Positions 1 to 64,000 of a stretch of DNA of 64,000 nucleotides are shown piece by piece. This DNA comes from a virus. The stretch lies in IMG/VR virus record IMGVR_UViG_3300021963_000090, positions 1 to 64,000 of that record; one strand, given 5' to 3'. Both the position numbers and the translations under genes were made by a program. Numbering within the stretch: the first letter of the stretch is position 1; each line of letters begins with the position of its first letter. The notes beneath the pieces were generated by a model. That model did no database searches. It saw only the letters and a list, made by a program, of their open reading frames with translations, and was not told the origin of the DNA.

Positions 1-19
1 AACTTATCTTTCATCTTCA

Positions 20-430
20 TTAGTCTTTATCCCAATCTGCATCAACTGGTTGTTCTGCTGGCATTGCGCCATCTGGCTTTGCTGCTAAACGTGCTGCAGT
101 TGCATCAATTTCTGCTTCAAGCTTCTTATCAGCCTGTGTATTCTTTGCATCCATCTCTTTGTTATCGAGCTGTGCCTTCATAATATCTTTTGCACCACTT
201 TGTCCAATTAATAGACCAGCAAGTGTTCCTGTAATAAATGTTGCAACGCTTCCAAGAACATTAAAGAACATCTTATCGTTCTCTGACTGTCCGCCAATTG
301 GTTGTGTTACAAACAATAGTCCGTATAAAATTCCTACCGCAGTAAGAAATAAAATGGAACCAAGCGTGATTCCTAAAATAAATTTTAATCTAGCATCTAG
401 ATCTTGTGGACTTAGTCTCTCTTTAGCCAT
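20..430 (-). CDS. Small membrane protein, candidate holin
   Basis: Encodes 136 residues when started at the ATG whose first base is 430 (MAKERLSPQD). A longer reading frame exists, but its extra start lies inside the upstream lipoprotein gene. Two hydrophobic segments are visible, at about residues 16-40 and 56-78. A charged, Ala/Lys-rich tail (KKLEAEIDATAARLAAK) follows and is probably helical and cytoplasmic. Two membrane helices plus a charged tail fit phage holins, and it closes a run of four envelope-associated genes. It overlaps the upstream lipoprotein gene by 8 nt, so translation is probably coupled. No endolysin is visible in the window, so the holin role is inference from topology and position only; it could be another envelope protein. 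Confidence 0.6.
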   Translation of the reverse strand: MAKERLSPQDLDARLKFILGITLGSILFLTAVGILYGLLFVTQPIGGQSENDKMFFNVLGSVATFITGTLAGLLIGQSGAKDIMKAQLDNKEMDAKNTQADKKLEAEIDATAARLAAKPDGAMPAEQPVDADWDKD

Positions 431-641
431 TTGTAGTACCTGTTTCAGTAGTAGTAGTTGATACTTTACCAATTACATCCTTAGTGCATGTGCCAGTTGC
501 TTCACAAATTGGAGGGTTGCATTCAGCCTTTTCCCAATTTGCTGGATCTTGGCATGGGTATCTATATGAACCCTGATAGCCACAACTAGTTAATGATAGC
601 ACTAGTAGACCTGATAAAGCAATAGCAGTTATTTTTTTCAT
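423..641 (-). CDS. Small lipoprotein
   Basis: A 72-residue protein starting MKKITAIALSG, with a hydrophobic stretch and a lipobox ending in LTSC-G, a classic signal peptidase II site with lipidated Cys near residue 22. The mature part is short and holds four further Cys (PCQDP, AECNPP, ICEATG, TCTKD), so disulfides are possible outside the membrane. It ends in a Thr-rich tail. A longer frame reaching 827 is discarded because it would run through the neighbouring membrane protein gene. It lies between two membrane protein genes, so a lysis or envelope role such as exclusion is plausible, but no family is recognised. Confidence 0.65.
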   Translation of the reverse strand: MKKITAIALSGLLVLSLTSCGYQGSYRYPCQDPANWEKAECNPPICEATGTCTKDVIGKVSTTTTETGTTNG

Positions 642-655
642 AACTCTATTATACC

Positions 656-853
656 TTATTCCTCGTCTTTTCTTAGGGGTATGGTAATTAGCCATATTAC
701 AGTAACTATTACTGTTGCTAGGCCCACTACATCCTGTGCCGTCCCAGTAAGGGTCAACCAGGCTATGAAGAATCCAAGGAGGGTCCATAGCTGGGCTATG
801 CTTTCCTTTACTGCTTCCCATATCCAATTAAAGAAACCTTTAATTATTTTCAT
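656..853 (-). CDS. Small two-helix membrane protein
   Basis: A 65-residue protein with an amphipathic Trp-rich start (MKIIKGFFNWIWEAVKES) followed by two hydrophobic segments at about residues 21-38 and 41-59, ending in a short charged tail (RKDEE). The start overlaps the stop of the upstream 666-residue gene as TAATG. A strong AGGAGG ribosome site lies inside the upstream gene's last codons, which fixes the start. Size and topology fit a holin or antiholin, and together with the 136-residue protein it could form a holin pair. No family match is claimed. Confidence 0.6.
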   Translation of the reverse strand: MKIIKGFFNWIWEAVKESIAQLWTLLGFFIAWLTLTGTAQDVVGLATVIVTVIWLITIPLRKDEE

Positions 854-2853
854 TATATCCTCCTTGTCATGGCTGCTGCCACAATATTTCCTGCAATAAT
901 TACTGGTACCACAACCTCTTGTGCTTTTTCTCTTTGGTCATCCGTCATATCCTTACCCCATTCTGATGGGCTAAGTAATTTTTCAAAATCAATATCTGCA
1001 ATAGCTCCGATTGGGTCTGATAAAAATGCTTCTGTGGCAACCTCTGTTGTTGCATCTGCTAACGTATATGGCATTGGAGCACTAGCATTCTCTTTAATTC
1101 TATCACCAAATTCTTGTAAGGCTGTTGCTAAATTTTTATCGGTGGCGGCTAATGCTGCCACCTTTGCTATTTCTGACGCTCTAATTCCAAGGCCTTCTGC
1201 AACCGCCGCTTTCTGTTCTGGAGTTAATTTAGTTAATGTATCTTTACTTGTTAAATCTGCAATTAGGTTTGCTGTCTCTTCTGTGATAGTATTAGTAGAT
1301 GGTTTTTCAGAAGGTTCAGCAGGAGTTGGCTCTGGTTCAGGAGTTGGCTCTTGATCTATATCCGATGGCTGAGGTGAAGGCTCTGATGAAGGCTCATCAG
1401 TGGGCTCTGTCTCAGGGGTTGGATCTGGTGTCGGTTCATCTGTGGTTTCAGAATCTGGAGTTGGAGTGGGATCGTCTGGTTCAGTTTGGTCAGGCGATGG
1501 CTCAGGAGAAGGTTCAGGCGTAGGATCAGTTGTTGAATCTGGAGTTGGTTGTGGTTGATTTGCCATAGCAGCAGCTATTGCTGCAGCAACTCTTTGTTGC
1601 TCTTCAAACTGCCAAGTTTCATTATATAATTCCCATGCATCATCTATTGCATTATTTAAATCAATAATAGATTGATCGTAAGCTGACTGTGTATTATTTT
1701 TAGCAGTCAAAGCATTTGCTGTAGTTGTTACAGCAGTATTATATGTAGTAGTCTTAGTTGTCAGCGTTTGATTATATGTTGTTAATGTAGAATTTGCAGT
1801 ATTGTATGCAGAAAGTTTTGTATTATATGTAGCAAGTTTAGTATTGTAATCTGTCTGAGCCGCCGCCTTTGCAGTTACTGCTGCATTATATGCATCAATT
1901 TGTGCCTGTGTTGCACCAGGACCAGAAGAAAATGTATTAAGATTACAACTAAAATCTTCCCCCCATACTCTTGGATTTCCAGCATAGTCACAACCTGCAC
2001 CAGTCATTCCGCCAGGAATTGTCCAGCCAAGATGATAAGATCCTGGACCTCCTCCGTTATACCACCATATTTCTACATCAAAAGTTTTATCTTGAGTTAC
2101 ATCATATGTTGGGGACCATTGGCTCCATGTTGATCCTTGTTCACGCCAATTGTTAACAGCAAGATCTCCATCAATATACATTTTGAAACCATCATCTGTA
2201 TATCCTGCAAATGCTACTGTTGTAAACCATGAAGGAACAGTAATCTTTCCAGTAAACTTAACTACTATATTTTCATATCTATTACCACAAACTGGTAGAT
2301 TCATATAATTCGAGTCCCAGGTGCCAGAGCAAATTACGGAATCTGGTACTGCATAACTAGGCCAAATTCTTGCTAAATTATATACAGTATATTGCAGACC
2401 GTCACCGCCAGCATTATCAATTACTGATTGTGCTGATTGAAGATTACTATTTGCAGTGGCCAAGTTTAACGCTGATATGTCAAGGGCATCCTTAGCAGAA
2501 TCTCTTTGATTTAATGCTGTAGCAACTGTAGCAGTTTGTTCATCTACTGCTGATTGAGCTGTATTCTTTTCTTGTAATGCTGTTGCTTCTGCTGCTACCG
2601 CCGCATTATATGCATCATAGGCATCATCTCTAGCCTCTTTTGCGGCTACTGCATCATCATATTTATCTTCTGCTATATCTATTAAGGCTTGAGTTTCAGC
2701 CTCTTCTGTTAGGTTGCCAACCTTTTCATTAAGCTCTTGTATTTCTTGAGCGGCTAAACTTAGTGGATCATCACTGTAAGCAGGTGTAAGGAATAGCCAA
2801 CCAAACCCTAAAATGGCTGTTAATGTTAATCTCCATAGTTTAGTCCTAGTCAA
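853..2853 (-). CDS. Secreted coiled-coil protein with PA14-like domain
   Basis: A 666-residue protein. The start is a TTG preceded by AAGGAG at good spacing; no closer in-frame ATG exists. Residues 1-27 form a signal peptide ending in PAYS. Ala-rich coiled coil covers about 33-150. A beta-rich domain at about 155-300 carries the PA14-type signature (YTDDGFKMYIDGD, then WWYNGGG) known from carbohydrate-binding or adhesin domains. A second Thr/Ala coiled coil lies at about 305-430, then a Pro/Thr/Glu linker with repeated PTPDPTPE-like units (435-530). A C-terminal domain ends in a short hydrophobic stretch and MTRRI. Signal peptide, rigid linker and hydrophobic-plus-Arg tail resemble a wall-spanning surface protein, but no LPxTG motif is seen. 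It may sit on the infected cell or act in lysis; a virion role cannot be excluded. Confidence 0.7.
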   Translation of the reverse strand: MTRTKLWRLTLTAILGFGWLFLTPAYSDDPLSLAAQEIQELNEKVGNLTEEAETQALIDIAEDKYDDAVAAKEARDDAYDAYNAAVAAEATALQEKNTAQSAVDEQTATVATALNQRDSAKDALDISALNLATANSNLQSAQSVIDNAGGDGLQYTVYNLARIWPSYAVPDSVICSGTWDSNYMNLPVCGNRYENIVVKFTGKITVPSWFTTVAFAGYTDDGFKMYIDGDLAVNNWREQGSTWSQWSPTYDVTQDKTFDVEIWWYNGGGPGSYHLGWTIPGGMTGAGCDYAGNPRVWGEDFSCNLNTFSSGPGATQAQIDAYNAAVTAKAAAQTDYNTKLATYNTKLSAYNTANSTLTTYNQTLTTKTTTYNTAVTTTANALTAKNNTQSAYDQSIIDLNNAIDDAWELYNETWQFEEQQRVAAAIAAAMANQPQPTPDSTTDPTPEPSPEPSPDQTEPDDPTPTPDSETTDEPTPDPTPETEPTDEPSSEPSPQPSDIDQEPTPEPEPTPAEPSEKPSTNTITEETANLIADLTSKDTLTKLTPEQKAAVAEGLGIRASEIAKVAALAATDKNLATALQEFGDRIKENASAPMPYTLADATTEVATEAFLSDPIGAIADIDFEKLLSPSEWGKDMTDDQREKAQEVVVPVIIAGNIVAAAMTRRI

Positions 2854-2863
2854 CTAATAACTC

Positions 2864-2886
2864 CTTGTTATAACTTTTATAACAAG
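2864..2886 (-). repeat. Perfect inverted repeat at promoter start
   Basis: Two 10-nt arms (CTTGTTATAA and TTATAACAAG) around a 3-nt spacer, placed where transcription from the adjacent -10 box should begin and touching the AAGGAG ribosome site of the PA14 protein gene. It could be a repressor operator or a 5' hairpin that masks the ribosome site. The sequence is directly visible; its function is inference. Confidence 0.6.
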
Positions 2887-2889
2887 TTA

Positions 2890-2895
2890 ATTATA
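2890..2895 (-). promoter_or_regulatory. Extended -10 promoter for envelope cassette
   Basis: TGATATAAT (TGn plus consensus TATAAT) lies upstream of the PA14 protein gene, just after the FmdB-like gene ends. No convincing -35 is seen, as is usual for extended -10 promoters. Confidence 0.5.
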
Positions 2896-2903
2896 TCATT
2901 GAA

Positions 2904-3086
2904 CTACTTAGCGTTATCTGTTTTGTAAAAGCCAGAACCTTTAAACTGAATACCAAACGTACCGAACTGTTTAACCATTGCAGCACCGCATTTATCACAG
3001 AGTTCTGTCATTGTTGATTCACTGATTGGTTTGTTAATTTCTTTAGTGTGTTCACATATAACACACTTATAATCATAGTTTGGCAC
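2904..3086 (-). CDS. FmdB-type zinc ribbon protein
   Basis: A 60-residue protein starting at a GTG (read MPNYDYKC) with GGAG just upstream. It has the two Cys pairs of the FmdB/CxxC_CxxC_SSSS family (CVIC near residue 8 and CDKC near residue 35), followed by the typical tail FKGSGFYKTD. Family members are small putative regulatory zinc proteins, widespread in bacteria and phages, without a firm biochemical role. The gene follows a structured leader that could sequester its ribosome site, so its translation may be controlled. Start choice agrees with the conserved MPxYxYxC opening of the family. Confidence 0.8.
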   Translation of the reverse strand: MPNYDYKCVICEHTKEINKPISESTMTELCDKCGAAMVKQFGTFGIQFKGSGFYKTDNAK

Positions 3087-3191
3087 ATCTCTCCTAAATG
3101 TTAAGGAGCAGTTTAGCCACAGTGCTCAGGTGGATCCTGCGGGTAGCGGCCCGCATATAATCTGCGACTCCCCAGTGACGGGGTGCAGACT
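3087..3191 (-). ncRNA. Structured RNA or 5' leader before FmdB gene
   Basis: A GC-rich non-coding segment in an AT-rich genome, between hsp20 and the FmdB-like gene. Pairings visible on the minus strand: AGTCTGC (3185-3191) with GCAGATT (3159-3165) enclosing CCCC/GGGG; TGCGGG with CCCGCA (3138-3155); CCAC with GTGG (3117-3133); and CTCCT (3104-3108) with AGGAG (3091-3095). The last pairing covers the ribosome site of the FmdB-like gene. A promoter (3195-3223) would start the RNA at the first stem. This is the layout of a riboswitch, RNA thermometer or small RNA. I do not recognise a known family. Confidence 0.55.
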
Positions 3192-3194
3192 ACC

Positions 3195-3223
3195 ATTATA
3201 TCTTATTTGATTTTAATTGTCTT
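3195..3223 (-). promoter_or_regulatory. Promoter for structured RNA
   Basis: -10 TATAAT (3195-3200) with a 17-nt spacer to AAGACA (3218-3223, 4 of 6 to consensus). The predicted start falls at the first base pairs of the structured leader, which supports both calls. Confidence 0.45.
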
Positions 3224-3622
3224 TGGCTTTTTATCTTCAGGGACAATGCGATCAATATTAATATGAAGCATACCGTCCTTTAGAGATGCACTAGAGACTT
3301 CCATATATTCTCCAAGAGCAAATGAGCGTGTGAATTTACGTGCAGCAATTCCTTTATGCAGAACCTCTGCGTCTGTAACTTCTGTAATTTCTCCAGATAC
3401 CACAAGGGTTCCGTTGTCTACTGAGAGATCAATGTCTTCCTTTGTGAATCCTGCTACTGCGAGAGACACTCTATATGTGTCATCGTCTAGCTTTAATACA
3501 TCGTATGGTGGATATGATTGGCGTGATGCAGCGTTGTGCACGTTAGCCATTCTTTCAATCTCACGATTAAAGCCAATAAAAAAAGGATCCTTGAAAAGAT
3601 CCCATGTATATGTTGTTACCAT
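3203..3622 (-). CDS. Small heat shock protein, Hsp20 family
   Basis: 139 residues with a central alpha-crystallin domain at about 40-130: PPYDVLKLDDDTYRVSLAVAG, then KEDIDLSV, the LVVSGE strand, and the closing DGMLHINID with a short basic tail (PKTIKIK). Such ATP-independent chaperones hold unfolding proteins; phages carry them and they may protect host or virion proteins during infection. A ribosome site GAAGGAGG precedes the ATG. It is transcribed from an extended -10 promoter and followed by the structured RNA. Length and domain order are normal for the family. Confidence 0.9.
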   Translation of the reverse strand: MVTTYTWDLFKDPFFIGFNREIERMANVHNAASRQSYPPYDVLKLDDDTYRVSLAVAGFTKEDIDLSVDNGTLVVSGEITEVTDAEVLHKGIAARKFTRSFALGEYMEVSSASLKDGMLHINIDRIVPEDKKPKTIKIK

Positions 3623-3681
3623 TTTATTCCTCCTTCAAGCGAATAAGTTAATTTATAGGCCCCTATTGGCGACCTAATAAT

Positions 3682-3687
3682 ATTATA
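3682..3687 (-). promoter_or_regulatory. Extended -10 promoter for hsp20
   Basis: TGCTATAAT upstream of hsp20, with a leader of roughly 50 nt containing a short GC-rich segment (GGTCGCC, GGGGCC). No clear -35. Confidence 0.5.
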
Positions 3688-3696
3688 GCATAATTT

Positions 3697-4011
3697 TTAA
3701 TCGTTTGGGATTTCTCTGATATCCATTTCTATCAGTCCCATTTCTTTTGCTATCTTGTGTCCTTCTGGACTAAGATGTAGTGTTGCTTCAAGATTTTCAT
3801 CGTATTCAACCTCCATCAAACCTTCTTCATATAACTTCATCATAGCAGAGTCAACATATTCAATATGGGCTTGCCATAATTCTGGCGCTAGTTCCTTTGC
3901 ATTTTCACTAATTGAAAATATCATTTCTCCACTCTCGTCAACGCCTTCTAAGGAAATGGCGCCTATTTCTAAATAGTATGACATTTTCATATCGTCCTCT
4001 TCTTCATCCAT
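3697..4011 (-). CDS. Uncharacterised acidic protein
   Basis: 104 residues starting MDEEEDDMKMSYYLE, with GGAG upstream. An earlier ATG at 4029 is rejected because it lies in the 3' end of the tRNA. It is strongly acidic. The C-terminal part (AMMKLYEEGLMEVEYDENLEA, then LSPEGHKIAKEMGLIEM) has the look of a winged-helix fold: helix, two strands, helix. No metal site or membrane segment is seen. It could be a small DNA- or protein-binding regulator; the family is not recognised. Confidence 0.6.
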   Translation of the reverse strand: MDEEEDDMKMSYYLEIGAISLEGVDESGEMIFSISENAKELAPELWQAHIEYVDSAMMKLYEEGLMEVEYDENLEATLHLSPEGHKIAKEMGLIEMDIREIPND

Positions 4012-4024
4012 AAAATCTCCTTTG

Positions 4025-4098
4025 TGCAACAGGTAGGACTTGAACCTACGATAGCCGAATTATGAGTTCGGGGCCTTAACCAACTTGGCTACTGTTGC
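4025..4098 (-). tRNA. tRNA with CAU anticodon (Met or Ile2)
   Basis: A 74-nt cloverleaf: acceptor GCAACAG/CTGTTGC (7 bp), D arm GCC/GGC, anticodon stem CCGAA/TTCGG with loop CTCATAA (anticodon CAT), T stem GTAGG/CCTAC with loop TTCAAGT, discriminator A. CCA is not encoded. A CAU tRNA may be elongator Met or, after lysidine modification, Ile for AUA codons. ATA codons are common in these genes, so the Ile2 role is attractive but not proven from sequence. Confidence 0.9.
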
Positions 4099-4105
4099 CA
4101 AGTAT

Positions 4106-4357
4106 CTATTGTAACGTGCCATCTTCATTTTTGTCAATGGTTTCTTCAACTACTTGCTGTACATATTCAGAAAAATGTTTTCTAATATTACCCATTGGTC
4201 TAGTCCCCAAGGACTTCCATATTCTTTTATACTCTACAATATTTGCAAACGTGGTGGGGCAGACCTGTATACCATTATACTCTTTTAATACTGTTGGTAG
4301 CGGTACGTGTTTTCCACAACATTTACATTCTTTAGCTTTTTCTTGGTATATACTCAT
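4106..4357 (-). CDS. Small Cys-rich protein after terminase
   Basis: 83 residues. The N-terminal half has a CKCCGKH cluster and one later Cys (QVCPTT), a possible single zinc site. The C-terminal half is helical and charged (VQQVVEETIDKNEDG). The ATG overlaps the terminase stop as ATGA, so it is translated with terminase. No family is recognised; a DNA-packaging accessory role is possible from position only. Confidence 0.6.
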   Translation of the reverse strand: MSIYQEKAKECKCCGKHVPLPTVLKEYNGIQVCPTTFANIVEYKRIWKSLGTRPMGNIRKHFSEYVQQVVEETIDKNEDGTLQ

Positions 4358-6144
4358 ACTATTTCCATTCCGTCTAATACATCAGATAAATCTTTCGGCA
4401 TTCTTGGTGCCCTGATCATGTTTGTTACTATGGTGTCATCCTCATTTTCTCTATCCCACTTTAGAGAACTATAAGTATGTATATCTATTTCTTCATTGTT
4501 TTGTGGCCTACTTCTACTAATAGCATTATAAATAGATCCACAAACTGCGTCCGCCAAGTCTTTTGACCCCTTTCTTGGGTGGTCAACTCTGTCTCTCATA
4601 ATTTTTAACTGCAATAATTCATCGATAAGAAGTTTTATTGCTGGCCCAGTTAGTCTATCTTCCGCAACAACCATCGCCATATCATCGTAATGCTTTTTTG
4701 CAACAGATAATGTTTCAGTATTAATTCCGTACTGCTTTAGCTGTTGCATCATATCGTGTGAGTTCCAGCGGTCAAATGTGCATACACGAATTTTAAATCC
4801 CTTAGTTCTAAGAGACAAAATATAATCTTTGACTTCTGTAAAATCAACAGATTTATCTGCGGTTGGTGTCCAGTATCTAACTGCATCAACTTCTACAATT
4901 GGTGCTGGCTGAGAGTAGGTATCAGTTACTTTTACATTTACCCATTTCTGCACATGTGCCATAGCAACTGCACAATGGTCATGCTTTTGTGCAAGGTCTA
5001 CGTGCAAGAAATATTCTTTATCTGGGTCTGGAGCAAACCAATCTTCAAACCTTCCAAACTCATCTACTGCAAGCGCCATATTGTTAAAAGATTTTTCTAT
5101 CTTTTCTCTAGACTTAAAGAAAGCATCAATCGCTTCGGCTGGCATGCATGCGAATCTACCTAAAGCATCTGGTGCATTTTTATAGAACGCTACCTTAAAA
5201 TCGTCTATGCTTCTTGTAGGGTTAATCTCCCATGTTGGTCTTTTAAGGGCATACATTCTTGGATACTTATAGGACAAGATATGATCTTCTTCCCATTCAA
5301 TATCAAACTCGTTGCCGTCGGTTCCGTCTGGCAAGTCTGTATCTAGCTTAAAATGATGCGACCTAATAACAGTTTCTTTTTCAGCAATAACGTCATCATA
5401 TCTTTGCTGAATATAATCATTTTTGTATCTAGGGAATGAAAGAAGAATTACTTTGCCATAGTCTGGGAAACGAGAATCAACTGATGCCCTATACATCTCA
5501 TAAATAGCGCTACCAGTCTTTGCCTGCTCATGCCCCGTTGTGTTCTCAATACTAAAGCCAGAAATTTCGTCTAGGATAACAACAATTACGTTATACCCTT
5601 CCCAAGCCTCACGCTCTGAGTGACCTGAATGAACTGTAATATTCTTATTAAATTTAATTTCAGAAGCTTTTTCTGAATACTTTCCTACAAACCATGGAGA
5701 CTTGTCTATTCTTGTTCTAAATCCTTTAAAAAAAACGTTGCTTGCCTGCTGTGCGTTAATAGCAATATTGATGATATCAATAGAATCCCCAGGAGGCTTA
5801 CCGTAATAGTGTGCTGGATCTTTTAAACATAATAGTAAATAAACTATATAGGCAACAGAAATAGTTGAGCAATAATCTTTTCCAGACCCCTTGCCCAGTT
5901 GAGCAACAACCTCGTTAGCAGTCTGTTTATATGTTCTCTTGCCTTCTTCTTCGCCAAATAGTTTTATTAAGGTTGATTCTTTATAAACCTGAGAAGACTT
6001 TTCAATTAATGTATATTGATATTCTGAAAGTGGTGGCAGTCCAAGAAACTCTGGACTAGTTACAAATGTGCGTAGATCTACTGGACGCTCATCAAACTCT
6101 TCGCCATCTAAGATATCAATAAGATCATTAAAATTAAGATCCAC
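4354..6144 (-). CDS. terL: Terminase large subunit
   Basis: 596 residues, the usual size for a packaging ATPase-nuclease. The ATPase domain has Walker A GKGSGKD at about residues 84-90 and Walker B VIVVILDEIS near 186-195. The C-terminal RNase H-like nuclease has an acidic strand in HVDLAQKHDH, a second Asp in VCTFDRWNSHD and a third in KDLADAVCG. It cuts concatemeric DNA and pumps it into the procapsid through the portal. It overlaps the upstream small-subunit-like gene by 11 nt. Notably it lies at the end of the replication gene block rather than next to the portal gene, some 40 kb away. Confidence 0.92.
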   Translation of the reverse strand: MDLNFNDLIDILDGEEFDERPVDLRTFVTSPEFLGLPPLSEYQYTLIEKSSQVYKESTLIKLFGEEEGKRTYKQTANEVVAQLGKGSGKDYCSTISVAYIVYLLLCLKDPAHYYGKPPGDSIDIINIAINAQQASNVFFKGFRTRIDKSPWFVGKYSEKASEIKFNKNITVHSGHSEREAWEGYNVIVVILDEISGFSIENTTGHEQAKTGSAIYEMYRASVDSRFPDYGKVILLSFPRYKNDYIQQRYDDVIAEKETVIRSHHFKLDTDLPDGTDGNEFDIEWEEDHILSYKYPRMYALKRPTWEINPTRSIDDFKVAFYKNAPDALGRFACMPAEAIDAFFKSREKIEKSFNNMALAVDEFGRFEDWFAPDPDKEYFLHVDLAQKHDHCAVAMAHVQKWVNVKVTDTYSQPAPIVEVDAVRYWTPTADKSVDFTEVKDYILSLRTKGFKIRVCTFDRWNSHDMMQQLKQYGINTETLSVAKKHYDDMAMVVAEDRLTGPAIKLLIDELLQLKIMRDRVDHPRKGSKDLADAVCGSIYNAISRSRPQNNEEIDIHTYSSLKWDRENEDDTIVTNMIRAPRMPKDLSDVLDGMEIV

Positions 6145-6670
6145 TAACTTCCTCGATTATCTCAACTGATTCAACTATCCCAGTTATTTGGGATAAACGC
6201 TTTGCAACATCCATCTTACATTTTGGACAGGTTGCAGTTACTTCTTTTAAAATCTTAACCAGTATGTCTTGCTTACGCTCTGTCTCCGCCAGCTGTGTTG
6301 CAAGCTCTGCGTTATCTAGAAGACCAACTTCTTGAAGCATGCCAATGCGTTTTCCTTCAATGTCTGCAATTAATTTTAATGCTCCTGATTTAACGCTAAG
6401 CTGACCAGCCTGATCTGCATCTTCTACAGTTTTCCAGGCTTCTTTAATAAGCATTGCATAGTGTTGGTCTGCCCCTACAATAGCCTCTTTAGCCCGTTCT
6501 CTGGCGGCTGTGTCGTTGTGTACGACTGTCTTCCACTCACCTATTAGCTCAACTACTTCAGCACGTTTAAAGCCTGTTAGAGTGGCAATTTGGGTTGGAT
6601 TATTTCCTTTAAGCAGTTCTTCAACTACCTTATTCATACGATCATAATGATCTGCTAGTTCGATTTCCAT
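6134..6670 (-). CDS. Probable terminase small subunit
   Basis: 178 residues. An N-terminal helix-turn-helix-like part (LLKGNNPTQIATLTGFKRAEV) suits recognition of packaging-site DNA. A long charged helical middle follows, then a C-terminal CPKC pair near residue 148. It sits directly upstream of the large terminase gene with an 11-nt overlap and starts a transcription unit with its own promoter. Position, size and HTH fit a terminase small subunit, but sequence alone does not exclude another DNA-binding protein. Confidence 0.65.
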   Translation of the reverse strand: MEIELADHYDRMNKVVEELLKGNNPTQIATLTGFKRAEVVELIGEWKTVVHNDTAARERAKEAIVGADQHYAMLIKEAWKTVEDADQAGQLSVKSGALKLIADIEGKRIGMLQEVGLLDNAELATQLAETERKQDILVKILKEVTATCPKCKMDVAKRLSQITGIVESVEIIEEVSGS

Positions 6671-6678
6671 ATACTAGT

Positions 6679-6707
6679 ATTATACTTCTAGTCGACTGAA
6701 ATAGCAA
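6679..6707 (-). promoter_or_regulatory. Promoter for terminase genes
   Basis: TTGCTA (6702-6707), 17-nt spacer, TATAAT (6679-6684). The ATG at 6670 is only 8 nt from the -10 box, so the transcript would be leaderless or nearly so, and no ribosome site is seen. Confidence 0.55.
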
Positions 6708-7029
6708 CCTGAGATTTAGCTATTTTATATAAAATCAAATAGCCAATTAGGTCATCGATATCATTATCTCCTGCATATCCCTGATTATTTTTAACTCTGT
6801 TTAATTTATCATCGATTCTTACCTTGAGTTGCTCTACTGAATCCGCCGTCGAAAATATTCTGGCTGGCTCTAAGGCTGAGTTTCCATACGATATGTTCTT
6901 TTCAATAAGCATGTGAGCAATTTCATGACAGGTGGACCAAATCTTGTTCCCTGCAGGAGCACCTACAGATTTTAAATATAGGTCGCTACAATTAAATGTT
7001 GTTACATCCTCAAACACTGGCTTCAACAT
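6688..7029 (-). CDS. DUF1599 / NMAD1-like protein
   Basis: 113 residues. The pattern matches the nucleotide-modification-associated domain 1 (DUF1599): IEKNISYGNSALEP, then LKVRIDDKLNRVKN, then an acidic DIDDLIGYLILYKIA helix. In the family these helices carry conserved acidic and Arg residues and occur in phages near base-modification genes. The exact reaction is not established. It follows a methyltransferase gene with a 1-nt gap, which suggests work on nucleotides or DNA, by inference. A ribosome site GGAGA precedes the ATG. Confidence 0.6.
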   Translation of the reverse strand: MLKPVFEDVTTFNCSDLYLKSVGAPAGNKIWSTCHEIAHMLIEKNISYGNSALEPARIFSTADSVEQLKVRIDDKLNRVKNNQGYAGDNDIDDLIGYLILYKIAKSQVAISVD

Positions 7030-7030
7030 A

Positions 7031-7582
7031 TTATCTCCTTGGTCTTAAAGTTGCTAAAAAATGATCGTCTATATTATTATTTGGATCCGCCTCATACTTA
7101 ATTGTCTCTATTGTATAATATTTTTCTACTATTGACAATACCTCTGTCTCAGTATCATCCATCCATGTTCTACTATGTAAAACTAATTTACCTGTGTTTA
7201 ATTCAGATAAATACTTATTTAATTCATCATCATGAATATGTTGAAATACTAAGCTTGCAAGAACCATATCAAACGGAATCCCCTTAATCTTTTCCCAATT
7301 AGATGTATATATGATGTTAGTTTTTTTATTTTCCTCTGGAACTAAATCTATCATATTGGGCAGATCAAAAGCTATTACGTTAGAATAGGTTTTAGACAAC
7401 TCTATTGAATTTCTTCCTATGCCGCAACCAAAATCTAAAGCATATTGATTATTATGCTCCACACCTTTTGCCAAGTCTATTACGTTTTCGTAGGCCTGCA
7501 TGTCTTTAAATTCTCCGCTATACCCAGTTAAAATAGCATCGCCAGCATCTTTAGCGCTTAAGCTCTCCCAAAAACTTTTCAT
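7031..7582 (-). CDS. Class I SAM-dependent methyltransferase
   Basis: 183 residues with a Rossmann methyltransferase core: motif I LDFGCGIGRN near residues 49-58, the acidic strand end VIAFDLPN (motif II), and DMVLASLVFQHI (motifs IV-V). The substrate is unknown; no DNA-methylase NPPY/DPPY motif is seen, so it is probably a small-molecule, protein or tail-modifying enzyme. It overlaps a 47-residue HTH gene as ATGA and is followed by the DUF1599-like gene, so a nucleotide-modification role is possible. Confidence 0.75.
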   Translation of the reverse strand: MKSFWESLSAKDAGDAILTGYSGEFKDMQAYENVIDLAKGVEHNNQYALDFGCGIGRNSIELSKTYSNVIAFDLPNMIDLVPEENKKTNIIYTSNWEKIKGIPFDMVLASLVFQHIHDDELNKYLSELNTGKLVLHSRTWMDDTETEVLSIVEKYYTIETIKYEADPNNNIDDHFLATLRPRR

Positions 7583-7722
7583 TTTCTAATCAACCCAAAC
7601 TTTTCTAAATACCTCTGTATGGTCATAGCAGAGACTTTGCATTCTGCAGCAATTTCTGTAACTGTTTTCTTTTGAACTACATACCTACGGTATAGCCAAG
7701 TTTGGCTTTGATATAATTTCAT
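7579..7722 (-). CDS. Small HTH DNA-binding protein
   Basis: 47 residues, MKLYQSQTWLYRRYV then KTVTEIAAECKVSAMTIQRYL and GLIRK. This is a complete helix-turn-helix of the type found at the N-terminus of recombinases and homing-type phage proteins, here standing alone. Both ends are ATGA-coupled: the start overlaps the RuvC-like stop and the stop overlaps the methyltransferase start. That fit makes it very likely to be a true gene. It probably binds DNA; its target is unknown. Confidence 0.75.
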   Translation of the reverse strand: MKLYQSQTWLYRRYVVQKKTVTEIAAECKVSAMTIQRYLEKFGLIRK

Positions 7723-8285
7723 CGCTCTGTCAACACCTTATTTGCATAATGGGCTATACCAAAAGAGTCAGCCACGTCAAAATCTTTTAAAAATAAATTA
7801 TACTTATTATTAAAATAATCTACTGTTCTTTGTTTACGCATATTACGCAATTGTGTTTTATACCACGAATCTGCATAACCTGGACTTTTTACTCTTATTG
7901 CCTGCTTTTCATCTTTCGTTGGGTTCTTATTTCCGATATATGCCTGCCAAGAACTAGGGGATATAGTAATAACGGAAGCGCCAGTAGACATAAGCTCAGC
8001 AATAACAACACCATAGACATACGACAATTTTATCACAGCATCTGGCGATCTGACAAGTATTGCTCCCTCTACGGCAATATAATCAGCCTTTAATTCATCA
8101 AGCATTACATGCATTTTCTTTTTAGCATCATATATTTTTTCGTATATATCTGCTCCAACAAACTCAATCTTGCCCCACTTTAAAGGCTTATCGTTTTCCA
8201 TCAAGCAAAAGGCTACGGAATTTGTAGACGCATCTATGCCCAATACACGGTTGGCTTTAGTCTTAACTAGTTCAGCTAATTTCAT
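7719..8285 (-). CDS. RuvC-like Holliday junction resolvase
   Basis: 188 residues with an RNase H-like fold: GIDASTNSVAFCL (first Asp, residues 17-29), a second acidic site in IAVEGAIL, and the final DVADSFGIAHYA near the end. These are the catalytic acidic positions of RuvC-type nucleases that cut branched DNA during recombination and before packaging. It lies between zinc-finger and HTH genes in the recombination block and overlaps both neighbours, so it is co-translated. Confidence 0.85.
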   Translation of the reverse strand: MKLAELVKTKANRVLGIDASTNSVAFCLMENDKPLKWGKIEFVGADIYEKIYDAKKKMHVMLDELKADYIAVEGAILVRSPDAVIKLSYVYGVVIAELMSTGASVITISPSSWQAYIGNKNPTKDEKQAIRVKSPGYADSWYKTQLRNMRKQRTVDYFNNKYNLFLKDFDVADSFGIAHYANKVLTER

Positions 8286-8550
8286 CTAGCATACCTTTTA
8301 TCTTAGATCTTTTAGTTATATCTATTTTCTTTTGACATGAGGCGCATAGGGTTGTTTCATTATATCTACTCAGTTGAGCATTACATTTTTTGCATCCACG
8401 AGCAGCACCATTTCGAATAGCTTTCTTTTCATAATACTTTTCCATGATTCTGCGATTTGTCGCAACTCTGCAACACTCATCAGTACAATATTTTTGATTG
8501 TGCGTCTTTGGCTCAAAGTCTTTGGCGCATTCTTTATTTGCACAAATCAT
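8272..8550 (-). CDS. Zinc-finger protein with multiple Cys pairs
   Basis: 92 residues. Two metal-binding parts are seen: an N-terminal one (C3, C8, YCTDECC near 22-27) and a C-terminal one (CKKC near 54, CASC near 69), separated by a basic helix (RRIMEKYYEKKA). It may bind nucleic acid. It is coupled by a 4-nt overlap to the Cas4-like nuclease gene upstream and by 14 nt to the RuvC-like gene, so a recombination accessory role is likely by position. The family is not named with confidence. Confidence 0.7.
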   Translation of the reverse strand: MICANKECAKDFEPKTHNQKYCTDECCRVATNRRIMEKYYEKKAIRNGAARGCKKCNAQLSRYNETTLCASCQKKIDITKRSKIKGMLDEIS

Positions 8551-9332
8551 AGCTTAGGGACCTTATATGATTCTATTTGAACTGTTCCTATAAGACCTGC
8601 ATAACATTCTTTTTTAATTGGGCAATACGTACATGGCATCTTAGATTTTGATGCTCCTTGTGGGCGCATTGGAAGATCTCCATCTTTAAAGTTATCCCAA
8701 ACTTCGCACATCCAAACAAATAGATCTTCAATTATTTCTGTATTTTTTTCATTCATTGAGATTGGAATAACAATAAGCTCTTGAGTATTCTTATTCTCAT
8801 ACAGGAAAAATCCTTCTTTAGCATTCTTTAGCTTCATATATGTAAGTAATTGAAGCATATGGTTTGGTGTAGGCTTCATCTCTGCCTGCCTTGCATCCCA
8901 GACTTCCTGCTTAGCCGTCTTGATTTCTCCAATAACCGTCTCGTTATCGTATTCCATAATCAAGTCTATGAAACCTCTAATCGGAGGATACTCGTTTATA
9001 ATTTCTTCTTCTTCTATTCTAAACTCTGGCATAGTGGCAATTAACTTCTGAAGTCTCTCGTGTGCCTGCGTTCCTTGTGCCATATTAGCAACAGCAACAG
9101 CATCGTTATCATCAATAAACATTGCTCCACTAAATGCCATATACCAATATCTTGGGCATGTGCCATGGCCGTATCCGAGGGAGCTTGGACTAAATGACTT
9201 CTTTGTCATCTCTCCGTCTGCACGTTTTGTATTACGATAGGATTCATCAAGCAACTGTGCAAACTTTTCTGGATCGAAGTGTTTGCCAGTATGCTTTTTA
9301 AATTTAAGATTCTTTACTATGTCTCTAGCCAT
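8547..9332 (-). CDS. Cas4/RecB-like PD-(D/E)XK exonuclease
   Basis: 261 residues. The nuclease core shows IRGFIDLIMEY (Asp), then VIGEIKTAKQ, the E-x-K pair. Four Cys are placed as in Fe-S-containing Cas4/AddB nucleases: one in GTCPRYWYM (about residue 55) and three in CTYCPIKKEC (about 234-243). Such enzymes trim DNA ends for recombination. In phages they sit, as here, with RecA and RuvC-like genes. There is no cas1/cas2 or repeat array nearby, so a CRISPR role is not suggested. Confidence 0.85.
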   Translation of the reverse strand: MARDIVKNLKFKKHTGKHFDPEKFAQLLDESYRNTKRADGEMTKKSFSPSSLGYGHGTCPRYWYMAFSGAMFIDDNDAVAVANMAQGTQAHERLQKLIATMPEFRIEEEEIINEYPPIRGFIDLIMEYDNETVIGEIKTAKQEVWDARQAEMKPTPNHMLQLLTYMKLKNAKEGFFLYENKNTQELIVIPISMNEKNTEIIEDLFVWMCEVWDNFKDGDLPMRPQGASKSKMPCTYCPIKKECYAGLIGTVQIESYKVPKL

Positions 9333-9409
9333 TATTTAATATCCTTCCAGAAAGCCGCCAATAAAAAAATAACGGGACCAAATATAACTAATGCTTGTAT
9401 CCAACTCAT
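9332..9409 (-). CDS. Tiny single-pass membrane protein
   Basis: 25 residues, MSWIQALVIFGPVIFLLAAF then WKDIK: one membrane helix with a basic end. It is coupled at both ends: its ATG overlaps the upstream stop as ATGA and its stop overlaps the nuclease ATG as TAATG. This precise nesting makes it a real gene in spite of its size. Function unknown. Confidence 0.6.
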   Translation of the reverse strand: MSWIQALVIFGPVIFLLAAFWKDIK

Positions 9410-9744
9410 GAGTTATACCTAACGACATACTTGAGTGCATCTACAAGTTTGTCTATGGACTCCTTTGCTGAATAGTAGATATTCTTTTTATTATTGTTTG
9501 TTGTACCAGCTTTATCTTTAGCTATAGTAGAATAATAAGAAGCCATCATGGAAAATTTTGTAGACATAGCCTGAAGCTCAATAATTAAATACGGGGCCTT
9601 TGCTGAAGGCACGTCTGGATTCATAAGAAGCTTTACAACAATTGATAAGGCTCTGTCTAATTGCTCATCTGCCATATACTCATGAAGATCATTGAACTCC
9701 GTAATTGAACTGATTAGTTCAAGGGTGTTCTTATCGTCCGCCAT
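9406..9744 (-). CDS. Uncharacterised helical protein
   Basis: 112 residues, predicted all helical (SSITEFNDLHEYMADEQL, later KESIDKLVDALKYVVRY), with no Cys, membrane segment or known motif. It lies in the recombination block and overlaps both neighbouring tiny membrane protein genes (14 nt upstream, 4 nt downstream). A role in a nucleoprotein complex is possible by context only. Confidence 0.6.
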   Translation of the reverse strand: MADDKNTLELISSITEFNDLHEYMADEQLDRALSIVVKLLMNPDVPSAKAPYLIIELQAMSTKFSMMASYYSTIAKDKAGTTNNNKKNIYYSAKESIDKLVDALKYVVRYNS

Positions 9745-9835
9745 TCTTAATCCTCTTATCTATTTTATCTATGAATAAGCCTAAGCCATATCCAACTACA
9801 AAACCTATCATCAAGCCCACCATAAACATTGTCAT
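9731..9835 (-). CDS. Tiny membrane protein
   Basis: 34 residues, MTMFMVGLMIGFVVGYGLGL then FIDKIDKRIKNGGR: one glycine-containing helix and a basic tail. The start overlaps the XapX-like stop as TAATG; the 3' end overlaps the next gene by 14 nt. Function unknown; it could pair with the XapX-like protein in the membrane. Confidence 0.55.
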   Translation of the reverse strand: MTMFMVGLMIGFVVGYGLGLFIDKIDKRIKNGGR

Positions 9836-9990
9836 TAGATAAACCTCTGAACTATTCCATACCCAATCCATAAACCAACAATACCCATTAGTCCAGCAAA
9901 TACTGGTGGTGCTGGAATTGGAAGTTTAAAGACACTAAAGATACCGCCGACTGCAATACCAGTTAAAGTTGTATATAAAATTTCTTTCAT
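9835..9990 (-). CDS. XapX-domain membrane protein
   Basis: 51 residues with two hydrophobic segments joined by KLPIPAPPVFAGLMGIVGLW, the hallmark of the XapX/DUF1427 family (glycine-rich helix, LPIPAPP, second helix). Known members are small bacterial membrane proteins of unknown role. Finding one in a phage replication block is unusual. It is coupled by ATGA to the upstream 42-residue gene and by TAATG to the downstream tiny membrane gene. Confidence 0.75.
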   Translation of the reverse strand: MKEILYTTLTGIAVGGIFSVFKLPIPAPPVFAGLMGIVGLWIGYGIVQRFI

Positions 9991-10115
9991 TTCTTTACCT
10001 TTTTATGATTTGGTGTATATGGACCAACTATCGATCTAATTGTTCCGTCCTTACGAATCTTTACAATCATACCATTTTTAATAATAGTATCGTTAAACCT
10101 ACGCTTGTTGGCCAT
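9987..10115 (-). CDS. Small basic protein
   Basis: 42 residues, basic (MANKRRFNDTIIKNG, then VKIRKDGTIRSIVGP), with a short beta-hairpin-like centre. GGGAGGA precedes the ATG by about 6 nt and the stop overlaps the XapX-like start. It could bind nucleic acid; family unknown. Confidence 0.55.
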   Translation of the reverse strand: MANKRRFNDTIIKNGMIVKIRKDGTIRSIVGPYTPNHKKVKK

Positions 10116-10413
10116 TGTTGTCCTCCCAAAACTGGATCAGCTCTTCTAAAACTGCCCACTCAATAATTCCAAGACGAACCTTGGAATCTGTTCCAATAAT
10201 AATTTTTAGTGCTGGGTGCATATCTCTACTAACTTTAAAGGTGTCTGTGCATATCTTAGACCATACGGGCTTGTTTAACGCAAATGAAGCAGAAGCTTCT
10301 TTATAATCTACAAGAAACTGCTTCCATTTAGCATCACCCTTTTGATAATCACCACGTCCAGAATTTTTTTGAGCCTTAGCGCCATCACGCTTTACTTCAG
10401 ATCTTTCTGACAT
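10099..10413 (-). CDS. Uncharacterised protein in recombination block
   Basis: 104 residues. The basic, polar N-terminus (KRDGAKAQKNSGRGDYQKGD) is probably disordered; the rest is a compact helical domain ending in LEELIQFWEDNNGQQA. The ATG overlaps the upstream zinc-ribbon stop as TAATG. Basic N-terminus and position after recA suggest nucleic-acid contact, by inference only. Confidence 0.6.
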   Translation of the reverse strand: MSERSEVKRDGAKAQKNSGRGDYQKGDAKWKQFLVDYKEASASFALNKPVWSKICTDTFKVSRDMHPALKIIIGTDSKVRLGIIEWAVLEELIQFWEDNNGQQA

Positions 10414-10601
10414 TAGCCCACCACATAAGAATTTTTATGTCCATCTGGACAATCCCAAGATATGGTACGCTCTGATGCATTCCAAAAATATTCTTCAGAA
10501 TCTTTATCACATTTACCACAAGGCTTTCTGCCACCCATTCTTTCTAATTCTGGAGACATAACCTTTTCTGGTTTAGATATAAATTCATTAAGATCTGGCA
10601 C
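10413..10601 (-). CDS. Small zinc-ribbon protein
   Basis: 62 residues from a GTG start (read MPDLNEFISK) that has AGGAGG 6 nt upstream; the longer ATG reading lacks such a site and would overlap recA by 38 nt. One CGKC pair near residue 28 and a single later Cys in WDCPDGH, plus His, could form a zinc ribbon. It overlaps the 3' end of recA by 14 nt, so it is translated with it. Function unknown. Confidence 0.6.
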   Translation of the reverse strand: MPDLNEFISKPEKVMSPELERMGGRKPCGKCDKDSEEYFWNASERTISWDCPDGHKNSYVVG

Positions 10602-11592
10602 GAATATCCTCCTGTAGCTTTTCAACTACATCTGGGTTATCACGAAGGTACTGCACTGCCTTTGCTCTACCCTGGAATCTTTCACCATTGACGGTGTACC
10701 AAGCGCCACCTTTTTCCACGACTCCGCACATTTCTGCAACATCTAATGTCTCTCCAATCAGATCTATACCAAGAACATCCCCTTGGTAGTAGAAGTCGTA
10801 CTGTCCCGATAAATTAGGGGGGCCGACTTTGTTGTAATCAATAATCCAATTAACTGGTCTTCCGACTCTTTGTTCAATAATCTTGTCGCCAACTTTAACG
10901 CCAGCCTTAATAGCATTTGCTTCAGCCTCAGACGACCAAAGTTTAATGACGGTTGAAGAAAAGAACTTGACTGCCATGCCACCTGTGGGGATGTGACTAG
11001 CATGCATAGATCCAAATTGGTTTCGTTGTTGTGAGATGAGAACAAGTAGTGTGTTTTTGTTTGCATAGTTTAACATCTTGACTGCGTGGGTCATATCCTT
11101 TGCTTCAGCGCCGATTTGCTTTGTATCCTGCAAATCTTTCATTTCATTTCCATCTTTTTCAAAGTAGATGGCTGGGAGCAATGCTGAAATAGAGTCAACT
11201 ACAATTAAATCAACTCCTGCATCCATAAGCTTTGTAGCAACATCTACCATATCATTTACTGTTTTTGCTGGTGAATAGATAAGCTTTTCTGAATCTACAC
11301 CTAGTAATTCTGCCCATGCTGGATCATAAGAATGCTCTGCATCAATCCAGGCACAAGTCTTACCTTCTTTTTGAGCCAATGCTATCATCTGTAGACAAAA
11401 GGAAGATTTACCAGCAGACTTATTTCCCCATACAAGAATTTGTCTTCCATAGGCAAGCCCGCCTCTTAGCGCTAAGTTTAATCCAATACTAGGAGTTGAC
11501 TGCTTGTCTACATTAACGCTGACAGCAGACTGAACTCTTGCTCTGGTTTTTGGATCTAATTTAGCTAATATATCATCTAATACAATTTCCAT
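10588..11592 (-). CDS. recA: RecA-like recombinase
   Basis: 334 residues with the RecA core: Walker A GNKSAGKS at about 56-63, the catalytic region around CAWIDAEHSYD, Walker B LIVVDSISALLP, and the DNA-binding loop L2 region with QQRNQFGSMHASHIPTGG. It is close to bacterial RecA length though shorter at the C-terminus, and would drive strand exchange for phage recombination and repair. It is transcribed from an extended -10 promoter just upstream. Nearby Cas4-like and RuvC-like nucleases complete a recombination set. Confidence 0.93.
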   Translation of the reverse strand: MEIVLDDILAKLDPKTRARVQSAVSVNVDKQSTPSIGLNLALRGGLAYGRQILVWGNKSAGKSSFCLQMIALAQKEGKTCAWIDAEHSYDPAWAELLGVDSEKLIYSPAKTVNDMVDVATKLMDAGVDLIVVDSISALLPAIYFEKDGNEMKDLQDTKQIGAEAKDMTHAVKMLNYANKNTLLVLISQQRNQFGSMHASHIPTGGMAVKFFSSTVIKLWSSEAEANAIKAGVKVGDKIIEQRVGRPVNWIIDYNKVGPPNLSGQYDFYYQGDVLGIDLIGETLDVAEMCGVVEKGGAWYTVNGERFQGRAKAVQYLRDNPDVVEKLQEDIRARS

Positions 11593-11616
11593 TATTATTC
11601 TTTCTTCTCTCTACTC

Positions 11617-11622
11617 ATTATA
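11617..11622 (-). promoter_or_regulatory. Extended -10 promoter for recA
   Basis: TGCTATAAT between the MazG-like gene and recA, followed by a short purine-rich leader (GAGAGAAGAAAG) that can serve as ribosome site. Confidence 0.5.
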
Positions 11623-11625
11623 GCA

Positions 11626-11973
11626 TTAAAATAAATTACCGTGAAGTCTTGGACGCTCTTTATTTTTATTAATCTTTGCTTCCAGTACATCATCTAGGCT
11701 GTGCAAAATTTGTTCTTCATTTCTCATTGCAGCGTAAACATCTAATAGTCTGATAATAACATCAGCCATTTCTTCTACAATTTGCTCACTACCCTTAGTC
11801 TTTCTAATTGCTTCTAGTACTTCAGTAACTTCTGAATGTACAAGCGCAAGTTTGTTTCCAATCTTGTCATGAGAATATTCTCCATCCCAGAACCCCTTTT
11901 CTTTTGCTGTTTCATGAAGCATTGCCGCCAATGCGTCTAGTCCGTATTCTGTTAATATATCACTCTGTGTCAT
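11626..11973 (-). CDS. MazG-like NTP pyrophosphohydrolase
   Basis: 115 residues. The all-alpha NTP pyrophosphatase pattern is present: KLALVHSEVTEVLEAIRKTK (the E-x-x-E motif) and EEMADVIIRLLDVYAAM (E-x-x-D). These acidic residues bind Mg2+ and the enzyme hydrolyses nucleoside triphosphates. Phage MazG proteins are thought to clean or rebalance nucleotide pools. It overlaps the upstream small gene by 14 nt and is two genes downstream of the polymerase. Confidence 0.85.
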   Translation of the reverse strand: MTQSDILTEYGLDALAAMLHETAKEKGFWDGEYSHDKIGNKLALVHSEVTEVLEAIRKTKGSEQIVEEMADVIIRLLDVYAAMRNEEQILHSLDDVLEAKINKNKERPRLHGNLF

Positions 11974-12163
11974 TTTTCTCTCTTAAACTAAATGTAAATG
12001 ATGGGCCTTCCTCATCATAATCAATTACTAATTCCTTTTCTGACGTTCCAGCATCTAAAAATCTTAACGTTGGAACTGTAAGCTTTTTATACTCCTCTAG
12101 TACTGCTACCAAAACTTGATTAATGCTTATTGAAGTAACCAAGCCCTCGATATCTTGTGTCAT
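11960..12163 (-). CDS. Uncharacterised small protein
   Basis: 67 residues, starting MTQDIEGLVTSISINQ, then VPTLRFLDAG and a beta-rich acidic end (ELVIDYDEEGPSFTFSLRE). The ATG overlaps the polymerase stop as ATGA. No motif is recognised; co-translation with the polymerase suggests a replication role. Confidence 0.55.
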   Translation of the reverse strand: MTQDIEGLVTSISINQVLVAVLEEYKKLTVPTLRFLDAGTSEKELVIDYDEEGPSFTFSLREKNDTE

Positions 12164-15100
12164 TTTATTTCCTTAATCATCAGGGTTCCGTCATCAAGTT
12201 TGGATAGTATTACCTGACATTTCATTCCCTCACGCATTTTTGCTAAGGCAATCTTATACATACTAGAGAAAACAATAGCTCTAGTTAAATTTTTATCTCT
12301 ATCAGATAGGACTATGTGAGCCATAGTCTTTCCTGCCTTTGTCTTATAAGGTGTAAAGTTTACCACAGTATACTCGTTGTCGGCAAGGTCGTATTCTTTG
12401 CGATATAAATAGTCTACAAATATATCTGTGGATTTTGGATCTATATCACTAACCTTAATATACTTTGCAATACGATTATCTCCTACAAGAATAAAGTACA
12501 TTTGATTTGTTTCTATAGGGGTCTGCTCATTATGAAATAGACCAATTGAACCAGTCTCATCTACCAACTCCACTCTAGCCCACCCGTTTCCACGCTTGAT
12601 TGATTTAACCATACCAAACATTACGAATGAACCTAGATCGTCAAACTCTGATATTGGTCTTGCTTGTGCTTTAATTCTTGGTGGCAGATCTAAACTAAAT
12701 GTAGGAATTCCTAAGAATTCGTAGTAGTTTTCTTTTTCAGTTCCCTGCCGTGCATTATCGTCAAAAGCAGCACCGCCAATGGCGTTGAGAGCACTAACAG
12801 CCCTGCTGTTAATACCGCTACCTTTTTTAGACGACTTTTCAATAAAGTCTTTGTAGCTTTCATATGGCCTCTTCTCTATTATTTTATTTGCAATGCTATC
12901 TGAAATAAATTTAACTTCTGCCAACCCAAATCTAATAGCCTCCTTCTGCAATGAGAAATAAACATCAGACTCGTTGATATGCGGAAGCAATACCTTAAGA
13001 CCAAGTCTCTTAGCTTCAATTAGATATTCTGTTCTCGCATCCTTGTCATTTTCATTTTTAAGAATTGAAAACATAAACTCTAATGGATAATAAGTTTTTA
13101 ACCATGCTGTTTGATATGAGAGCATAGAGTAGGCAACAGCGTGAGAACGGTTAAAAGAATACCCAGCATGTGCTTCAAAGTCGTGCCACAGGTGCTGAGC
13201 CTGCTTCTTACTAATATGCTTTTCTGCACCCTCAATAAACTTATCCTTAAATTGATCAAACTCGGTTGCATCTTTCTTCTTACCGATAATCTTTCTAACC
13301 TTGTCGGCCTCTGACCAAGTCATTCCGCCCAAGTGTACGCATGCCTGCATAACCTGCTCTTGATAAATAATCACACCATAAGTATTTTCTGTAAAAGGCT
13401 TCATGATTGGGTGAACATATTCAACTGCTTCCTCGCCATGCTTTCTTTTAATATAAGACGCCCCTACAGTATTCATTGCGCCTGGACGAACCAATGCGTT
13501 AGATGCTGCAAGATCTTCAAACTTATCTACACCCATCTTAATAAGAAGGTTGGTATACGGAGTTGCTTCAGCTTGGAACACACCCTTTGTATACCCTTCG
13601 CTCAGAGTTTTGTATACTGCCTTATCGTCTAAAGAAATTTCTGATAAATTAATATCTTTACCTGTTCTATCTTTAATAGACTTTAAGGTATCGGAAATAA
13701 CAGATAGTGTTTTTAGGCCAAGAGCATCGAGCTTAATTAGACCAATGTCTGCAACAGTATCCATGTCATAAGCAACTACTGGGATACGACCAGAAACTTT
13801 ATCTTGGGCATCTTCACGAGACTCAACTGGCGCATACTTTCTAATATCATCCTTAGCAACAACAACTCCTGCTGCGTGAACCCCTACGCTTCGGATCTTT
13901 CCACGTAGTCTTTCTGCAAGCCAAACAACTTCTGGGTATTTAATTCTAAACTCTTTAGTATTTGGAGACTCAATAAAGTCTTCAAAGGTATCAATAGATT
14001 TCATTGCACGATTAACATCTGAAAGTGGAACCATAAATACACGAGCAGCATCACGAACAACTCCTTTATCTTTAAAGTAAGTGTATGTGGAGATAGATGC
14101 AACGTGCTTAAACTTTTTCTTTAGATAATCTTTAACTTCTTTACGACGGCGGTCTTCAAAGTCTGTATCAATATCTGGAAAGTCATTACGTTCTGGATTA
14201 ATAAAGCGGAAAAACAGTAAGTCATATTCAATTGGATCAACATCTGTAATACCTAATGAATAACAAACTAAAGATCCAGCGGCAGAACCACGACCTGGTC
14301 CAACCATAATATTATTATCCTTTGCCCAGTTAACCATATCCGCTACAACCAAGAAATAAGAAGCAAATGCCTTATCCTTAATAACGGATAGCTCTTCTTC
14401 AAGTCTGTCCAAGTAGACCTTATCCTTGTCCAGATCTAGCCTCTTAAGGCCTTCTAAGGCCATCTGAGCCAGTTTCTGGTCAGCATTGGTCTTAGGGACA
14501 GGGAGTAGGTCTAGACCCCTGTTAAAATCGTATTCTCCAATTTTAGAGGCTATATCCATAGTATTATCAAATATGTCTGTTCGATTAATCCCTGATTTTT
14601 TGAAGTCTGCCTCTATCTCATCTCTAGTCTGAATGAATAGATTGTAATCTACGAATGATATCTTTCTATCTGGATAAAGATAGTTAAATCTATCTAACAT
14701 ATCTTTCATCTGACGAGACATTTCAAAGTCTGCTTCTTTATCTGACTTAGGAGATGTAGATAATATGAGCATTGCTTCTTCTAGAATGCGGTCTTCTTCT
14801 TTAGCAAAGTGGGCATCTCCTGTTGCCACCGCTTTAATTTTAAGTTCATCTGCTAGGCTTAATAGCCCCTCGTTTATTTCTTTCGGATTGTGAGATTGAA
14901 CCTCAATATAAAAATCATCACCGAAAGTTTTCTTAAAATCTTTGAGAATAAGTTTAGCTTCAGAGAACTCATTCTTCTCGATGCACTTAGAGATAAGCCC
15001 ATTGAGGCATCCAGAAAGGACAATAATACCTTCAGCATATTCTTTTAATACCTCTCTGTCGATTCTTGGCTTATGATAGAAGCCTTCATTCCAAGCAAGT

Positions 15101-15426
15101 TCCTGTAGTGTGTTTATGTTCTCTAAGCCTTTTTTATTTTTAGCCAGAAGAATAATATGATTATAAGCCTGAATAGACTTATCTGTTTTAGAGGAGCGAT
15201 CAAATCTATCTGTTGGTGAGATGTACGCTTCTACTCCCAGGATTGGCTTTATGCCTTGCTCCTGACATGCTATCTGCATTTCACGATGAGAGGACAATGT
15301 ACCGTGATCTGTTATTGCTAATGCTGTTTGACCAGCATCTTTTGCTGCCTTTACAAGTTCGGCAGGAGAGTTAAGACCATCCATCAATGAATAATATGAA
15401 TGCACATGTAAGTGTGTGAATGACAT
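12160..15426 (-). CDS. dnaE: DNA polymerase III alpha subunit (DnaE type)
   Basis: 1,088 residues. The N-terminal PHP domain begins HLHVHSYYSLMDG and continues ITDHGTL and GVEAYIS. The palm shows GPGRGSAAGSLVCYS (about 376-390) and PDIDTDFEDRRR (about 417-428), the catalytic Asp motif of C-family polymerases. Thumb, fingers and a C-terminal OB-fold follow. It replicates the phage genome with the neighbouring primase and helicase. It lacks a DnaQ-like exonuclease insertion, so it is of the DnaE rather than PolC type. Ribosome site GGAGA upstream. Confidence 0.95.
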   Translation of the reverse strand: MSFTHLHVHSYYSLMDGLNSPAELVKAAKDAGQTALAITDHGTLSSHREMQIACQEQGIKPILGVEAYISPTDRFDRSSKTDKSIQAYNHIILLAKNKKGLENINTLQELAWNEGFYHKPRIDREVLKEYAEGIIVLSGCLNGLISKCIEKNEFSEAKLILKDFKKTFGDDFYIEVQSHNPKEINEGLLSLADELKIKAVATGDAHFAKEEDRILEEAMLILSTSPKSDKEADFEMSRQMKDMLDRFNYLYPDRKISFVDYNLFIQTRDEIEADFKKSGINRTDIFDNTMDIASKIGEYDFNRGLDLLPVPKTNADQKLAQMALEGLKRLDLDKDKVYLDRLEEELSVIKDKAFASYFLVVADMVNWAKDNNIMVGPGRGSAAGSLVCYSLGITDVDPIEYDLLFFRFINPERNDFPDIDTDFEDRRRKEVKDYLKKKFKHVASISTYTYFKDKGVVRDAARVFMVPLSDVNRAMKSIDTFEDFIESPNTKEFRIKYPEVVWLAERLRGKIRSVGVHAAGVVVAKDDIRKYAPVESREDAQDKVSGRIPVVAYDMDTVADIGLIKLDALGLKTLSVISDTLKSIKDRTGKDINLSEISLDDKAVYKTLSEGYTKGVFQAEATPYTNLLIKMGVDKFEDLAASNALVRPGAMNTVGASYIKRKHGEEAVEYVHPIMKPFTENTYGVIIYQEQVMQACVHLGGMTWSEADKVRKIIGKKKDATEFDQFKDKFIEGAEKHISKKQAQHLWHDFEAHAGYSFNRSHAVAYSMLSYQTAWLKTYYPLEFMFSILKNENDKDARTEYLIEAKRLGLKVLLPHINESDVYFSLQKEAIRFGLAEVKFISDSIANKIIEKRPYESYKDFIEKSSKKGSGINSRAVSALNAIGGAAFDDNARQGTEKENYYEFLGIPTFSLDLPPRIKAQARPISEFDDLGSFVMFGMVKSIKRGNGWARVELVDETGSIGLFHNEQTPIETNQMYFILVGDNRIAKYIKVSDIDPKSTDIFVDYLYRKEYDLADNEYTVVNFTPYKTKAGKTMAHIVLSDRDKNLTRAIVFSSMYKIALAKMREGMKCQVILSKLDDGTLMIKEIK

Positions 15427-15450
15427 TAACTCTCCGCCTTTAACTTTGTA

Positions 15451-16122
15451 TTACCAGTCTACGCTGCTTGATGTAGCAGAAGACTCTTCGTTACCACCAT
15501 TTTCTCCCATATAGAAAGCTTCTTGCTCTGCATATGGAACGTGACGAACTGCTGTCTTTTCAAGATCAAACAATTCAAGGCTTGCAAAATCGAATGGTGT
15601 TTCATCCTTAGCAAGCGGAATGATTGTGTAACTGGTATCTGTTTTGGTTCCGTTACGCTTAATGCGCCACATTAGGTTAGTAATGCTTCCCATTTCGCCA
15701 GCGTATTCAATCAAGGTAGGTGTGATTGTCTTACCACTGGTTCCCTGAGATAGAATTGCAACATACGGCTCTTCTTTACCGTCGTCAACCAATACATTGA
15801 TGTATAAGCGTGTTCTGGCCTTCCAGCCAGCCTTTGGATCCTTGCGATGCTGTTCATTTGCCCAATCACGGCCTTCAGACTCCATTGTATCTAGAGCCTT
15901 GCGACGGTAATCCTTTGGGTTTGTGTGCTCTAGTGCGATAAAACCGCAACCAAGCTTGTCGTTATAATTTGGTGAATCTGGATCTAGTTCCTGGAGGAAT
16001 CTAATCTTTACGCTTTCGCCGTCTTCAACCTTAAGCCAGCGGGCCTTGTTGTCATCGCCACCACTGTAGGTAGGCTTATCTAACGCTTTGTTTAGGTCTT
16101 TTAGACCCTTTACTATACTCAT
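15451..16122 (-). CDS. Single-stranded DNA-binding protein
   Basis: 223 residues. A central beta-rich domain with aromatic and basic residues (RWLKVEDGESVKIRFLQEL, WKARTRLYINVLVDDG) is followed by a flexible Ser/Glu tail ending in SSSVDW. That is like the acidic tips by which SSBs recruit partners. It lies between the polymerase and primase genes, where phages often encode their own SSB. It has its own promoter and a leader that may form a hairpin. It is not clearly of the OB-SSB family by eye, so the call rests on architecture plus context. Confidence 0.65.
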   Translation of the reverse strand: MSIVKGLKDLNKALDKPTYSGGDDNKARWLKVEDGESVKIRFLQELDPDSPNYNDKLGCGFIALEHTNPKDYRRKALDTMESEGRDWANEQHRKDPKAGWKARTRLYINVLVDDGKEEPYVAILSQGTSGKTITPTLIEYAGEMGSITNLMWRIKRNGTKTDTSYTIIPLAKDETPFDFASLELFDLEKTAVRHVPYAEQEAFYMGENGGNEESSATSSSVDW

Positions 16123-16167
16123 TTATTCTCCTTTATAGTTGATGGTATATATCCATCTGTATTTGTC

Positions 16168-16173
16168 ATTATA
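16168..16173 (-). promoter_or_regulatory. Extended -10 promoter and hairpin leader for SSB
   Basis: TGATATAAT overlies the end of the primase gene. The leader of about 40 nt contains an inverted repeat, GATGG/CCATC at 16141-16157, before the AAAGGAG ribosome site. It could be a binding site for autoregulation, by analogy with other phage SSBs; this is inference. Confidence 0.45.
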
Positions 16174-17166
16174 TCATGAATCCCAGGATCTGTATTCTAT
16201 ATCGGATACAGCATTTTTAATACAAGCTTTTATTTCCTCATCAGTCATATCGCCTGCATCTTTTGCATCATGTGGATATATCTTACCATATTCGTAAGAA
16301 GCCCACAAGAGGTCCTTGAACTTTAATTTATTGACTATGCTTCGACCTAATTCTCTGCCAGCCAAATCTGCGTCTGTCATTACTGTTATCTTATTAAAAT
16401 GTCTATTTAATAAGTTGTGCTGTTCTGTTGATAAAAATCCGCCTAGCGTAGCAACAACATTTGGAAAGCCTGCCTGATGCACACGTATTGCATCAAAGTT
16501 AGACTCAACAACTATAACGTGGTCACCAATTTTTTTAGCACGGTGAATATTAAATAAAGTTTTACTCTTAGGAAGATTGGTACTATTCTTAAAAGACTTA
16601 CCCTCAATAGATCTGCCAACTAATCCAATTGGAGTTCCGTCTGGACTATGCACTGGGGTAATAACCATATTCATAGATGCTGAGTATCCAAGACAGAAAT
16701 GATCGATAGACTCTTGATTGATTCCTCTTGAAGCAAGATAGTCTACGGCTTCCTTAGACATTCCTGAATGCAATCTATCCAGTGTCTCTTGAGAAAATTC
16801 TTCGAACACAGGCTTTTCTTCCATAGCCTCTGAAAGTAATTCGTCAAAGTTTTCTAGAGCTTCTGCCTCTTTAGAAGATATAAAACGCATAGCCTCATAC
16901 TCATTCTTATTCATTACACGCTTGACTAGTTCTTGTAGAGTGCCAGCCTCACCACATGAAGGATTAAAGCAAATGAATGCACCTTTTTCACGGCTTACGC
17001 TAAATGAAGATGTGTGTCTATTAGAATGAAATGGACAGTAGCATAGGAAATCATTACCAGTTTCGCCAACAATATTCAGTCCTATAGATTTTAAGACTGA
17101 CTTGATATGCGCTGGCGTGTATTGCGTGGTATCAACTTCCCTTGTGTTATACCCTCTAATTGCCAT
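16174..17166 (-). CDS. DNA primase (zinc finger plus TOPRIM)
   Basis: 330 residues from the ATG at 17166 (MAIRGYNTRE); an upstream TTG would overlap the previous gene still further. The zinc motif is C44, H47, C66, C71 (CYCPFH and CFNPSC). A TOPRIM domain follows with HVIVVESNFDAI (Glu) and KITVMTDADLAGRELG (the D-x-D pair). It makes RNA primers for the polymerase. It is compact for a DnaG and has no clear helicase-binding domain. It lies just after DnaB, separated by a gene of unknown role whose 3' end overlaps it by 76 nt. Confidence 0.88.
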   Translation of the reverse strand: MAIRGYNTREVDTTQYTPAHIKSVLKSIGLNIVGETGNDFLCYCPFHSNRHTSSFSVSREKGAFICFNPSCGEAGTLQELVKRVMNKNEYEAMRFISSKEAEALENFDELLSEAMEEKPVFEEFSQETLDRLHSGMSKEAVDYLASRGINQESIDHFCLGYSASMNMVITPVHSPDGTPIGLVGRSIEGKSFKNSTNLPKSKTLFNIHRAKKIGDHVIVVESNFDAIRVHQAGFPNVVATLGGFLSTEQHNLLNRHFNKITVMTDADLAGRELGRSIVNKLKFKDLLWASYEYGKIYPHDAKDAGDMTDEEIKACIKNAVSDIEYRSWDS

Positions 17167-17393
17167 GCTTTCTTCTTTCCCACATATACACCATGGATGC
17201 TCATTAAGAACTTCCAAGTCTCGCCTGTGAATTCTACCGAAAATGCAGGGTCTATGTCAAGTACCCTTACATATCCTTTGCCACGCATATCCTGAGTAAG
17301 CAGGTTTTCATACTGTGGCCTCAAGCTTATTAGGCGTGAGTTGTCATCAAACTGTACTTCAATTTGAAATCTTTTAATTTTTCGATGAGTCAT
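17091..17393 (-). CDS. Uncharacterised protein between DnaB and primase
   Basis: 100 residues, with a basic start (MTHRKIKRFQIEVQFDDNS), a beta-rich centre and a basic tail (RNTRQRISSQS). The stop lies 76 nt inside the primase gene, an unusually long overlap. It starts inside the end of the helicase gene (20 nt). Possibly an accessory that links helicase and primase; no family is recognised. Confidence 0.6.
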   Translation of the reverse strand: MTHRKIKRFQIEVQFDDNSRLISLRPQYENLLTQDMRGKGYVRVLDIDPAFSVEFTGETWKFLMSIHGVYVGKKKAWQLEGITQGKLIPRNTRQRISSQS

Positions 17394-18624
17394 TATTTAA
17401 TTCTGGAAGGTTCTCATAAATCGGAGTAATGACACCACGATTTATATCCCAGTCTAGATAGAAGTCGAACTCATGTCCGTGACGATTCTTTCTAGATACA
17501 ACTTCAATCATATTAGTTCCTGGGTAACGATGAATAGCCATAGCCATATCAGCATCATACTCAATTGCCTTTGACCAAGCCACCTGACTCATCATAGGAG
17601 GGTTATCTTGATCTGAAATATCATCTGCAGTTGCAGCAGTAATATCAATTACTGGAATATTATTTGATACCGCAAGCAGTTTAAATTCACGAGAAATATT
17701 TCTATTACGCTCTACTTCAGAGTTGCTTCGCTTATTATCATTAAACAGCTGATGATAATCTAGAATAACTAAGTCTGGCTTATGCTGGTCGATCTTACCT
17801 TGAATTGTTGCTGGAGTTACGTCTCCTGCACCTTCGTTAGATACAAGGATGAATGAATTCTTTCCAGTAAACTTCTTCTGACCCCATGACTTAAATGTAT
17901 CAACATCGATATCTCCTTTAGAGAAATCACTTGCACGGAATAAACCAGAACCTAGCATTGTATAAATGCGGTCACGCATATTCTCTGGAGACATTTCAAG
18001 AGATACAATCATTGGCTTAAATCCCTGTTCCCATGCCTTGCATGCAAGGTAGGATGTGAACCATGTCTTACCACGCCCTGGCCAGCCGATAGCAACTATG
18101 AGATGGCCTGGAGCCATACCAGTCGGATATGCCTTATCGATAGCTTCAAAACCTGTTAGGATTCCTGGACTACCGCCCATAGCCGCTGATCGTTCTTTGA
18201 CCGAAAGGAAGTGATTCTCCGCTGCCTCTAAATCGGTAACATCGATATCACGTACATTATTTGTAAACTTGCTAAGACTTGCTAATCTACTCTGCATGTC
18301 TGCAAGAACTCTGGATGCTGCATCTTCTTTAAGAGCTGAGCCTGAATGAATTAAAATACTCTTAAGCTTACTTGAAAGATATTCATTCTTAAGCTTATCT
18401 AAATAATATCCAGTTTCTCCTTTGGTTGCTACTGGTTCAAAATCTTTAAATCTTTCTACAAGGATTCCAACTTCTGGAACAGCCTTAAACTTATAATAAT
18501 ATGACTTTAGGCTATCCCATATATCTTTATGAGAAGTAAAGATCTCGTCAACATTATCTGCAAGTAGTGTGCTTATGTCTTTGTTCTTGCATACCGCAGA
18601 GATTAGTTCCGCCTCTGTATTCAT
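17374..18624 (-). CDS. dnaB: DnaB-type replicative helicase
   Basis: 416 residues. The C-terminal RecA-like motor has Walker A GWPGRGKTW (about 180-188), IVSLEMSPENM (motif H1a), Walker B LVILDYHQLF and an Arg-rich end. The N-terminal helical domain is short. It forms a hexamer that unwinds DNA ahead of the polymerase. The small upstream gene could encode a loader. It overlaps the downstream gene by 20 nt. Confidence 0.92.
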   Translation of the reverse strand: MNTEAELISAVCKNKDISTLLADNVDEIFTSHKDIWDSLKSYYYKFKAVPEVGILVERFKDFEPVATKGETGYYLDKLKNEYLSSKLKSILIHSGSALKEDAASRVLADMQSRLASLSKFTNNVRDIDVTDLEAAENHFLSVKERSAAMGGSPGILTGFEAIDKAYPTGMAPGHLIVAIGWPGRGKTWFTSYLACKAWEQGFKPMIVSLEMSPENMRDRIYTMLGSGLFRASDFSKGDIDVDTFKSWGQKKFTGKNSFILVSNEGAGDVTPATIQGKIDQHKPDLVILDYHQLFNDNKRSNSEVERNRNISREFKLLAVSNNIPVIDITAATADDISDQDNPPMMSQVAWSKAIEYDADMAMAIHRYPGTNMIEVVSRKNRHGHEFDFYLDWDINRGVITPIYENLPELNNDSSKN

Positions 18625-18938
18625 TCTATTCCTTCCACAAGCTTCCTTGTCTCTTCCCGTAGGTGGTCCCTATGGATTCTATCGTTCTGTATATCTTTTT
18701 GCATTCTATCAATTCTATCGAAGTTATAGAAAAAAAATTGCAGTGGATGATTAAACTTATTTATTCTGAAATAATATTCAATCAATTCTTTTGCACGTTC
18801 ATATCCTACACTATCTATAACGTCTTGCATACCCCACTTTTCACGAAACTTATTAATTCGTGGGCTTCTATTATATTTCTGCTTATATAAAGACTCATAT
18901 AAACTAATTAAAATATAAGGCCCTTTATCATTTGCCAC
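18621..18938 (-). CDS. Possible helicase loader or accessory
   Basis: 105 residues, highly helical and basic (RSPRINKFREKWGMQDVI, AKELIEYYFRI, FFFYNFDRIDRM). It overlaps the helicase ATG as ATGA. The layout of a short helical protein directly before DnaB fits phage helicase loaders, but there is no ATPase motif and no recognised family, so this is context-based. Confidence 0.55.
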   Translation of the reverse strand: MANDKGPYILISLYESLYKQKYNRSPRINKFREKWGMQDVIDSVGYERAKELIEYYFRINKFNHPLQFFFYNFDRIDRMQKDIQNDRIHRDHLREETRKLVEGIE

Positions 18939-19131
18939 GTTTTAATTCCTCTTCTACTTCACGAGTTTTTTCAATAAGCTTTTCTTCTACAAACTTATAC
19001 ACTCTTTCTGTAGCCACATTTACACTCTCGCCAGCACGAAGATCATCCTCTACTCCAACACCTATCTTGATGCTTTCATAGTTTCCTAGATTACGTGTAA
19101 AGGACAAATCAACCTTAACTCTTGTTGTCAT
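18928..19131 (-). CDS. Uncharacterised small protein
   Basis: 67 residues. A beta-rich first half (VKVDLSFTRNLGNYESIKIG) and a helical, Glu-rich C-terminus. The opening NLGNYESIKI pattern looks conserved-type, but I cannot name the family. It overlaps the genes on both sides (ATGA with the C2H2-like gene upstream, 11 nt downstream), so it is part of the helicase translation unit. Confidence 0.55.
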   Translation of the reverse strand: MTTRVKVDLSFTRNLGNYESIKIGVGVEDDLRAGESVNVATERVYKFVEEKLIEKTREVEEELKRGK

Positions 19132-19232
19132 TTGTGCTCCTTCATATGTCTAGATAAACTATCGTGAGCGAATATGCCCCACCGTAGTTCCCACTCTTTA
19201 CCGCAAATACTGCATTTAATAATTCTTGCCAT
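19128..19232 (-). CDS. Tiny C2H2-like zinc-finger protein
   Basis: 34 residues, MARIIKCSICGKEWEL followed by a short basic end with SLSRHMKEHK. Cys7, Cys10, His29 and His33 have the look of a C2H2 finger, with one extra His. The start overlaps the upstream stop as TAATG and the stop overlaps the downstream ATG as ATGA. It probably binds nucleic acid or a partner protein. Confidence 0.6.
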   Translation of the reverse strand: MARIIKCSICGKEWELRWGIFAHDSLSRHMKEHK

Positions 19233-19714
19233 TACTCCGCCTTCCAAACAGGTACAAACGAACCGTCAACGGTCTTAGTATACAATATTAAATTGTGTTT
19301 GAGAAGAGCCTGTAATTCTGAGCGTGATGGTAAATCTCTAATATGTCCAGCATCAATAATAAATTGATGAATGTCCAATATGTCCGATTCGCTTAGCATA
19401 TACCTAGACCATGTGCTATCTGGATTACTAATAGGATAAACTTTCTGAGGTTTTTTTATTTTGCCCTGCAAAATATACTCTTCTATTGTTACCCTGTGCC
19501 TACCTAATATTTTACCAACTTCAACAATGCTGTAAGCATTTTCCATACTCTTCTCAACCTGAGAATAAGAATACATTACACGTTTTTTATCTGGGTATGA
19601 CCAAGCAATAATTTCATCTTTCGCCCTAGACGCTTTAAGAACCTTATGGATCTTTCCGTTTAAGAAGAAATAGAAGAGCTTTTTGCGTAATCCCTGTCTG
19701 TTTTTTCTAACCAT
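19232..19714 (-). CDS. HTH DNA-binding protein
   Basis: 160 residues. A central excisionase/MerR-like helix-turn-helix is visible (YSIVEVGKILGRHRVTIEEY then IKKP). It is preceded by a basic beta-rich part (RKKLFYFFLNGKIHKVLKA) and followed by a helical domain. It could regulate transcription or bind origin DNA. It overlaps the upstream zinc-ribbon gene by 55 nt and sits at the head of the replication genes. Confidence 0.65.
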   Translation of the reverse strand: MVRKNRQGLRKKLFYFFLNGKIHKVLKASRAKDEIIAWSYPDKKRVMYSYSQVEKSMENAYSIVEVGKILGRHRVTIEEYILQGKIKKPQKVYPISNPDSTWSRYMLSESDILDIHQFIIDAGHIRDLPSRSELQALLKHNLILYTKTVDGSFVPVWKAE

Positions 19715-19848
19715 TTACCGAACGCATTCGTTTCCTTATTGATCATCCAACGCTTTCCGCATAGGATGCAAAACAATTCTGTGTGTAGTTTTTGAGAGAA
19801 TACTCTATCAATAAAAACTCTACCATTACATCTTTGACATTTCATCAT
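19660..19848 (-). CDS. Small zinc-ribbon protein
   Basis: 62 residues with two Cys pairs, CQRC (4-7) and CILC (27-30), joined by a beta-rich stretch, as in zinc ribbons that contact RNA polymerase or DNA. The start overlaps the metallophosphoesterase stop as ATGATG. A possible transcription factor; inference only. Confidence 0.6.
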   Translation of the reverse strand: MMKCQRCNGRVFIDRVFSQKLHTELFCILCGKRWMINKETNAFGKWLEKTDRDYAKSSSISS

Positions 19849-20645
19849 ACGGAAAACAGCTTCCCATCAACAACGCATGTATAGTCTGGAGATATATGAA
19901 TCATCTGAATATGTGGATAGTCATTAACAATATGAGCAACGGCAAATCCCTTTTGCCAATCATGATGCTGAGTATACTTCATTCCGTCACTTTTTTCATC
20001 GCACATATGTCCAATTTCATATCCACGTAGAGTTTCTCCCTCACCATTATTTCTCAGCTCATATGTTACCATATGTGAAGCAATTCGGTGTGAGTGTCCT
20101 CTAATTAAAGATATTTGCATATCTTCCATATCTTTTCTTGCAGATCCAGTAGCAGCAATTGATAGTCCATGATGCACATGGATATCTCCAAATCTGCGCT
20201 TAGGCAGTTCGTTATAATAAATGTATTCATACCCTAATGAATCTAGTGACCATAATGATTCTGGCGTAACCTCAGTAATATAGTCTGGAAGCTTTGCGTC
20301 TACATAATTAAAAATACGAACATCGTGATTTCCCAATGCTGAAAATAGTTGAGCATCTGGAAGCATGTCACGAGTCTTAGTATAAAAATCTCTTGCACCC
20401 TTTGCCTCATGCCGCATCATAGGTACAATTAAATCTTTGCTATCTGTTTTATGAAGGTTCATAAACTCTGCTGAGCGACCTTCTGTATACTTGCTATAAC
20501 AAGCCTGATCATCTGTATCACCAAGGTAATCTACAACATCTGGCTTAAACCATTTCATGACCTTAAACCATAGCTCAATGGCCTTATCATCCTGATACGG
20601 GAATTGCTGATCGGACGATAGCATCCATTTCAAATCGTTTGACAT
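19845..20645 (-). CDS. Calcineurin-like metallophosphoesterase
   Basis: 266 residues from the ATG at 20645, which has AAGGA just upstream; an in-frame GTG further up lies in the terminator hairpin and is rejected. The five metal motifs appear in order: SSDQQFPYQD, DYLGDTDD, ALGNHDVR, HVHHGLS and RGHSHR. These bind two metal ions and hydrolyse phosphoesters. The substrate is unknown (nucleotide, nucleic acid or protein). As first gene after a promoter-terminator element it may be an early gene. Confidence 0.85.
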   Translation of the reverse strand: MSNDLKWMLSSDQQFPYQDDKAIELWFKVMKWFKPDVVDYLGDTDDQACYSKYTEGRSAEFMNLHKTDSKDLIVPMMRHEAKGARDFYTKTRDMLPDAQLFSALGNHDVRIFNYVDAKLPDYITEVTPESLWSLDSLGYEYIYYNELPKRRFGDIHVHHGLSIAATGSARKDMEDMQISLIRGHSHRIASHMVTYELRNNGEGETLRGYEIGHMCDEKSDGMKYTQHHDWQKGFAVAHIVNDYPHIQMIHISPDYTCVVDGKLFSV

Positions 20646-20660
20646 TAATTTTCCTTGCGT

Positions 20661-20685
20661 AAAAAAAGTCACGGAGTCGTGACTT
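20661..20685 (-). terminator. Rho-independent terminator / attenuator
   Basis: Stem AGTCACG/CGTGACT with a 4-nt ACTC loop, followed by TTTTTTT on the minus strand. It ends the tail operon above, but a promoter starts only about 7 nt before it, so it may also act as an attenuator for the replication genes. Confidence 0.8.
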
Positions 20686-20698
20686 AGATGTTAAAGAA

Positions 20699-20726
20699 AT
20701 TGTAGCATATATTACTAGCCTGTCAA
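20699..20726 (-). promoter_or_regulatory. Strong promoter ahead of replication genes
   Basis: TTGACA (20721-20726), 16-nt spacer ending in TGC, TACAAT (20699-20704). The best -35 in the window; it overlaps the stop codon of the lectin-like tail gene. Transcription would start near 20692 and meet the terminator hairpin at once. Confidence 0.6.
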
Positions 20727-21157
20727 TAGGCTATTGCTATATAACTTAAATAAACTTTATGTTGCGTAGTGCTTGTAGGCATATAGCATACAGCCGTAAA
20801 TCCAGTAGAAGTTGTTGTTCCTGTTGCAACATTTACCGCTGGGTGCCAGACCTTTGAAGTCGAAGACATTCTTGTAGTTAAAATGACATGTGGAGTTTTA
20901 GGAAAACCACTTGGAAATTTTACGTCTATTTTATTTACCTGTCCTGGGACAAGCAACCACTCGCCAGCATTTGCAGCTTGAATCATTGGCTGTACTGTTG
21001 CTTGTGTTTGAGTACCAGTACTATTTTGAGCACCAGTTATGCTAATGCTAGTAGTTGAAACACCAATTTGTGGAATCTTTGCAGCCAGGTTGTTCACCTT
21101 TAATTCAAGTTCACCTAGCTTTGATGCGTCTAGCGGCTCTCCATCAACAAATGCCAT
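20723..21157 (-). CDS. H-type lectin-like tail protein
   Basis: 144 residues. A short N-terminal helical stretch (KLGELELKVNNLAAKIPQ) could trimerise. The C-terminal half reads VKFPSGFPKTPHVILTTRM then TGFTAVCYMP and YLSYIAIAY, the pattern of H-type lectin domains that bind sugars. It is the last gene of the tail operon, a common place for receptor-binding tips. It probably binds host surface glycan; the sugar is unknown. Confidence 0.7.
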   Translation of the reverse strand: MAFVDGEPLDASKLGELELKVNNLAAKIPQIGVSTTSISITGAQNSTGTQTQATVQPMIQAANAGEWLLVPGQVNKIDVKFPSGFPKTPHVILTTRMSSTSKVWHPAVNVATGTTTSTGFTAVCYMPTSTTQHKVYLSYIAIAY

Positions 21158-21621
21158 TATAGTTTTTCTCCTAAATCATGTGCCGAGATTTCTTTTTCAG
21201 ACACCTCTATCATTTTTGACCTATCTAGACCATATCGATTAAACGAATCTGGATCTACGATGTGTCTTAGTTTATTCTGTGATACTAGATACATTTTACC
21301 ATCTGCGACACTCTTAATCAAGGTGCCGTCTCGAAAGCCTAGTTTACCCAATAGCTTAATTCCTGATAATGCCGCCTCAGTTGCCAATACCGTAGTAAAG
21401 CACCAAGACTGGGCGGCTCTATCCGAAATCAATCTGTAACGCTTGCCATCTTTAATCCAATATGTATCTCTATCTGTTTTAACAGCGATACCTGAAGGGA
21501 AATTAGTCGGCTGTGATATTGTTAAGGTGGGTTTCGAATTCTTTAACAGCCTCAACCTTTGCCTCTTTTTCTTCCATAAGTTTAGTAATTTCTGCCCGTA
21601 AAAATGCAATCTGAGTTTCAT
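21157..21621 (-). CDS. Tail-associated protein, start uncertain
   Basis: Up to 154 residues. The well-formed part begins near GIAVKTDRDTYWIKDGKRYR and contains two similar units (KDGKRYRLISD; ADGKMYLVSQNKLRHIVDPD). The first 35 residues overlap the upstream coiled-coil gene by 119 nt and look basic and shadow-like. No ATG occurs after that gene's stop. Either a TTG inside the overlap is used, or the two frames are joined by +1 frameshifting, or there is a sequencing error. The C-terminal part overlaps the lectin-like gene ATG. Function unknown; a tail component by position. Confidence 0.55.
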   Translation of the reverse strand: MKLRLHFYGQKLLNLWKKKRQRLRLLKNSKPTLTISQPTNFPSGIAVKTDRDTYWIKDGKRYRLISDRAAQSWCFTTVLATEAALSGIKLLGKLGFRDGTLIKSVADGKMYLVSQNKLRHIVDPDSFNRYGLDRSKMIEVSEKEISAHDLGEKL

Positions 21622-21688
21622 AATTAGATACGATCTCTCCTATGCGCTGTTGTAGGGCGGTAATAACTAATTCCGCTTTTTCTGCCAC
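21503..21688 (-). CDS. Small coiled-coil protein
   Basis: 61 residues, a nearly continuous heptad-like helix (LVITALQQRIGEIV then FLRAEITKLMEEKEAKVEAV). It could trimerise with tail fibres or act as a chaperone. The next frame downstream lacks a normal start, so this helix may be the N-terminus of a larger frameshifted protein. Confidence 0.6.
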   Translation of the reverse strand: MAEKAELVITALQQRIGEIVSNYETQIAFLRAEITKLMEEKEAKVEAVKEFETHLNNITAD

Positions 21689-21696
21689 TTATATCC

Positions 21697-21921
21697 CTAT
21701 TCTACTATTGCTTCTACAGAAACACGTTCTGCAATTAGTGCTGCTAACTGTCTGTCAGCCTCATCTACTAAATCTTCTAACCTTGAAACCTCTTCTTGAT
21801 TTGGAACAGACTTAGAATTTTCCTGAAGGATATCTAGCTCTAGCCCATACTTTGAATACTCTATGCTTCTCTGGTGTGAAGTAATAAGTTGAATCTTATC
21901 TGTTTTTGTTAATATTGTCAT
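21697..21921 (-). CDS. Small coiled-coil protein
   Basis: 74 residues, helical throughout (RSIEYSKYGLELDILQEN, EEVSRLEDLVDEADRQLAALI). GGAGGG precedes the ATG. It lies within a row of small coiled-coil genes after the large fibre gene; chaperone or minor tail part by position. Confidence 0.55.
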   Translation of the reverse strand: MTILTKTDKIQLITSHQRSIEYSKYGLELDILQENSKSVPNQEEVSRLEDLVDEADRQLAALIAERVSVEAIVE

Positions 21922-21948
21922 TTTGCCCTCCTTTCATAATTATATCAT

Positions 21949-22155
21949 TTAACCCTGATTAGTCAAGACTTGCTTTTCTGTTTCTAGAGCCTGTTTTATA
22001 GACTCTAAATTTTGTAGGTACTGAGATAGATTAACCTCATTTTTATTATCTGGTGTAGCATATAGTCCTGGATTAGCCATAACATGGTTAACATGATCTA
22101 TATGAAATTGAATATTTGATATTCTTTCTGTTATAATATCTATTTTATTTATCAT
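21949..22155 (-). CDS. Small coiled-coil protein
   Basis: 68 residues, helical (IITERISNIQFHIDHVNHVM, QYLQNLESIKQALETEKQVL) with a short non-helical PGLYATPDNKN turn, so probably a helical hairpin. The ATG overlaps the fibre gene stop as ATGA. Possibly a fibre assembly factor. Confidence 0.55.
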   Translation of the reverse strand: MINKIDIITERISNIQFHIDHVNHVMANPGLYATPDNKNEVNLSQYLQNLESIKQALETEKQVLTNQG

Positions 22156-24638
22156 TTGTATTGGCTTATTCCTGAGTATGATCCAGTTAATCCCGCCGAG
22201 TTTGTTGCGGCAACTGATGCGGCATAATATAAAGAAGCATTTGGAGACGTATAAGTATAACTTGTTCCGCTTCCAAGCGATAATGTGGTTAATAGGTACG
22301 ATCCCGTACCAGCACTACTCGTAGCTTCATATATTCTCATTGTATATCCAGTAATTGTTGCTGCTCCTCCACCAGTTACTGTTCCAGCACTAGGAGCAGA
22401 CCATGAAAACGGATATGATGTTCCGCTAGTCCAACCATTTGTTGGTGTTCCAGGAGTTCCTGGAGCAGTTGCTGGAGATCCAGCAGAAGCAGTAATTGTA
22501 TTTGAAGATTGAACTGTTCCAGATGTTCCACCACTATTTGAAGCGGTTGCAAATGCTCTAAATATATTGACTGGAGATATCGCATCACTTGATGTAATTG
22601 TATAAGTTGTTGAGCTTCCACCTCCGCTAGAAGCAACTCGACTACTTGAGGAGGTTGGAATATTTGGGGATAAAGCTGTTGTGATGTAAACATCATATGA
22701 AGTTGGGCTATTTGACCACCCACTTGTTGATGCTGTAATTACGCTTCCTGGAGTATTGTTTCCAGACAAAAATACGGATCCGCCAGATGGTGGATTTACG
22801 ACAGCAAGTCTTGTTCCAGAATTTGGTCCACCCCATTCAGATTTAGTCCCAGATGGATCTCCAGATCTATAAGCCTGAACATAATAATCTCTAGTCACTC
22901 CAGAACCAATAGCTGTGTCTAAATAAGAAGTTCCAGTAATTAAAGTTGTATTTCTATTTCCTCCAAAGTCTGCTAATGAATCGTAGCTTGGCGCTGGTCC
23001 ATACCAAACTCCATAATATGCAGCCCCAGATACTGCTGTCCATGTAACGTTTACTCCATCAGTTCTAGTATCTGTAGCATTTACATTTGTTGGAGTTGCG
23101 AGTTTAGTCAATGCAGCAGTAACAACAATAGAATTTGAATTTGCTGTTTGAGACCCAACTCCATTATTCCAAGTTACCTCTGCTCTGATTGCATATCCTA
23201 CTGAAGAATAAGCCACAATTGGCGAATCAATTGTATATGTAGTTCCACCAGTTTGTAATACACTTCCTCCAGTAAAAGAATTTCCTCCAGTTCCACCATC
23301 TGCTCTTCTCCAAATAATACTGGTTATACTTGCTGATGGAGCAGCCGTTGTTGGACTATTTGCGGTTAATGTTAATGTGCTTCCAGTAGTACTAGATCCA
23401 GAAATTGAAGATGTTGCTCCAGATGGAGATTGGAATGTATAAAATGGTCTTGGGGTTATATCAGAATATGAACTATATGTTCCAGCAGTTGCTGTTCCAA
23501 AACTAAATGTAGTAGGTATATTTTCACTTGAGGATCTTACCCAAAAATAATAAGTATTATTATTTGCAAAAGCAAAAGCCTCGCTAATACTGCTGCTACT
23601 AGTATTAGAAGCAGCATCATAATTAGGAGTTACTGGAAGCGTTTGAACTCCAGTCCAATATAATTGATAATATGGTCCAGATCCACCACTATGACTTAAG
23701 GTAACTAAAGTTTCTGTATCAGAATATCTTGATACAGATGCAACAGATACACTGGTAGGTGGAGTAAGACCAACAACTACTGTAGAAGTAGTTATAATTT
23801 TTGCTTGAACTCCAGTACTTAATCCAAGGTCGTAGTCAGATCCAGAGTTATATCTTGTTTCAACTACATATAAATAGTTATTAAGGTCTGAGGATGTAGG
23901 AGTATATGTTGTTCCGCTACCAACATATGTTCCGCCAGATGTTGAATTAGATAAATTCCTATACCATTCTATAGTTGTTCTATATGACTCTGCAGCATAT
24001 CTATCTGTTTCATCCCATGTTGAAGAATAGGTTATTTGCGTACCAACTTGTGGACTATATGAGCTTAAAGATGTAGTTAGATTTAATGGAGAACTTCGTA
24101 CTATCTGAATTCCGCCATATTCAGTTCCTGATTCTGCATATCCATTATATGCGGTTCCACCAGAAGAATTTGCTTGAATGAAAAAACTTAAATATTTTCT
24201 ATCATACGAAGCAGGAATACTTAAAGAGACTGCACCAGAATATGTAGCTAAAGATGTTTGTGAAAATAAATTTAAATCATTTATATCAGAACTTGAATAT
24301 GCTCTCCATCTATATTGATATGAATTAATTGTCCAACCATTTGGATTCCATGTTCCATTTTTACCCCATACAGTAGTACCAATTCTTCTAACTCCATCTA
24401 CGCCATATAAAGGTGTTGTTGAGCCAGAGCTTGTAGTTATATAAGGAGATGTAATTGAAAATACGCCAGATAGTGGCCAAACTCTTGTCCAACCAGAACT
24501 AAAATATACATAAACATTTTTTACTGCCGACCAAGCGGCTGAGGATGTTCCTGATGCAGTTTTTACAAATATGTTTAAAGCTTTTTTCCAGGTTGTAGAA
24601 GAAGTTCCTGTTGTATTCTTTACGTATATATCTGACAT
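22152..24638 (-). CDS. Tail fibre protein with Fn3/Ig-like repeats
   Basis: 828 residues, extremely Ser/Thr/Gly/Tyr-rich with few charges. It opens with two short repeats (YVKNTTGTSSTTWKKALN; FVKTASGTSSAAWSAVKN). Several beta-sandwich units follow, with fibronectin-III-like cues such as PTNVNATDTRTDGVNVTWTA, YYVQAYRSGDPSGT and, at the end, APGTPGTPTNGW. Such arrays form extended stalks and bind cell-surface sugars. It lies downstream of other tail genes and before the tail-tip genes, so it is probably a long side fibre or adhesin. Confidence 0.75.
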   Translation of the reverse strand: MSDIYVKNTTGTSSTTWKKALNIFVKTASGTSSAAWSAVKNVYVYFSSGWTRVWPLSGVFSITSPYITTSSGSTTPLYGVDGVRRIGTTVWGKNGTWNPNGWTINSYQYRWRAYSSSDINDLNLFSQTSLATYSGAVSLSIPASYDRKYLSFFIQANSSGGTAYNGYAESGTEYGGIQIVRSSPLNLTTSLSSYSPQVGTQITYSSTWDETDRYAAESYRTTIEWYRNLSNSTSGGTYVGSGTTYTPTSSDLNNYLYVVETRYNSGSDYDLGLSTGVQAKIITTSTVVVGLTPPTSVSVASVSRYSDTETLVTLSHSGGSGPYYQLYWTGVQTLPVTPNYDAASNTSSSSISEAFAFANNNTYYFWVRSSSENIPTTFSFGTATAGTYSSYSDITPRPFYTFQSPSGATSSISGSSTTGSTLTLTANSPTTAAPSASITSIIWRRADGGTGGNSFTGGSVLQTGGTTYTIDSPIVAYSSVGYAIRAEVTWNNGVGSQTANSNSIVVTAALTKLATPTNVNATDTRTDGVNVTWTAVSGAAYYGVWYGPAPSYDSLADFGGNRNTTLITGTSYLDTAIGSGVTRDYYVQAYRSGDPSGTKSEWGGPNSGTRLAVVNPPSGGSVFLSGNNTPGSVITASTSGWSNSPTSYDVYITTALSPNIPTSSSSRVASSGGGSSTTYTITSSDAISPVNIFRAFATASNSGGTSGTVQSSNTITASAGSPATAPGTPGTPTNGWTSGTSYPFSWSAPSAGTVTGGGAATITGYTMRIYEATSSAGTGSYLLTTLSLGSGTSYTYTSPNASLYYAASVAATNSAGLTGSYSGISQYK

Positions 24639-24647
24639 ATTGTCCTA

Positions 24648-26525
24648 CTAGTATTGTATCCAGATATCACCAATGTAGTAACCAGAACCACTTGGAGTAT
24701 TAACAGAAGCTATAGTATTCCTAAATTGTCTTAATGATAATGTACCGTTAGAATTTGAATTTACTGGACCATCAAAGTAGGCTTCTCCTGTATAGCTAAG
24801 CGTTAATGTTTTACTACTTAATCCTGTACTTCCAGTCCAGCCAAGTGATACGGTTGTTGGAGCTAAAGATAAATATGCTGAATTTGTAGGATATCCGAAA
24901 CTTTCTCTAGTGTTACCTTGTCTAAGAATTACTTCATTACCAGAGTTAAATCCATATAATTGTCCAGTAACTGTTCCATCTCCATTAACAACTTCAAGAG
25001 AGTAGCTTGAAGAATTTAATCTAACTGCTCCAAAAACTCCTGCACTACCTGTTGTTACTACAGCTCCAGTAATAATTCCTCCGCTAATTGTTGCACTAGA
25101 TGTAATATTTCCATTAAATGTTCCGCTACTAAATATAGCATCTGTTGCAGTCATATTACCATCCATGTCTACACGGAATTTAAAATTGCTTGTTGTTCCT
25201 GCACGGATTCCGTCTATTGGATCTATTTTAATAACTTTAATACCAGACTCAGAAGAGTCAGAAGCGCTTTGTCTTATTTCAAATTTTGGACTTACTGGAT
25301 CTAATTCTATTTTAGGATATGCTACTGCTGAACTCTTAAATGCGCTTTCATTAATTATCCATCCACCAATTGTTCCAGATAAAGCAGTTACTGAACCACT
25401 AATAACAGAAAACTGATTATTGCTTGTATATAAATCTCCAGTAAATGATCCTGATGTTGCTGTAACTTTACCAGTTATTTCAAGGCCGCCGCTCAATGGA
25501 GCTTTAAGAACAGGATCTCCAACAGAATTATAAATATGAAGACCAGCTAAAACAGAACCTACTACAGCACTAGATATTTCAACTCTTGCAGAGCTAGCAG
25601 TTCCTGCACGAATAAACGATGTAGCATTAATATCTCCAGCTTTTAAATTTCCAACCGTAAGAACGTCTGAGGCAAGCTTGGATATTACAACTGCACCGTC
25701 ATTAATATCTGCATCTGTTGCTTTGCCTGGGCCTAGTAGTTGGCTTGTTACGTTAGCCTGTATTGTTCCTACAGCTCCGCTTTTATTTACCGCAGCAGCA
25801 TGTATATATACTGGCTGACCATAAACAACATATGTTCCTAAAGGAACAACAATTGTATTCTTAACATTGTTTCCAGTTAAAACACCAACCTGCTCGTACG
25901 TTCCAGGAGTTGCTGATGCAGAATTTCCAGCATATATATTAATAGCTTCAAATCCAGTAAATGTGGAATTTGCATATGTGCCAGCCCAACTAACTTCAAT
26001 TCCAGCAAGAATTCTTTTAGAAGAAAACCCATTAGGGTTTGTTGGATCTTGAACAGTTTCTCCAGCATCTGATATTGTAATTGTATGAGTTGTTCCTACA
26101 GTACTTGTTACTCCAGAAATTGATGTTGCTCTTAATTGAACAATATATGTTCCAGCTGGTGCAGCAATAGTTGCTTTACCTGCAGCAAGAAATGTGTATG
26201 CGACTTTACCTAATCCAAATATTCCGTTTGTTACAATTACATCTACTTTTCTAGCCCCTGCAGGAAATGTAGGAAGTTCTACTGGAATACTTCCAGTAGC
26301 GGTAGATGGAACAATTGTTCCAGTAGGAACTCCTGGAGAAGTTTCGTTTGATGTTGTAACAAAATATCCTGGGGACCAGTCGCTTAACTGTCCATCAGAA
26401 TACACCCACTGAAATTTAATTGCATATGTTTTATTAATCTTTAAGCCAGTAGCTTTAAAATTAAAGTAATTTTTATCAGTATCAGGCTGAGGAGTAGCCT
26501 GTAAATCTTTTGGTGTATCTGCCAT
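24648..26525 (-). CDS. Minor tail / fibre protein
   Basis: 625 residues. The N-terminal third has Fn3-like sandwich cues (PKDLQATPQPDT, YAIKFQWVYSDGQLSDWSP). The middle contains ADINDGAVVISKLASDVL, a phage tail-hub-like element. The C-terminal half has beta-helix-type repeats (ATSGSFTGDLYTSNNQFS, SSATISGGIITGAVV) typical of phage fibres. The start overlaps the upstream gene (TAATG). A central or side tail fibre. Confidence 0.75.
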   Translation of the reverse strand: MADTPKDLQATPQPDTDKNYFNFKATGLKINKTYAIKFQWVYSDGQLSDWSPGYFVTTSNETSPGVPTGTIVPSTATGSIPVELPTFPAGARKVDVIVTNGIFGLGKVAYTFLAAGKATIAAPAGTYIVQLRATSISGVTSTVGTTHTITISDAGETVQDPTNPNGFSSKRILAGIEVSWAGTYANSTFTGFEAINIYAGNSASATPGTYEQVGVLTGNNVKNTIVVPLGTYVVYGQPVYIHAAAVNKSGAVGTIQANVTSQLLGPGKATDADINDGAVVISKLASDVLTVGNLKAGDINATSFIRAGTASSARVEISSAVVGSVLAGLHIYNSVGDPVLKAPLSGGLEITGKVTATSGSFTGDLYTSNNQFSVISGSVTALSGTIGGWIINESAFKSSAVAYPKIELDPVSPKFEIRQSASDSSESGIKVIKIDPIDGIRAGTTSNFKFRVDMDGNMTATDAIFSSGTFNGNITSSATISGGIITGAVVTTGSAGVFGAVRLNSSSYSLEVVNGDGTVTGQLYGFNSGNEVILRQGNTRESFGYPTNSAYLSLAPTTVSLGWTGSTGLSSKTLTLSYTGEAYFDGPVNSNSNGTLSLRQFRNTIASVNTPSGSGYYIGDIWIQY

Positions 26526-27439
26526 TAGAATCCTAACTGCAACTTATATTCTATGTCTACCTGTCTGCCAGAGGTCTTATAAATAATATCTCCTCCAGTC
26601 AAAACTGATCTGCTAATCATTCCATATGTTGGATCAAAAGTGTCTTCATCATTAATTCTTAGTCCATCAAAATATACTTTAGTAGTGCCACCAGCACCTG
26701 CTGTAACTTCAACACCAACACTTATAATGTTTGCAAAATCTGGTGGTGTTGTTGAAGTATTTGAAAGTAAAGATGAAAAACTAACCGACTGAATCTTATC
26801 ACCTGTGCCAGATGATGGGGTAAAGTCTGCATAGCAATATTGTGTTTCAGAGCTATAAAATTTTACTTGAATCTTTGAAACATTATTGTCATCTTTTTTG
26901 TATGCAATTGCTAAACTATCATTTATGCTATATCCAGATAGATCTAATTGATTTAATGATAGCTTATATTCTTTAGATGTTGAGGCTGGAGCCTGAATGT
27001 AAACCATATTCTCACCAATTTTTGAAGTGAAAATATCTGTATTAACTTGAATTCCTGGGTTTCCGCCAATAGAATCTGTCCACAAAATATTATTTTCAAA
27101 TAAGCTTATAGACCTATCGTCAAAGTTATTCTTTGAAGATCTTGATCCTGGGTATAAAGCAATCTCTGTAGCAACTCCAGCAACATCTTGTGGAATAGTT
27201 GCCTGATATACAGCCTTGTATGAAAAAATTGGATCTCCGTCTATATCTGTTCCAGTCTGCTCAATATCTATGCTACTAATTGTTGCTGGTAATCTATAGA
27301 ACTCAAAATCTAGCCTGGTGTCATTTCCTTTAGCATTTGGAGTAGTGCTTCCTATTCCTAACGCTATTTCTTTTTTAGAAAAATCTGCATTGCCAGCCAA
27401 GTAATTTATTAAAAATCTTTTCCCAAACTTAGTTATCAT
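26525..27439 (-). CDS. Minor tail protein
   Basis: 304 residues. The start MITKFGKRFLINYLAGNADF, then KKEIALGIGS and a beta-rich body, is like baseplate or tail-tip proteins. A middle jelly-roll-like part contains LDLSGYSINDSLAIAYKKD. It shares overlaps with both neighbours and belongs to the tail-tip group; exact role unknown. Confidence 0.65.
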   Translation of the reverse strand: MITKFGKRFLINYLAGNADFSKKEIALGIGSTTPNAKGNDTRLDFEFYRLPATISSIDIEQTGTDIDGDPIFSYKAVYQATIPQDVAGVATEIALYPGSRSSKNNFDDRSISLFENNILWTDSIGGNPGIQVNTDIFTSKIGENMVYIQAPASTSKEYKLSLNQLDLSGYSINDSLAIAYKKDDNNVSKIQVKFYSSETQYCYADFTPSSGTGDKIQSVSFSSLLSNTSTTPPDFANIISVGVEVTAGAGGTTKVYFDGLRINDEDTFDPTYGMISRSVLTGGDIIYKTSGRQVDIEYKLQLGF

Positions 27440-27852
27440 ACTAACTCCACTCTCGCATTCATTCCTTTTAAAGTTTCCCCGCTAGAATTTTTAATTTTAA
27501 ACACCAATGTAACGCTTGGATTTCCAGCTGCATCATACACTACAGTATTTGAAACAATTGATATATCTGACAAAGAAGGAATCCCTCTAATTCTTGCACT
27601 ACTTGACGAATCTTCTGAATCTTCAGAAGATTTAGTAAATTCAGATGATTCCACAACAAGGGCGTCGTCTGGAGAAATATCTTCTGTATCAGAATCTGCT
27701 GTGCTTAAATATAATGGAGATAAAGAGTTTCCTTGAATATAACTGACAAGGGACGGGTCCATGTCTGTAGCCTCTGGGGAATTGGTGTATAACGCAATTC
27801 TACCGCTAGAGGTTACTCCAGTTTTAGATATTCTTATTTTATCTGTAGCCAT
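27436..27852 (-). CDS. Small tail-associated protein
   Basis: 138 residues from the ATG at 27852 (MATDKIRISKTG). A TTG further up would overlap the upstream stop and lacks a ribosome site. A Ser/Asp/Glu-rich linker (FTKSSEDSEDSSSSAR) joins two parts; the C-terminal part (NTVVYDAAGNPSVTLVFKIK) is an Ig-like strand pattern. The start is 6 nt from a TGGTATAAT box, which suggests leaderless expression. Confidence 0.6.
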   Translation of the reverse strand: MATDKIRISKTGVTSSGRIALYTNSPEATDMDPSLVSYIQGNSLSPLYLSTADSDTEDISPDDALVVESSEFTKSSEDSEDSSSSARIRGIPSLSDISIVSNTVVYDAAGNPSVTLVFKIKNSSGETLKGMNARVELV

Positions 27853-27858
27853 ATTTAG

Positions 27859-27867
27859 ATTATACCA
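27859..27867 (-). promoter_or_regulatory. Extended -10 promoter, leaderless layout
   Basis: TGGTATAAT ending 6 nt before the ATG at 27852, so the transcript probably begins at the start codon. No ribosome site precedes that ATG. Confidence 0.5.
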
Positions 27868-27872
27868 TTTGG

Positions 27873-29717
27873 TCAACTATAAATTGATCTAGCTGTAATG
27901 GATGTAGAGACCCCCTCTTCAAATTGAGTATTTACGTCTGTTACTAAAAACTTTTGTGTTCCGTCTAAATTATTCTTTGGATAATTAATTGTAATTATAT
28001 CTCCAACCTCTATGGCTGGGTTCCCAAATATATCCATATTAACAGATTGTTGTTGCTTTGACCATTGATTTTTTATCCATGTAAACAAAGACTTTGCGTC
28101 AGACTCTGACTGGATCCATGTTGATTGAAATGTTGCTGGCTCTAGAACCGTGTATTCGTTTGTCGTAGTTTCAGTATATTCGTGTTGACCATTTTCTGAA
28201 ACATAAGTTCCTTCTACAAAGAAGTTGTGAGCCTCTGCCTGTAATGGGATAAACGTTCCAGCATTATTTAACACATATATCTCTGCGCCATGATTAGTAA
28301 ATCGTGAACCTAGAACGCTTGCATACCTATTAACACCAGTACTTGCATATAATGGAAGTGCTGCTGGCAATGAAAAGTTGACCTTTACCTTTCTAAGCTC
28401 TCTGGCAACCGTACCAAATTCTTCAAGCCATCCAACTTTAGATGAAGGAGAATTAAAATTAGAAGCAATTTTCTCTCCGTATAAGAAATCTATTGTGGAA
28501 GAAGCATACTGTCCGCTATACAAGCTTCTTGAAATACCGTTATTTGTTTGATTAGACTCTAAAGGAATTGCATACACATAATCAAACTTAGTTATATTTA
28601 AAGCAGAGAACATTGCAAAGTTTGACGTTGGAGATATTAATTGTTCTAGTGGATTTGTGGTTCCAGGAGTAGCAACATCAGCTGCACTAATTTTAAAATT
28701 ATTAATATAAACATCAATAACGGTGGTAGATGCTGTAATCTCAACATTAACATCTAATTTATACTGTGTAGAATGTATGACTCCGCCATAAAGCTTTCCG
28801 CTTTCTCCGTCCTGACTATCTGGCAATAGCTTCTTTTTACCATTGACTACTTTGTATATTTTTATAGACTTGTCTCTAGTGTCTTTATTACTTGAATCAG
28901 TTTGAATTTCAATAAAATACCCAGTAGTTCCTATTGAATTTGTAAAAAATCCTATGCCGCCTCCAGATAATGGGTTTATAGTTGAGCTTTCAAAAAATAT
29001 TCCTGCGCCAAAAGCATACTTCTTGTACGCAGTAGATATGTTAGTATCTTTAGTAACCAGTGCGTATTTTTCCCTATCCTTGTACTTGTTAGACAATATA
29101 AATACGGATCTGTTTACTTCTCTATTACCAGAAACAGCATAAGAAGAACCTGTTGGTAAAACAGACATTGTGGAGTTTGCGTCTCCACTATCACCTAAAG
29201 CATTTGATAAATCGCCTTGTGCTGCTAAAAGAGCAGCGTATTCGTCTGCTAAAATTTTTGCAAGCTTGGCCTTATCTAAAGCATCTGTTTCTGCAGTTGT
29301 AGTTGAAGGAGTTGTTGTTGAACTGGTTGTAGAAGTAACTCCTCCAACATTTGCAGCTTTAGGCATAGTAAAAGATTCATATGCATATTCTCCATAAGTG
29401 CCAGTTCCTCCTGTGCCACTGTGTGCCCTCATTCTTAAATAATATTTCATTCCAGGAAGCAGCCCAGTCAAAAAGATAATGCCGTCTGTATCTGTAAAAG
29501 GTCTATGATCAATAGCGCTGAATCCGCTAAAATTTGGTTCGGTAGATGCTGTTCCAGAATAGCTTCCTGGCGTAGTTATTGTAGGCCCTGCTACAATTGT
29601 TGCTTCTGTTGGGGATGTTATAATTACAGAAACAAAGGAAAGGTTATAGTTTGCGGGAACTTCAACTGTTGGCTCAGTGTATCCCCCATTAATCGTATAC
29701 CATTCATAATATCTCAT
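27873..29717 (-). CDS. Minor tail protein with Fn3-like domain
   Basis: 614 residues from the ATG at 29717, whose ATGA overlaps the upstream stop; a 10-residue longer reading is rejected. The N-terminal domain has Fn3-like cues (YYLRMRAHSGTGGTGTYGEY). The middle is a beta-sandwich with lectin-like character (SNFAMFSALNITKFDYVYAI). The C-terminal part (PAIEVGDIITINYPKNNLDG, then SITARSIYS) is the type found in tail hub or tip proteins. Part of the tail-tip complex. Confidence 0.7.
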   Translation of the reverse strand: MRYYEWYTINGGYTEPTVEVPANYNLSFVSVIITSPTEATIVAGPTITTPGSYSGTASTEPNFSGFSAIDHRPFTDTDGIIFLTGLLPGMKYYLRMRAHSGTGGTGTYGEYAYESFTMPKAANVGGVTSTTSSTTTPSTTTAETDALDKAKLAKILADEYAALLAAQGDLSNALGDSGDANSTMSVLPTGSSYAVSGNREVNRSVFILSNKYKDREKYALVTKDTNISTAYKKYAFGAGIFFESSTINPLSGGGIGFFTNSIGTTGYFIEIQTDSSNKDTRDKSIKIYKVVNGKKKLLPDSQDGESGKLYGGVIHSTQYKLDVNVEITASTTVIDVYINNFKISAADVATPGTTNPLEQLISPTSNFAMFSALNITKFDYVYAIPLESNQTNNGISRSLYSGQYASSTIDFLYGEKIASNFNSPSSKVGWLEEFGTVARELRKVKVNFSLPAALPLYASTGVNRYASVLGSRFTNHGAEIYVLNNAGTFIPLQAEAHNFFVEGTYVSENGQHEYTETTTNEYTVLEPATFQSTWIQSESDAKSLFTWIKNQWSKQQQSVNMDIFGNPAIEVGDIITINYPKNNLDGTQKFLVTDVNTQFEEGVSTSITARSIYS

Positions 29718-31618
29718 ACCCAGGTCACGTCGTATCCGCTCCATGAATCAATTATGTTTTGAGCAGCAGCATAATGTGTTTCTACTCTAGTGTTTAGAGC
29801 TCCTCTAGTTTTAATTCTATATTTACCGCTTGGGGCAAGGGCTCCGCCTTGAATGGCTAAACCTAAATATTTATTATTGTCTGTTTTACTTTTTAAGTCA
29901 ACAAATTGTTTTGTTCCATTAAGATCAACATACTCAAATTGCACTGCATCGTATTCAATAATTTCAGAACCGATAACTAAATACCCTGAATAGTTATAAA
30001 GAGTTAGCCCTAACTCCTCTGGGTTTACAACTGAAGGAGATAGGTTAATATATCCTCCTGGTCCAGTTGTTGATAGTAGGTCGTTGTTGAGAGCCATAGC
30101 TCCTAGAAAGTATGGGTCAGACTTCCATATATCTTGTGCGCTTTGAACATAGTTTGATGTTGATACGCTATTCCAAAATACTTTGACCTGGTTTGCTGAA
30201 GGCAAATCATTTTTATTAAAACTTAATATATTAGAAAGATTTGATTCAGAGCTCTCGCTTCTAAACGACCAGCTTGTTGTTCTTGTAGAATCAAATATCC
30301 AATTTCTACTATAGAATTGCAATACGTTATTATATGAAAACACTGCAGTCATTTGAGTATCACGGCATAACTCCTGCAAACAATCCCATACGGTCTTTGT
30401 ATTATCGCTCCACCAGTATCTTGGAGTAATAATAGAATCATCACTTGTCTTTATATTAATTTTATAATTTGTAAATCCTATAGAATCTAGCAACCTTCTA
30501 ATGATAGCAGTAATAGAATAGTTTTCGCAGAATAAAGGAGGAGCCATTGTTTCCTGCAATATCTTTGCACCATCTAATGCGGTTAATGATATTTCCCCAT
30601 ATTCTGAAAAGGACCATGTGTCTGCATAGAAAACTCCCTGCAGTATATTATCATAGCTACCCATAGAATCAGATAGAGCTCCGCCAGAATTATAAAGTTT
30701 TATAAATGGCTTTATTTCCATTTGTTTGTATAAATAAATCTTTGATGAATCTAAGGTAAATGTTTTATCATAACTTACAAGTTTTCTCGTGGACTCATAA
30801 GAAATCAAGCTGATGCCTAAAGAGTTTGCAGAAACTTTTCCAACTGGCATCAGTTCCTCAGAGCTTGTCGATGACTCTTTAGATATATCAAATGATACTA
30901 AATGCTCTGTCGCATCAACAACCCATTTAGGAGACAGTTCAATTAGCCCGACGTATTTGCCAGAAACTCCAGATGAAGTTATTTTTAAACTTGTAAGGCT
31001 TACTGGAGAGGCTGGTGTAGATGGCTCTGTCGTGCTCCAAGATGTTCCATTGTAATATATTGTTACTGTTCCTGCATCATAATTCTTATCTCCATTGGTT
31101 GTAAATGGAACAATTGCAGAACTTGATCCTGTAGCCAACTGAGATCCATTGCCAAATATAGTCCATGTGCTGGGGGTAGAATGTGATAATTCAAATCTAG
31201 CAACTATCTTATTAGTTAAAATTGTTTTAGGATAGTTTATAGTAACATCTATTCCAGTATTTAATGCTGATATATAATACTTATAAGTAGTATCTACTCC
31301 AGGGTAATATATTCTAAAGTTTGGAATATAATCGATAGATCTAGGATTCTTCCATCCGCTATCAACATCTCCAGATATAGCATATTTTAATCCCGCCCCT
31401 TGTGGTCTAAATGGCTTAATAATAGAATCTACTGGGAATAATTTTTTAAATGGAGTATATGTTTGTCCAGATGAATCTGTCTTTGTTATATCCGCCCCAG
31501 ATACCGTAATATTATCAACCATTGAATTCATATTATACTCAAATCTAAGGGATGTACCCATAGAGACTGATGTATTTTGTTCTAAGGTATTCTTAGCGGC
31601 AGTAGTTAAAGGATACAT
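29714..31618 (-). CDS. Tail hub-like minor tail protein
   Basis: 634 residues, beta-rich with few charged clusters. It starts MYPLTTAAKNTLEQNTS and contains RRLLDSIGFTNYKI and WWSDNTKTVWDCLQELCRD, the hub-like region seen in phage tail proteins (Dit/Tal type). A C-terminal segment (KYRIKTRGALNTRVE) closes it. It is the second gene after the tape measure gene, the usual place of hub proteins in siphophages. Confidence 0.7.
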   Translation of the reverse strand: MYPLTTAAKNTLEQNTSVSMGTSLRFEYNMNSMVDNITVSGADITKTDSSGQTYTPFKKLFPVDSIIKPFRPQGAGLKYAISGDVDSGWKNPRSIDYIPNFRIYYPGVDTTYKYYISALNTGIDVTINYPKTILTNKIVARFELSHSTPSTWTIFGNGSQLATGSSSAIVPFTTNGDKNYDAGTVTIYYNGTSWSTTEPSTPASPVSLTSLKITSSGVSGKYVGLIELSPKWVVDATEHLVSFDISKESSTSSEELMPVGKVSANSLGISLISYESTRKLVSYDKTFTLDSSKIYLYKQMEIKPFIKLYNSGGALSDSMGSYDNILQGVFYADTWSFSEYGEISLTALDGAKILQETMAPPLFCENYSITAIIRRLLDSIGFTNYKINIKTSDDSIITPRYWWSDNTKTVWDCLQELCRDTQMTAVFSYNNVLQFYSRNWIFDSTRTTSWSFRSESSESNLSNILSFNKNDLPSANQVKVFWNSVSTSNYVQSAQDIWKSDPYFLGAMALNNDLLSTTGPGGYINLSPSVVNPEELGLTLYNYSGYLVIGSEIIEYDAVQFEYVDLNGTKQFVDLKSKTDNNKYLGLAIQGGALAPSGKYRIKTRGALNTRVETHYAAAQNIIDSWSGYDVTWV

Positions 31619-32088
31619 TAGACCTCATCCAGTGATAGGGACACGTTCCAATGTGGCTGCAAACCTCTTTTAACAACCGTAAAATTACATGATGAGATGA
31701 TTACTGTATAGGCCTCAAAACCCGTTGTAGACTGATCTGAGCCTGTTTTAGCCAGGTTCACCCTTATGTTAAAGCTCTGCTTGCCTTCGTCCCCATAATA
31801 GAAAGATCTAAGGTCTTCTGCTCCCCATCCACCGTCCACAGTCAATGTTCTATAAGATGGCAACATGTCCCAAGAAAGCTGAAATTTTCTTTTATCAGCA
31901 ATGTGGTTTTTTCTTAATGTACCGTTAGATGTTCTAACAATTTTTTCAATTCTTTCAGTGCCGAGCTCAAGGGCACTTCTATTATGCTCAGTTACTTTAT
32001 TCCAAGTTTTTGTTGTGCCAGCAGGGGAGGCTAAAAGATCTTTAGCTTCAATATAAAGGATAGAACCTCTAGGCAAAAACATTGACAT
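31618..32088 (-). CDS. Distal tail-like protein
   Basis: 156 residues, beta-rich (KRKFQLSWDMLPSYRTLTVD, LRSFYYGDEGKQSFNIRV, HWNVSLSLDEV). It lies directly after the tape measure gene and overlaps it by 1 nt. Position and size fit a distal tail (Dit) or first baseplate protein. No defining motif, so the call is contextual. Confidence 0.65.
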   Translation of the reverse strand: MSMFLPRGSILYIEAKDLLASPAGTTKTWNKVTEHNRSALELGTERIEKIVRTSNGTLRKNHIADKRKFQLSWDMLPSYRTLTVDGGWGAEDLRSFYYGDEGKQSFNIRVNLAKTGSDQSTTGFEAYTVIISSCNFTVVKRGLQPHWNVSLSLDEV

Positions 32089-35000
32089 TAGTAATTACCC
32101 CCAAGAGTTCTAGATCTTCCTTCTTTAGCATTGACTAAGGCCAACTCAGCCTTGAACCTTCTCATTATATCATCTGCGGTAACGTTTGTCCCATTTAAAT
32201 CAATATCAATATTATAAACAATATTGCTGCTTGAAGAGTTGCCCATACCAGATATATTTCCAATTCTTCCACTTGGAATATTGTAGCTTGCCCCCAAAAT
32301 ATTATTTGGAATTATTTGACCTCCAGATGAAGGAACAAATAGCTCTGGACCACGCTCTCCTACAAGATACGGTTGGGAGCCTGTCATTCCAGAAACCCCA
32401 GATGCAGCACGTCTTACATATCCGCCCATTGCTTTTCTTACTGCTTTTGGTAATAATATTTTTGCATCAGCGCCAATTGTGGTTCTATATTCTTCTGAGC
32501 CGTATTTAAAAGTATCATTTTTTTTCATATTATAATAATTTAATAACACTTCTCTTGCGTCATCGGTCAGATATCCATCTTTATCTGTAGACTTCTTTGC
32601 AGCAGAAGAAATTATACCTAATCTATCAGACATAGAGTATTTAGCAGGATCTGCTTGAACAGCCTTAATTGCCTTTTGAAGATCTTCTGGAGTAATAGTT
32701 CTAGATTTACTTTCCCCCTTTGCCATTATATTATATATATCAGTCAAGCTTCTATTATCTTTACCCATAAGATCAAGTGAAAATGACGACATGCTTCCAG
32801 ATAAAGCTTTTAGGTTATCAAATGCTCCGCCCATTGTAACTTCGCCCCGCCTTGGAAACATGTATGTTTTGCTTTCAGCTGGGATATACTTACCTTTAGC
32901 ATCTTTGTTCAAGTAATTGCTAAAAGCTTCTGCCACATATTTATCTAAATTTGCGGCTTTAGCAACATCTTGCATAACATTTGAAAACAACATTTTAATC
33001 TCTGCTTCTTGAGACTTATAGTCTTTAGACTTAGGATTAAGCATAGAAAGCCTTGTGCCTAGGCTTGTTATTTGATTTGTAAGATCAGAAATAGTTTTAG
33101 CAGACTTTGCAAGATTGGTTGCCGCATTCTGGTTGGTATTAACATTTTGACCAGCCTTGTCTTTTGCTGCTGCATCATCATCTAATAGTTTTTGCTGAAT
33201 AGCTTCTTCTTTTCTAGCTTTTTCATCATAGTTTGCTTCTGCTATTCTAATGCTTGCTTCTTTTTGAATCTGCTGAATTCTAATTTGTGCAGCTGCTGCA
33301 GCCTCATTATCTCCACGAGCAATTGCAGATTGTAGGTCTAGCTTGGCTTGTTGTAATTCTAATTCTGCATTTTCACGATCAAATGTTTCTCTAAGGGCTC
33401 TCTTTCTGGCTTCTGCTCTCTCCCTAATAGCTTTAATTTCATCTTGTATTGCTTTTATTTTTGCTTTATCTAATCCAGCGGTTCCCTTTGCTCCCTTTTC
33501 GGCTGCTGTTTGAGCTGCCTTTTGAAGATCAGTAACTTTCTTTAATGTTGGCGCCACATTTGCAACACCATTAAGATTATTTCCAACAAGGAGTGCTGTG
33601 TCTGCTGCTGCCTGTAATCCCGCCTCAAATGTCGCTAATGTTTCTGCTTGAGCTGAACTGATTGCTTTTAAATCAATCTTAACGCCAGCCAGCATTAATC
33701 TCCACTTAGCATACATTCCGCCAATTGTATCTGATTTATTTAATATATTTGCAAACTCTGGCCTCTGGGCTTTTAATGTTTTAAGTGTTTCTTCACCCAA
33801 CTTATTATTTTTTATTCCAGACTCAGTCATTTTTTCAAACTGTATGGCTATTGCTCCTGCTTCGTCTAGCACCTTGCCAGATTCATCTTTAGTTCCAATT
33901 AAAGAACTGACAGCTGCATCTAATGAAGTTATAGCAGTATCGACATTTGAAGCAAATGCTGACGGATCTATCTCGGTAACATCTTTAATGTTTTGAGCTA
34001 AATTCTTTAATACAAATGATGCGGCAGAGCCTTTATCTGTAATTCCAGCAAATGCTTTATTGCTTATTGCTGATACTCCCATACCAGCTTTATCTGAAGC
34101 TTCAACAAGGGCGTAAATAAGGTTAGTTGCTTCTTCTACACTCTTTCCACTAGCTAGCATTTGAGCCTTTAGGTTTGCGGCTAAGTCATTTACTTTGCTT
34201 GCGTCTATGTTATTAAAGGTGTCTATCATTTCTGGCATATCTGTTTTTACACGTTCTTTTAATTCTTTAAGCTGCTGAATTGTTAAAGTTAATCCCTTAA
34301 CGCCAGAGGAACTATAGGACTCAAAGTAAGAACGTGCTTTATCTGCTGCAAGTTTTTGCTCTTCACGTAATAATTTTATTTTATCAGTAAGACTTGTATA
34401 TTTAATTCCAAGCTCTTTGGCACCTTTTTCTGTAATACCATTAAGGGCTATAGAATCTCTTTTTGCATCAGCAACATTTTTTCTCCACGCCTGGAATGCT
34501 TTAACTAAACCAATAATCGCTGCTATTGCTATTCCGCCAGGGAGTGCTCTAGTTAGTAAAACTAATCCAGATCTAACAACAGATATTATTTTTGTCATGC
34601 TGGTAAATCCAGATATGATTTTAGGAACAATTGCTAAGACTTTTGTAAGTCCTCCTGGAGCAATCATTGGAAGTATCGATGCCATTTGCATAACAGTTCC
34701 AGCTGTTCCACCCATCATTTGTCCGCCAAACTGCATAGCCATACCTGCGCCCATTCCAGCCATTGGACTCATTCCACCGCCTGCACGGGGCCTTGTTAAA
34801 GATTGACCAAAAAATCCCTTTGATCTTGCTTCTTGAAATACGTTTGGTCTTTTAGGTCCGTAAACTGGACCTCCATCTTCGTATCCTTGAACCATTCCGC
34901 CCATATTATATTTATTACCATTAGCAGAAGGAACCATCCCTCCACTGTTAAATCTTATTGCTCCTGGAATTCTTCTGCCTGGTGCAAATCTTCCAGCTGA

Positions 35001-38000
35001 TGCCAGGCCTCTTCCGATAGCTCTTGGATTAGCAATTCCTCTTATAAAACCCATAGATCTAGACAACATAGATGTATTTTTTTGAAATTCCATATCGTCA
35101 AGATGTGCCCAAACTTGATTAGTGCCGAACTGTGCTCCTCTTGTTGCGCCAGCACCGTAGTTACTTGGTCGTTGACCTGGAATATTAATTCCAGTGGGGC
35201 TTGATCCACCACGCTTATTAGCTTGAGCTTGTGTTTCTCCAGGCCTTGGGGTCCTTCTGGTATCTCTTCTTCCAGGAGTCATTCTATCTTTTTGATAAGC
35301 AAGGCTTATCCCTGGGAATCTTGATTCCAATGCTTTTACTTTTGAGTCTATGGAATTAAATGCAATTTGTCCAAGTCCAGCGTCTCTATATTTTCCTGTT
35401 GGAACAATTTTTGAAGCCATATCCTTAGCTACTGCATTCATAATACCTTTTGTTTCTTGTGGAGAAACTCCATTGTGCAACAAGAAATCTTCTAGATCAA
35501 TTAATCTTCCTGGCTCTTGTAAAGCAGCAATAATGTCTGCACCATTTGCACCACTGCCTCCCAGTTTTCCCGCAAGGGCGTCGTTCAGTGACTGTGGAAG
35601 AATCATTCCCCATCTGCCAACTAAATTAGCTTCTTTGCTGCTTCTACTGTTATATCCAAAAGAACCAAGTATGCTATTTGAAACGCCTGATGGCATATAG
35701 CCATCATTTGAAGATCCCAGATATCCACCATCATTTATTGATTTAAGTAAACCTAGATTTGCCTGAGTTGCCTCTTTATTTACAACGAACTCTCCAGGAG
35801 TAAGAATTGCTGGAACAATATCCCTATTTACATTTGGTCCAGGAACAATGTTTCCATCGTTCATAGTATAAACATAACCACCAGAATTCATCTTGCGTGG
35901 AACTGTTGTTTCAATATTATAACCAGCGCCTGATGTTCTTACCCCAAGTGCGCCTGCTACTTTATTTATAAAATCTCTAGTTCTTCCTTTTTTGAAAAGC
36001 TCTCTCATATTAGACTTTCCAGTAGGATCAACAACTGGCTGATTTAATGTAGGAACCATAGTAGGATTAATAGTTCTGCCCATTGCTGCTGCCTGTGTTG
36101 TAACAGCAGAAGAAATCATTCTTTCTGTTTCTAAGTTAAGAGCAATAATTTTTGCTTTAGCAGACTCTACTGTTAATTTACCTGCACGAAGTTCTGCAAC
36201 AATTAATGCAGACTCTCTGGCAGCATTATCTGTTAATTTAGATACAACTGGAAGTATGTCGTCAAACTGCATCATAAATTCTCTGCTTACTGTACCAGTA
36301 GCAACAATTTGTTTCTTTAATGCTTCAATTTCTGCCTTTGACTGCATAGCAAGTGTGGCCATCATGGAATGCCATCTTGCCGCCTCTCCTGAAACTATAC
36401 CAGTTGAAACTCCGCCAACAGATGTAAGTCCTGGAACATTTGGCAAAGCATCGTTCATGTAAATCTGAGGATTTTGTCCAATCTTCTGATTTACCATTCC
36501 AGATCCTGGAACCATTCCAAACATTGTCTGTGCAAGTCTTTCTTGCTCTGTCATTCCAGATCTTGGAACCATATGTGAACTTGCTCTTGTTCCCATTGGA
36601 CCTACTAATGGATGTTGTGGATTTACAACTCTTCCGCCGCCTGCGGCCATAACTAAATTTCCAGCCATTGTTGATACTGCTGGATTTACACTAAGTGCTC
36701 CTGCTTTTGCTTTTGCTTCTAGTACTGAAAACTCATCAATTAAGTTTCCTAATGCTTGTTTTAATACTGCCGCTGCTTTTGCATCGCTATAGAATGATTG
36801 TTCAACTAATTTACCAGCTTTTTCTGCAGCCAAAATTTCTGGTGTAAGATATTTCCATCCTTCTCCGCCTTTAAAGAATGCCTTCATATGGAAGACGCCC
36901 TTCATCATGTATCCAAAGAAGTTAGCAAGAACACCAGTAATCATAATCAATGGACCAGCTATTGCTGTAACTCCACCAAGAAGTGCTAGTATTTGTTTTA
37001 CTGGTCCAGGCAAATTATTTGCAAACTGTACAACCTTATCAATTACCTGAATAAGAGCTGTGTTAATAGTTAAGAATTGCTCACCAACATCTGCTAAAGA
37101 TGCCTTTAAGCTTTCTAATGCTCTACGGTATTTACCTGAAGCAGATTCTGTAACTGCTGTTAATTCTCGACCTGCAACTGCAGCTAATTCGTCTGACGAA
37201 GCCTTCATAAGATCTAATACCTGAAGAGTCTGGCTTCCTTGTCTTCCCAGATTTTCAAATAAAGCATTCAATCTTGAGAACTGGAATTTACCAAACAACT
37301 GCTCAATTGCCTGTTGCTTCTGTAGCGGATTGAGAGTATCTAATGCGCTCTGCAACGCCATAAGAGTTCCCGTTAAGTTGCCAGCGTTATTATTAACAAT
37401 TCCTAAAAGATCTATACCTAAAGTTTTAAACTTTCCTACTGCAACATCGGTTGGGTTAATCAGAGATGCGAGAGCTGACTTTAAGGCGTTTGCTCCTTCT
37501 GATGCATTAACTCCACCTTCACGCATCGCTGTTAGATACAAGGCTAGATCTTCTATGCTTCCGCCCAATCCTTTAATGATAGGTCCAGCCTTTGGAATAG
37601 CCTCTACTAAGTCATTAAGAGTTGTCGATGTTTGGTTTTCAACTGCGTTTAAAAAGTTAATTGATTGAGAAAGCTCATCTGTATTCTGTTTAAATGCTGA
37701 CTGTATTGCTAGCGTTGCCTTCATTGCATCTTGACGATCTACTTCACCAAGCACTGCAAGTCTTGTTGTTTCTTTAATAGAGCCTAAAAGCTCATCTCCA
37801 GTTTTACCTGTTGCTGCAATGTCCGCAGCTAGACCAATTGTTTCTTTAAAGCTAACACCCATAGCAGCAGAAATTTCTTTAGCCGTTTGAGTAACATCTT
37901 CTCTAACTTTACCAAGTTCCTGGGCTGAAGTTCCAGCCACATCACCGTACACCTTTGTAAGTCTTACAAGCTCTTGATCTGCTTGTCTAAATGCATCGGC

Positions 38001-38603
38001 TGCCGCTTTACCAAAAGCTGCCAATGGTACGGTTAAGCCTACTGTTAACTGACGACCAGCCCACTGAGTATTCTTACCCCAGTTAATAAGTTGTCCAGCA
38101 CCATCCTGAATAACCTTATTCATAATCTGCAATTCTTGTCTTGCAATTGCAGTCTTATTCTTTACTTCATCGAGACCTCTTGGAACATGCACATTGAACT
38201 GCATTAATCCTTGAGCGTTTCTGCCTAGTGGTTGTAGTACTGCATTCTGTAGAGCTACTTGCTGCTTAGCAAGGTCTCTAATTAATCCGCCAGTTCCTTG
38301 AGCATGCTGTCTAAATGTATTAAAGTATTGATTTAGCTTTAGCTTTCCGCCATCTAAATTTTTACCAAACTTTTCTACATCTGACTGTAAGCTTACGAAG
38401 TGTGTTGAGAACTGGCCTGTACTTCTTAGTGTGTCCGAAAAGGACCTGTTCATTACGGCAATTTGATTTGCCAACATCTTGTTAGAGTTAGCTAACTGCT
38501 CCTGCAATTTAGATAGGCTTGCAGTAACCTTATGCACATCGGCAATAAGGGCTGAGAAGTCGGCGTTAGCGACTATGCGGGTACTGATTGTTTCGTCAGC
38601 CAT
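32088..38603 (-). CDS. Tape measure protein
   Basis: 2,171 residues, the longest gene. The N-terminal coiled coil (about 1-190) is followed by the TP901-type tail tape measure core at about 190-430 (MGVSFKETIGLAADIAATGK, LREGGVNASEGANAL-like region). Hydrophobic segments occur near 530-570 and 1270-1370. Gly/Met-rich repeats (NMGGMVQGYEDGG) and a final YLVGERGPELFVPSSGG motif, common in these proteins, are present. It sets tail length; at about 0.15 nm per residue this predicts a tail near 320 nm. Ribosome site GGAG is present. Confidence 0.93.
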   Translation of the reverse strand: MADETISTRIVANADFSALIADVHKVTASLSKLQEQLANSNKMLANQIAVMNRSFSDTLRSTGQFSTHFVSLQSDVEKFGKNLDGGKLKLNQYFNTFRQHAQGTGGLIRDLAKQQVALQNAVLQPLGRNAQGLMQFNVHVPRGLDEVKNKTAIARQELQIMNKVIQDGAGQLINWGKNTQWAGRQLTVGLTVPLAAFGKAAADAFRQADQELVRLTKVYGDVAGTSAQELGKVREDVTQTAKEISAAMGVSFKETIGLAADIAATGKTGDELLGSIKETTRLAVLGEVDRQDAMKATLAIQSAFKQNTDELSQSINFLNAVENQTSTTLNDLVEAIPKAGPIIKGLGGSIEDLALYLTAMREGGVNASEGANALKSALASLINPTDVAVGKFKTLGIDLLGIVNNNAGNLTGTLMALQSALDTLNPLQKQQAIEQLFGKFQFSRLNALFENLGRQGSQTLQVLDLMKASSDELAAVAGRELTAVTESASGKYRRALESLKASLADVGEQFLTINTALIQVIDKVVQFANNLPGPVKQILALLGGVTAIAGPLIMITGVLANFFGYMMKGVFHMKAFFKGGEGWKYLTPEILAAEKAGKLVEQSFYSDAKAAAVLKQALGNLIDEFSVLEAKAKAGALSVNPAVSTMAGNLVMAAGGGRVVNPQHPLVGPMGTRASSHMVPRSGMTEQERLAQTMFGMVPGSGMVNQKIGQNPQIYMNDALPNVPGLTSVGGVSTGIVSGEAARWHSMMATLAMQSKAEIEALKKQIVATGTVSREFMMQFDDILPVVSKLTDNAARESALIVAELRAGKLTVESAKAKIIALNLETERMISSAVTTQAAAMGRTINPTMVPTLNQPVVDPTGKSNMRELFKKGRTRDFINKVAGALGVRTSGAGYNIETTVPRKMNSGGYVYTMNDGNIVPGPNVNRDIVPAILTPGEFVVNKEATQANLGLLKSINDGGYLGSSNDGYMPSGVSNSILGSFGYNSRSSKEANLVGRWGMILPQSLNDALAGKLGGSGANGADIIAALQEPGRLIDLEDFLLHNGVSPQETKGIMNAVAKDMASKIVPTGKYRDAGLGQIAFNSIDSKVKALESRFPGISLAYQKDRMTPGRRDTRRTPRPGETQAQANKRGGSSPTGINIPGQRPSNYGAGATRGAQFGTNQVWAHLDDMEFQKNTSMLSRSMGFIRGIANPRAIGRGLASAGRFAPGRRIPGAIRFNSGGMVPSANGNKYNMGGMVQGYEDGGPVYGPKRPNVFQEARSKGFFGQSLTRPRAGGGMSPMAGMGAGMAMQFGGQMMGGTAGTVMQMASILPMIAPGGLTKVLAIVPKIISGFTSMTKIISVVRSGLVLLTRALPGGIAIAAIIGLVKAFQAWRKNVADAKRDSIALNGITEKGAKELGIKYTSLTDKIKLLREEQKLAADKARSYFESYSSSGVKGLTLTIQQLKELKERVKTDMPEMIDTFNNIDASKVNDLAANLKAQMLASGKSVEEATNLIYALVEASDKAGMGVSAISNKAFAGITDKGSAASFVLKNLAQNIKDVTEIDPSAFASNVDTAITSLDAAVSSLIGTKDESGKVLDEAGAIAIQFEKMTESGIKNNKLGEETLKTLKAQRPEFANILNKSDTIGGMYAKWRLMLAGVKIDLKAISSAQAETLATFEAGLQAAADTALLVGNNLNGVANVAPTLKKVTDLQKAAQTAAEKGAKGTAGLDKAKIKAIQDEIKAIRERAEARKRALRETFDRENAELELQQAKLDLQSAIARGDNEAAAAAQIRIQQIQKEASIRIAEANYDEKARKEEAIQQKLLDDDAAAKDKAGQNVNTNQNAATNLAKSAKTISDLTNQITSLGTRLSMLNPKSKDYKSQEAEIKMLFSNVMQDVAKAANLDKYVAEAFSNYLNKDAKGKYIPAESKTYMFPRRGEVTMGGAFDNLKALSGSMSSFSLDLMGKDNRSLTDIYNIMAKGESKSRTITPEDLQKAIKAVQADPAKYSMSDRLGIISSAAKKSTDKDGYLTDDAREVLLNYYNMKKNDTFKYGSEEYRTTIGADAKILLPKAVRKAMGGYVRRAASGVSGMTGSQPYLVGERGPELFVPSSGGQIIPNNILGASYNIPSGRIGNISGMGNSSSSNIVYNIDIDLNGTNVTADDIMRRFKAELALVNAKEGRSRTLGGNY

Positions 38604-38613
38604 TTATCTCCAG

Positions 38614-39278
38614 TTACTCCTTAGAGTATCCTAGTCCTTCTCCAATTCCGAATCCAGCCTGAGCTGCGAATCTTCCTTGTAGCGACACAACATCGTTGCT
38701 ATTAGCATTTATTCCTGCTGCTCTCAACTGTATGTCTTCAAAACTAGAAGCCTCCTTTTTATCTTCTTGATACTCACCTATATCTACTCCCTTTAAAGAT
38801 GCTTGGAACTTTTTTAGATCATGTTCCTTTTTCTTCAAAGCCTGGAAAGTATTTATAAGTTCTGGCATTGATAGATTTTCTTCAAGTTCATCGTAATTTT
38901 TCCAATGACCTAAAAGAAAAAGTTCTCCTTCTAAAGCGGCTAAGTCTAGTTCTGACCAGCCAGAACCGCTGCCGCTAGTAGGTTTGGGTCGTCAAGTTTA
39001 ATTCCTCCGCAAACTTCAAGGATGCGGTTCATTGTTGGAACATCAAGAGCGTCTTCGAATGCATCTCTATTTGCTACTAGTTCTGGTAATTGTCTTTCTA
39101 ATGCAATTGCACAGGCATCGATCAAGATGTTAAGTGTCTCATCTTCTGTTTGAGATTCGCCTGTCTTTTGTATTGCTATCATGAACTTACGAAGTTCTTT
39201 AATCGATAGTGGCTTTAGCTTTGCTATGTCACCATTTTGTAGAGTTACTTCTTCTACGTCATATACTGTTGTTGCCAA
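38614..39278 (-). CDS. Tail assembly chaperone, -1 frameshift product
   Basis: A 221-residue fusion formed when ribosomes slip -1 at CCCAAAC (38982-38988). The first 99 codons are those of the shorter chaperone; then the frame runs through SGSGWSELDLAALEGELF and LGHWKNYDELEENLS into the helical, charged end MPELINTFQALKKKEHD. The -1 frame is open from the slip site onward, although it has no start codon of its own until an internal ATG at 38868. This arrangement (gpG/gpGT-like) before the tape measure gene is standard in long-tailed phages; the pair coats the tape measure during assembly. Confidence 0.85.
38946..39278 (-). CDS. Tail assembly chaperone (G-like)
   Basis: 110 residues from a TTG start that has AGGAGG 6 nt upstream (read MATTVYDVEEV). 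An earlier TTG at 39305 has no ribosome site. The fold is mostly helical with a short beta start (VTLQNGDIAKLKPLSIKEL). It is the abundant product of the frameshift pair. It follows the major tail gene and its terminator, with its own promoter. Confidence 0.85.
   Translation of the reverse strand: MATTVYDVEEVTLQNGDIAKLKPLSIKELRKFMIAIQKTGESQTEDETLNILIDACAIALERQLPELVANRDAFEDALDVPTMNRILEVCGGIKLDDPNLLAAAVLAGQN
38982..38988 (-). other. Programmed -1 ribosomal frameshift site
   Basis: Heptamer CCCAAAC, read in the zero frame as C CCA AAC, fits the X XXY YYZ rule for -1 slippage. The zero frame stops 12 codons later (TAG at 38946) while the -1 frame continues for 122 codons. A GC-rich stretch follows (GCGGCAGCGG). 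Confidence 0.85.
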
Positions 39279-39307
39279 TTTAATCCTCCTAGGATCTACT
39301 CTCAATC

Positions 39308-39336
39308 ATTATACTAAAAATAATATACTAATACAA
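39308..39336 (-). promoter_or_regulatory. Promoter for chaperone-tape measure operon
   Basis: TTGTAT (39331-39336), 17-nt spacer, TATAAT (39308-39313), starting about 25 nt before the TTG start. It lies directly after the terminator of the major tail gene. Confidence 0.6.
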
Positions 39337-39337
39337 C

Positions 39338-39366
39338 CAGAAAGCCCCTGATTTCTCAGGGGCCCC
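39338..39366 (-). terminator. Terminator after major tail gene
   Basis: Stem GCCCCTGA/TCAGGGGC (39344-39363) with a 4-nt GAAA loop, followed by TTTCTGG on the minus strand. The U-tract is short, so some read-through is expected. Confidence 0.7.
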
Positions 39367-39384
39367 ATGGAATTAATTATTTAA

Positions 39385-40107
39385 TTATACTACCAATACA
39401 CGGTCAATAATCTTACCGTACTCTTGTCCTTCGTAGCCGCTCATAGCGGTTGGAAGAAGACGGAATGTTACTGGGAATGTGGTTGGGGCTGAACGAGCCA
39501 AAGTAAACTGTGACTGTTGTACTGAAAGAACACGACGTGCATAATATACACGCTCTGTCTGAGCACCTGATGTAGTTGGTGCTTGACCAACTGCAACAAG
39601 CTGACGCTCTGTTGGTGCAATACCAAGAGCACCTGCGGCTAGACCTAGAGTATCCTTCTTAGTTGTGCCTGTACCTGTTGAAATAATTGTGTTATCTTGT
39701 GTGATTGCGGTGTTATTGGTTGGATCGTCTGGCTGTCCGAAAACTACTAGAACGTTCTCTAGTGTTCCTTCTGACATTTCAGTTGCGATCATAACCTCCA
39801 TCGCTGACTTGAACAGCTTTGCTGTATCAAGAAGCTGGTCGACAGTTACTGAATCATATGTTGGATTGTATGTAATCTGCAAACCGTTGTTGGTAAAACC
39901 TACGTTTCTGTAATAGAAAGTACCAGACTCAACTGCGTTAAGTGTATCTGTATAGGATGTTCCTGTTACAAATGCACCAGCGTTAGTTGTTCCTGGCTCT
40001 GAGTTTTCGTATGTTGCGTATCCTGATGTTGTTGAATCAATGTTTGAAATAAACAACGGAGATGCACCTACGAGAATGTTTTTAGCATTACCTGCGTTTT
40101 GTGCCAT
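39385..40107 (-). CDS. Major tail protein
   Basis: 240 residues, beta-rich and low in charge. It opens MAQNAGNAKNILVGASPLFI and has NNGLQITYNPTYDSVTVDQL in the middle, the tail-tube pattern, and ends GYEGQEYGKIIDRVLVV. It is placed between the connector genes and the tail chaperones, the conserved place of the tube gene. It has its own promoter and terminator, fitting the need for many copies. Ribosome site AGGAGG upstream. Confidence 0.85.
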   Translation of the reverse strand: MAQNAGNAKNILVGASPLFISNIDSTTSGYATYENSEPGTTNAGAFVTGTSYTDTLNAVESGTFYYRNVGFTNNGLQITYNPTYDSVTVDQLLDTAKLFKSAMEVMIATEMSEGTLENVLVVFGQPDDPTNNTAITQDNTIISTGTGTTKKDTLGLAAGALGIAPTERQLVAVGQAPTTSGAQTERVYYARRVLSVQQSQFTLARSAPTTFPVTFRLLPTAMSGYEGQEYGKIIDRVLVV

Positions 40108-40194
40108 ATTGTGTTTCCACCTCCTGGAATTCTTTGGTTATTAAATTGTAAATCTAAAAATCTTGGCTGGCTAGGCCTCTTCCCTCTTGGTACA

Positions 40195-40223
40195 ATTTTA
40201 GTCCATTAAGGGTAAAAAGGCAA
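40195..40223 (-). promoter_or_regulatory. Promoter for major tail gene
   Basis: TTGCCT (40218-40223), 17-nt spacer, TAAAAT (40195-40200). The leader is about 80 nt. The remainder of this 120-nt gap shows no gene. Confidence 0.55.
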
Positions 40224-40227
40224 ACCC

Positions 40228-40740
40228 CTATAGGAATCTCCCTTGTCCGTCTGTAATTCTAGAATATTTAATTTCTAGAATGACCTCAGCGGCAAAGAAA
40301 CCTTGTAGCTCTTCTGATGGGGCAGTTGGAGAGATATCTGCTATCCAAATAGTATGGAATTTAAACTTATCTGATAGTTCTGCCCATTTGTTTATATCTC
40401 TAGCTGACTCATCCATACGCCTAAATTCATCAGTTAGATAGTTTCTGATCTCATTTATATCAGACACAGAGGTTGAATATAGGGTAAGCATTATTTGCTC
40501 ACAGCATATGAGCCAGTTATCCTCATATGACATTCCGACCTTATCATATACAATATGCTTCTTTCCGCTCAAGAACTGATTCATTTCTGCTGCCTGCTGA
40601 ACAGGAATAATTGGAACTATATTTTCATTTAAATTATCGCTCCAGTAGTCATCTTGGTCAAATATATTTCTAGAAGATAGTTGATCCCACAAATACTTTC
40701 TAAGTTCTAGCATTGCGTCTAACTTATAATTAGCTGTCAT
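40228..40740 (-). CDS. Probable tail terminator / tail completion protein
   Basis: 170 residues. A helical start (ALDAMLELRKYLWDQL-like) is followed by a beta-sheet centre (WLICCEQIMLTLYSTSVSDI) and a final strand (AAEVILEIKYSRIT), the alpha/beta layout of tail terminator proteins. It lies just before the major tail gene, the normal place for tail terminator genes. The overlap with the upstream gene is ATGA. Confidence 0.6.
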   Translation of the reverse strand: MTANYKLDAMLELRKYLWDQLSSRNIFDQDDYWSDNLNENIVPIIPVQQAAEMNQFLSGKKHIVYDKVGMSYEDNWLICCEQIMLTLYSTSVSDINEIRNYLTDEFRRMDESARDINKWAELSDKFKFHTIWIADISPTAPSEELQGFFAAEVILEIKYSRITDGQGRFL

Positions 40741-41522
40741 AGGGCACCTCCGAATGCTATAGCAAGTGCTGAGTCTGCCTGAGATCTAACAATATTAGGA
40801 GAAAACTTATATTGAACTTTTTTAATATTAGATGGAAGCTTCATAGCTTTAGTCAGTCTTGAATTAAATAAAGATTGAAACCCAGAATTTTTAATAGATG
40901 TATTTACTAACTGTCCGCTAAAAAATCTAGAATACGCAAGAGCAAACTGATTTCTTGCTGCTGACCCTCCAGGTCTTTTTACTGTAACTGGTGCACCTTT
41001 AGGCATAAATACTGTTTCTCCATTATATTCAAATACCAGTCTTTCCGCATTCTTTGGTCTAATAACTAATGGCAATCCTTCTTCCATTACTGCGGCTTTG
41101 TTAATAAACATATGTCGTCTTTTACCTTTACCAGTTGGAACCATAGATCTTGAAGGCTTAAATTCATAATTAATTCTAAAAGAAAGGCCTTGCTCAGAAA
41201 TTTTATTTATTTTAAATAGCCTTGCAGTTGGATTTCCAACCTTTTTCCACTCATACACATGGTGCAAAGACTTTGGTCTTGTTCTTGCAAGTGCGTCTAC
41301 ATAGTTACCAAAATCATCATTTATTTGATCAAATATTGTTTTTGTAAAAGCATTTTGAAACTGCTTGCTAGATGTTAGTTTTGCTATTACATTAGCTTGA
41401 TAATATATATACGCAGATACTTGAGCTACCGTACTATCTTTCAAAGTTCCGCCTGGACCAGATCCACCCATTAGTCTTTCTAGACCGCTAGATGCTTGAA
41501 CCAGAAGATTGCTATTGTCCAA
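40737..41522 (-). CDS. Neck / head-tail connector protein
   Basis: 261 residues, basic, with long stretches of Arg/Lys (PTGKGKRRHMFINKAAVM) and helices near the start (YQANVIAKLTSSKQFQNAFT). Located between the head-closure-like and tail-terminator-like genes, so a neck component (HK97 gp10-like position). No sequence motif proves it. Confidence 0.6.
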   Translation of the reverse strand: MDNSNLLVQASSGLERLMGGSGPGGTLKDSTVAQVSAYIYYQANVIAKLTSSKQFQNAFTKTIFDQINDDFGNYVDALARTRPKSLHHVYEWKKVGNPTARLFKINKISEQGLSFRINYEFKPSRSMVPTGKGKRRHMFINKAAVMEEGLPLVIRPKNAERLVFEYNGETVFMPKGAPVTVKRPGGSAARNQFALAYSRFFSGQLVNTSIKNSGFQSLFNSRLTKAMKLPSNIKKVQYKFSPNIVRSQADSALAIAFGGAL

Positions 41523-41940
41523 TTTGCTGATTCTCCGATCTCTTCATAGATGAGTTATATGCTATCACACGGCCAAATGGGTCTGTGACTGGGGTTGTTC
41601 CCATTACTTCAAATACAGTTGGAGTCTCGCTAGGGAAATTGATTTCGTGCCAAATAACATTGCCATCGTTATCTCTAATGTTAGTAACTTTTTCTCTTGG
41701 AGTTAGTCTCTCAGATGTTCTAACCTGAATAATTTGATCGTTGATATACTTGTTTGAAAATACTTGTTTATCACTAGACCTAGTTGTTGCAGAGTTGCTA
41801 ATAACTCCCTTTGCATGGCATGCTACAGTTTTATAGTATGACCATTCACGAATAATAGCCCCAGTATCTGTATCTTGAACTTCAGTCTGCTTATAAACAT
41901 CTAGATGCATAGACAAGACTGAGTCTATTAGGTCGTTCAT
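41512..41940 (-). CDS. Head closure-like protein
   Basis: 142 residues, beta-barrel pattern (LDVYKQTEVQDTDTGAIIRE, then IQVRTSERLTPREKVTNI, VWHEINFPSETPTVFEVMGT-like strands). Size, strands and position after the adaptor gene fit the head-closure protein that seals the portal. It overlaps its neighbours by 1 and 11 nt. Confidence 0.6.
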   Translation of the reverse strand: MNDLIDSVLSMHLDVYKQTEVQDTDTGAIIREWSYYKTVACHAKGVISNSATTRSSDKQVFSNKYINDQIIQVRTSERLTPREKVTNIRDNDGNVIWHEINFPSETPTVFEVMGTTPVTDPFGRVIAYNSSMKRSENQQIGQ

Positions 41941-42923
41941 TATATAATTTCTACCTTTGTAGTAAGGACATAGTCTGCCAGCAATTTATCTGCATATGCA
42001 TTTCCTGTACCAGTATGTGCTTCTCCAGTATATTCAAAGTCCCAGTCAAATGTTGATATCTTCTTAATATACTTGTTTCTCCATACACTGTCTTTAGTAA
42101 AGTAGTCTTTCATTAATTCAATTGCCGCTAACTCTACGTCGTCTGGGACCTTTTCCCAACCAAATCTGCCCTGTACCTTGTAAGGTACCCCAGACTGAAA
42201 AACTCCAGAAGCATAATCATGTATGCTTGGCGGGACCATTCCATTTGCTGTATACACAGTATTGTCTAACATTCCTGCACGATTAATTTTAATTCCATAT
42301 CCTGTTTCAGAAACTTCTACTGGATAATTCCAATTGTCTATTTCATTAATTGTGTCTAATAGCAAAATGTCTCTGGCATACAATTCATGTAGGGTATTGA
42401 TTTTTGCTGGCAAAGGAAGAATGTCTGAATCATATCCATATACGACATAAAGATCATCGTACAAATAGAAACTCTGTCCTGTGTGCTGCTCTATCTGTTT
42501 ACGAGCATATCTTTCTGCTCTCACCAGTTCTTTATATGATTTATAATTTGGGTCTGAAGAATCTATGCTAAATCCTAGATCTTGAACGTGATTAAAGTCA
42601 ACATATGGGGTTACTACATAAACCTCATCCATACGTATTACATTTGTAGAGCCAATCATATACTCCCATTGAAGCCTCAATGTTTTATTTCTATCAGTAT
42701 ATTGATATGGAATATTTACGGCATATGCGCCAGGATTATTCTCGTCTGGAACAGATGTAAGAATTGTAAGTAAGTGTGTAGGATTGATTGCTGGACTAAT
42801 AGCAGGATCATTAGTTACATCATATAGCTTTACTATAGGAGTAGTGTCTGGTACTGTTACATCACCGTTCCAAAAAATCTGATGCGTAATTGGGGACTGT
42901 GTCCTAATTAATATCTCTGCCAT
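41940..42923 (-). CDS. Head-tail adaptor-like protein
   Basis: 327 residues in two parts. The N-terminal part is a beta-sandwich (HQIFWNGDVTVPDTTPIVK). The C-terminal part has helices typical of adaptors (ELVRAERYARKQIEQHTGQS and DVELAAIELMKDYFTKDSVW) that dock to the portal. The extra N-terminal domain is longer than in simple gp6/gp15-type adaptors. Encoded after the capsid genes, as expected for a connector. Confidence 0.65.
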   Translation of the reverse strand: MAEILIRTQSPITHQIFWNGDVTVPDTTPIVKLYDVTNDPAISPAINPTHLLTILTSVPDENNPGAYAVNIPYQYTDRNKTLRLQWEYMIGSTNVIRMDEVYVVTPYVDFNHVQDLGFSIDSSDPNYKSYKELVRAERYARKQIEQHTGQSFYLYDDLYVVYGYDSDILPLPAKINTLHELYARDILLLDTINEIDNWNYPVEVSETGYGIKINRAGMLDNTVYTANGMVPPSIHDYASGVFQSGVPYKVQGRFGWEKVPDDVELAAIELMKDYFTKDSVWRNKYIKKISTFDWDFEYTGEAHTGTGNAYADKLLADYVLTTKVEII

Positions 42924-42937
42924 CTTATAGGCCTAGA

Positions 42938-43339
42938 TTAGTTGTAGTACTCCTGGACTTCCTTTGGAGTTGCTAATCTAAAGCCCTCCTCCTTATCAAA
43001 AATTTCTTGAGCCTTATCTTTATTCATTGCTACAAATGGGTGTTCTTTTGTGAACGTGTAACCCATAATATCATATCTAAAATTAGCTCTGGTCATTCTT
43101 ACTAATACTGTGTCTGCTGGCTGTTCCGCCTTTGGATCAAACTTAGGTAATACCTCTACTGACATATCTTCTTCGTCTTCTTCCATCTTATCAATGGTCT
43201 TGTTATATACAGACCAAGTTACGCCTTCTTCTGCGAGGGCGGCAATGATATCGGCTTTATTTTTTAGGCCTTCGGTTTCGACTGCAAAGTCTTCTGCAAT
43301 CTTTTTTAATTCAGATACCTTTAATGTCTCAAATGACAT
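42938..43339 (-). CDS. SAP/HeH-like structural protein
   Basis: 133 residues. The N-terminus is a small helix-extended-helix motif (LKVSELKKIAEDFAVETEGL then KNKADIIAALAEEG), as in SAP/LEM-like folds that bind nucleic acids or proteins. An acidic linker (KMEEDEEDMSVE) is followed by a C-terminal domain (RANFRYDIMGYTFTKEHPFV). It lies between the major capsid and connector genes; a capsid accessory role is plausible. It starts a transcription unit after the capsid terminator. Confidence 0.6.
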   Translation of the reverse strand: MSFETLKVSELKKIAEDFAVETEGLKNKADIIAALAEEGVTWSVYNKTIDKMEEDEEDMSVEVLPKFDPKAEQPADTVLVRMTRANFRYDIMGYTFTKEHPFVAMNKDKAQEIFDKEEGFRLATPKEVQEYYN

Positions 43340-43368
43340 ATATATATCTCCTCATTCTACTCAAATCA

Positions 43369-43374
43369 ATTATA
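43369..43374 (-). promoter_or_regulatory. Extended -10 promoter for connector operon
   Basis: TGCTATAAT directly after the capsid gene terminator; the leader of about 20 nt includes GAGGAG before the ATG at 43339. Confidence 0.55.
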
Positions 43375-43387
43375 GCATTACTAAATT

Positions 43388-43420
43388 AAAATGAAAAGCC
43401 CCCAAAATTAATTGGGGGCC
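43388..43420 (-). terminator. Terminator after major capsid gene
   Basis: Stem GCCCCCAA/TTGGGGGC (43398-43419) with a 6-nt AT loop, then TTTTCATTTT on the minus strand. A strong factor-independent terminator. Confidence 0.85.
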
Positions 43421-43442
43421 TTTCTTACGGGTTAATTCCTAA

Positions 43443-44492
43443 TTAGGAAGCTACCTTAACGTTCTTAACAACGACCCAAGCGTCTGCTTGTTCGATCTGG
43501 ACACCAACACGAGTATACATTGTGTACTCAATTGAGTCCTTACGTGGCCAGAAGAAACGGTAAACGGTTACATCACGCTTGATACCAATAACAACGTTAT
43601 TTGGGAATGTCAAGTGGATATCTCCATGGTTACCTGTCTCACCTGTGTAGTCGCCATCTTGTGCTTCAGGAAGTAGTGGAACTTCAACAATCGGAATACC
43701 GAATGCGAATGGAGCCACATAACCTGCTGGACCACCTAGAGGCTGTACACCTTGTCCACGGATTACGCTTGAAGCGATATCCTGTGGGATAGTGTTGTTT
43801 GTTCCAATGCTGTTAGCATATAGGAAATCTTGGATAAGGTTTGAACCTGCCAAGAAGCGAAGGTCTGCACGGCGTTGCTTGTACTTACGTGGAAGAGCCT
43901 TAAGAGCGCTGTTAAATACAGCACGGCTTACTGCAGCTCCTGCAGCATCGACAACGTGACCGTTTGCCTTTGCCTTCTTAACTACACCATCAAATGCGCT
44001 GTAAAGCGGATCTGATCCTGCAGCATTACCATTAAGAACAACATCTTCAATGTCGTTACCTGCTTGTGTTGCCATCATTCTGGCAATATGATCTTCAAGA
44101 TCAGCACCCTCAATATTGTCTTCTAGAGACTCAGTTGAAAGTTCCCAATCTAGACGAAGCTTCTTTGTTGAAAGAGAGATCTTTGAGAAAGTAACAGCTG
44201 CATTTGTTGCAGTGTTATCTCCTTCAGTTGCGAGCTTCATAAGCTTCTCGCCGACTGACATACGATCAATCTCAGTTGTATCTGCTCTCATTCGGACAGT
44301 ACGTGCGACCTTTCCAATTACGGTTGCGTCGAACATGTAGTCTAGGAAGCGGGCAGATTGTTCTGGGTTTAGAAGACCACCTGTTTCAGATGCACCAACA
44401 TGAACTCCAGTTCCTGTAAGGGAACCACCGTTCATGCCTGCTGTTGCAGTTGTGCCTGCAGCAATAGTCTTTTCTAATGTTTCATTACTCAT
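43443..44492 (-). CDS. Major capsid protein (HK97 fold)
   Basis: 349 residues. The body shows capsid-type cues: an N-terminal arm, then LNPEQSARFLDYMFDATVIG, the KLATEGDNTATNAAVTFSK region (E-loop), STKKLRLDWELSTESLEDN and the spine helix DLEDHIARMMATQAGNDIED. A P-domain end with VEQADAWVVVKNVKV-like strands closes it. It follows the protease-scaffold gene and is ended by a strong terminator. It forms the icosahedral shell. Codon choice appears smoother than in neighbours, as usual for high-expression genes; this is by eye only. Confidence 0.9.
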   Translation of the reverse strand: MSNETLEKTIAAGTTATAGMNGGSLTGTGVHVGASETGGLLNPEQSARFLDYMFDATVIGKVARTVRMRADTTEIDRMSVGEKLMKLATEGDNTATNAAVTFSKISLSTKKLRLDWELSTESLEDNIEGADLEDHIARMMATQAGNDIEDVVLNGNAAGSDPLYSAFDGVVKKAKANGHVVDAAGAAVSRAVFNSALKALPRKYKQRRADLRFLAGSNLIQDFLYANSIGTNNTIPQDIASSVIRGQGVQPLGGPAGYVAPFAFGIPIVEVPLLPEAQDGDYTGETGNHGDIHLTFPNNVVIGIKRDVTVYRFFWPRKDSIEYTMYTRVGVQIEQADAWVVVKNVKVAS

Positions 44493-44513
44493 TTATATTT
44501 TCACCTACCTTTT

Positions 44514-45842
44514 TTAGTTAAAAATTTCATTCACGGAACCGAGGAAAGAACCGTTCCACTTTGATTTTTTGATTGTTACTTCCTGAGACCCGCCAAGGTC
44601 CGAGGACTTCTTAATTGCAGTCTCTGATTCTACTGCATCGACACGCTTTTCTACGCCATCAATCGTGTTCTTGATATTTTCTACAGCCTTTGAAAGTGCT
44701 GCATGCTGTTCTGCCAATTCTGAAATTCGGCTATCTACGCTCTTGCTGAATGTCTCAACTGTATCTTTAATAGTTGAAACTTGAGCAGCATTTGCTTCTG
44801 AAGCCTTACTTAGTGTATCCGAGAAAAAGCCTTTAAGATCGCCTAGCATCTTTGCAAAATCAGGTTCATCAACCATAACTTCTGATACGTCGGCTGCTTT
44901 TTCTAGAACTTCGGCAGAAGCGTCTGCTACTGCATCTGCAGGAGCTTCTTCAACAGCTGGTGCTTCCTCTGCGGGAGCAACTGCTGCTGTGTCTTCTACG
45001 GCTGCTTCTGGTGCTACTGCATCTTCTGCAACTACGTTTTCTGTATTATCTGACACTTCTTTACCTCCTTCTATGTCTGCCTGTTTTGCAATTTGTGTTT
45101 CAGGCATGGACAATCTTGACTTTTTGTGTAAATCAAGAATCTTATCTATTTCTTTTGCTTTGTTAACATCGTTTGATTCTACCCAACCGATCAATGTTGC
45201 AGGCTTACCTGTAACTGGGGAATCGTATGATGATTCTGTTGATACAAATACTGAATCACTGTCTGCACAGTAAAAAATATTTTCTGCTACAACTTCTGTT
45301 GCCATTCCTTTAAATACTAGCTGCCCGTTCATTTTCTGAACAGACAAGATGTTGCATAGCTCATTTGCTGGTGAGTCAACTACTGACAACTCCATCAATG
45401 CGTAATCTTTAATAAATCGAACTGTCTTACCAGTTGACTTGTTAACTTCGTTTTCTGAATCTACAATCTTTCCGCCGATTGAGAATCCTGCTAGAGTTCC
45501 ATCAAGAATCTTTTCCCAAGTATCTTGTGCACCCTTTGAAATGTATGCGTCTACATAAACTCCATTGTAAAATTCTTTTGTTGCTGGATCGTAAAATGTT
45601 TCTGGTCTGAATGAAACCATCTTACCAACTGCGTTTGATCCGTGCATTTCACGAATGTTTCCACGGAAATTTTCGAATGCTTTTAGGCTTGCTTCTGCTG
45701 AAACAACGTCGCCTGTTTGATCTAGATTATCGAGTGTCGCAAAACCAGAAACTGTGCGCTTTTCACGATTGACTTTTGTGAATGGCACAGATAAACTGAT
45801 GTTATCGCCATGTGAAGACCATAAAGATTTTTCAATATTCAT
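44514..45842 (-). CDS. Prohead protease fused to scaffold
   Basis: 442 residues. The first half is an HK97-type protease: FATLDNLDQTGDVV, the His motif NIREMHGSNAVG, and the Ser motif GTLAGFSIGGKI, followed by YALMELSVVDSPANELC. The second half (from about 240) is an acidic Ala/Glu/Val region (PAEEAPAVEEAPADAVAD) and a coiled coil (FSKSVDSRISELAEQHAAL), the profile of a scaffold. Protease and scaffold are therefore one polypeptide, probably self-cleaved during capsid maturation. Expression may be leaderless (TAAAAT 7 nt from ATG). Confidence 0.85.
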   Translation of the reverse strand: MNIEKSLWSSHGDNISLSVPFTKVNREKRTVSGFATLDNLDQTGDVVSAEASLKAFENFRGNIREMHGSNAVGKMVSFRPETFYDPATKEFYNGVYVDAYISKGAQDTWEKILDGTLAGFSIGGKIVDSENEVNKSTGKTVRFIKDYALMELSVVDSPANELCNILSVQKMNGQLVFKGMATEVVAENIFYCADSDSVFVSTESSYDSPVTGKPATLIGWVESNDVNKAKEIDKILDLHKKSRLSMPETQIAKQADIEGGKEVSDNTENVVAEDAVAPEAAVEDTAAVAPAEEAPAVEEAPADAVADASAEVLEKAADVSEVMVDEPDFAKMLGDLKGFFSDTLSKASEANAAQVSTIKDTVETFSKSVDSRISELAEQHAALSKAVENIKNTIDGVEKRVDAVESETAIKKSSDLGGSQEVTIKKSKWNGSFLGSVNEIFN

Positions 45843-45849
45843 ATGCTTA

Positions 45850-45876
45850 ATTTTATAGCGTTATTCACTATAACGC
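45850..45876 (-). promoter_or_regulatory. Promoter -10 with inverted repeat before protease gene
   Basis: TAAAAT (45850-45855) 7 nt before the ATG, directly preceded by an inverted repeat GCGTTAT/ATAACGC (45858-45876) with a 5-nt loop. The repeat could be an operator or the end hairpin of the portal transcript; it lacks a T-run. Confidence 0.45.
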
Positions 45877-45895
45877 AAATAATGGTTGAGTAGGG

Positions 45896-47479
45896 CTAGT
45901 CGACTTGTCGTCCGTCACCCTGAGCATTTCTGCCTTCCCCAGAAATATCTGGTGAATTTGCAGACCTTTCGGAATCTCTAGTTCTAGTTTTACCAGCCTG
46001 TGCCCGAACCTCTGCCTGGGCCTGCGGCTTTAATTCTACAACTTTATCTCCGCCATCAAGTGGGACCATACCCATTCTAATTCTAACTTCATTAGGGGTA
46101 ATTACCTGCATTCTTAAATATCGCTCATCGATCTTAGACTGAGTATCTTCGTCGGTCAAGGTCAACTCATTGAATTTAAGAAGTAGGGCATCTGTCATTT
46201 CCTGAATAATTTTATTTAATTTCTTTTCTAAATTCATTTGAGCTGGACGACATACTTGCTCTCTAAACGTCTTATCAGCATCTCTTGCCACCGCCAAGTT
46301 AACTCCCTCTGGAGTTCCAATCTTATTAATTGGGACACGATGAGATAATAGAATTTCATCTCTATTAGATTTACGATACACGTTAAATGAAGACTCTTGA
46401 GTTCCTGCCTCAATTGGCTCCATCTTAAATTCAACCTTTGAGTCTGGTGAATCTGGTGGAAGTGGAATATATAGAGATCTGTGATTCTTTCCTCTTAGCC
46501 CAACCTGGAAAAATTCTAGAAGTTTACGCTCTGATTCTGTAGACAACTTAGCACCCTTTACAGTGATAATATATCTTGGAACCGCCTTGTTTTCAAAGTA
46601 GTCAAGGTTGTACTTGCCAGCAAACTCGTTTCCTGCCATCGCATTCTGTGATGCAATAATATCTGGAATACCGTAATAGTTATTTGTTGGTGTGTACTTC
46701 TTTAGATGAATAATTTCATTAGGACGCTCTAGGCCACCGTCAATTGGATTAGGAGTTTCTTGATCTCCGAAGTTACGGAAATAAACAGCCTTGCCATAAA
46801 GCAATTGAATAAAGCCATCACGCAAACGGCGAACTCGCATAGTCTTTGCTGGGATATGTCCAACATATCCAATCTTGCCTGCTGAGGTTCTACCAATTTC
46901 AAGGTATCCATTACCTGTTGCCTCAACATCTGTATAAGCCTTAATTAAAGTTTCTGTAAATGTTTCTTCTTCATTGCATTCCTCTAGCCAATCATAAAGA
47001 TCTTGACGAAGACGATTTAATTTACGACGTGCACGTTCTAGCGCTTTGTCGTCTGTAATGTTATCAAATGCTTCTTGTGTTTTTCTTGTCTCAACAAAGT
47101 CGTGGCCTAGGCCAACAATATTGGAAACCTTAGCATTAATTGCTGCATAATTGTATGGTGAAATTTCATAAATCTGTGAAAGGTAATCTAAGTTGTATGG
47201 TGGCTCAATAAGGTCAAACATCGCATAGCCAGTAATAGCTTGTGCAAGAAGATTCTGTTGTGTTTCTGTTCCATCAATTCCCTGGAAACGCTTTTGCAAA
47301 TCTCTATTCATCTTACGACGGAATGAAGCACCTAATCCAGATACTTTTGTTAAATCTTCTCCCTGAATTTTAAATGGGTCATTACTCTTTGATTCTACTG
47401 GAGCATTAAATCTCATCCAGTCTGCAACATTAGAAATTGATACTTCTTCTCCGCCTTCATCATCAATAAACTCTATCAT
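45896..47479 (-). CDS. Portal protein
   Basis: 527 residues. Typical portal cues: PYNLDYLSQIYEISPYNYAA, AKVSNIVGLGHDFVE, the KYTPTNNYYGIPDIIASQNA clip/stem region and DEILLSHRVPINKIGTPEG near the C-terminal crown, ending in a charged, disordered tail. It forms the 12-fold ring at the capsid vertex for DNA entry and tail joining. It overlaps the upstream 115-residue gene by ATGA. It is unlinked from the terminase genes. Confidence 0.88.
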   Translation of the reverse strand: MIEFIDDEGGEEVSISNVADWMRFNAPVESKSNDPFKIQGEDLTKVSGLGASFRRKMNRDLQKRFQGIDGTETQQNLLAQAITGYAMFDLIEPPYNLDYLSQIYEISPYNYAAINAKVSNIVGLGHDFVETRKTQEAFDNITDDKALERARRKLNRLRQDLYDWLEECNEEETFTETLIKAYTDVEATGNGYLEIGRTSAGKIGYVGHIPAKTMRVRRLRDGFIQLLYGKAVYFRNFGDQETPNPIDGGLERPNEIIHLKKYTPTNNYYGIPDIIASQNAMAGNEFAGKYNLDYFENKAVPRYIITVKGAKLSTESERKLLEFFQVGLRGKNHRSLYIPLPPDSPDSKVEFKMEPIEAGTQESSFNVYRKSNRDEILLSHRVPINKIGTPEGVNLAVARDADKTFREQVCRPAQMNLEKKLNKIIQEMTDALLLKFNELTLTDEDTQSKIDERYLRMQVITPNEVRIRMGMVPLDGGDKVVELKPQAQAEVRAQAGKTRTRDSERSANSPDISGEGRNAQGDGRQVD

Positions 47480-47823
47480 CTTGTTCCCCCATTTTTAAGA
47501 GCCTTCATCTGGTCTTTATATTCACCGATATCTAAAGGATCTGGTGTAAGTCCCCACTTTAATCTTGTTTGCTGTTCTTCGAATTCTTCGTCGTTGATTT
47601 TTCGTTTACCCATAAGAAATTTAGGCCCGCCCTCATATATACCGTATGTGCGAACTTCTCTAGCCAAAGCATCGATTCTGGATCTATTGCCTTTTTTTGA
47701 CGTGACCGAAAGAAAGTTCCCATCATCGTCTCCAATCCAGCGACCATCTGGCATTTCCCAGACATAGATTCCGAGAGTTGTTTCGTCCTCGTTAAACTTT
47801 GCGCCTAATCTTTTGATATCCAT
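47476..47823 (-). CDS. Uncharacterised protein before portal
   Basis: 115 residues, charged, with WEMPDGRWIGDDDGNFLS and a helical, Lys/Glu-rich C-terminus (RKINDEEFEEQQTRLKWGL). Coupled to the portal gene by ATGA. Probably a head or packaging accessory; no family recognised. A -10-like box (TGGTAAAAT) ends 8 nt before the ATG. Confidence 0.6.
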   Translation of the reverse strand: MDIKRLGAKFNEDETTLGIYVWEMPDGRWIGDDDGNFLSVTSKKGNRSRIDALAREVRTYGIYEGGPKFLMGKRKINDEEFEEQQTRLKWGLTPDPLDIGEYKDQMKALKNGGTR

Positions 47824-47831
47824 ATAGTTTT

Positions 47832-47860
47832 ATTTTACCATTCTTTACAATCTAAGTCCA
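47832..47860 (-). promoter_or_regulatory. Promoter for portal operon
   Basis: TGGACT (47855-47860), 17-nt spacer, TGG-TAAAAT (-10 at 47832-47837), only 8 nt before the ATG at 47823. A further TTGACA at 47867-47872 could serve another start. Confidence 0.45.
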
Positions 47861-47886
47861 GCTTTTTGTCAAGGTATGTGACAAAT

Positions 47887-49632
47887 TTATACGCTTTGAA
47901 GCACGATCCAGTCATTATTGTATGCAATAATATCAGATTCTGTCAGGGTAACTGACGGTTCTGATATTGTAGATACCGCTCTACCTGTATATAGCTCATA
48001 ATGGGTTTCTACTAGCCCTGAAGTTAATTCTTTTTCATAGGTAGCAATATTCTTATATAGGTTGCTTGGTCCGCCTGCCGTCTCATAATTTAATTGAATA
48101 GCACCTGTAATTGGGGTAGTAAATACAACAACTATATAATGGGGTTCTTCTTCAACTAAATATGAACTAATGTTTGTCTGATTAGTTACATCTACATTGT
48201 TTACATAGATCTTGGCTATATTGGCCTTAGAGACCACTCCAGAGCCGTTCCAGGCCAGTCTGGTAGCAGAAGGGTCGGAACCGTAGATAAGGGTGTTAGA
48301 AGCCAACGTAAGCGGTGTGAAGAACATCTCTACAGACTTGATATCAGACAATGTGTTGATATTAAATCCTGCTCCATTTTTAGCCCTAATTCCGTTTGTA
48401 TAGTTTCTGGAAAGAATAGGATAATTTAAAGATCCTAAATAATATTCTGTATTTGATGTTATCTTGTCCCCGAAATTATCTGCGTATATATCTTTATTTG
48501 TATAGAAGGCAATACAGAAGAATGATAGTTTTGGTAGATATTTGTTAGCATCTGATGTTGTCATTGTTATTCTAATATATAATTTACCAGATGCGTCAAA
48601 TGAATCTTTGGTATATTGAGGAACTGGCTGACCATTTACACATGATACATATGTGGTTCCGTCAACACTTGTTTCTACTGTAACTCCTAAATCATTCCGC
48701 CATTCTACCTTTGATGTTATAAGGTTCATTTCTGATGGAACTAATATAAAGTCATTGATTACAAAGGTTTTTGATTCCGCCGTTTCTGTTTCAAGGAAAC
48801 CAAGGTGTTTATTTAAAACATCATAATATGTATTATCGTCTAGCCAATTAGTCCATGGCTTATCTACTGGATAAGAGTAATCAAACACAGCTTTCATATT
48901 AGCGTCTGATCCGCTATAGAAAACTCCCTCATCTGGATATGCTACTTGAATTGCTGGGGATGTTACATTGCCATTGATATAATGGCTTAGAATAGTTTTT
49001 GATGGCAAAGAATATCTGTATGCTGCTGGAGCATCTACAATAAATGTATCGCCAGATGTTGTTGTAGGACCAACACTTAATGATAGCGCTGTATTTGTGA
49101 ATTTAAAACTAGTTAGAGATTTAGACTCTACCTCTACTCCATCAATATAAAGAGATATAGATTCACCAGTGTAATTACCTACTAGATGAGTTGTCTTTCT
49201 TGAATATGATAATGGGGCTATTACGAACTCTGTTTCAGAGACCTTGAAAAGAATATGTCCTTTGTCCCAAAACAATCCTATATCATTTGTAGAATCTGCA
49301 AATAGCGTTGTCTCTGCTGTTGATTCAATTGATGGGCTAATCCAGCATTCTAGTGTAAAGTCATTATCAGATGTATCTGATGTTCCAAACGAGGATGAGA
49401 CTGTTGCTCCATAGTAATCTTTTGTTACTGGTAATGTTATATATGCTGTATTGGTTATCTTTGTCCCAGATCCGCCGCCTGATACTAAAGGAAGAATATT
49501 AGATGCGGGAGACCCTACGTAAGTTCCATTATTGCCGCACCCTGATGAGTCAGAAGCGGTGGTACCAGAAGACTCGTCCAACGGCCAGAAGCCAATTGGA
49601 TAGTCTTTAATTACCTTTAATTGATAACTCAT
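47887..49632 (-). CDS. LamG/concanavalin-like surface protein
   Basis: 581 residues. The N-terminal domain is LamG/ConA-like: YPIGFWPLDESSGTTASDSS, NDFTLECWISPS and GESISLYIDGVEVESKSL. A middle beta-rich part (YPVDKPWTNWLDDNTYYDVL) and a second sandwich (SVEMFFTPLTLASNTLIYGS) follow. Such domains bind sugars; the protein may decorate the capsid or serve as a fibre. Its ATG is 6 nt from TGGTATAAT, so it is probably leaderless. Confidence 0.7.
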   Translation of the reverse strand: MSYQLKVIKDYPIGFWPLDESSGTTASDSSGCGNNGTYVGSPASNILPLVSGGGSGTKITNTAYITLPVTKDYYGATVSSSFGTSDTSDNDFTLECWISPSIESTAETTLFADSTNDIGLFWDKGHILFKVSETEFVIAPLSYSRKTTHLVGNYTGESISLYIDGVEVESKSLTSFKFTNTALSLSVGPTTTSGDTFIVDAPAAYRYSLPSKTILSHYINGNVTSPAIQVAYPDEGVFYSGSDANMKAVFDYSYPVDKPWTNWLDDNTYYDVLNKHLGFLETETAESKTFVINDFILVPSEMNLITSKVEWRNDLGVTVETSVDGTTYVSCVNGQPVPQYTKDSFDASGKLYIRITMTTSDANKYLPKLSFFCIAFYTNKDIYADNFGDKITSNTEYYLGSLNYPILSRNYTNGIRAKNGAGFNINTLSDIKSVEMFFTPLTLASNTLIYGSDPSATRLAWNGSGVVSKANIAKIYVNNVDVTNQTNISSYLVEEEPHYIVVVFTTPITGAIQLNYETAGGPSNLYKNIATYEKELTSGLVETHYELYTGRAVSTISEPSVTLTESDIIAYNNDWIVLQSV

Positions 49633-49638
49633 ATTGTT

Positions 49639-49647
49639 ATTATACCA
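49639..49647 (-). promoter_or_regulatory. Extended -10 promoter, leaderless layout
   Basis: TGGTATAAT with 6 nt to the ATG at 49632. Identical spacing to the promoter at 27859-27867. Confidence 0.55.
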
Positions 49648-49667
49648 ACGAATGGGTATTGGGTATA

Positions 49668-49937
49668 TTACTCTGCTGGGGCTGTGTTTTTAGCATTAAG
49701 TAGGTTTACTACTGTTTCTGCCGTCTGCCTAATATCTAGAGCACGAGAAATTTCTTGGCATCCCATACGGATATCTGAAATGTTTGCTACTCTATCAAGC
49801 TTTAGCTTTTGCCCAATATCTGTTACTACTTTAAATTGACCGTCTTTATCTTTGATTACAAAGAATACGGTTTCTACTTCCGCCGCTTCTGGGGCGGCAA
49901 CTTCTGTTGATTCAACTGAATCTATATTTTCTGACAT
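49668..49937 (-). CDS. Uncharacterised small protein
   Basis: 89 residues. An acidic N-terminus (ENIDSVESTEVAAPEAAEVE) precedes a compact alpha/beta part (TVFFVIKDKDGQFKVVTD) and a helical end (CQEISRALDIRQTAETVVNL). It lies between the LamG and glycine-rich genes and has a strong promoter. Possibly a fibre chaperone or capsid accessory. Confidence 0.6.
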   Translation of the reverse strand: MSENIDSVESTEVAAPEAAEVETVFFVIKDKDGQFKVVTDIGQKLKLDRVANISDIRMGCQEISRALDIRQTAETVVNLLNAKNTAPAE

Positions 49938-49960
49938 AATTATCCTATCTCTTAAAAGTC

Positions 49961-49989
49961 AGTATATCAAATTATTTTATGAATGTCTA
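49961..49989 (-). promoter_or_regulatory. Promoter before 89-residue gene
   Basis: TAGACA (49984-49989, 5 of 6 to consensus), 17-nt spacer ending in TGA, TATACT (49961-49966). A well-formed vegetative promoter inside a 54-nt gap. Confidence 0.6.
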
Positions 49990-49991
49990 TG

Positions 49992-50921
49992 TTAAAGTGG
50001 ATAACGAATTATAACAATTCCAGATCCACCAGCGCCTGTTGTTCCAGAGTCTCTAATTCCTCCGCCGCCAGAACCAGTATTTGCTATACCATTTCTATTT
50101 TGACTATTTGTACTAGAGTTAGATGATCCCATTCCGCCGATTCCATTTTTCATAGAGCCTACCCAAGAACCACCAGATGCACATCCTCCTCCACCTGCTG
50201 CATAAAATTGAGAGCTTCCGCTTATAGAATACTGTAAACCGTTTCCACCTTCTCCGCCTATGCCATTAGTTACAGTGTTATTAGCATTTGTTCCTGCGCT
50301 ACCTGCCCCACCGCCACCGCCGCCAGACCAATTGTCTCCTCCAGATCCAGGCCTTCCTTCTCCTCCATTGTTACCTTGCCCAGATGTTCCTGAACCACCA
50401 GGTCTGCCAGTACTTGTATCGTCTCCTCCGCCTCCACCACCTGAACCGCCAGGTCTGCCAAATCCGCCGCCAAGTCCGTCGTTACCAGTTGCTGGTGGAT
50501 AATTATTGCTTGAAGGATGAGCCCCACCGCCACCGCCTCTTATAGCTGTTACACCAAATGCAGATGAATTATTTCCATAATTTCCTACTTGTCCTGGATT
50601 GCTTGAAACACCGCCTGCGCCTACAACTATTGAATAATTTGAAGTATTTACTTGATATTGTGAAGAATATATAAGCCCTCCAGCGCCACCACCGCCACCA
50701 ACTTGGCCTCCTCCGCCTCCGCCACCTGCGACAATTAAATACTCTATTGCTCCAGAAATTTCTGTGTTAAAAGTAAAGCTTCCAGGTGTTGTAAAAGTAT
50801 GTATTTTATAGCCTCCAGCGTTTGTAATTGTTCCACCAGTTCCGCCAAGACCTTTGTTGGTTGCATTTTTTATTTTGCCTTGGGAGCCGAATGATCCTCT
50901 TACGCTATTAATAAATGGCAT
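49992..50921 (-). CDS. Glycine-rich adhesin-like protein, copy 1
   Basis: 309 residues. A short basic N-terminus (RGSFGSQGKIKNATNKG) is followed by a beta part (YKIHTFTTPGSFTF, EYLIVAGGGGGGG). A long series of poly-Gly blocks then alternates with Asn/Ser loops, ending GGSGIVIIRYPL. Gly-rich repeats of this kind form polyglycine-II sandwiches in phage adhesins. A close homologue lies at 57043-57966. It follows the fibre gene in the same orientation, so it probably tips or decorates that fibre. Confidence 0.75.
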   Translation of the reverse strand: MPFINSVRGSFGSQGKIKNATNKGLGGTGGTITNAGGYKIHTFTTPGSFTFNTEISGAIEYLIVAGGGGGGGQVGGGGGAGGLIYSSQYQVNTSNYSIVVGAGGVSSNPGQVGNYGNNSSAFGVTAIRGGGGGAHPSSNNYPPATGNDGLGGGFGRPGGSGGGGGGDDTSTGRPGGSGTSGQGNNGGEGRPGSGGDNWSGGGGGGAGSAGTNANNTVTNGIGGEGGNGLQYSISGSSQFYAAGGGGCASGGSWVGSMKNGIGGMGSSNSSTNSQNRNGIANTGSGGGGIRDSGTTGAGGSGIVIIRYPL

Positions 50922-50930
50922 TTTTATCCT

Positions 50931-53150
50931 TTAGTAGTTTAGATTTGAGTTTGCAAAAACAATCCAACTGCTTCCTGATCTAATGAAAGTAAATGAGAAT
51001 ACATCTATTTTATTTGCAGAAGATGTTGGTAGCGGAGCCTGACCATTTGGCCAACGAATTGTTTGATTTGTTCCACTAATCTGAATAGTTGTTGGAAGAT
51101 ATCCAGTTGAGCCTTGAGTTACAAGTACGTTTACTGTCATAACCTTATCATTATCTGTTGGCATGTTAGTAAAGTTAAATGTCATGTTTCCTGTTGGAGC
51201 CGTTGAAATATAATAAATGTTTCCAAGTGCCCAATCGCATGTAGCTGTATTTGTAGATAATGTAACAGGAACTAGATTTTCTCTTAATTCTTGAATATCT
51301 ACAGTACCGCTAAGAGATACTGTTCCAGTAGCTGTAAGCCCTCCAGTAATTCCTACTGTTCCTGTAGCTGTAATTGATCCCGAAGTAATAGCGCCAGTTC
51401 TAATATCTGCGTATGTTAATGAACCCTGGGAGAAGTCAAGTGTATTAGTTGGCTTTGTTGTTGCACCCTTGAAGAATTTAAATACTCCATCTGATGCATC
51501 ACGCAATACTCCAGCGTATTTTGTTCCGCTTGACACGTATTCACCAACAAGTCCTAAATCGATTGCATCTCCTGTATTGCCATCAGCAACGAATACGATT
51601 GGAAAAGCCACTTCGAGAGTTTGTACACCAGTTTGTGAACCAGATCCACCGAAGGAAAGATTGCCTGCGATATTTACATCACCCTGGATACCGACTCCTC
51701 CAACAATTGTTACTGCACCAGTAGATGGTGAAGTTGATGGTGTTGCAATTTCAATATGCATATTGCCAGGACGTACACCAGTTTTTGGTGGTGTAATTAC
51801 AACCTGAACATTTTCTTCATCATCAAATCCTCCAGCTGCGAGAACAATTGAGTTATCTGATCCATTTGCTCCAGTAGCAATTACTAGATTTCCGTCTCCA
51901 GTAGTTATTGCTGGTGCTTCATAAAATATATAACCATCATGTGGTCCTGTTATTCCAAATGTTGTCTGTGAAAATGTTGAGCCAGTAACACCCATATCGA
52001 TCCAGCCAGCGGTATCATTTCCAGTATCGGCATAAGCAATAAAGTCTGTTGATGAATTTGCTGATTGGTTATGGATTGCAACCTGTGCAAACGGCTCACC
52101 ATTTAATTCAAATACCGCACCTGGATTTGTTAAGTCTGCAGAAGTTTCAAATGTTCTAGCATTTTGACCTACATATACTGTTCCAGTAAGAGCTGTATCT
52201 CCTACGATATTTACGTTTTGTGAGAAGTCTACTTCTGTTGTTGAAATAACAATTTGCTCGGCACCACTTTGTAGTCCACCCGCCGCAATAATAATATTAT
52301 TAGATAAACCAGTAGAATCTGTTGCAAGCACTAGGTTGCCATCTCCTGTAAACTTGTTAACCTGTGAGTTAATAACTGATGTTAAAGCAATGTTTCCTGC
52401 TGTGTATCCTGCGGGAACTGCAACTACAACCTGTGTTGAAGTTGGTGCTGAAACAACTGTATATCGACCTTCTAAGGTCGGAGCCACTGGAAGAATTAAG
52501 TCAAAGATCACTCCAGCAATCATTTGATGTGGAGTTCCAGTAATAAGATTTAGGCTTGAGCCCGCAACGCTATACTGACTTACTGTAACAACTCCCGCAA
52601 TAGCACCTGACATAAATACATATCCATCGCCAGGTCCTGTCAACGAAAATGCAGGGTCATTAAAAGATTGATTAGTAATACCCATATCGATCCAGCCTGA
52701 CTCATTTGTACCATTTGAGGCATACGCAATGAAGTCGGCGGAAGATGATAAACCAGCTCCTGTATTCACAAGGGCTGTTTGAACAAAACTATTTGAAGAT
52801 CCTTCAATACCTAAAGCTACATCTGTTAAATCTGCAGCAGTAATAAAGTCTGTAATATCTTCGCCAATTAAAAATGTATCGAAAGAATCAGACCAGAATG
52901 TGAGGGTTCCGTCTGTCTTTAATACTTTGCCTGCTTGACCTTCGGTTGGTGGGATTTCAGAACCTTCCACCATACGTGTCCAGTAATCTGTATCTGTAAT
53001 GACTTCGCCAGTTGATGGGACTTCATTTGTATAAATCCAAACAATATTATTATATCGAACAACGTCGTTTAACTTATACTCTACTTCAGTATCCCAATCC
53101 CCTTTCCAAATAAAGCGGATTGATCCAAGATTAATAATTTGCGTTGCCAT
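50931..53150 (-). CDS. Tail fibre protein, copy 1
   Basis: 739 residues. It begins with a carbohydrate-binding-module-like unit (FIWKGDWDTEVEYKLNDVVR, then IVWIYTNEVPS), followed by Gly/Thr/Ser-rich beta repeats (TDFIAYASNGTNESGWIDMG and a near repeat further on). It ends with a domain (VLVTQGSTGYLPTTIQISG, IDVFSFTFIRSGSSWIVF) shared with the 724- and 264-residue fibres. Repeated modules fit a trimeric fibre. A paralogue lies beyond the halogenase cassette. Confidence 0.78.
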   Translation of the reverse strand: MATQIINLGSIRFIWKGDWDTEVEYKLNDVVRYNNIVWIYTNEVPSTGEVITDTDYWTRMVEGSEIPPTEGQAGKVLKTDGTLTFWSDSFDTFLIGEDITDFITAADLTDVALGIEGSSNSFVQTALVNTGAGLSSSADFIAYASNGTNESGWIDMGITNQSFNDPAFSLTGPGDGYVFMSGAIAGVVTVSQYSVAGSSLNLITGTPHQMIAGVIFDLILPVAPTLEGRYTVVSAPTSTQVVVAVPAGYTAGNIALTSVINSQVNKFTGDGNLVLATDSTGLSNNIIIAAGGLQSGAEQIVISTTEVDFSQNVNIVGDTALTGTVYVGQNARTFETSADLTNPGAVFELNGEPFAQVAIHNQSANSSTDFIAYADTGNDTAGWIDMGVTGSTFSQTTFGITGPHDGYIFYEAPAITTGDGNLVIATGANGSDNSIVLAAGGFDDEENVQVVITPPKTGVRPGNMHIEIATPSTSPSTGAVTIVGGVGIQGDVNIAGNLSFGGSGSQTGVQTLEVAFPIVFVADGNTGDAIDLGLVGEYVSSGTKYAGVLRDASDGVFKFFKGATTKPTNTLDFSQGSLTYADIRTGAITSGSITATGTVGITGGLTATGTVSLSGTVDIQELRENLVPVTLSTNTATCDWALGNIYYISTAPTGNMTFNFTNMPTDNDKVMTVNVLVTQGSTGYLPTTIQISGTNQTIRWPNGQAPLPTSSANKIDVFSFTFIRSGSSWIVFANSNLNY

Positions 53151-53461
53151 TAGTTTACCCTCACTATAAGATTAGACTTGTCTGCTTCAGACCATTCGAA
53201 TTCTAATTCTCGTGTTGTAAATGTCCATTCACGATAATCAGTACTTCTACGATTTTGATCTGGCAGTACTACTTCTGTTGTTCCATCTTCTATAATTTCT
53301 AAAGACAATTGTCCAGAAACTGGAAGATATTTAAATCCATAAAATGATCCAAGATTTGATCCTGGAATCTGTTGCCAATAATCGCCTGTCCATTCCCATG
53401 CAATTTCGCCAAGAGTGTAGGTGTCACCTACAGATGGCGTTGCTGGAAAAGTAACTGGCAT
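53150..53461 (-). CDS. Fibre-associated small protein, copy 1
   Basis: 103 residues. FPATPSVGDTYTLGEIAWEW at the start is a small motif repeated in neighbouring tail proteins; then FYGFKYLPVSGQLSLEI and EWTFTTRELEFEW. The homologue at 60156-60518 shares order and motifs (FYGFK, EWIFTT). TAATG overlap with the fibre gene. Probably a fibre linker. Confidence 0.65.
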   Translation of the reverse strand: MPVTFPATPSVGDTYTLGEIAWEWTGDYWQQIPGSNLGSFYGFKYLPVSGQLSLEIIEDGTTEVVLPDQNRRSTDYREWTFTTRELEFEWSEADKSNLIVRVN

Positions 53462-53473
53462 TTTGGTCTCCCG

Positions 53474-53959
53474 TTATACTTCAACCCATAAGTCGTCGTA
53501 GTATATAAATAACTTTGCTATAGAAGAATTGTACCAGATATTGCCTTCTATTGGACTTGTAGGGGCTGTTTCAGATACTGTTACTGTAGATCCCGCCTCT
53601 TCCGCTGTCAAAAGTATCTTATTGTTGTCATCGTCGTAGGACGCTGTTATATTTGTATGGCTGGCATGTTCAAAGAGCGGTGCTATGGCATCTTGAATTT
53701 GCTCAGTACTAATAGTGGCAGTTCCAGTAAGCAAAATTTTATTATTATCGTCATCATATGATGCTGTTAAATTAGTATGACTTGAGTGATTTAGTAGAGG
53801 AGCTACAAAGTCCTGGATCTCTTCCTGTGTTAAAACTGGGTCTTCTTCAGAGCTTGAATAAATACGCCATGCCGTTCCGTCCCAAGCAAAGGTGCGGGTA
53901 CCAATAGTAACCTGCTGTCCATTAGTAGGATTTGACGGGAAATTCAAGGCTGAGGTCAT
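53474..53959 (-). CDS. Tail protein with internal tandem repeat
   Basis: 161 residues. After the FPSNPTNGQQVTIG start, two near-identical units follow, each with IQD..APL..H.SHTN.TASYDDDNNKILLT, then a C-terminal part (EGNIWYNSSIAKLFIYYDD) also seen in the protein at the right edge of the window. Its ATG lies 6 nt from a TATAAT box. Probably a fibre stalk or connector. Confidence 0.68.
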   Translation of the reverse strand: MTSALNFPSNPTNGQQVTIGTRTFAWDGTAWRIYSSSEEDPVLTQEEIQDFVAPLLNHSSHTNLTASYDDDNNKILLTGTATISTEQIQDAIAPLFEHASHTNITASYDDDNNKILLTAEEAGSTVTVSETAPTSPIEGNIWYNSSIAKLFIYYDDLWVEV

Positions 53960-53965
53960 AGATTA

Positions 53966-53971
53966 ATTATA
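53966..53971 (-). promoter_or_regulatory. -10 box, leaderless layout
   Basis: TATAAT with 6 nt to the ATG at 53959. It would drive the first fibre module leftward, back-to-back with the halogenase promoter. Confidence 0.5.
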
Positions 53972-53992
53972 CCTCAACTCTCATTAAATCTA

Positions 53993-54021
53993 TTGAATCT
54001 AGGGTATAGAAATGGTATACT
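53993..54021 (+). promoter_or_regulatory. Promoter of halogenase cassette
   Basis: TTGAAT (53993-53998), 17-nt spacer ending in TGG, TATACT (54016-54021). A near-consensus extended promoter pointing right; transcription would start near 54028 and give a leader of about 40 nt with no clear ribosome site. Confidence 0.7.
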
Positions 54022-54066
54022 AAAGGCCTAGCAAACAAATTTAAATATTTTGCTTCTTATACAGTT

Positions 54067-55677
54067 ATGGATATTATGAAAACCGATAAAATAGTAATAG
54101 TTGGAGGCGGATCTGCTGGCTGGATGACTGCTGCTACATTAATTAAAGCTTTTCCGAATAAAGACATTTCAGTCATTGAGTCTAAAGATGTTCCTACTGT
54201 TGGTGTAGGAGAGTCAACTATTGGTGGAATAAGAACATGGACCAGATATATAGGGCTTGATGAATCTACCTTCTTCAAACAAACCGATGCCTCTTTAAAA
54301 CTAAGTATTAAATTTACAGATTTTTATAAAAAGGATGGCGGGTCATTTCATTATCCATTTGGACAGGCTGATGTTATTAACAATAGAAATCCATTTTTTG
54401 ACTGGCAATTAAAAAAATATTTTTATCCAGAAACTCCAATTGAGGATTTTGTAAGATGCCTTTTCCCAGCTTCGGCTTTATTTGAAAACAATAAATTTTC
54501 TTTAAATAATTCAGGGGATTTTGATCACTTTGATGCCGCTAACGATGTTGCGTATCATTTTGATGCAACTAAATTTGGAGTGTGGCTTAGAGAAAACTAT
54601 TGTATTCCTAATGGAGTAAAACATATTATAGCAACTGTTTTAGAAACACCAAACGACCAAAACGGAATTAAGCACCTTGTCCTAGATAATGAAGATATTG
54701 TTGAAGCTGATTTATTTATTGATTGTACTGGCTTTAAAAGTCTTTTGCTAGATAAGGCTTTAAATGAACCATTTGACTCGCTATCCAAAATGCTACCAAA
54801 CAATAGGGCTTGGGCTACTAGAATTGAATATGAAAATAAAGATATTGAATTAGAAGGTTTTACTAACTGTACAGCTATTGAAAACGGATGGTGCTGGAAT
54901 ATTCCTTTATGGTCTAGAATAGGAACTGGCTATGTATACTCTGATAAATTTGTAACTCCAGAAGAAGCAAAAGAAGAATTTAAAAGATATCTAATGTCGG
55001 ACAAGATGGTTATTCCACGAACTAAGGAGCAGGTAGATGCTCTTGAGTTTAAAGAAATAACTATGCGTGTTGGAATACATAAAAGAACTTTTGTTAAAAA
55101 TGTTGTAGCTATTGGCTTATCGGCTGGCTTTATTGAGCCACTTGAGAGCAACGGACTGTTTAGTGTTCATGAATTTTTATTTAATCTTATAGACATACTA
55201 CAGCGTGGAGAAATATCTCAATTTGATAGGGATATGTATAATGTAAGTACTCGTGACCTATTTGATCAATTTTCTAAATTTGTTGCCCTTCACTATGCCC
55301 TATCGCATAGAGATGACACAGAATACTGGAAAGACATTAATACTAAAGAATTTAAAGATGAAATTTCAAATGATCCGTATACCCCAAATAGGACGAAGGC
55401 TGGGGCCTTCTATGATATTATTGGGCGTTATATGGAAGAATGGTTTCATCCATACGGAATGGCTGGTATTACATATATAGCAACAGGAATGAATCTTCAA
55501 ATGATAAACGACAATAGGATTGCAAATATGACTTATAGATATAAGCGTGACTACTTATCAGAAGCGGATGCCATTTCTGAAATATGGGAAAACAAAAAAG
55601 CTAAATGGAATAAGGCTGCAGAATCGTCTCCTAGCCTTAAAAAATTTTTAGAGGACACATTTTATGGCAAAGAATAG
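54067..55677 (+). CDS. Flavin-dependent tryptophan halogenase family enzyme
   Basis: 536 residues, normal length for the family. FAD-binding GGGSAGW at 13-19. Lys78 in ASLKLSIKF matches the catalytic Lys of PrnA-type enzymes (K79). The WxWxIP signature is complete at 275-280 (WCWNIP). GLSAGFIEPLESNGLF at 350-365 carries the conserved Glu-Ser pair. So the enzyme should make HOCl or HOBr from FADH2, O2 and halide and halogenate an aromatic substrate. No flavin reductase is seen, so host FADH2 must be used. Substrate unknown: free Trp, an indole metabolite or a Trp side chain. It is on the plus strand, alone with two genes, under its own promoter. Start at 54067 or ATG 54076. Confidence 0.88.
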   Translation: MDIMKTDKIVIVGGGSAGWMTAATLIKAFPNKDISVIESKDVPTVGVGESTIGGIRTWTRYIGLDESTFFKQTDASLKLSIKFTDFYKKDGGSFHYPFGQADVINNRNPFFDWQLKKYFYPETPIEDFVRCLFPASALFENNKFSLNNSGDFDHFDAANDVAYHFDATKFGVWLRENYCIPNGVKHIIATVLETPNDQNGIKHLVLDNEDIVEADLFIDCTGFKSLLLDKALNEPFDSLSKMLPNNRAWATRIEYENKDIELEGFTNCTAIENGWCWNIPLWSRIGTGYVYSDKFVTPEEAKEEFKRYLMSDKMVIPRTKEQVDALEFKEITMRVGIHKRTFVKNVVAIGLSAGFIEPLESNGLFSVHEFLFNLIDILQRGEISQFDRDMYNVSTRDLFDQFSKFVALHYALSHRDDTEYWKDINTKEFKDEISNDPYTPNRTKAGAFYDIIGRYMEEWFHPYGMAGITYIATGMNLQMINDNRIANMTYRYKRDYLSEADAISEIWENKKAKWNKAAESSPSLKKFLEDTFYGKE

Positions 55678-55951
55678 GTATGAGTGGGTATATGCTTTAT
55701 CTAGAATGAAAGATAGATCATATTGGAATAGGCCAAATACTGTAGAATTTTTTGCTTTTATGACCAAGCTTTCTATTATATTTCCAGGGCTTTTATTTGG
55801 TAAGCAATGGTGGTGGCTATATATATTTGCTTTAGTTTCTAGTTTAGCTTTAATTTGGTCTTCTACAGTAAAGACCCTGCCTACAATAATCTTGTTTAAT
55901 ATAGGATGGTCTATATTAGCATCAGCTGCAATAATTAAGGCTTTAACATGA
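55664..55951 (+). CDS. Small membrane protein in halogenase cassette
   Basis: 95 residues. A polar N-terminus (MAKNRYEWVYALSRMKDR) is followed by two or three hydrophobic helices at about 33-47, 49-66 and 71-93, with a Trp-rich turn (GKQWWWLYIF). It overlaps the halogenase stop by 14 nt (GAGGA ribosome site inside the halogenase) and the next gene by ATGA. It may anchor or transport something for the pathway; inference only. Confidence 0.65.
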   Translation: MAKNRYEWVYALSRMKDRSYWNRPNTVEFFAFMTKLSIIFPGLLFGKQWWWLYIFALVSSLALIWSSTVKTLPTIILFNIGWSILASAAIIKALT

Positions 55952-56673
55952 GCAAAAAAGAACCAGTGATTGTATATTGGTCTCCATACTCTAACCCACA
56001 CAGGGTTTCTTATGTTAACCTATTATGTGAGCCCCCTAAAAAAGTATTAACCACAATAGGATCACCCGTTTCTAATAAAAAAGCATCTTATCATAACTGC
56101 AGATCTCTTCAAAATTTAATGAAAAATACTTACATCATACCAGCACCACTGTCATCTAAATTAAAAATATCTGGATCTTTTGAAGAGCCATTTCTAACTA
56201 CAGATAACAATCTATGGAATGCTAGAAGTGCTTCTTTAGATAAAAGATACTCTGTTGACTATGATTTTAGCTGGATCTTTTTTTCAGAAGAGCAGGTTAC
56301 TCTTAGAGAGACACATCCATATATGCATAATACGGCTTTTTCAAAATCTGGATATCTAGCATCTGGATCATTTGAAATTAATAAATGGTTTAGGCCAATA
56401 AATATAACATTTAACTTATGGGAAGACCATAATTCTATTGAGGTTATTGAAAAAGAGCCATTATGTTATGTAGAGTTTGAAACATTAGACAACAGGCCAG
56501 TTATTCTTAAACAATTTGAATTGACAGAAGATATGTATAATTACTGCACTCAGGCTTTAATTACTTCAAAAAACATTCTGTCTTTTGAATCACTAGAGTC
56601 TTTATATTCTAGATTTATAGGTTCAAATAGACATAAAAAAATAGCTAAACTAATAAAGCAAAACCTACTATAA
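55948..56673 (+). CDS. Unrecognised protein in halogenase cassette
   Basis: 241 residues. Cues: PVIVYWSPYSNPHRVSYVNL at the start, then LWNARSASLDKRYSVDY, ETHPYMHNTAF, the striking GSFEINKWFRPINITF, and EPLCYVEFET. The C-terminal part is helical. It resembles, from memory, an uncharacterised phage/bacterial family (possibly DUF6065), which I cannot confirm. It is coupled by ATGA to the membrane protein and is the last gene of the cassette. It may be a tailoring enzyme or substrate partner of the halogenase. Confidence 0.6.
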   Translation: MSKKEPVIVYWSPYSNPHRVSYVNLLCEPPKKVLTTIGSPVSNKKASYHNCRSLQNLMKNTYIIPAPLSSKLKISGSFEEPFLTTDNNLWNARSASLDKRYSVDYDFSWIFFSEEQVTLRETHPYMHNTAFSKSGYLASGSFEINKWFRPINITFNLWEDHNSIEVIEKEPLCYVEFETLDNRPVILKQFELTEDMYNYCTQALITSKNILSFESLESLYSRFIGSNRHKKIAKLIKQNLL

Positions 56674-56674
56674 A

Positions 56675-57046
56675 TTAACTTTCTTGCTCTGAGTATAACC
56701 ACATATCTTCTGGCTCCACCCATATTTTATTTATCGAGATTGGCAGATTTAATTCTTTTATTGTTTTTATCAATTCTTTTTGTGAATTTGGACCGTATAA
56801 TGTATTAATTTGTCCATTGATATTAAGGAGATAAAACTCTGCATATGGAGACCATGATGCATATAATCCTTGTCCTCCGCTTGCCTCCCATATAACTTCC
56901 CAAATGTCTACTTCTTCAATTGTAAGTTCACGAGAATAGTCCCAGTCTTTTTTAGGTGGTAGTTGCAATGTATTACTATCCATCCAGCTGGGTTCAAAGA
57001 CTTCTCCGAAGTCAGTAAATATGTTATAGGTAGATTTAAATCTCAA
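56675..57046 (-). CDS. Uncharacterised protein after glycine-rich gene
   Basis: 123 residues, Trp-rich (DIWEVIWEASGGQGLYASWS), alpha/beta. It overlaps the glycine-rich gene by ATGA and ends 1 nt from the convergent halogenase cassette, so the two units may interfere. Its place after an adhesin gene would suit a fibre chaperone. No counterpart follows copy 1 of the module. Confidence 0.6.
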   Translation of the reverse strand: MRFKSTYNIFTDFGEVFEPSWMDSNTLQLPPKKDWDYSRELTIEEVDIWEVIWEASGGQGLYASWSPYAEFYLLNINGQINTLYGPNSQKELIKTIKELNLPISINKIWVEPEDMWLYSEQES

Positions 57047-57966
57047 ATCTGGTATCTAACTATTACTACTCCAGATCCACCAGGTGATGTTATATCTCCA
57101 GAGCCGTGGCCTTGGCCACCAGCTCCTCCACCTAAATTGCTACTTGGAGGATTTAATGTTCTATTGGATTCGGAATGACCTGTTCCACCGCCACCGTTTC
57201 CACCTGCTCCTGGAGTATTTGCTCCACCGTTATGTCCTCCACCGCCACCTCCGCCGCCGTAAAAGGTATTAGAGCCAGAAATAGAATTTGCTATACCAGA
57301 TCCTCCTGCTCCATTGGTGCCACCAGAACCTGGATAAGCTTGTCCAACTGCGCCTGCTCCGCCTCCACCGCCTGAAGCGTGTTGTGATGCTGACGGGTGG
57401 TTTGATCCTCTACCGCCAGAATTTCCGTAACCAGTAAATCCAGCAGGAGATGTTTGAATCGCAGAACCTCCGCTCTGACCACTTCCTGAGCAAGGTGACC
57501 AGCATGCTCCGCCTCCACCGCCTGATCCACCATTAGCTCCTGGTAAATTTGAGTTAGTTCCAGAACCTCCACCGCCACCAATTGCTGTTAAACTTCCAAA
57601 AGAACTATTGTTACCATTAGGAGCCTGACCACCATAACTATTTATAGTAGAAGTTGCACCTCCAACAACAACTGAATACGGATTTGCAGCTAATGAATAG
57701 TTGCTTGAATATATAATTCCTCCGCCGCCTCCGCCACCTCCATGTGCTCCGCCTCCGCCGCCTCCGCCAGCAACAACAAATATTTCAGCGTTAATTGGAA
57801 GGCCGTATGAATCTAAAGCAAAATTTTCTGTGCCAGATGTAAAAGTGTGTGTTCTATAACCGCCAGCGGTAGAAATTGTACCACCAGAAATCATAAACTT
57901 ACTTCCAACACGTTTAGATCTTGATTGTGGCCCAAAAGAGCCTCTTATGCTGCTTACAAATGGCAT
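57043..57966 (-). CDS. Glycine-rich adhesin-like protein, copy 2
   Basis: 307 residues, paralogue of the 309-residue protein. It shares the start (PFVSSIRGSFGPQSRSK), the beta entry (YRTHTFTSG, EIFVVAGGGGGGG), poly-Gly blocks with Ser/Asn/Pro loops and the end GGSGVVIVRYQI. The loops differ strongly between copies, as expected when loops contact the receptor. Confidence 0.75.
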   Translation of the reverse strand: MPFVSSIRGSFGPQSRSKRVGSKFMISGGTISTAGGYRTHTFTSGTENFALDSYGLPINAEIFVVAGGGGGGGAHGGGGGGGGIIYSSNYSLAANPYSVVVGGATSTINSYGGQAPNGNNSSFGSLTAIGGGGGSGTNSNLPGANGGSGGGGGACWSPCSGSGQSGGSAIQTSPAGFTGYGNSGGRGSNHPSASQHASGGGGGAGAVGQAYPGSGGTNGAGGSGIANSISGSNTFYGGGGGGGGHNGGANTPGAGGNGGGGTGHSESNRTLNPPSSNLGGGAGGQGHGSGDITSPGGSGVVIVRYQI

Positions 57967-57977
57967 TTATTTCTCCT

Positions 57978-60152
57978 TTAGAAGTTTAAGTTGTATGAAC
58001 CCAAAACTATCCAGGCTCCACCTGAAGTTCTAAGTAATGTAAATGTAAATATGTCTAGTTTACCAGCAGATGATGTTGCAGTTGGAGCCGCACCTGCTGA
58101 CCATCTAATTGTCTGAGAAGTTCCAGCAATCTGGAATGTTGTTGGAATATAACCAGTTGATCCCTGTGTAACAACAATGTTAATTGTCATTACCTTTGCT
58201 GAATCTGATGGAACATTTGTTGCATTAAATGTCATATTACCAGTTGGTGCTGTACCAATATAGTAAATGTTTCCTAGCGACCAATCAAGTGTTCCTACGT
58301 TTGATGCCAATGTAACATCTACAATTTGTTCACGCATCTCTTGAATATCTACTGTTCCGCTTAATGATACTGCTCCAGAGGCTGTTAATCCGCCAGGGGC
58401 TGTAATTAAACCAGAAGTATTAAGTGTTGTTGCTGTAATCCCAGCAGTTCGCAGATCTGCATACGCAAGTCCTGCACCTGAGAAGTTAACTACTCCAGCA
58501 GAAGGAGCTACGGTTGAATCTTTAAATATCTTTACTACACCGTCTGAGGCATCACGTACTAATCCTGCGTATTTAACTACACCGCCAGATGTGTACTCTC
58601 CAACAAGCCCTAGATCTATAGCATCTGATGTGTTTCCTGATCCTACACGAACGATTGGATCTGTTACTGTAAGGGTTGTCGTTGTGAGAGTTGTTCCAGC
58701 GCCTCCAAACGTAATGTCGCCTGCAATATTTACGTCGCCTTGAATACCAACGCCACCTACTACTGTTAATGCACCTGTTGATGGCGATGTAGAAGGAGTT
58801 GGAATTTCAATGTGTACACGCTCATCTGGAATAATGACCATTTGCTCATTACCAGAATCATATCCGCCTGCTGCAAATACAATCTTGTTTTCCGATCCAT
58901 TGGCACCTGTTGCTAAGACAAGATTTCCTGCACCTGTTGTGCCAGATGGTGCTTCATAAAAAATATATCCATCATTTGGACCCGTAATGCCGAATGTAGC
59001 TTGGCTGAATGAAGATCCTGTAACACCCATATCAATCCAGCCTGATAAGTCATCTCCATTATTTGCATATGCAATATAATCTGTAGAAGAGTTAGCTGAA
59101 TTATTATGAATAGCTATTTGAGCATAAGGAGATCCATTTAATTCAAATACTGCGGCAGCATTAGTTAGCTCTGCATTTATATTAAATGCTTTTGCGCCAG
59201 TTCCAAAAAAGATTTCGTCATAAATTTCAATTCCATCATCTGGAGTAAAAATCATTTGTTCGTTACCGCTTGTCAAACCACCAGAAGCAATAACAATGTT
59301 GTTTGAAAGACCTGTTGAATCAGTTGCAAAAACTAGCTTGCCATCGCCTGTAAATTTATTTATTTGAGAGTTAATAACGTTTGTTAAGGCCACGTTTCCA
59401 GAAGTATATCCTGCAGGTGTTGCAACAACAATCTGCGTTGTGCTTGGTGCTGAAACAACTGTATAGCGACCCTCTAATGTTGGAGCTACTGGAAGAATTA
59501 AATCAAAGATGACTCCAGCAATCATTGCATGTGGACCATCAGTAATAAGGTTTAGGTTTGAACCCGCAACGCTATACTGATCTACAGAGACTATACCAGC
59601 GATTGCTCCAGACATAAATACATATCCGTCGCCAGGTCCTGTAAGTGAAAATGTTGGATCATTAAATGATCCGTTAGTAATACCCATGTCTATCCAACCA
59701 GACTCATTTGTACCATTTGATGTATACGCAATAAAGTCTGCAGAAGATGATGCACCAGATCCTGTGTTAACCAATGCTGTTTGAACGAAAGATGTAGAGG
59801 ATCCTTCAATACCAAGAGCTACGTCGGTTAAGTCTGCGGCTGTAATAAAGTCTGTAATGTCTGCACCAATTAAGAATGTATCAAATGAGTCAGACCAAAA
59901 TGTTAGTGTGCCATCGGTCTTAAGAACCTTACCTGCTTGATTCTCTGTTGGAGGAATTTCTGATCCCTCAACCATGCGTGACCAATAAACTGTACTTGTA
60001 ATAAGATTATTTGCTGATGGGATTTGATTAATGTATACCCATACAATATTGTTATAACGAACTACGTCATTTAGTTCGTATGTGTTTGCCTGTACCCAGT
60101 CGCCCTTCCAAATGAAGCGAATGTTTCCTAAATCGATTAATTGTGTTGCCAT
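57978..60152 (-). CDS. Tail fibre protein, copy 2
   Basis: 724 residues, paralogue of the 739-residue fibre. The CBM-like start (FIWKGDWVQANTYELNDVVR) and much of the body agree closely; the C-terminal domain (VVTQGSTGYIPTTFQIAGTS) is shared too. The 264-residue fibre at 62502 shares only this C-terminal domain. Ribosome site GGAG before the downstream gene suggests the module is one transcript. Confidence 0.78.
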   Translation of the reverse strand: MATQLIDLGNIRFIWKGDWVQANTYELNDVVRYNNIVWVYINQIPSANNLITSTVYWSRMVEGSEIPPTENQAGKVLKTDGTLTFWSDSFDTFLIGADITDFITAADLTDVALGIEGSSTSFVQTALVNTGSGASSSADFIAYTSNGTNESGWIDMGITNGSFNDPTFSLTGPGDGYVFMSGAIAGIVSVDQYSVAGSNLNLITDGPHAMIAGVIFDLILPVAPTLEGRYTVVSAPSTTQIVVATPAGYTSGNVALTNVINSQINKFTGDGKLVFATDSTGLSNNIVIASGGLTSGNEQMIFTPDDGIEIYDEIFFGTGAKAFNINAELTNAAAVFELNGSPYAQIAIHNNSANSSTDYIAYANNGDDLSGWIDMGVTGSSFSQATFGITGPNDGYIFYEAPSGTTGAGNLVLATGANGSENKIVFAAGGYDSGNEQMVIIPDERVHIEIPTPSTSPSTGALTVVGGVGIQGDVNIAGDITFGGAGTTLTTTTLTVTDPIVRVGSGNTSDAIDLGLVGEYTSGGVVKYAGLVRDASDGVVKIFKDSTVAPSAGVVNFSGAGLAYADLRTAGITATTLNTSGLITAPGGLTASGAVSLSGTVDIQEMREQIVDVTLASNVGTLDWSLGNIYYIGTAPTGNMTFNATNVPSDSAKVMTINIVVTQGSTGYIPTTFQIAGTSQTIRWSAGAAPTATSSAGKLDIFTFTLLRTSGGAWIVLGSYNLNF

Positions 60153-60155
60153 TTG

Positions 60156-60518
60156 CTATGCTCCTACCTCTACTAGTAAGTGTGTCGGATTCTCTGTATC
60201 CCATTCAAATTGTAATGGAATTGTCGTGAATATCCACTCTTTGTATTCGTCATTTTTACGAACTCGAATACCGTTCGAATATATACTACTCTGTGGAAGA
60301 ACTACTTTAGATCCATCATCTGTTACCTGAAGATATAACCTTCCAAGATCATTGCTTGTTTTAAAACCGTAAAAAACTCCAATATCTGTTGCATTGCCTC
60401 CGCCGCTACTTTCTCCTGCAACAGAGTCCCACGTTGTGCCGTTCCAAGTCCAGGTTCTGTCGTCGGTAGCAAAAAGCTGTCCTACGACGGGATTGGCTGG
60501 AAAATCTAATGCTGGCAT
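60156..60518 (-). CDS. Fibre-associated small protein, copy 2
   Basis: 120 residues, paralogue of the 103-residue protein: FPANPVVGQLFATDDRTWTW start, FYGFKTSNDLGRLYLQV, EWIFTTIPLQFEW. It is 17 residues longer, with an added Gly/Asn linker. Its ATG is 7 nt from a TGCTATACT box and lacks a ribosome site, so it is probably leaderless and starts the second fibre module. Confidence 0.65.
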   Translation of the reverse strand: MPALDFPANPVVGQLFATDDRTWTWNGTTWDSVAGESSGGGNATDIGVFYGFKTSNDLGRLYLQVTDDGSKVVLPQSSIYSNGIRVRKNDEYKEWIFTTIPLQFEWDTENPTHLLVEVGA

Positions 60519-60525
60519 AGTCTAA

Positions 60526-60534
60526 AGTATAGCA
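60526..60534 (-). promoter_or_regulatory. Extended -10 promoter, leaderless layout
   Basis: TGCTATACT ending 7 nt before the ATG at 60518. The 97-nt gap also holds TATAAT at 60571-60576 and a strong AAAGGAGGGGG before a GTG that opens a 22-codon frame; that frame is too short to call. Confidence 0.5.
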
Positions 60535-60615
60535 CGGTATATATTAAAATAACTAGGCCTCAGCCTGGCAATTATACTATTTATATACACGGCTACCCCC
60601 TCCTTTTTTAACTGA

Positions 60616-60867
60616 TTATCGTAATGCTGCTATTTCTTCAGGCGTTAATCCAAGAGCAGCCAGTTTAGCTTCTGCAGACGCTTTAGCTTCTGCTTTAGCA
60701 GATTCTTCTGCTTCACGTTCTGCCCTTTCTAAATCAGCAGCTGCAATATCTGCTTCCATCTGTGATATTTCAGCATCTGTTAATTCAACTTCGATTTGTA
60801 CAAAGCAATTGCCACATTTTGGATCGCAACCACCACAGCACATAACTGATTTTGTTAGCTTATTCAT
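60616..60867 (-). CDS. Small protein with Cys cluster and acidic helix
   Basis: 83 residues. MNKLTKSVMCCGGCDPKCGN gives four Cys plus one more (CFVQ), a possible metal site. A long Ala/Glu helix (ISQMEADIAAADLERAEREA, ESAKAEAKASAEAKLAAL) follows. Ribosome site AAGGAG. It may be a structural glue protein; family unknown. Confidence 0.6.
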   Translation of the reverse strand: MNKLTKSVMCCGGCDPKCGNCFVQIEVELTDAEISQMEADIAAADLERAEREAEESAKAEAKASAEAKLAALGLTPEEIAALR

Positions 60868-60878
60868 TTTATTTCTCC

Positions 60879-61409
60879 TTATGCTTTCTTTATTCCGTAT
60901 ACACGAATTGTTGTTTTTGCTGCAATATTTGCATTTCTATATGAGCTAAATACAAGTGAGGTAATTGCACTTGTTTCTGGATATAGGCTTGCGCCAAAAT
61001 ATCCACGGTATTCGTCAGCCCCATTTTGAACCGTTCCACCAGAAATTTTTATCAACTTTGTATTAGATGTAGATGTGTACTGTGGGATATAAAATCTTCC
61101 ATTACTAAATGTATTTGCCGATGAATCTGCAGTAGTCATTGGAACATAGGGAGGATTGCTATCTATAAACCCATTTATATCGTTATTGACACCAGTACCA
61201 TAAAGTACTTTCATTGTATAGTTAGTGGTTGAATAATTATTTGGTCTACAGTACAAAAAGTCAACACCGTTGCCTGTTCCAGTATGAGTAGAACGAGCAG
61301 AAACTCTAACCTGCAAGTCTGTATATGTTTGCGGAATATTGCTTAAAGTAATAGCACTTACTGTTCCTGTTGCTGTGTATGAAGAGATTAACTCATAAGT
61401 AATTGCCAT
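60879..61409 (-). CDS. Tail tip domain protein A
   Basis: 176 residues, first of three adjacent paralogues by position. Shared pattern: YELISSYTATGTVSAITLSN, IPQTYTDLQVRVSAR, a variable middle and final TTIRVYGIKKA. A beta-sandwich with variable loops is likely; probably a receptor-binding tip or virion decoration. Confidence 0.65.
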   Translation of the reverse strand: MAITYELISSYTATGTVSAITLSNIPQTYTDLQVRVSARSTHTGTGNGVDFLYCRPNNYSTTNYTMKVLYGTGVNNDINGFIDSNPPYVPMTTADSSANTFSNGRFYIPQYTSTSNTKLIKISGGTVQNGADEYRGYFGASLYPETSAITSLVFSSYRNANIAAKTTIRVYGIKKA

Positions 61410-61410
61410 A

Positions 61411-61905
61411 TTAAGCCGCCTTTATCCCATATAATTCAGCCGTTGTTCCAACAACCCAAGTACCAGATGTTGCAAATAATTGAATACTTGAGATTGCAGA
61501 AGTTGATTGCCAGATTCCCTGAATCAGGTCGTTGCCGTTTTGAGATCCAGATTCACTGCACCATGACTTATGCTTATTACTTCCATAATTCAAGATATAG
61601 ACCTCGTGGCAGCCAAAGGAGCTTGGGCTATCATATCCCCAGTTTGTCAAATAACCGCTTGTCAAGCCAACAAGAAAAGTACTGCCCTTACCGCCAGCAG
61701 TAGTAACATATAATGAACCCGTAGCATATGCAGCAGATGAATTATTGTTAAACCTAATGCGAACATCTGCATCGCCACTAGTTCTTTTTGCTTTAACAAC
61801 TAAATATAAATCAGTGTAAGTATTACTAATATTTGTAAACTCTAAAGAGTTACTATCACTTCCAGTAATAGTTTGTGTTCCTAAAGAATCAAATGTTCTA
61901 GCCAT
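61411..61905 (-). CDS. Tail tip domain protein B
   Basis: 164 residues, paralogue of the neighbours: FDSLGTQTITGSDSNSLEFT, ISNTYTDLYLVVKAK, and the end TTAELYGIKAA. The middle (GCHEVYILNYGSNKHKSWCS) contains two Cys not seen in A. The gene is separated by 1 nt from A and 4 nt from C. Confidence 0.65.
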   Translation of the reverse strand: MARTFDSLGTQTITGSDSNSLEFTNISNTYTDLYLVVKAKRTSGDADVRIRFNNNSSAAYATGSLYVTTAGGKGSTFLVGLTSGYLTNWGYDSPSSFGCHEVYILNYGSNKHKSWCSESGSQNGNDLIQGIWQSTSAISSIQLFATSGTWVVGTTAELYGIKAA

Positions 61906-61909
61906 TTAA

Positions 61910-62491
61910 TTACCCTCCGATTCCATACAACGCAAAGTGTGACCCACTAATTATATTTCCACCAGTTGAAGTTAAAACCATAGAGCTAATAGCATCTGAT
62001 GAATTATTCCATAGCCCCATTCTAGCAAATATTCCTTGCCCAATTCCGCTGGTGTCAATAGAGCCTCCAGTTAAAGTATGGTGTGTTTTAACTTTGTCGC
62101 TTGCAGCATAATCAAAAATATATGTTATTGTTGAAACAAAACCTGAAGTGCTATTTCCATACCATACTGGGCCAGCAATAGAAGTTAAGCCACGACTTGA
62201 AGATGTTCCTTGTAAAGAAGAGCTTGGTGTTCCACTAGAATAGACCTGAGACTTTGTGTAGTTAGTTCCAGAGTCTCCATTAAATCTAATATTTAGATCT
62301 GTATCATTATTTGTCAAAGCAAAATATGAGTGTAATTGAAGATATTTATATGTACTAGGAATACTATTAAAAGTAATAGTAGTTCCAGAACCTGATGCAG
62401 TTTGTGTAGCAATTGATTCAAATCCCAAACTTTGTGCTACATAAATTCCAAGTCCATAAGATCTAGCAGACTGTGTTGTCAGTAATGGCAT
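61910..62491 (-). CDS. Tail tip domain protein C
   Basis: 193 residues with a short extra N-terminus (PLLTTQSARSYGLGIYVAQS) that may dock to the tail. Then the common unit: GFESIATQTASGSGTTITFN, IPSTYKYLQLHSYF and final SHFALYGIGG. Third member of the tandem paralogue set. Confidence 0.65.
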   Translation of the reverse strand: MPLLTTQSARSYGLGIYVAQSLGFESIATQTASGSGTTITFNSIPSTYKYLQLHSYFALTNNDTDLNIRFNGDSGTNYTKSQVYSSGTPSSSLQGTSSSRGLTSIAGPVWYGNSTSGFVSTITYIFDYAASDKVKTHHTLTGGSIDTSGIGQGIFARMGLWNNSSDAISSMVLTSTGGNIISGSHFALYGIGG

Positions 62492-62501
62492 TTAGTCTCC
62501 T

Positions 62502-63296
62502 TTATGCAAACTTTGTCTGTGATCCGAATACAGTAAAGGTTGCTGATCCTGTCTTAATAATTGTAAATGCATATGAATCTATAGAAGAAGCATTACCTGC
62601 AGATGGTGCTGTTCCGCCTTGCCATTTTGGAGTAACTGCTGCTCCATCAATTTGAAATGCTGATTGATAATATGCTGTAGATCCTTGAGTTGCTAAGAAT
62701 ACTACAGTGATTGAATCTCCTGTTGTCAGGATTGAATCTAAAGATGCGCTTGAACTTCCACGAACATTTAGTGTCCAGTTTGCTGAAGCATTTGTTGTGT
62801 AATATAAAACACCTTGAGTTGAAGCATCAAAATTGATTGTACCAGTTGCTGCGGTTGCTGAAACTGTAGTTCTTTCTTGTGGTGCTTTTAAAATATTGTT
62901 ATGTAATGTTGCTGTATTTACTACTGGACTTGTTAAAGTTTTATTAGTTAAAGTTTGTGTTCCTGTTAATGTTACAGCACCAGTAATTGTATTACTTGCT
63001 GTATCAATTGTTTTATTTGTTAGGGTTTGTGAACCAGTTAATGTAGCAACTGTTGAATCAATTGCAAGGGTTACCGATCCAGAATTTCCACCACCGCTTA
63101 ATCCTGTGCCAGCTGTAACTCCAGAAATATCTCCATCTGTTGCTGTATATGGAAGAGAGGTCCAGGCAGTAGTTCCATCTCCAACCTTTGTTTTTTTGGT
63201 ATCTGTTTCAAATACCATTTCTCCCGCTGCCAATACGGGGTTTGCAGAGGTAAGAGCTGCGGCTGTTCCTCTTTTAAGCTGAATAATGGCTGACAT
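62502..63296 (-). CDS. Short tail fibre protein
   Basis: 264 residues. The N-terminal unit IIQLKRGTAAALTSANPVLA, GEMVFETDTKKTKVGDG is the domain found at the start of many phage fibres (Mtd-N-like). Repeats LTGSQTLTNKTI and LTGTQTLTNKTL form a thin stalk. The C-terminal head shares the ATQGSTAYYQSAFQIDG pattern with the two large fibres. So heads are swapped among different stalks in this phage. Confidence 0.75.
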   Translation of the reverse strand: MSAIIQLKRGTAAALTSANPVLAAGEMVFETDTKKTKVGDGTTAWTSLPYTATDGDISGVTAGTGLSGGGNSGSVTLAIDSTVATLTGSQTLTNKTIDTASNTITGAVTLTGTQTLTNKTLTSPVVNTATLHNNILKAPQERTTVSATAATGTINFDASTQGVLYYTTNASANWTLNVRGSSSASLDSILTTGDSITVVFLATQGSTAYYQSAFQIDGAAVTPKWQGGTAPSAGNASSIDSYAFTIIKTGSATFTVFGSQTKFA

Positions 63297-63493
63297 TAAA
63301 TTGTTCCTCCGTCAAACGTATTTGTTGTTGTACTAGCAATTATACTATATACTACACTATCAAGGATACCATCGATCTCTCCACCGTCATGAGATGTATT
63401 AGAGGCAGGCTCGGCGAGACCACTTGTAATGGTTCCATCTTCTGAATATTGTCCAGCATTTACCACTGACAATGTTGATAACTTAAGGGTCAT
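63296..63493 (-). CDS. Small fibre-associated protein
   Basis: 65 residues from the ATG at 63493, whose TAATG overlaps the upstream stop; a start 5 codons earlier is rejected because it runs into that gene. The sequence MTLKLSTLSVVNAGQYSEDG then ASNTSHDGGEIDGILDSVVY and a Thr-rich end resembles short fibre segments. Function unknown. Confidence 0.55.
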   Translation of the reverse strand: MTLKLSTLSVVNAGQYSEDGTITSGLAEPASNTSHDGGEIDGILDSVVYSIIASTTTNTFDGGTI

Positions 63494-64000
63494 TATACTA
63501 CTCTCCATCCGTAACTAGATCCAGAATATAGCAATGAGACTCCGCCAAATGCCACGTCTATATCGAGATTCTGTACTGTTCCATTTATTTTATTTGAATT
63601 AGAGCTTAAAGTTATATTATTAATTGCTGCTGATCCTGTTGAATCATATACATATATTCCATCTCCCAATGCAGGGGATGCTGGTAAAGTTAATGTTCTA
63701 GCAGAACTTGTATCTACAAAGTATCTATGCGCTGACTCTAGCGTGATATTAGATGAAACTTCTAATGAAACTATAGAAGAGCCATCGGCACCATCAGCAC
63801 CAGCTGGACCCTGTGGTCCTGCGGGACCAGTTGCGCCTTGCTGTCCAGTAAATCCTGGTGAGAACTCAACCCAGAAACTATCATGATAAATATATGCACG
63901 ACCAGTTGCTGTGTTATACCAGACTTGTCCTGCCAATGGGTTTGTTGGTGGAGTTAAGCCAGGCTGAAAATCTCCTGGAATACCTTGTGGGATTGAAAAA
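63493..64000 (-). CDS. Collagen-like tail protein (5' end beyond window)
   Basis: The frame stays open to the window edge, so the start is not seen. A TTG at 63936 could mimic a start but has no ribosome site, and IPQGIPGDFQPGLTPP continues upstream. Parts: the WYNTATGRAYIYHDSFWVEF unit (also in the 161-residue protein), a collagen-like Gly-X-Y stretch (GFTGQQGATGPAGPQGPAG), then a beta-helix-like end. Collagen-like rods trimerise and are common in phage fibres. Confidence 0.7.
   Translation of the reverse strand, partial: FSIPQGIPGDFQPGLTPPTNPLAGQVWYNTATGRAYIYHDSFWVEFSPGFTGQQGATGPAGPQGPAGADGADGSSIVSLEVSSNITLESAHRYFVDTSSARTLTLPASPALGDGIYVYDSTGSAAINNITLSSNSNKINGTVQNLDIDVAFGGVSLLYSGSSYGWRVV

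Follow-up and report, generated by a model that had tools for sequence, protein, structure and literature searches.

The flavin-dependent halogenase encoded by this virus almost certainly has a true partner gene, whose product is a small membrane protein that we call HPM (a name coined in this analysis for the 95-aa protein). During infection, the two proteins probably act together on a halogenated molecule, which they would produce and either transport or bind. The window, i.e., the whole stretch of 64,000 nucleotides that was analysed, belongs to an IMG/VR virus record of 78,281 bases, and the cassette comprises the following features:

53993..54021, plus strand: promoter-like TTGAAT-17-TATACT with an extended -10, as a match not above chance
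54076..55677, plus strand: VirX1-type flavin-dependent halogenase; the ORF opens at 54067 and has 536 aa (PF04820, phrog_2928, 6qgm, catalytic motifs)
55650..55655, plus strand: Shine-Dalgarno-like AGAGGA before the HPM gene, read directly in the sequence
55664..55951, plus strand: HPM, 95-aa membrane protein with three TM helices, conserved partner of the halogenase (relatives' loci, alignment, model, fold matches)
55948..56673, plus strand: 241-aa protein of the phrog_17480 family with a dUTPase-like beta fold, probable passenger (related loci, AF2 model, Foldseek/VIA)

Three intact, translationally coupled plus-strand genes had been described in the first-pass annotation, and the ORFs and their overlaps confirm this. 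The halogenase and HPM genes overlap by 14 nt, and the HPM and 241-aa genes by 4 nt (ATGA), which supports translational coupling; the AGAGGA site lies 8 nt upstream of the HPM ATG. Since halogenase homologues align from Met4 of the 536-aa ORF, the true start of the enzyme is probably 54076 and not 54067. The claim that this is the only plus-strand block looks right by the ORF list, small plus-strand ORFs (e.g., 4095-4415) aside. As for the promoter, the site is indeed there, with 9/12 matches, a 17-nt spacer and an extended -10; however, such sites number 19 in the region versus 16.4 +/- 4.1 in shuffles. The match is therefore not above chance, and we do not accept it as proof of independent transcription.

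Minus-strand fibre genes flank the three ORFs on both sides. More precisely, a fibre module is present on each side of the cassette (50931-53150 and 57978-60152, both on the minus strand), and its two copies contain direct repeats as long as 824 bp with 79% DNA identity. The two flanking fibre proteins are 70% identical to each other, and each copy of the module also has a glycine-rich protein and a 103/120-aa protein.

The evidence for the pairing comes from two samples of loci. In the first one, viral contigs were searched with HPM alone as the query, yielding 390 loci, of which the best 80 were examined for a halogenase. It was present in 72 of these 80; a halogenase ORF of at least 300 aa was found in 71, and in 70 of the 71 it lay no more than 30 nt from HPM. 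Both gene orders occur among the 70 tight pairs, halogenase-HPM in 62 and HPM-halogenase in eight. Three of the eight best loci without a halogenase end at a contig edge (L049, L066, L115), and L108 has no halogenase beside HPM, but one farther along the contig. In the remaining four (L084, L085, L098, L095), HPM occurs with no halogenase on 13-26 kb of contig. The second sample consisted of 80 loci picked by the 241-aa gene, and not by the halogenase or HPM. Both partners were found in 10 of them, HPM only in three, the halogenase only in two and neither in 65; such co-occurrence corresponds to a Fisher p of 1e-8, or 6e-5 to 2e-6 with near-duplicates roughly removed.

It is also important to consider the loci where the two genes are separated. 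In G018, G025 and G027, the halogenase lacks a neighbouring HPM, and HPM is located elsewhere on the contig; the usual slot in G027 holds HPM without a halogenase, and another halogenase is encoded near the contig end (L033). Overall, when HPM is not adjacent, a halogenase is often found elsewhere on the contig, as in L108 and G018. The contexts of the pair vary as well, including fibre loci, a nuclease/WhiB region and a position between primase and ssDNA-binding genes. As many pairs thus lie far from fibre genes, we rejected fibre modification as the role of the halogenase.

One might suppose that the halogenase and HPM are mere neighbours, i.e., two cargo genes that have nothing to do with each other and happen to share a variable fibre locus. 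The locus is indeed a hot spot: in L006, the same flanks (F44, F91) enclose another gene set, composed of HPM, a 2OG oxygenase and a halogenase, and the presence of 2OG-oxygenase and DUF6065-like genes varies there. Such an explanation does apply to the 241-aa gene (see below). For the halogenase and HPM, however, it is highly improbable and already contradicted by their linkage in the HPM-based sample, by both gene orders, by the many unlike contexts and by co-occurrence of the two genes even when unlinked. The membrane-protein partner proposed in the first-pass annotation is thus borne out. The same annotation considered that halogenase homologues lacking both neighbouring genes would speak against its proposal; this proved true for the 241-aa gene and only in part for HPM, since several VirX1-like and other phage halogenases, including cyanophage ones, occur without HPM.

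Relatives of HPM were found neither in 50,697 GenBank phage records nor, with a pattern search and tblastn, among 84,980 prokaryote species genomes; this last result led us to reject HPM as a host-derived gene.

Several peculiar arrangements are worth recording here. In L108, L095 and L206, a carboxymuconolactone-decarboxylase/AhpD-like protein is encoded just upstream of HPM, in the place of the halogenase. Two loci (L010:2885-7584 and L032:1882-7527) contain three halogenase genes each, belonging to different clades of the family. In the main lineage L037-L113 (F14, F1), an APS-kinase/nucleotidyltransferase-like gene comes before many of the pairs, together with one or two genes for DUF2061 small membrane proteins.

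The halogenase itself matches the PF04820 Trp_halogenase profile with an E-value of 8e-103 (345 bits versus a curated cut-off of 21), as well as phrog_2928. All of the motifs named in the first-pass annotation are present on direct reading, GGGSAGW at 13, K78, WCWNIP at 275 and EPLES within FIEPLES at 355, so that the GxGxxG, WxWxIP, catalytic Lys and Glu of the PF04820 family are all in place. The best PDB match was VirX1 (6qgm), covering residues 4-535 of 536 (E 4e-103), i.e., a full-length alignment including the C-terminal part, as is characteristic of the VirX1 type. Most free-Trp halogenases in the PDB align only to residue 422-436 of the window enzyme; for the C-terminal Trp-binding region of PrnA/RebH/PyrH, this is read from the end points of the alignments (~422-436). 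We also aligned 74 phage halogenases, 29 and 18 from the two HPM-paired clades and 27 without HPM in view. A degraded active site, which would have counted against the original proposal, was not seen: the catalytic Lys is kept in 74/74 enzymes and Glu360 in 73/74. All 29 halogenases of one HPM-paired clade have Ala for Ser361. Judging from these features, we infer that the halogenase of the window is very likely active and that its substrate is not free Trp, or not free Trp alone.

HPM is far more uniform than the enzyme it accompanies. In an alignment of 54 sequences, 30 of ~94 columns are invariant. The proteins of L042 and the window are 78% identical for HPM and 30% for the halogenase, and where paired halogenases share 20-40% identity, HPM averages ~71%. 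Overall, HPM stays ~70-80% identical while its halogenase partners span two deep clades (~30% identical), which makes HPM the constant part of the pair and the enzyme the variable one. On a quick tree with long branches flagged, well-supported branches force at least nine state changes for the HPM-paired halogenases. The dN/dS ratio is low for both genes, with dS near saturation. HPM is also rich in tryptophan (8.4% on average, 7/95 residues in the window), and W21, W50, W51 and W82 are invariant in the 54 sequences.

Keeping in mind this composition, it is tempting to regard HPM as the substrate: the halogenase would modify one or more of the invariant Trp residues and so alter the action of HPM in the host membrane as a channel, an inhibitor or a superinfection block. 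Flavin-dependent halogenases are known to halogenate peptide Trp (MibH), and the tight translational coupling together with the extreme conservation of the small partner would fit an enzyme-substrate pair, as would the alignment of the enzyme with VirX1 throughout, beyond the point where most free-Trp halogenases stop. We nevertheless consider this reading unlikely. The invariant tryptophans are mostly inside predicted TM helices, hard for a soluble flavoenzyme to reach; conserved Lys, Glu, Asn, Pro and Gln in these helices suggest a pocket; and the two genes are far apart in L108 and G018.

The same conservation might be expected if HPM contacted a conserved host target and served, on the inner side of the membrane, to anchor or feed the halogenase. 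Hypohalous acid or halogenation would then hit a membrane target (a quinone, a carotenoid, a lipid-linked aromatic or a receptor), leading to host takeover or superinfection exclusion. Coupled expression and the N-terminal amphipathic helix of the HPM model agree with such a role. However, a single protein would need to serve as the docking site for two halogenase clades ~30% identical, no host target has been identified, and an anchor has no need of a carrier-like fold. We thus regard anchoring as rather unlikely.

The carrier-like fold just mentioned comes from an AlphaFold2 model of HPM (pLDDT 84.5, pTM 0.73), composed of an amphipathic helix and three TM helices. It matched MPC2 with Z 8.4 (rmsd 2.5, 73 residues aligned) and SemiSWEET with Z 8.1 and 8.0 (rmsd 2.0-2.2, 74 aligned), with the first unrelated row at Z 5.9; a Z of ~8 is below the ~13 that excludes a common helical arrangement. 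PQ-loop proteins were the top matches in the viral structure library, and Foldseek E-values were weak (~1). HPM resembles SemiSWEETs and MPCs in its size of ~95 aa, in the modelled amphipathic helix and three TM helices, and in two invariant residues, a Lys within TM1 and an Asn within TM3. Human MPC2 Lys49 and Asn100 have been proposed as pocket residues (PMC10909473), and K35 and N79 of HPM coincide with them when the sequences are aligned by eye; at K35, however, this register is not shared by the VIA range for TM1 versus MPC2.

In contrast to SemiSWEETs and MPCs, HPM is phage-only, tied to a halogenase and devoid of the PQ motif in TM1, with an invariant P41-G42 standing where it would be; human MPC1/2 also have no PQ. 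Nor is there support at the sequence level. The HPM profile compared with 42 SemiSWEET sequences and MPC1/2 scored within the range of shuffled controls (26/100 and 5/100 of these reached the same level), and the reversed profile scored equal or better, so we rejected sequence proof of kinship. As SemiSWEET versus MPC fails the same comparison, the test has little power. Pfam gave only scattered weak matches, and no Pfam identity was assigned. With moderate confidence, we describe HPM as a protein with a predicted carrier-like fold but stop short of assigning it to the SWEET, SemiSWEET or MPC families. Regarding the anchor-or-exporter choice left by the first-pass annotation, the modelled fold favours transport, and our confidence in a carrier role is likewise moderate.

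Considering this, our preferred reading, held tentatively and at somewhat less than an even chance, is that the pair represents a mobile two-gene phage halogenation module in which HPM carries the substrate or the halogenated product. The cytoplasmic halogenase would take FADH2, O2 and halide from the host and form hypohalous acid, as expected from family knowledge and the intact active site. Within an open pocket like that of VirX1, Lys78 would then guide the hypohalous acid to an aromatic target, a host or phage-induced metabolite in the cytoplasm. HPM might act as a dimeric half-carrier of SemiSWEET/pyruvate-carrier-like fold, perhaps with the invariant Lys35 and Asn79 within its pocket, and would import the substrate or, more likely, export the halogenated product. 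In this way, infected cells would release, or rid themselves of, a halogenated aromatic that is possibly acidic. A more specific version is possible, if a little more doubtful: that HPMs are an undescribed, phage-only family of minimal SemiSWEET/MPC-like half-carriers, re-paired with halogenases of two deep clades in a widespread system that, during infection, takes up a metabolite of the host or lets out a halogenated one. Counting against transport are the Foldseek and Z values, the profile nulls and the missing PQ motif, and also the halogenase phages without HPM, the three to four HPM contigs without a halogenase in 13-26 kb, and cyanophage VirX1, which needs no such partner.

The 241-aa protein had been called unrecognised; in fact, it matches phrog_17480. 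The beta fold of its AF2 model (pLDDT 92.8) resembles that of dUTPase and dCTP deaminase-dUTPase (Foldseek E 2e-4, VIA Z 8.3) at only 5-12% identity, and dUTPase catalysis is not expected. The family to which it belongs is large, with DUF6065-like genes as frequent neighbours, and comparison of the 241-aa and DUF6065-like profiles of these loci gave an hhalign probability of 40% (E 3e-4). A halogenase accompanies 12/80 related loci and is not in view in 68/80, and large contigs of the family mostly lack both partners. The proposed three-gene pathway was therefore rejected, and the 241-aa protein, as a probable passenger, stands outside the mechanism. In L017 and L103, too, the halogenase-HPM pair is followed by this gene, which may thus often travel with the pair as a passenger, though it is no required partner.

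The portal protein of this virus is 57-60% identical to Streptomyces phage portals, making an actinobacterial host likely; no WhiB gene was found in its record. The hosts of many uncultured phages with the halogenase-HPM pair are probably Actinobacteria as well. We rejected the idea that HPM exclusively marks phages with WhiB, i.e., actinobacterial ones: WhiB occurs in 11/22 HPM contigs, the window's own record being left out of the 22, and many WhiB contigs are without HPM. The sole tRNA in the window is tRNA-Met (CAT), at 4024-4098 on the minus strand.

Tryptophan-halogenase genes are common in aquatic phages, and our sequence search also found them in many cyanophages. While phage halogenases themselves are already known, the conserved halogenase-HPM pair is new to our knowledge; a membrane partner of a phage halogenase was not described in the literature searched. 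We know of no natural substrate of phage tryptophan halogenases, and HPM provides a handle on this question: in dissimilar phages, it almost always accompanies the halogenase, and its sequence is the better conserved of the two. The ligand or cargo of HPM is probably related to what the halogenase acts on or makes. If it is a carrier, it would represent a phage-encoded protein sharing a fold with the pyruvate carrier.

Among known systems, the WhiB-encoding lake actinophage DSL-LC01 carries a tryptophan 7-halogenase gene (PMC10611076). It is similar in having a halogenase in a WhiB lake phage; as stated above, HPM had no match in the GenBank phage records searched. In L203 (G034) and L204 (G036), a divergent halogenase with 26-27% identity to that of the window lies directly beside two WhiB genes and without HPM, an arrangement resembling that reported for DSL-LC01. 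VirX1 of cyanophage Syn10, a trimeric enzyme preferring I > Br > Cl (PMC8407142), is ~37% identical to the window's halogenase and shares its motifs along the full-length alignment. Syn10 has no HPM, and a second halogenase adjoins VirX1. The unannotated Syn10 gene directly after VirX1 (L116:7586-8374) is DUF6065-like, and such genes recur near the halogenases of these phages and beside the 241-aa family. The phage studied here has a DUF6065-like copy of its own at ~66040-66750 on the minus strand, outside the window (L035:6041-6751).
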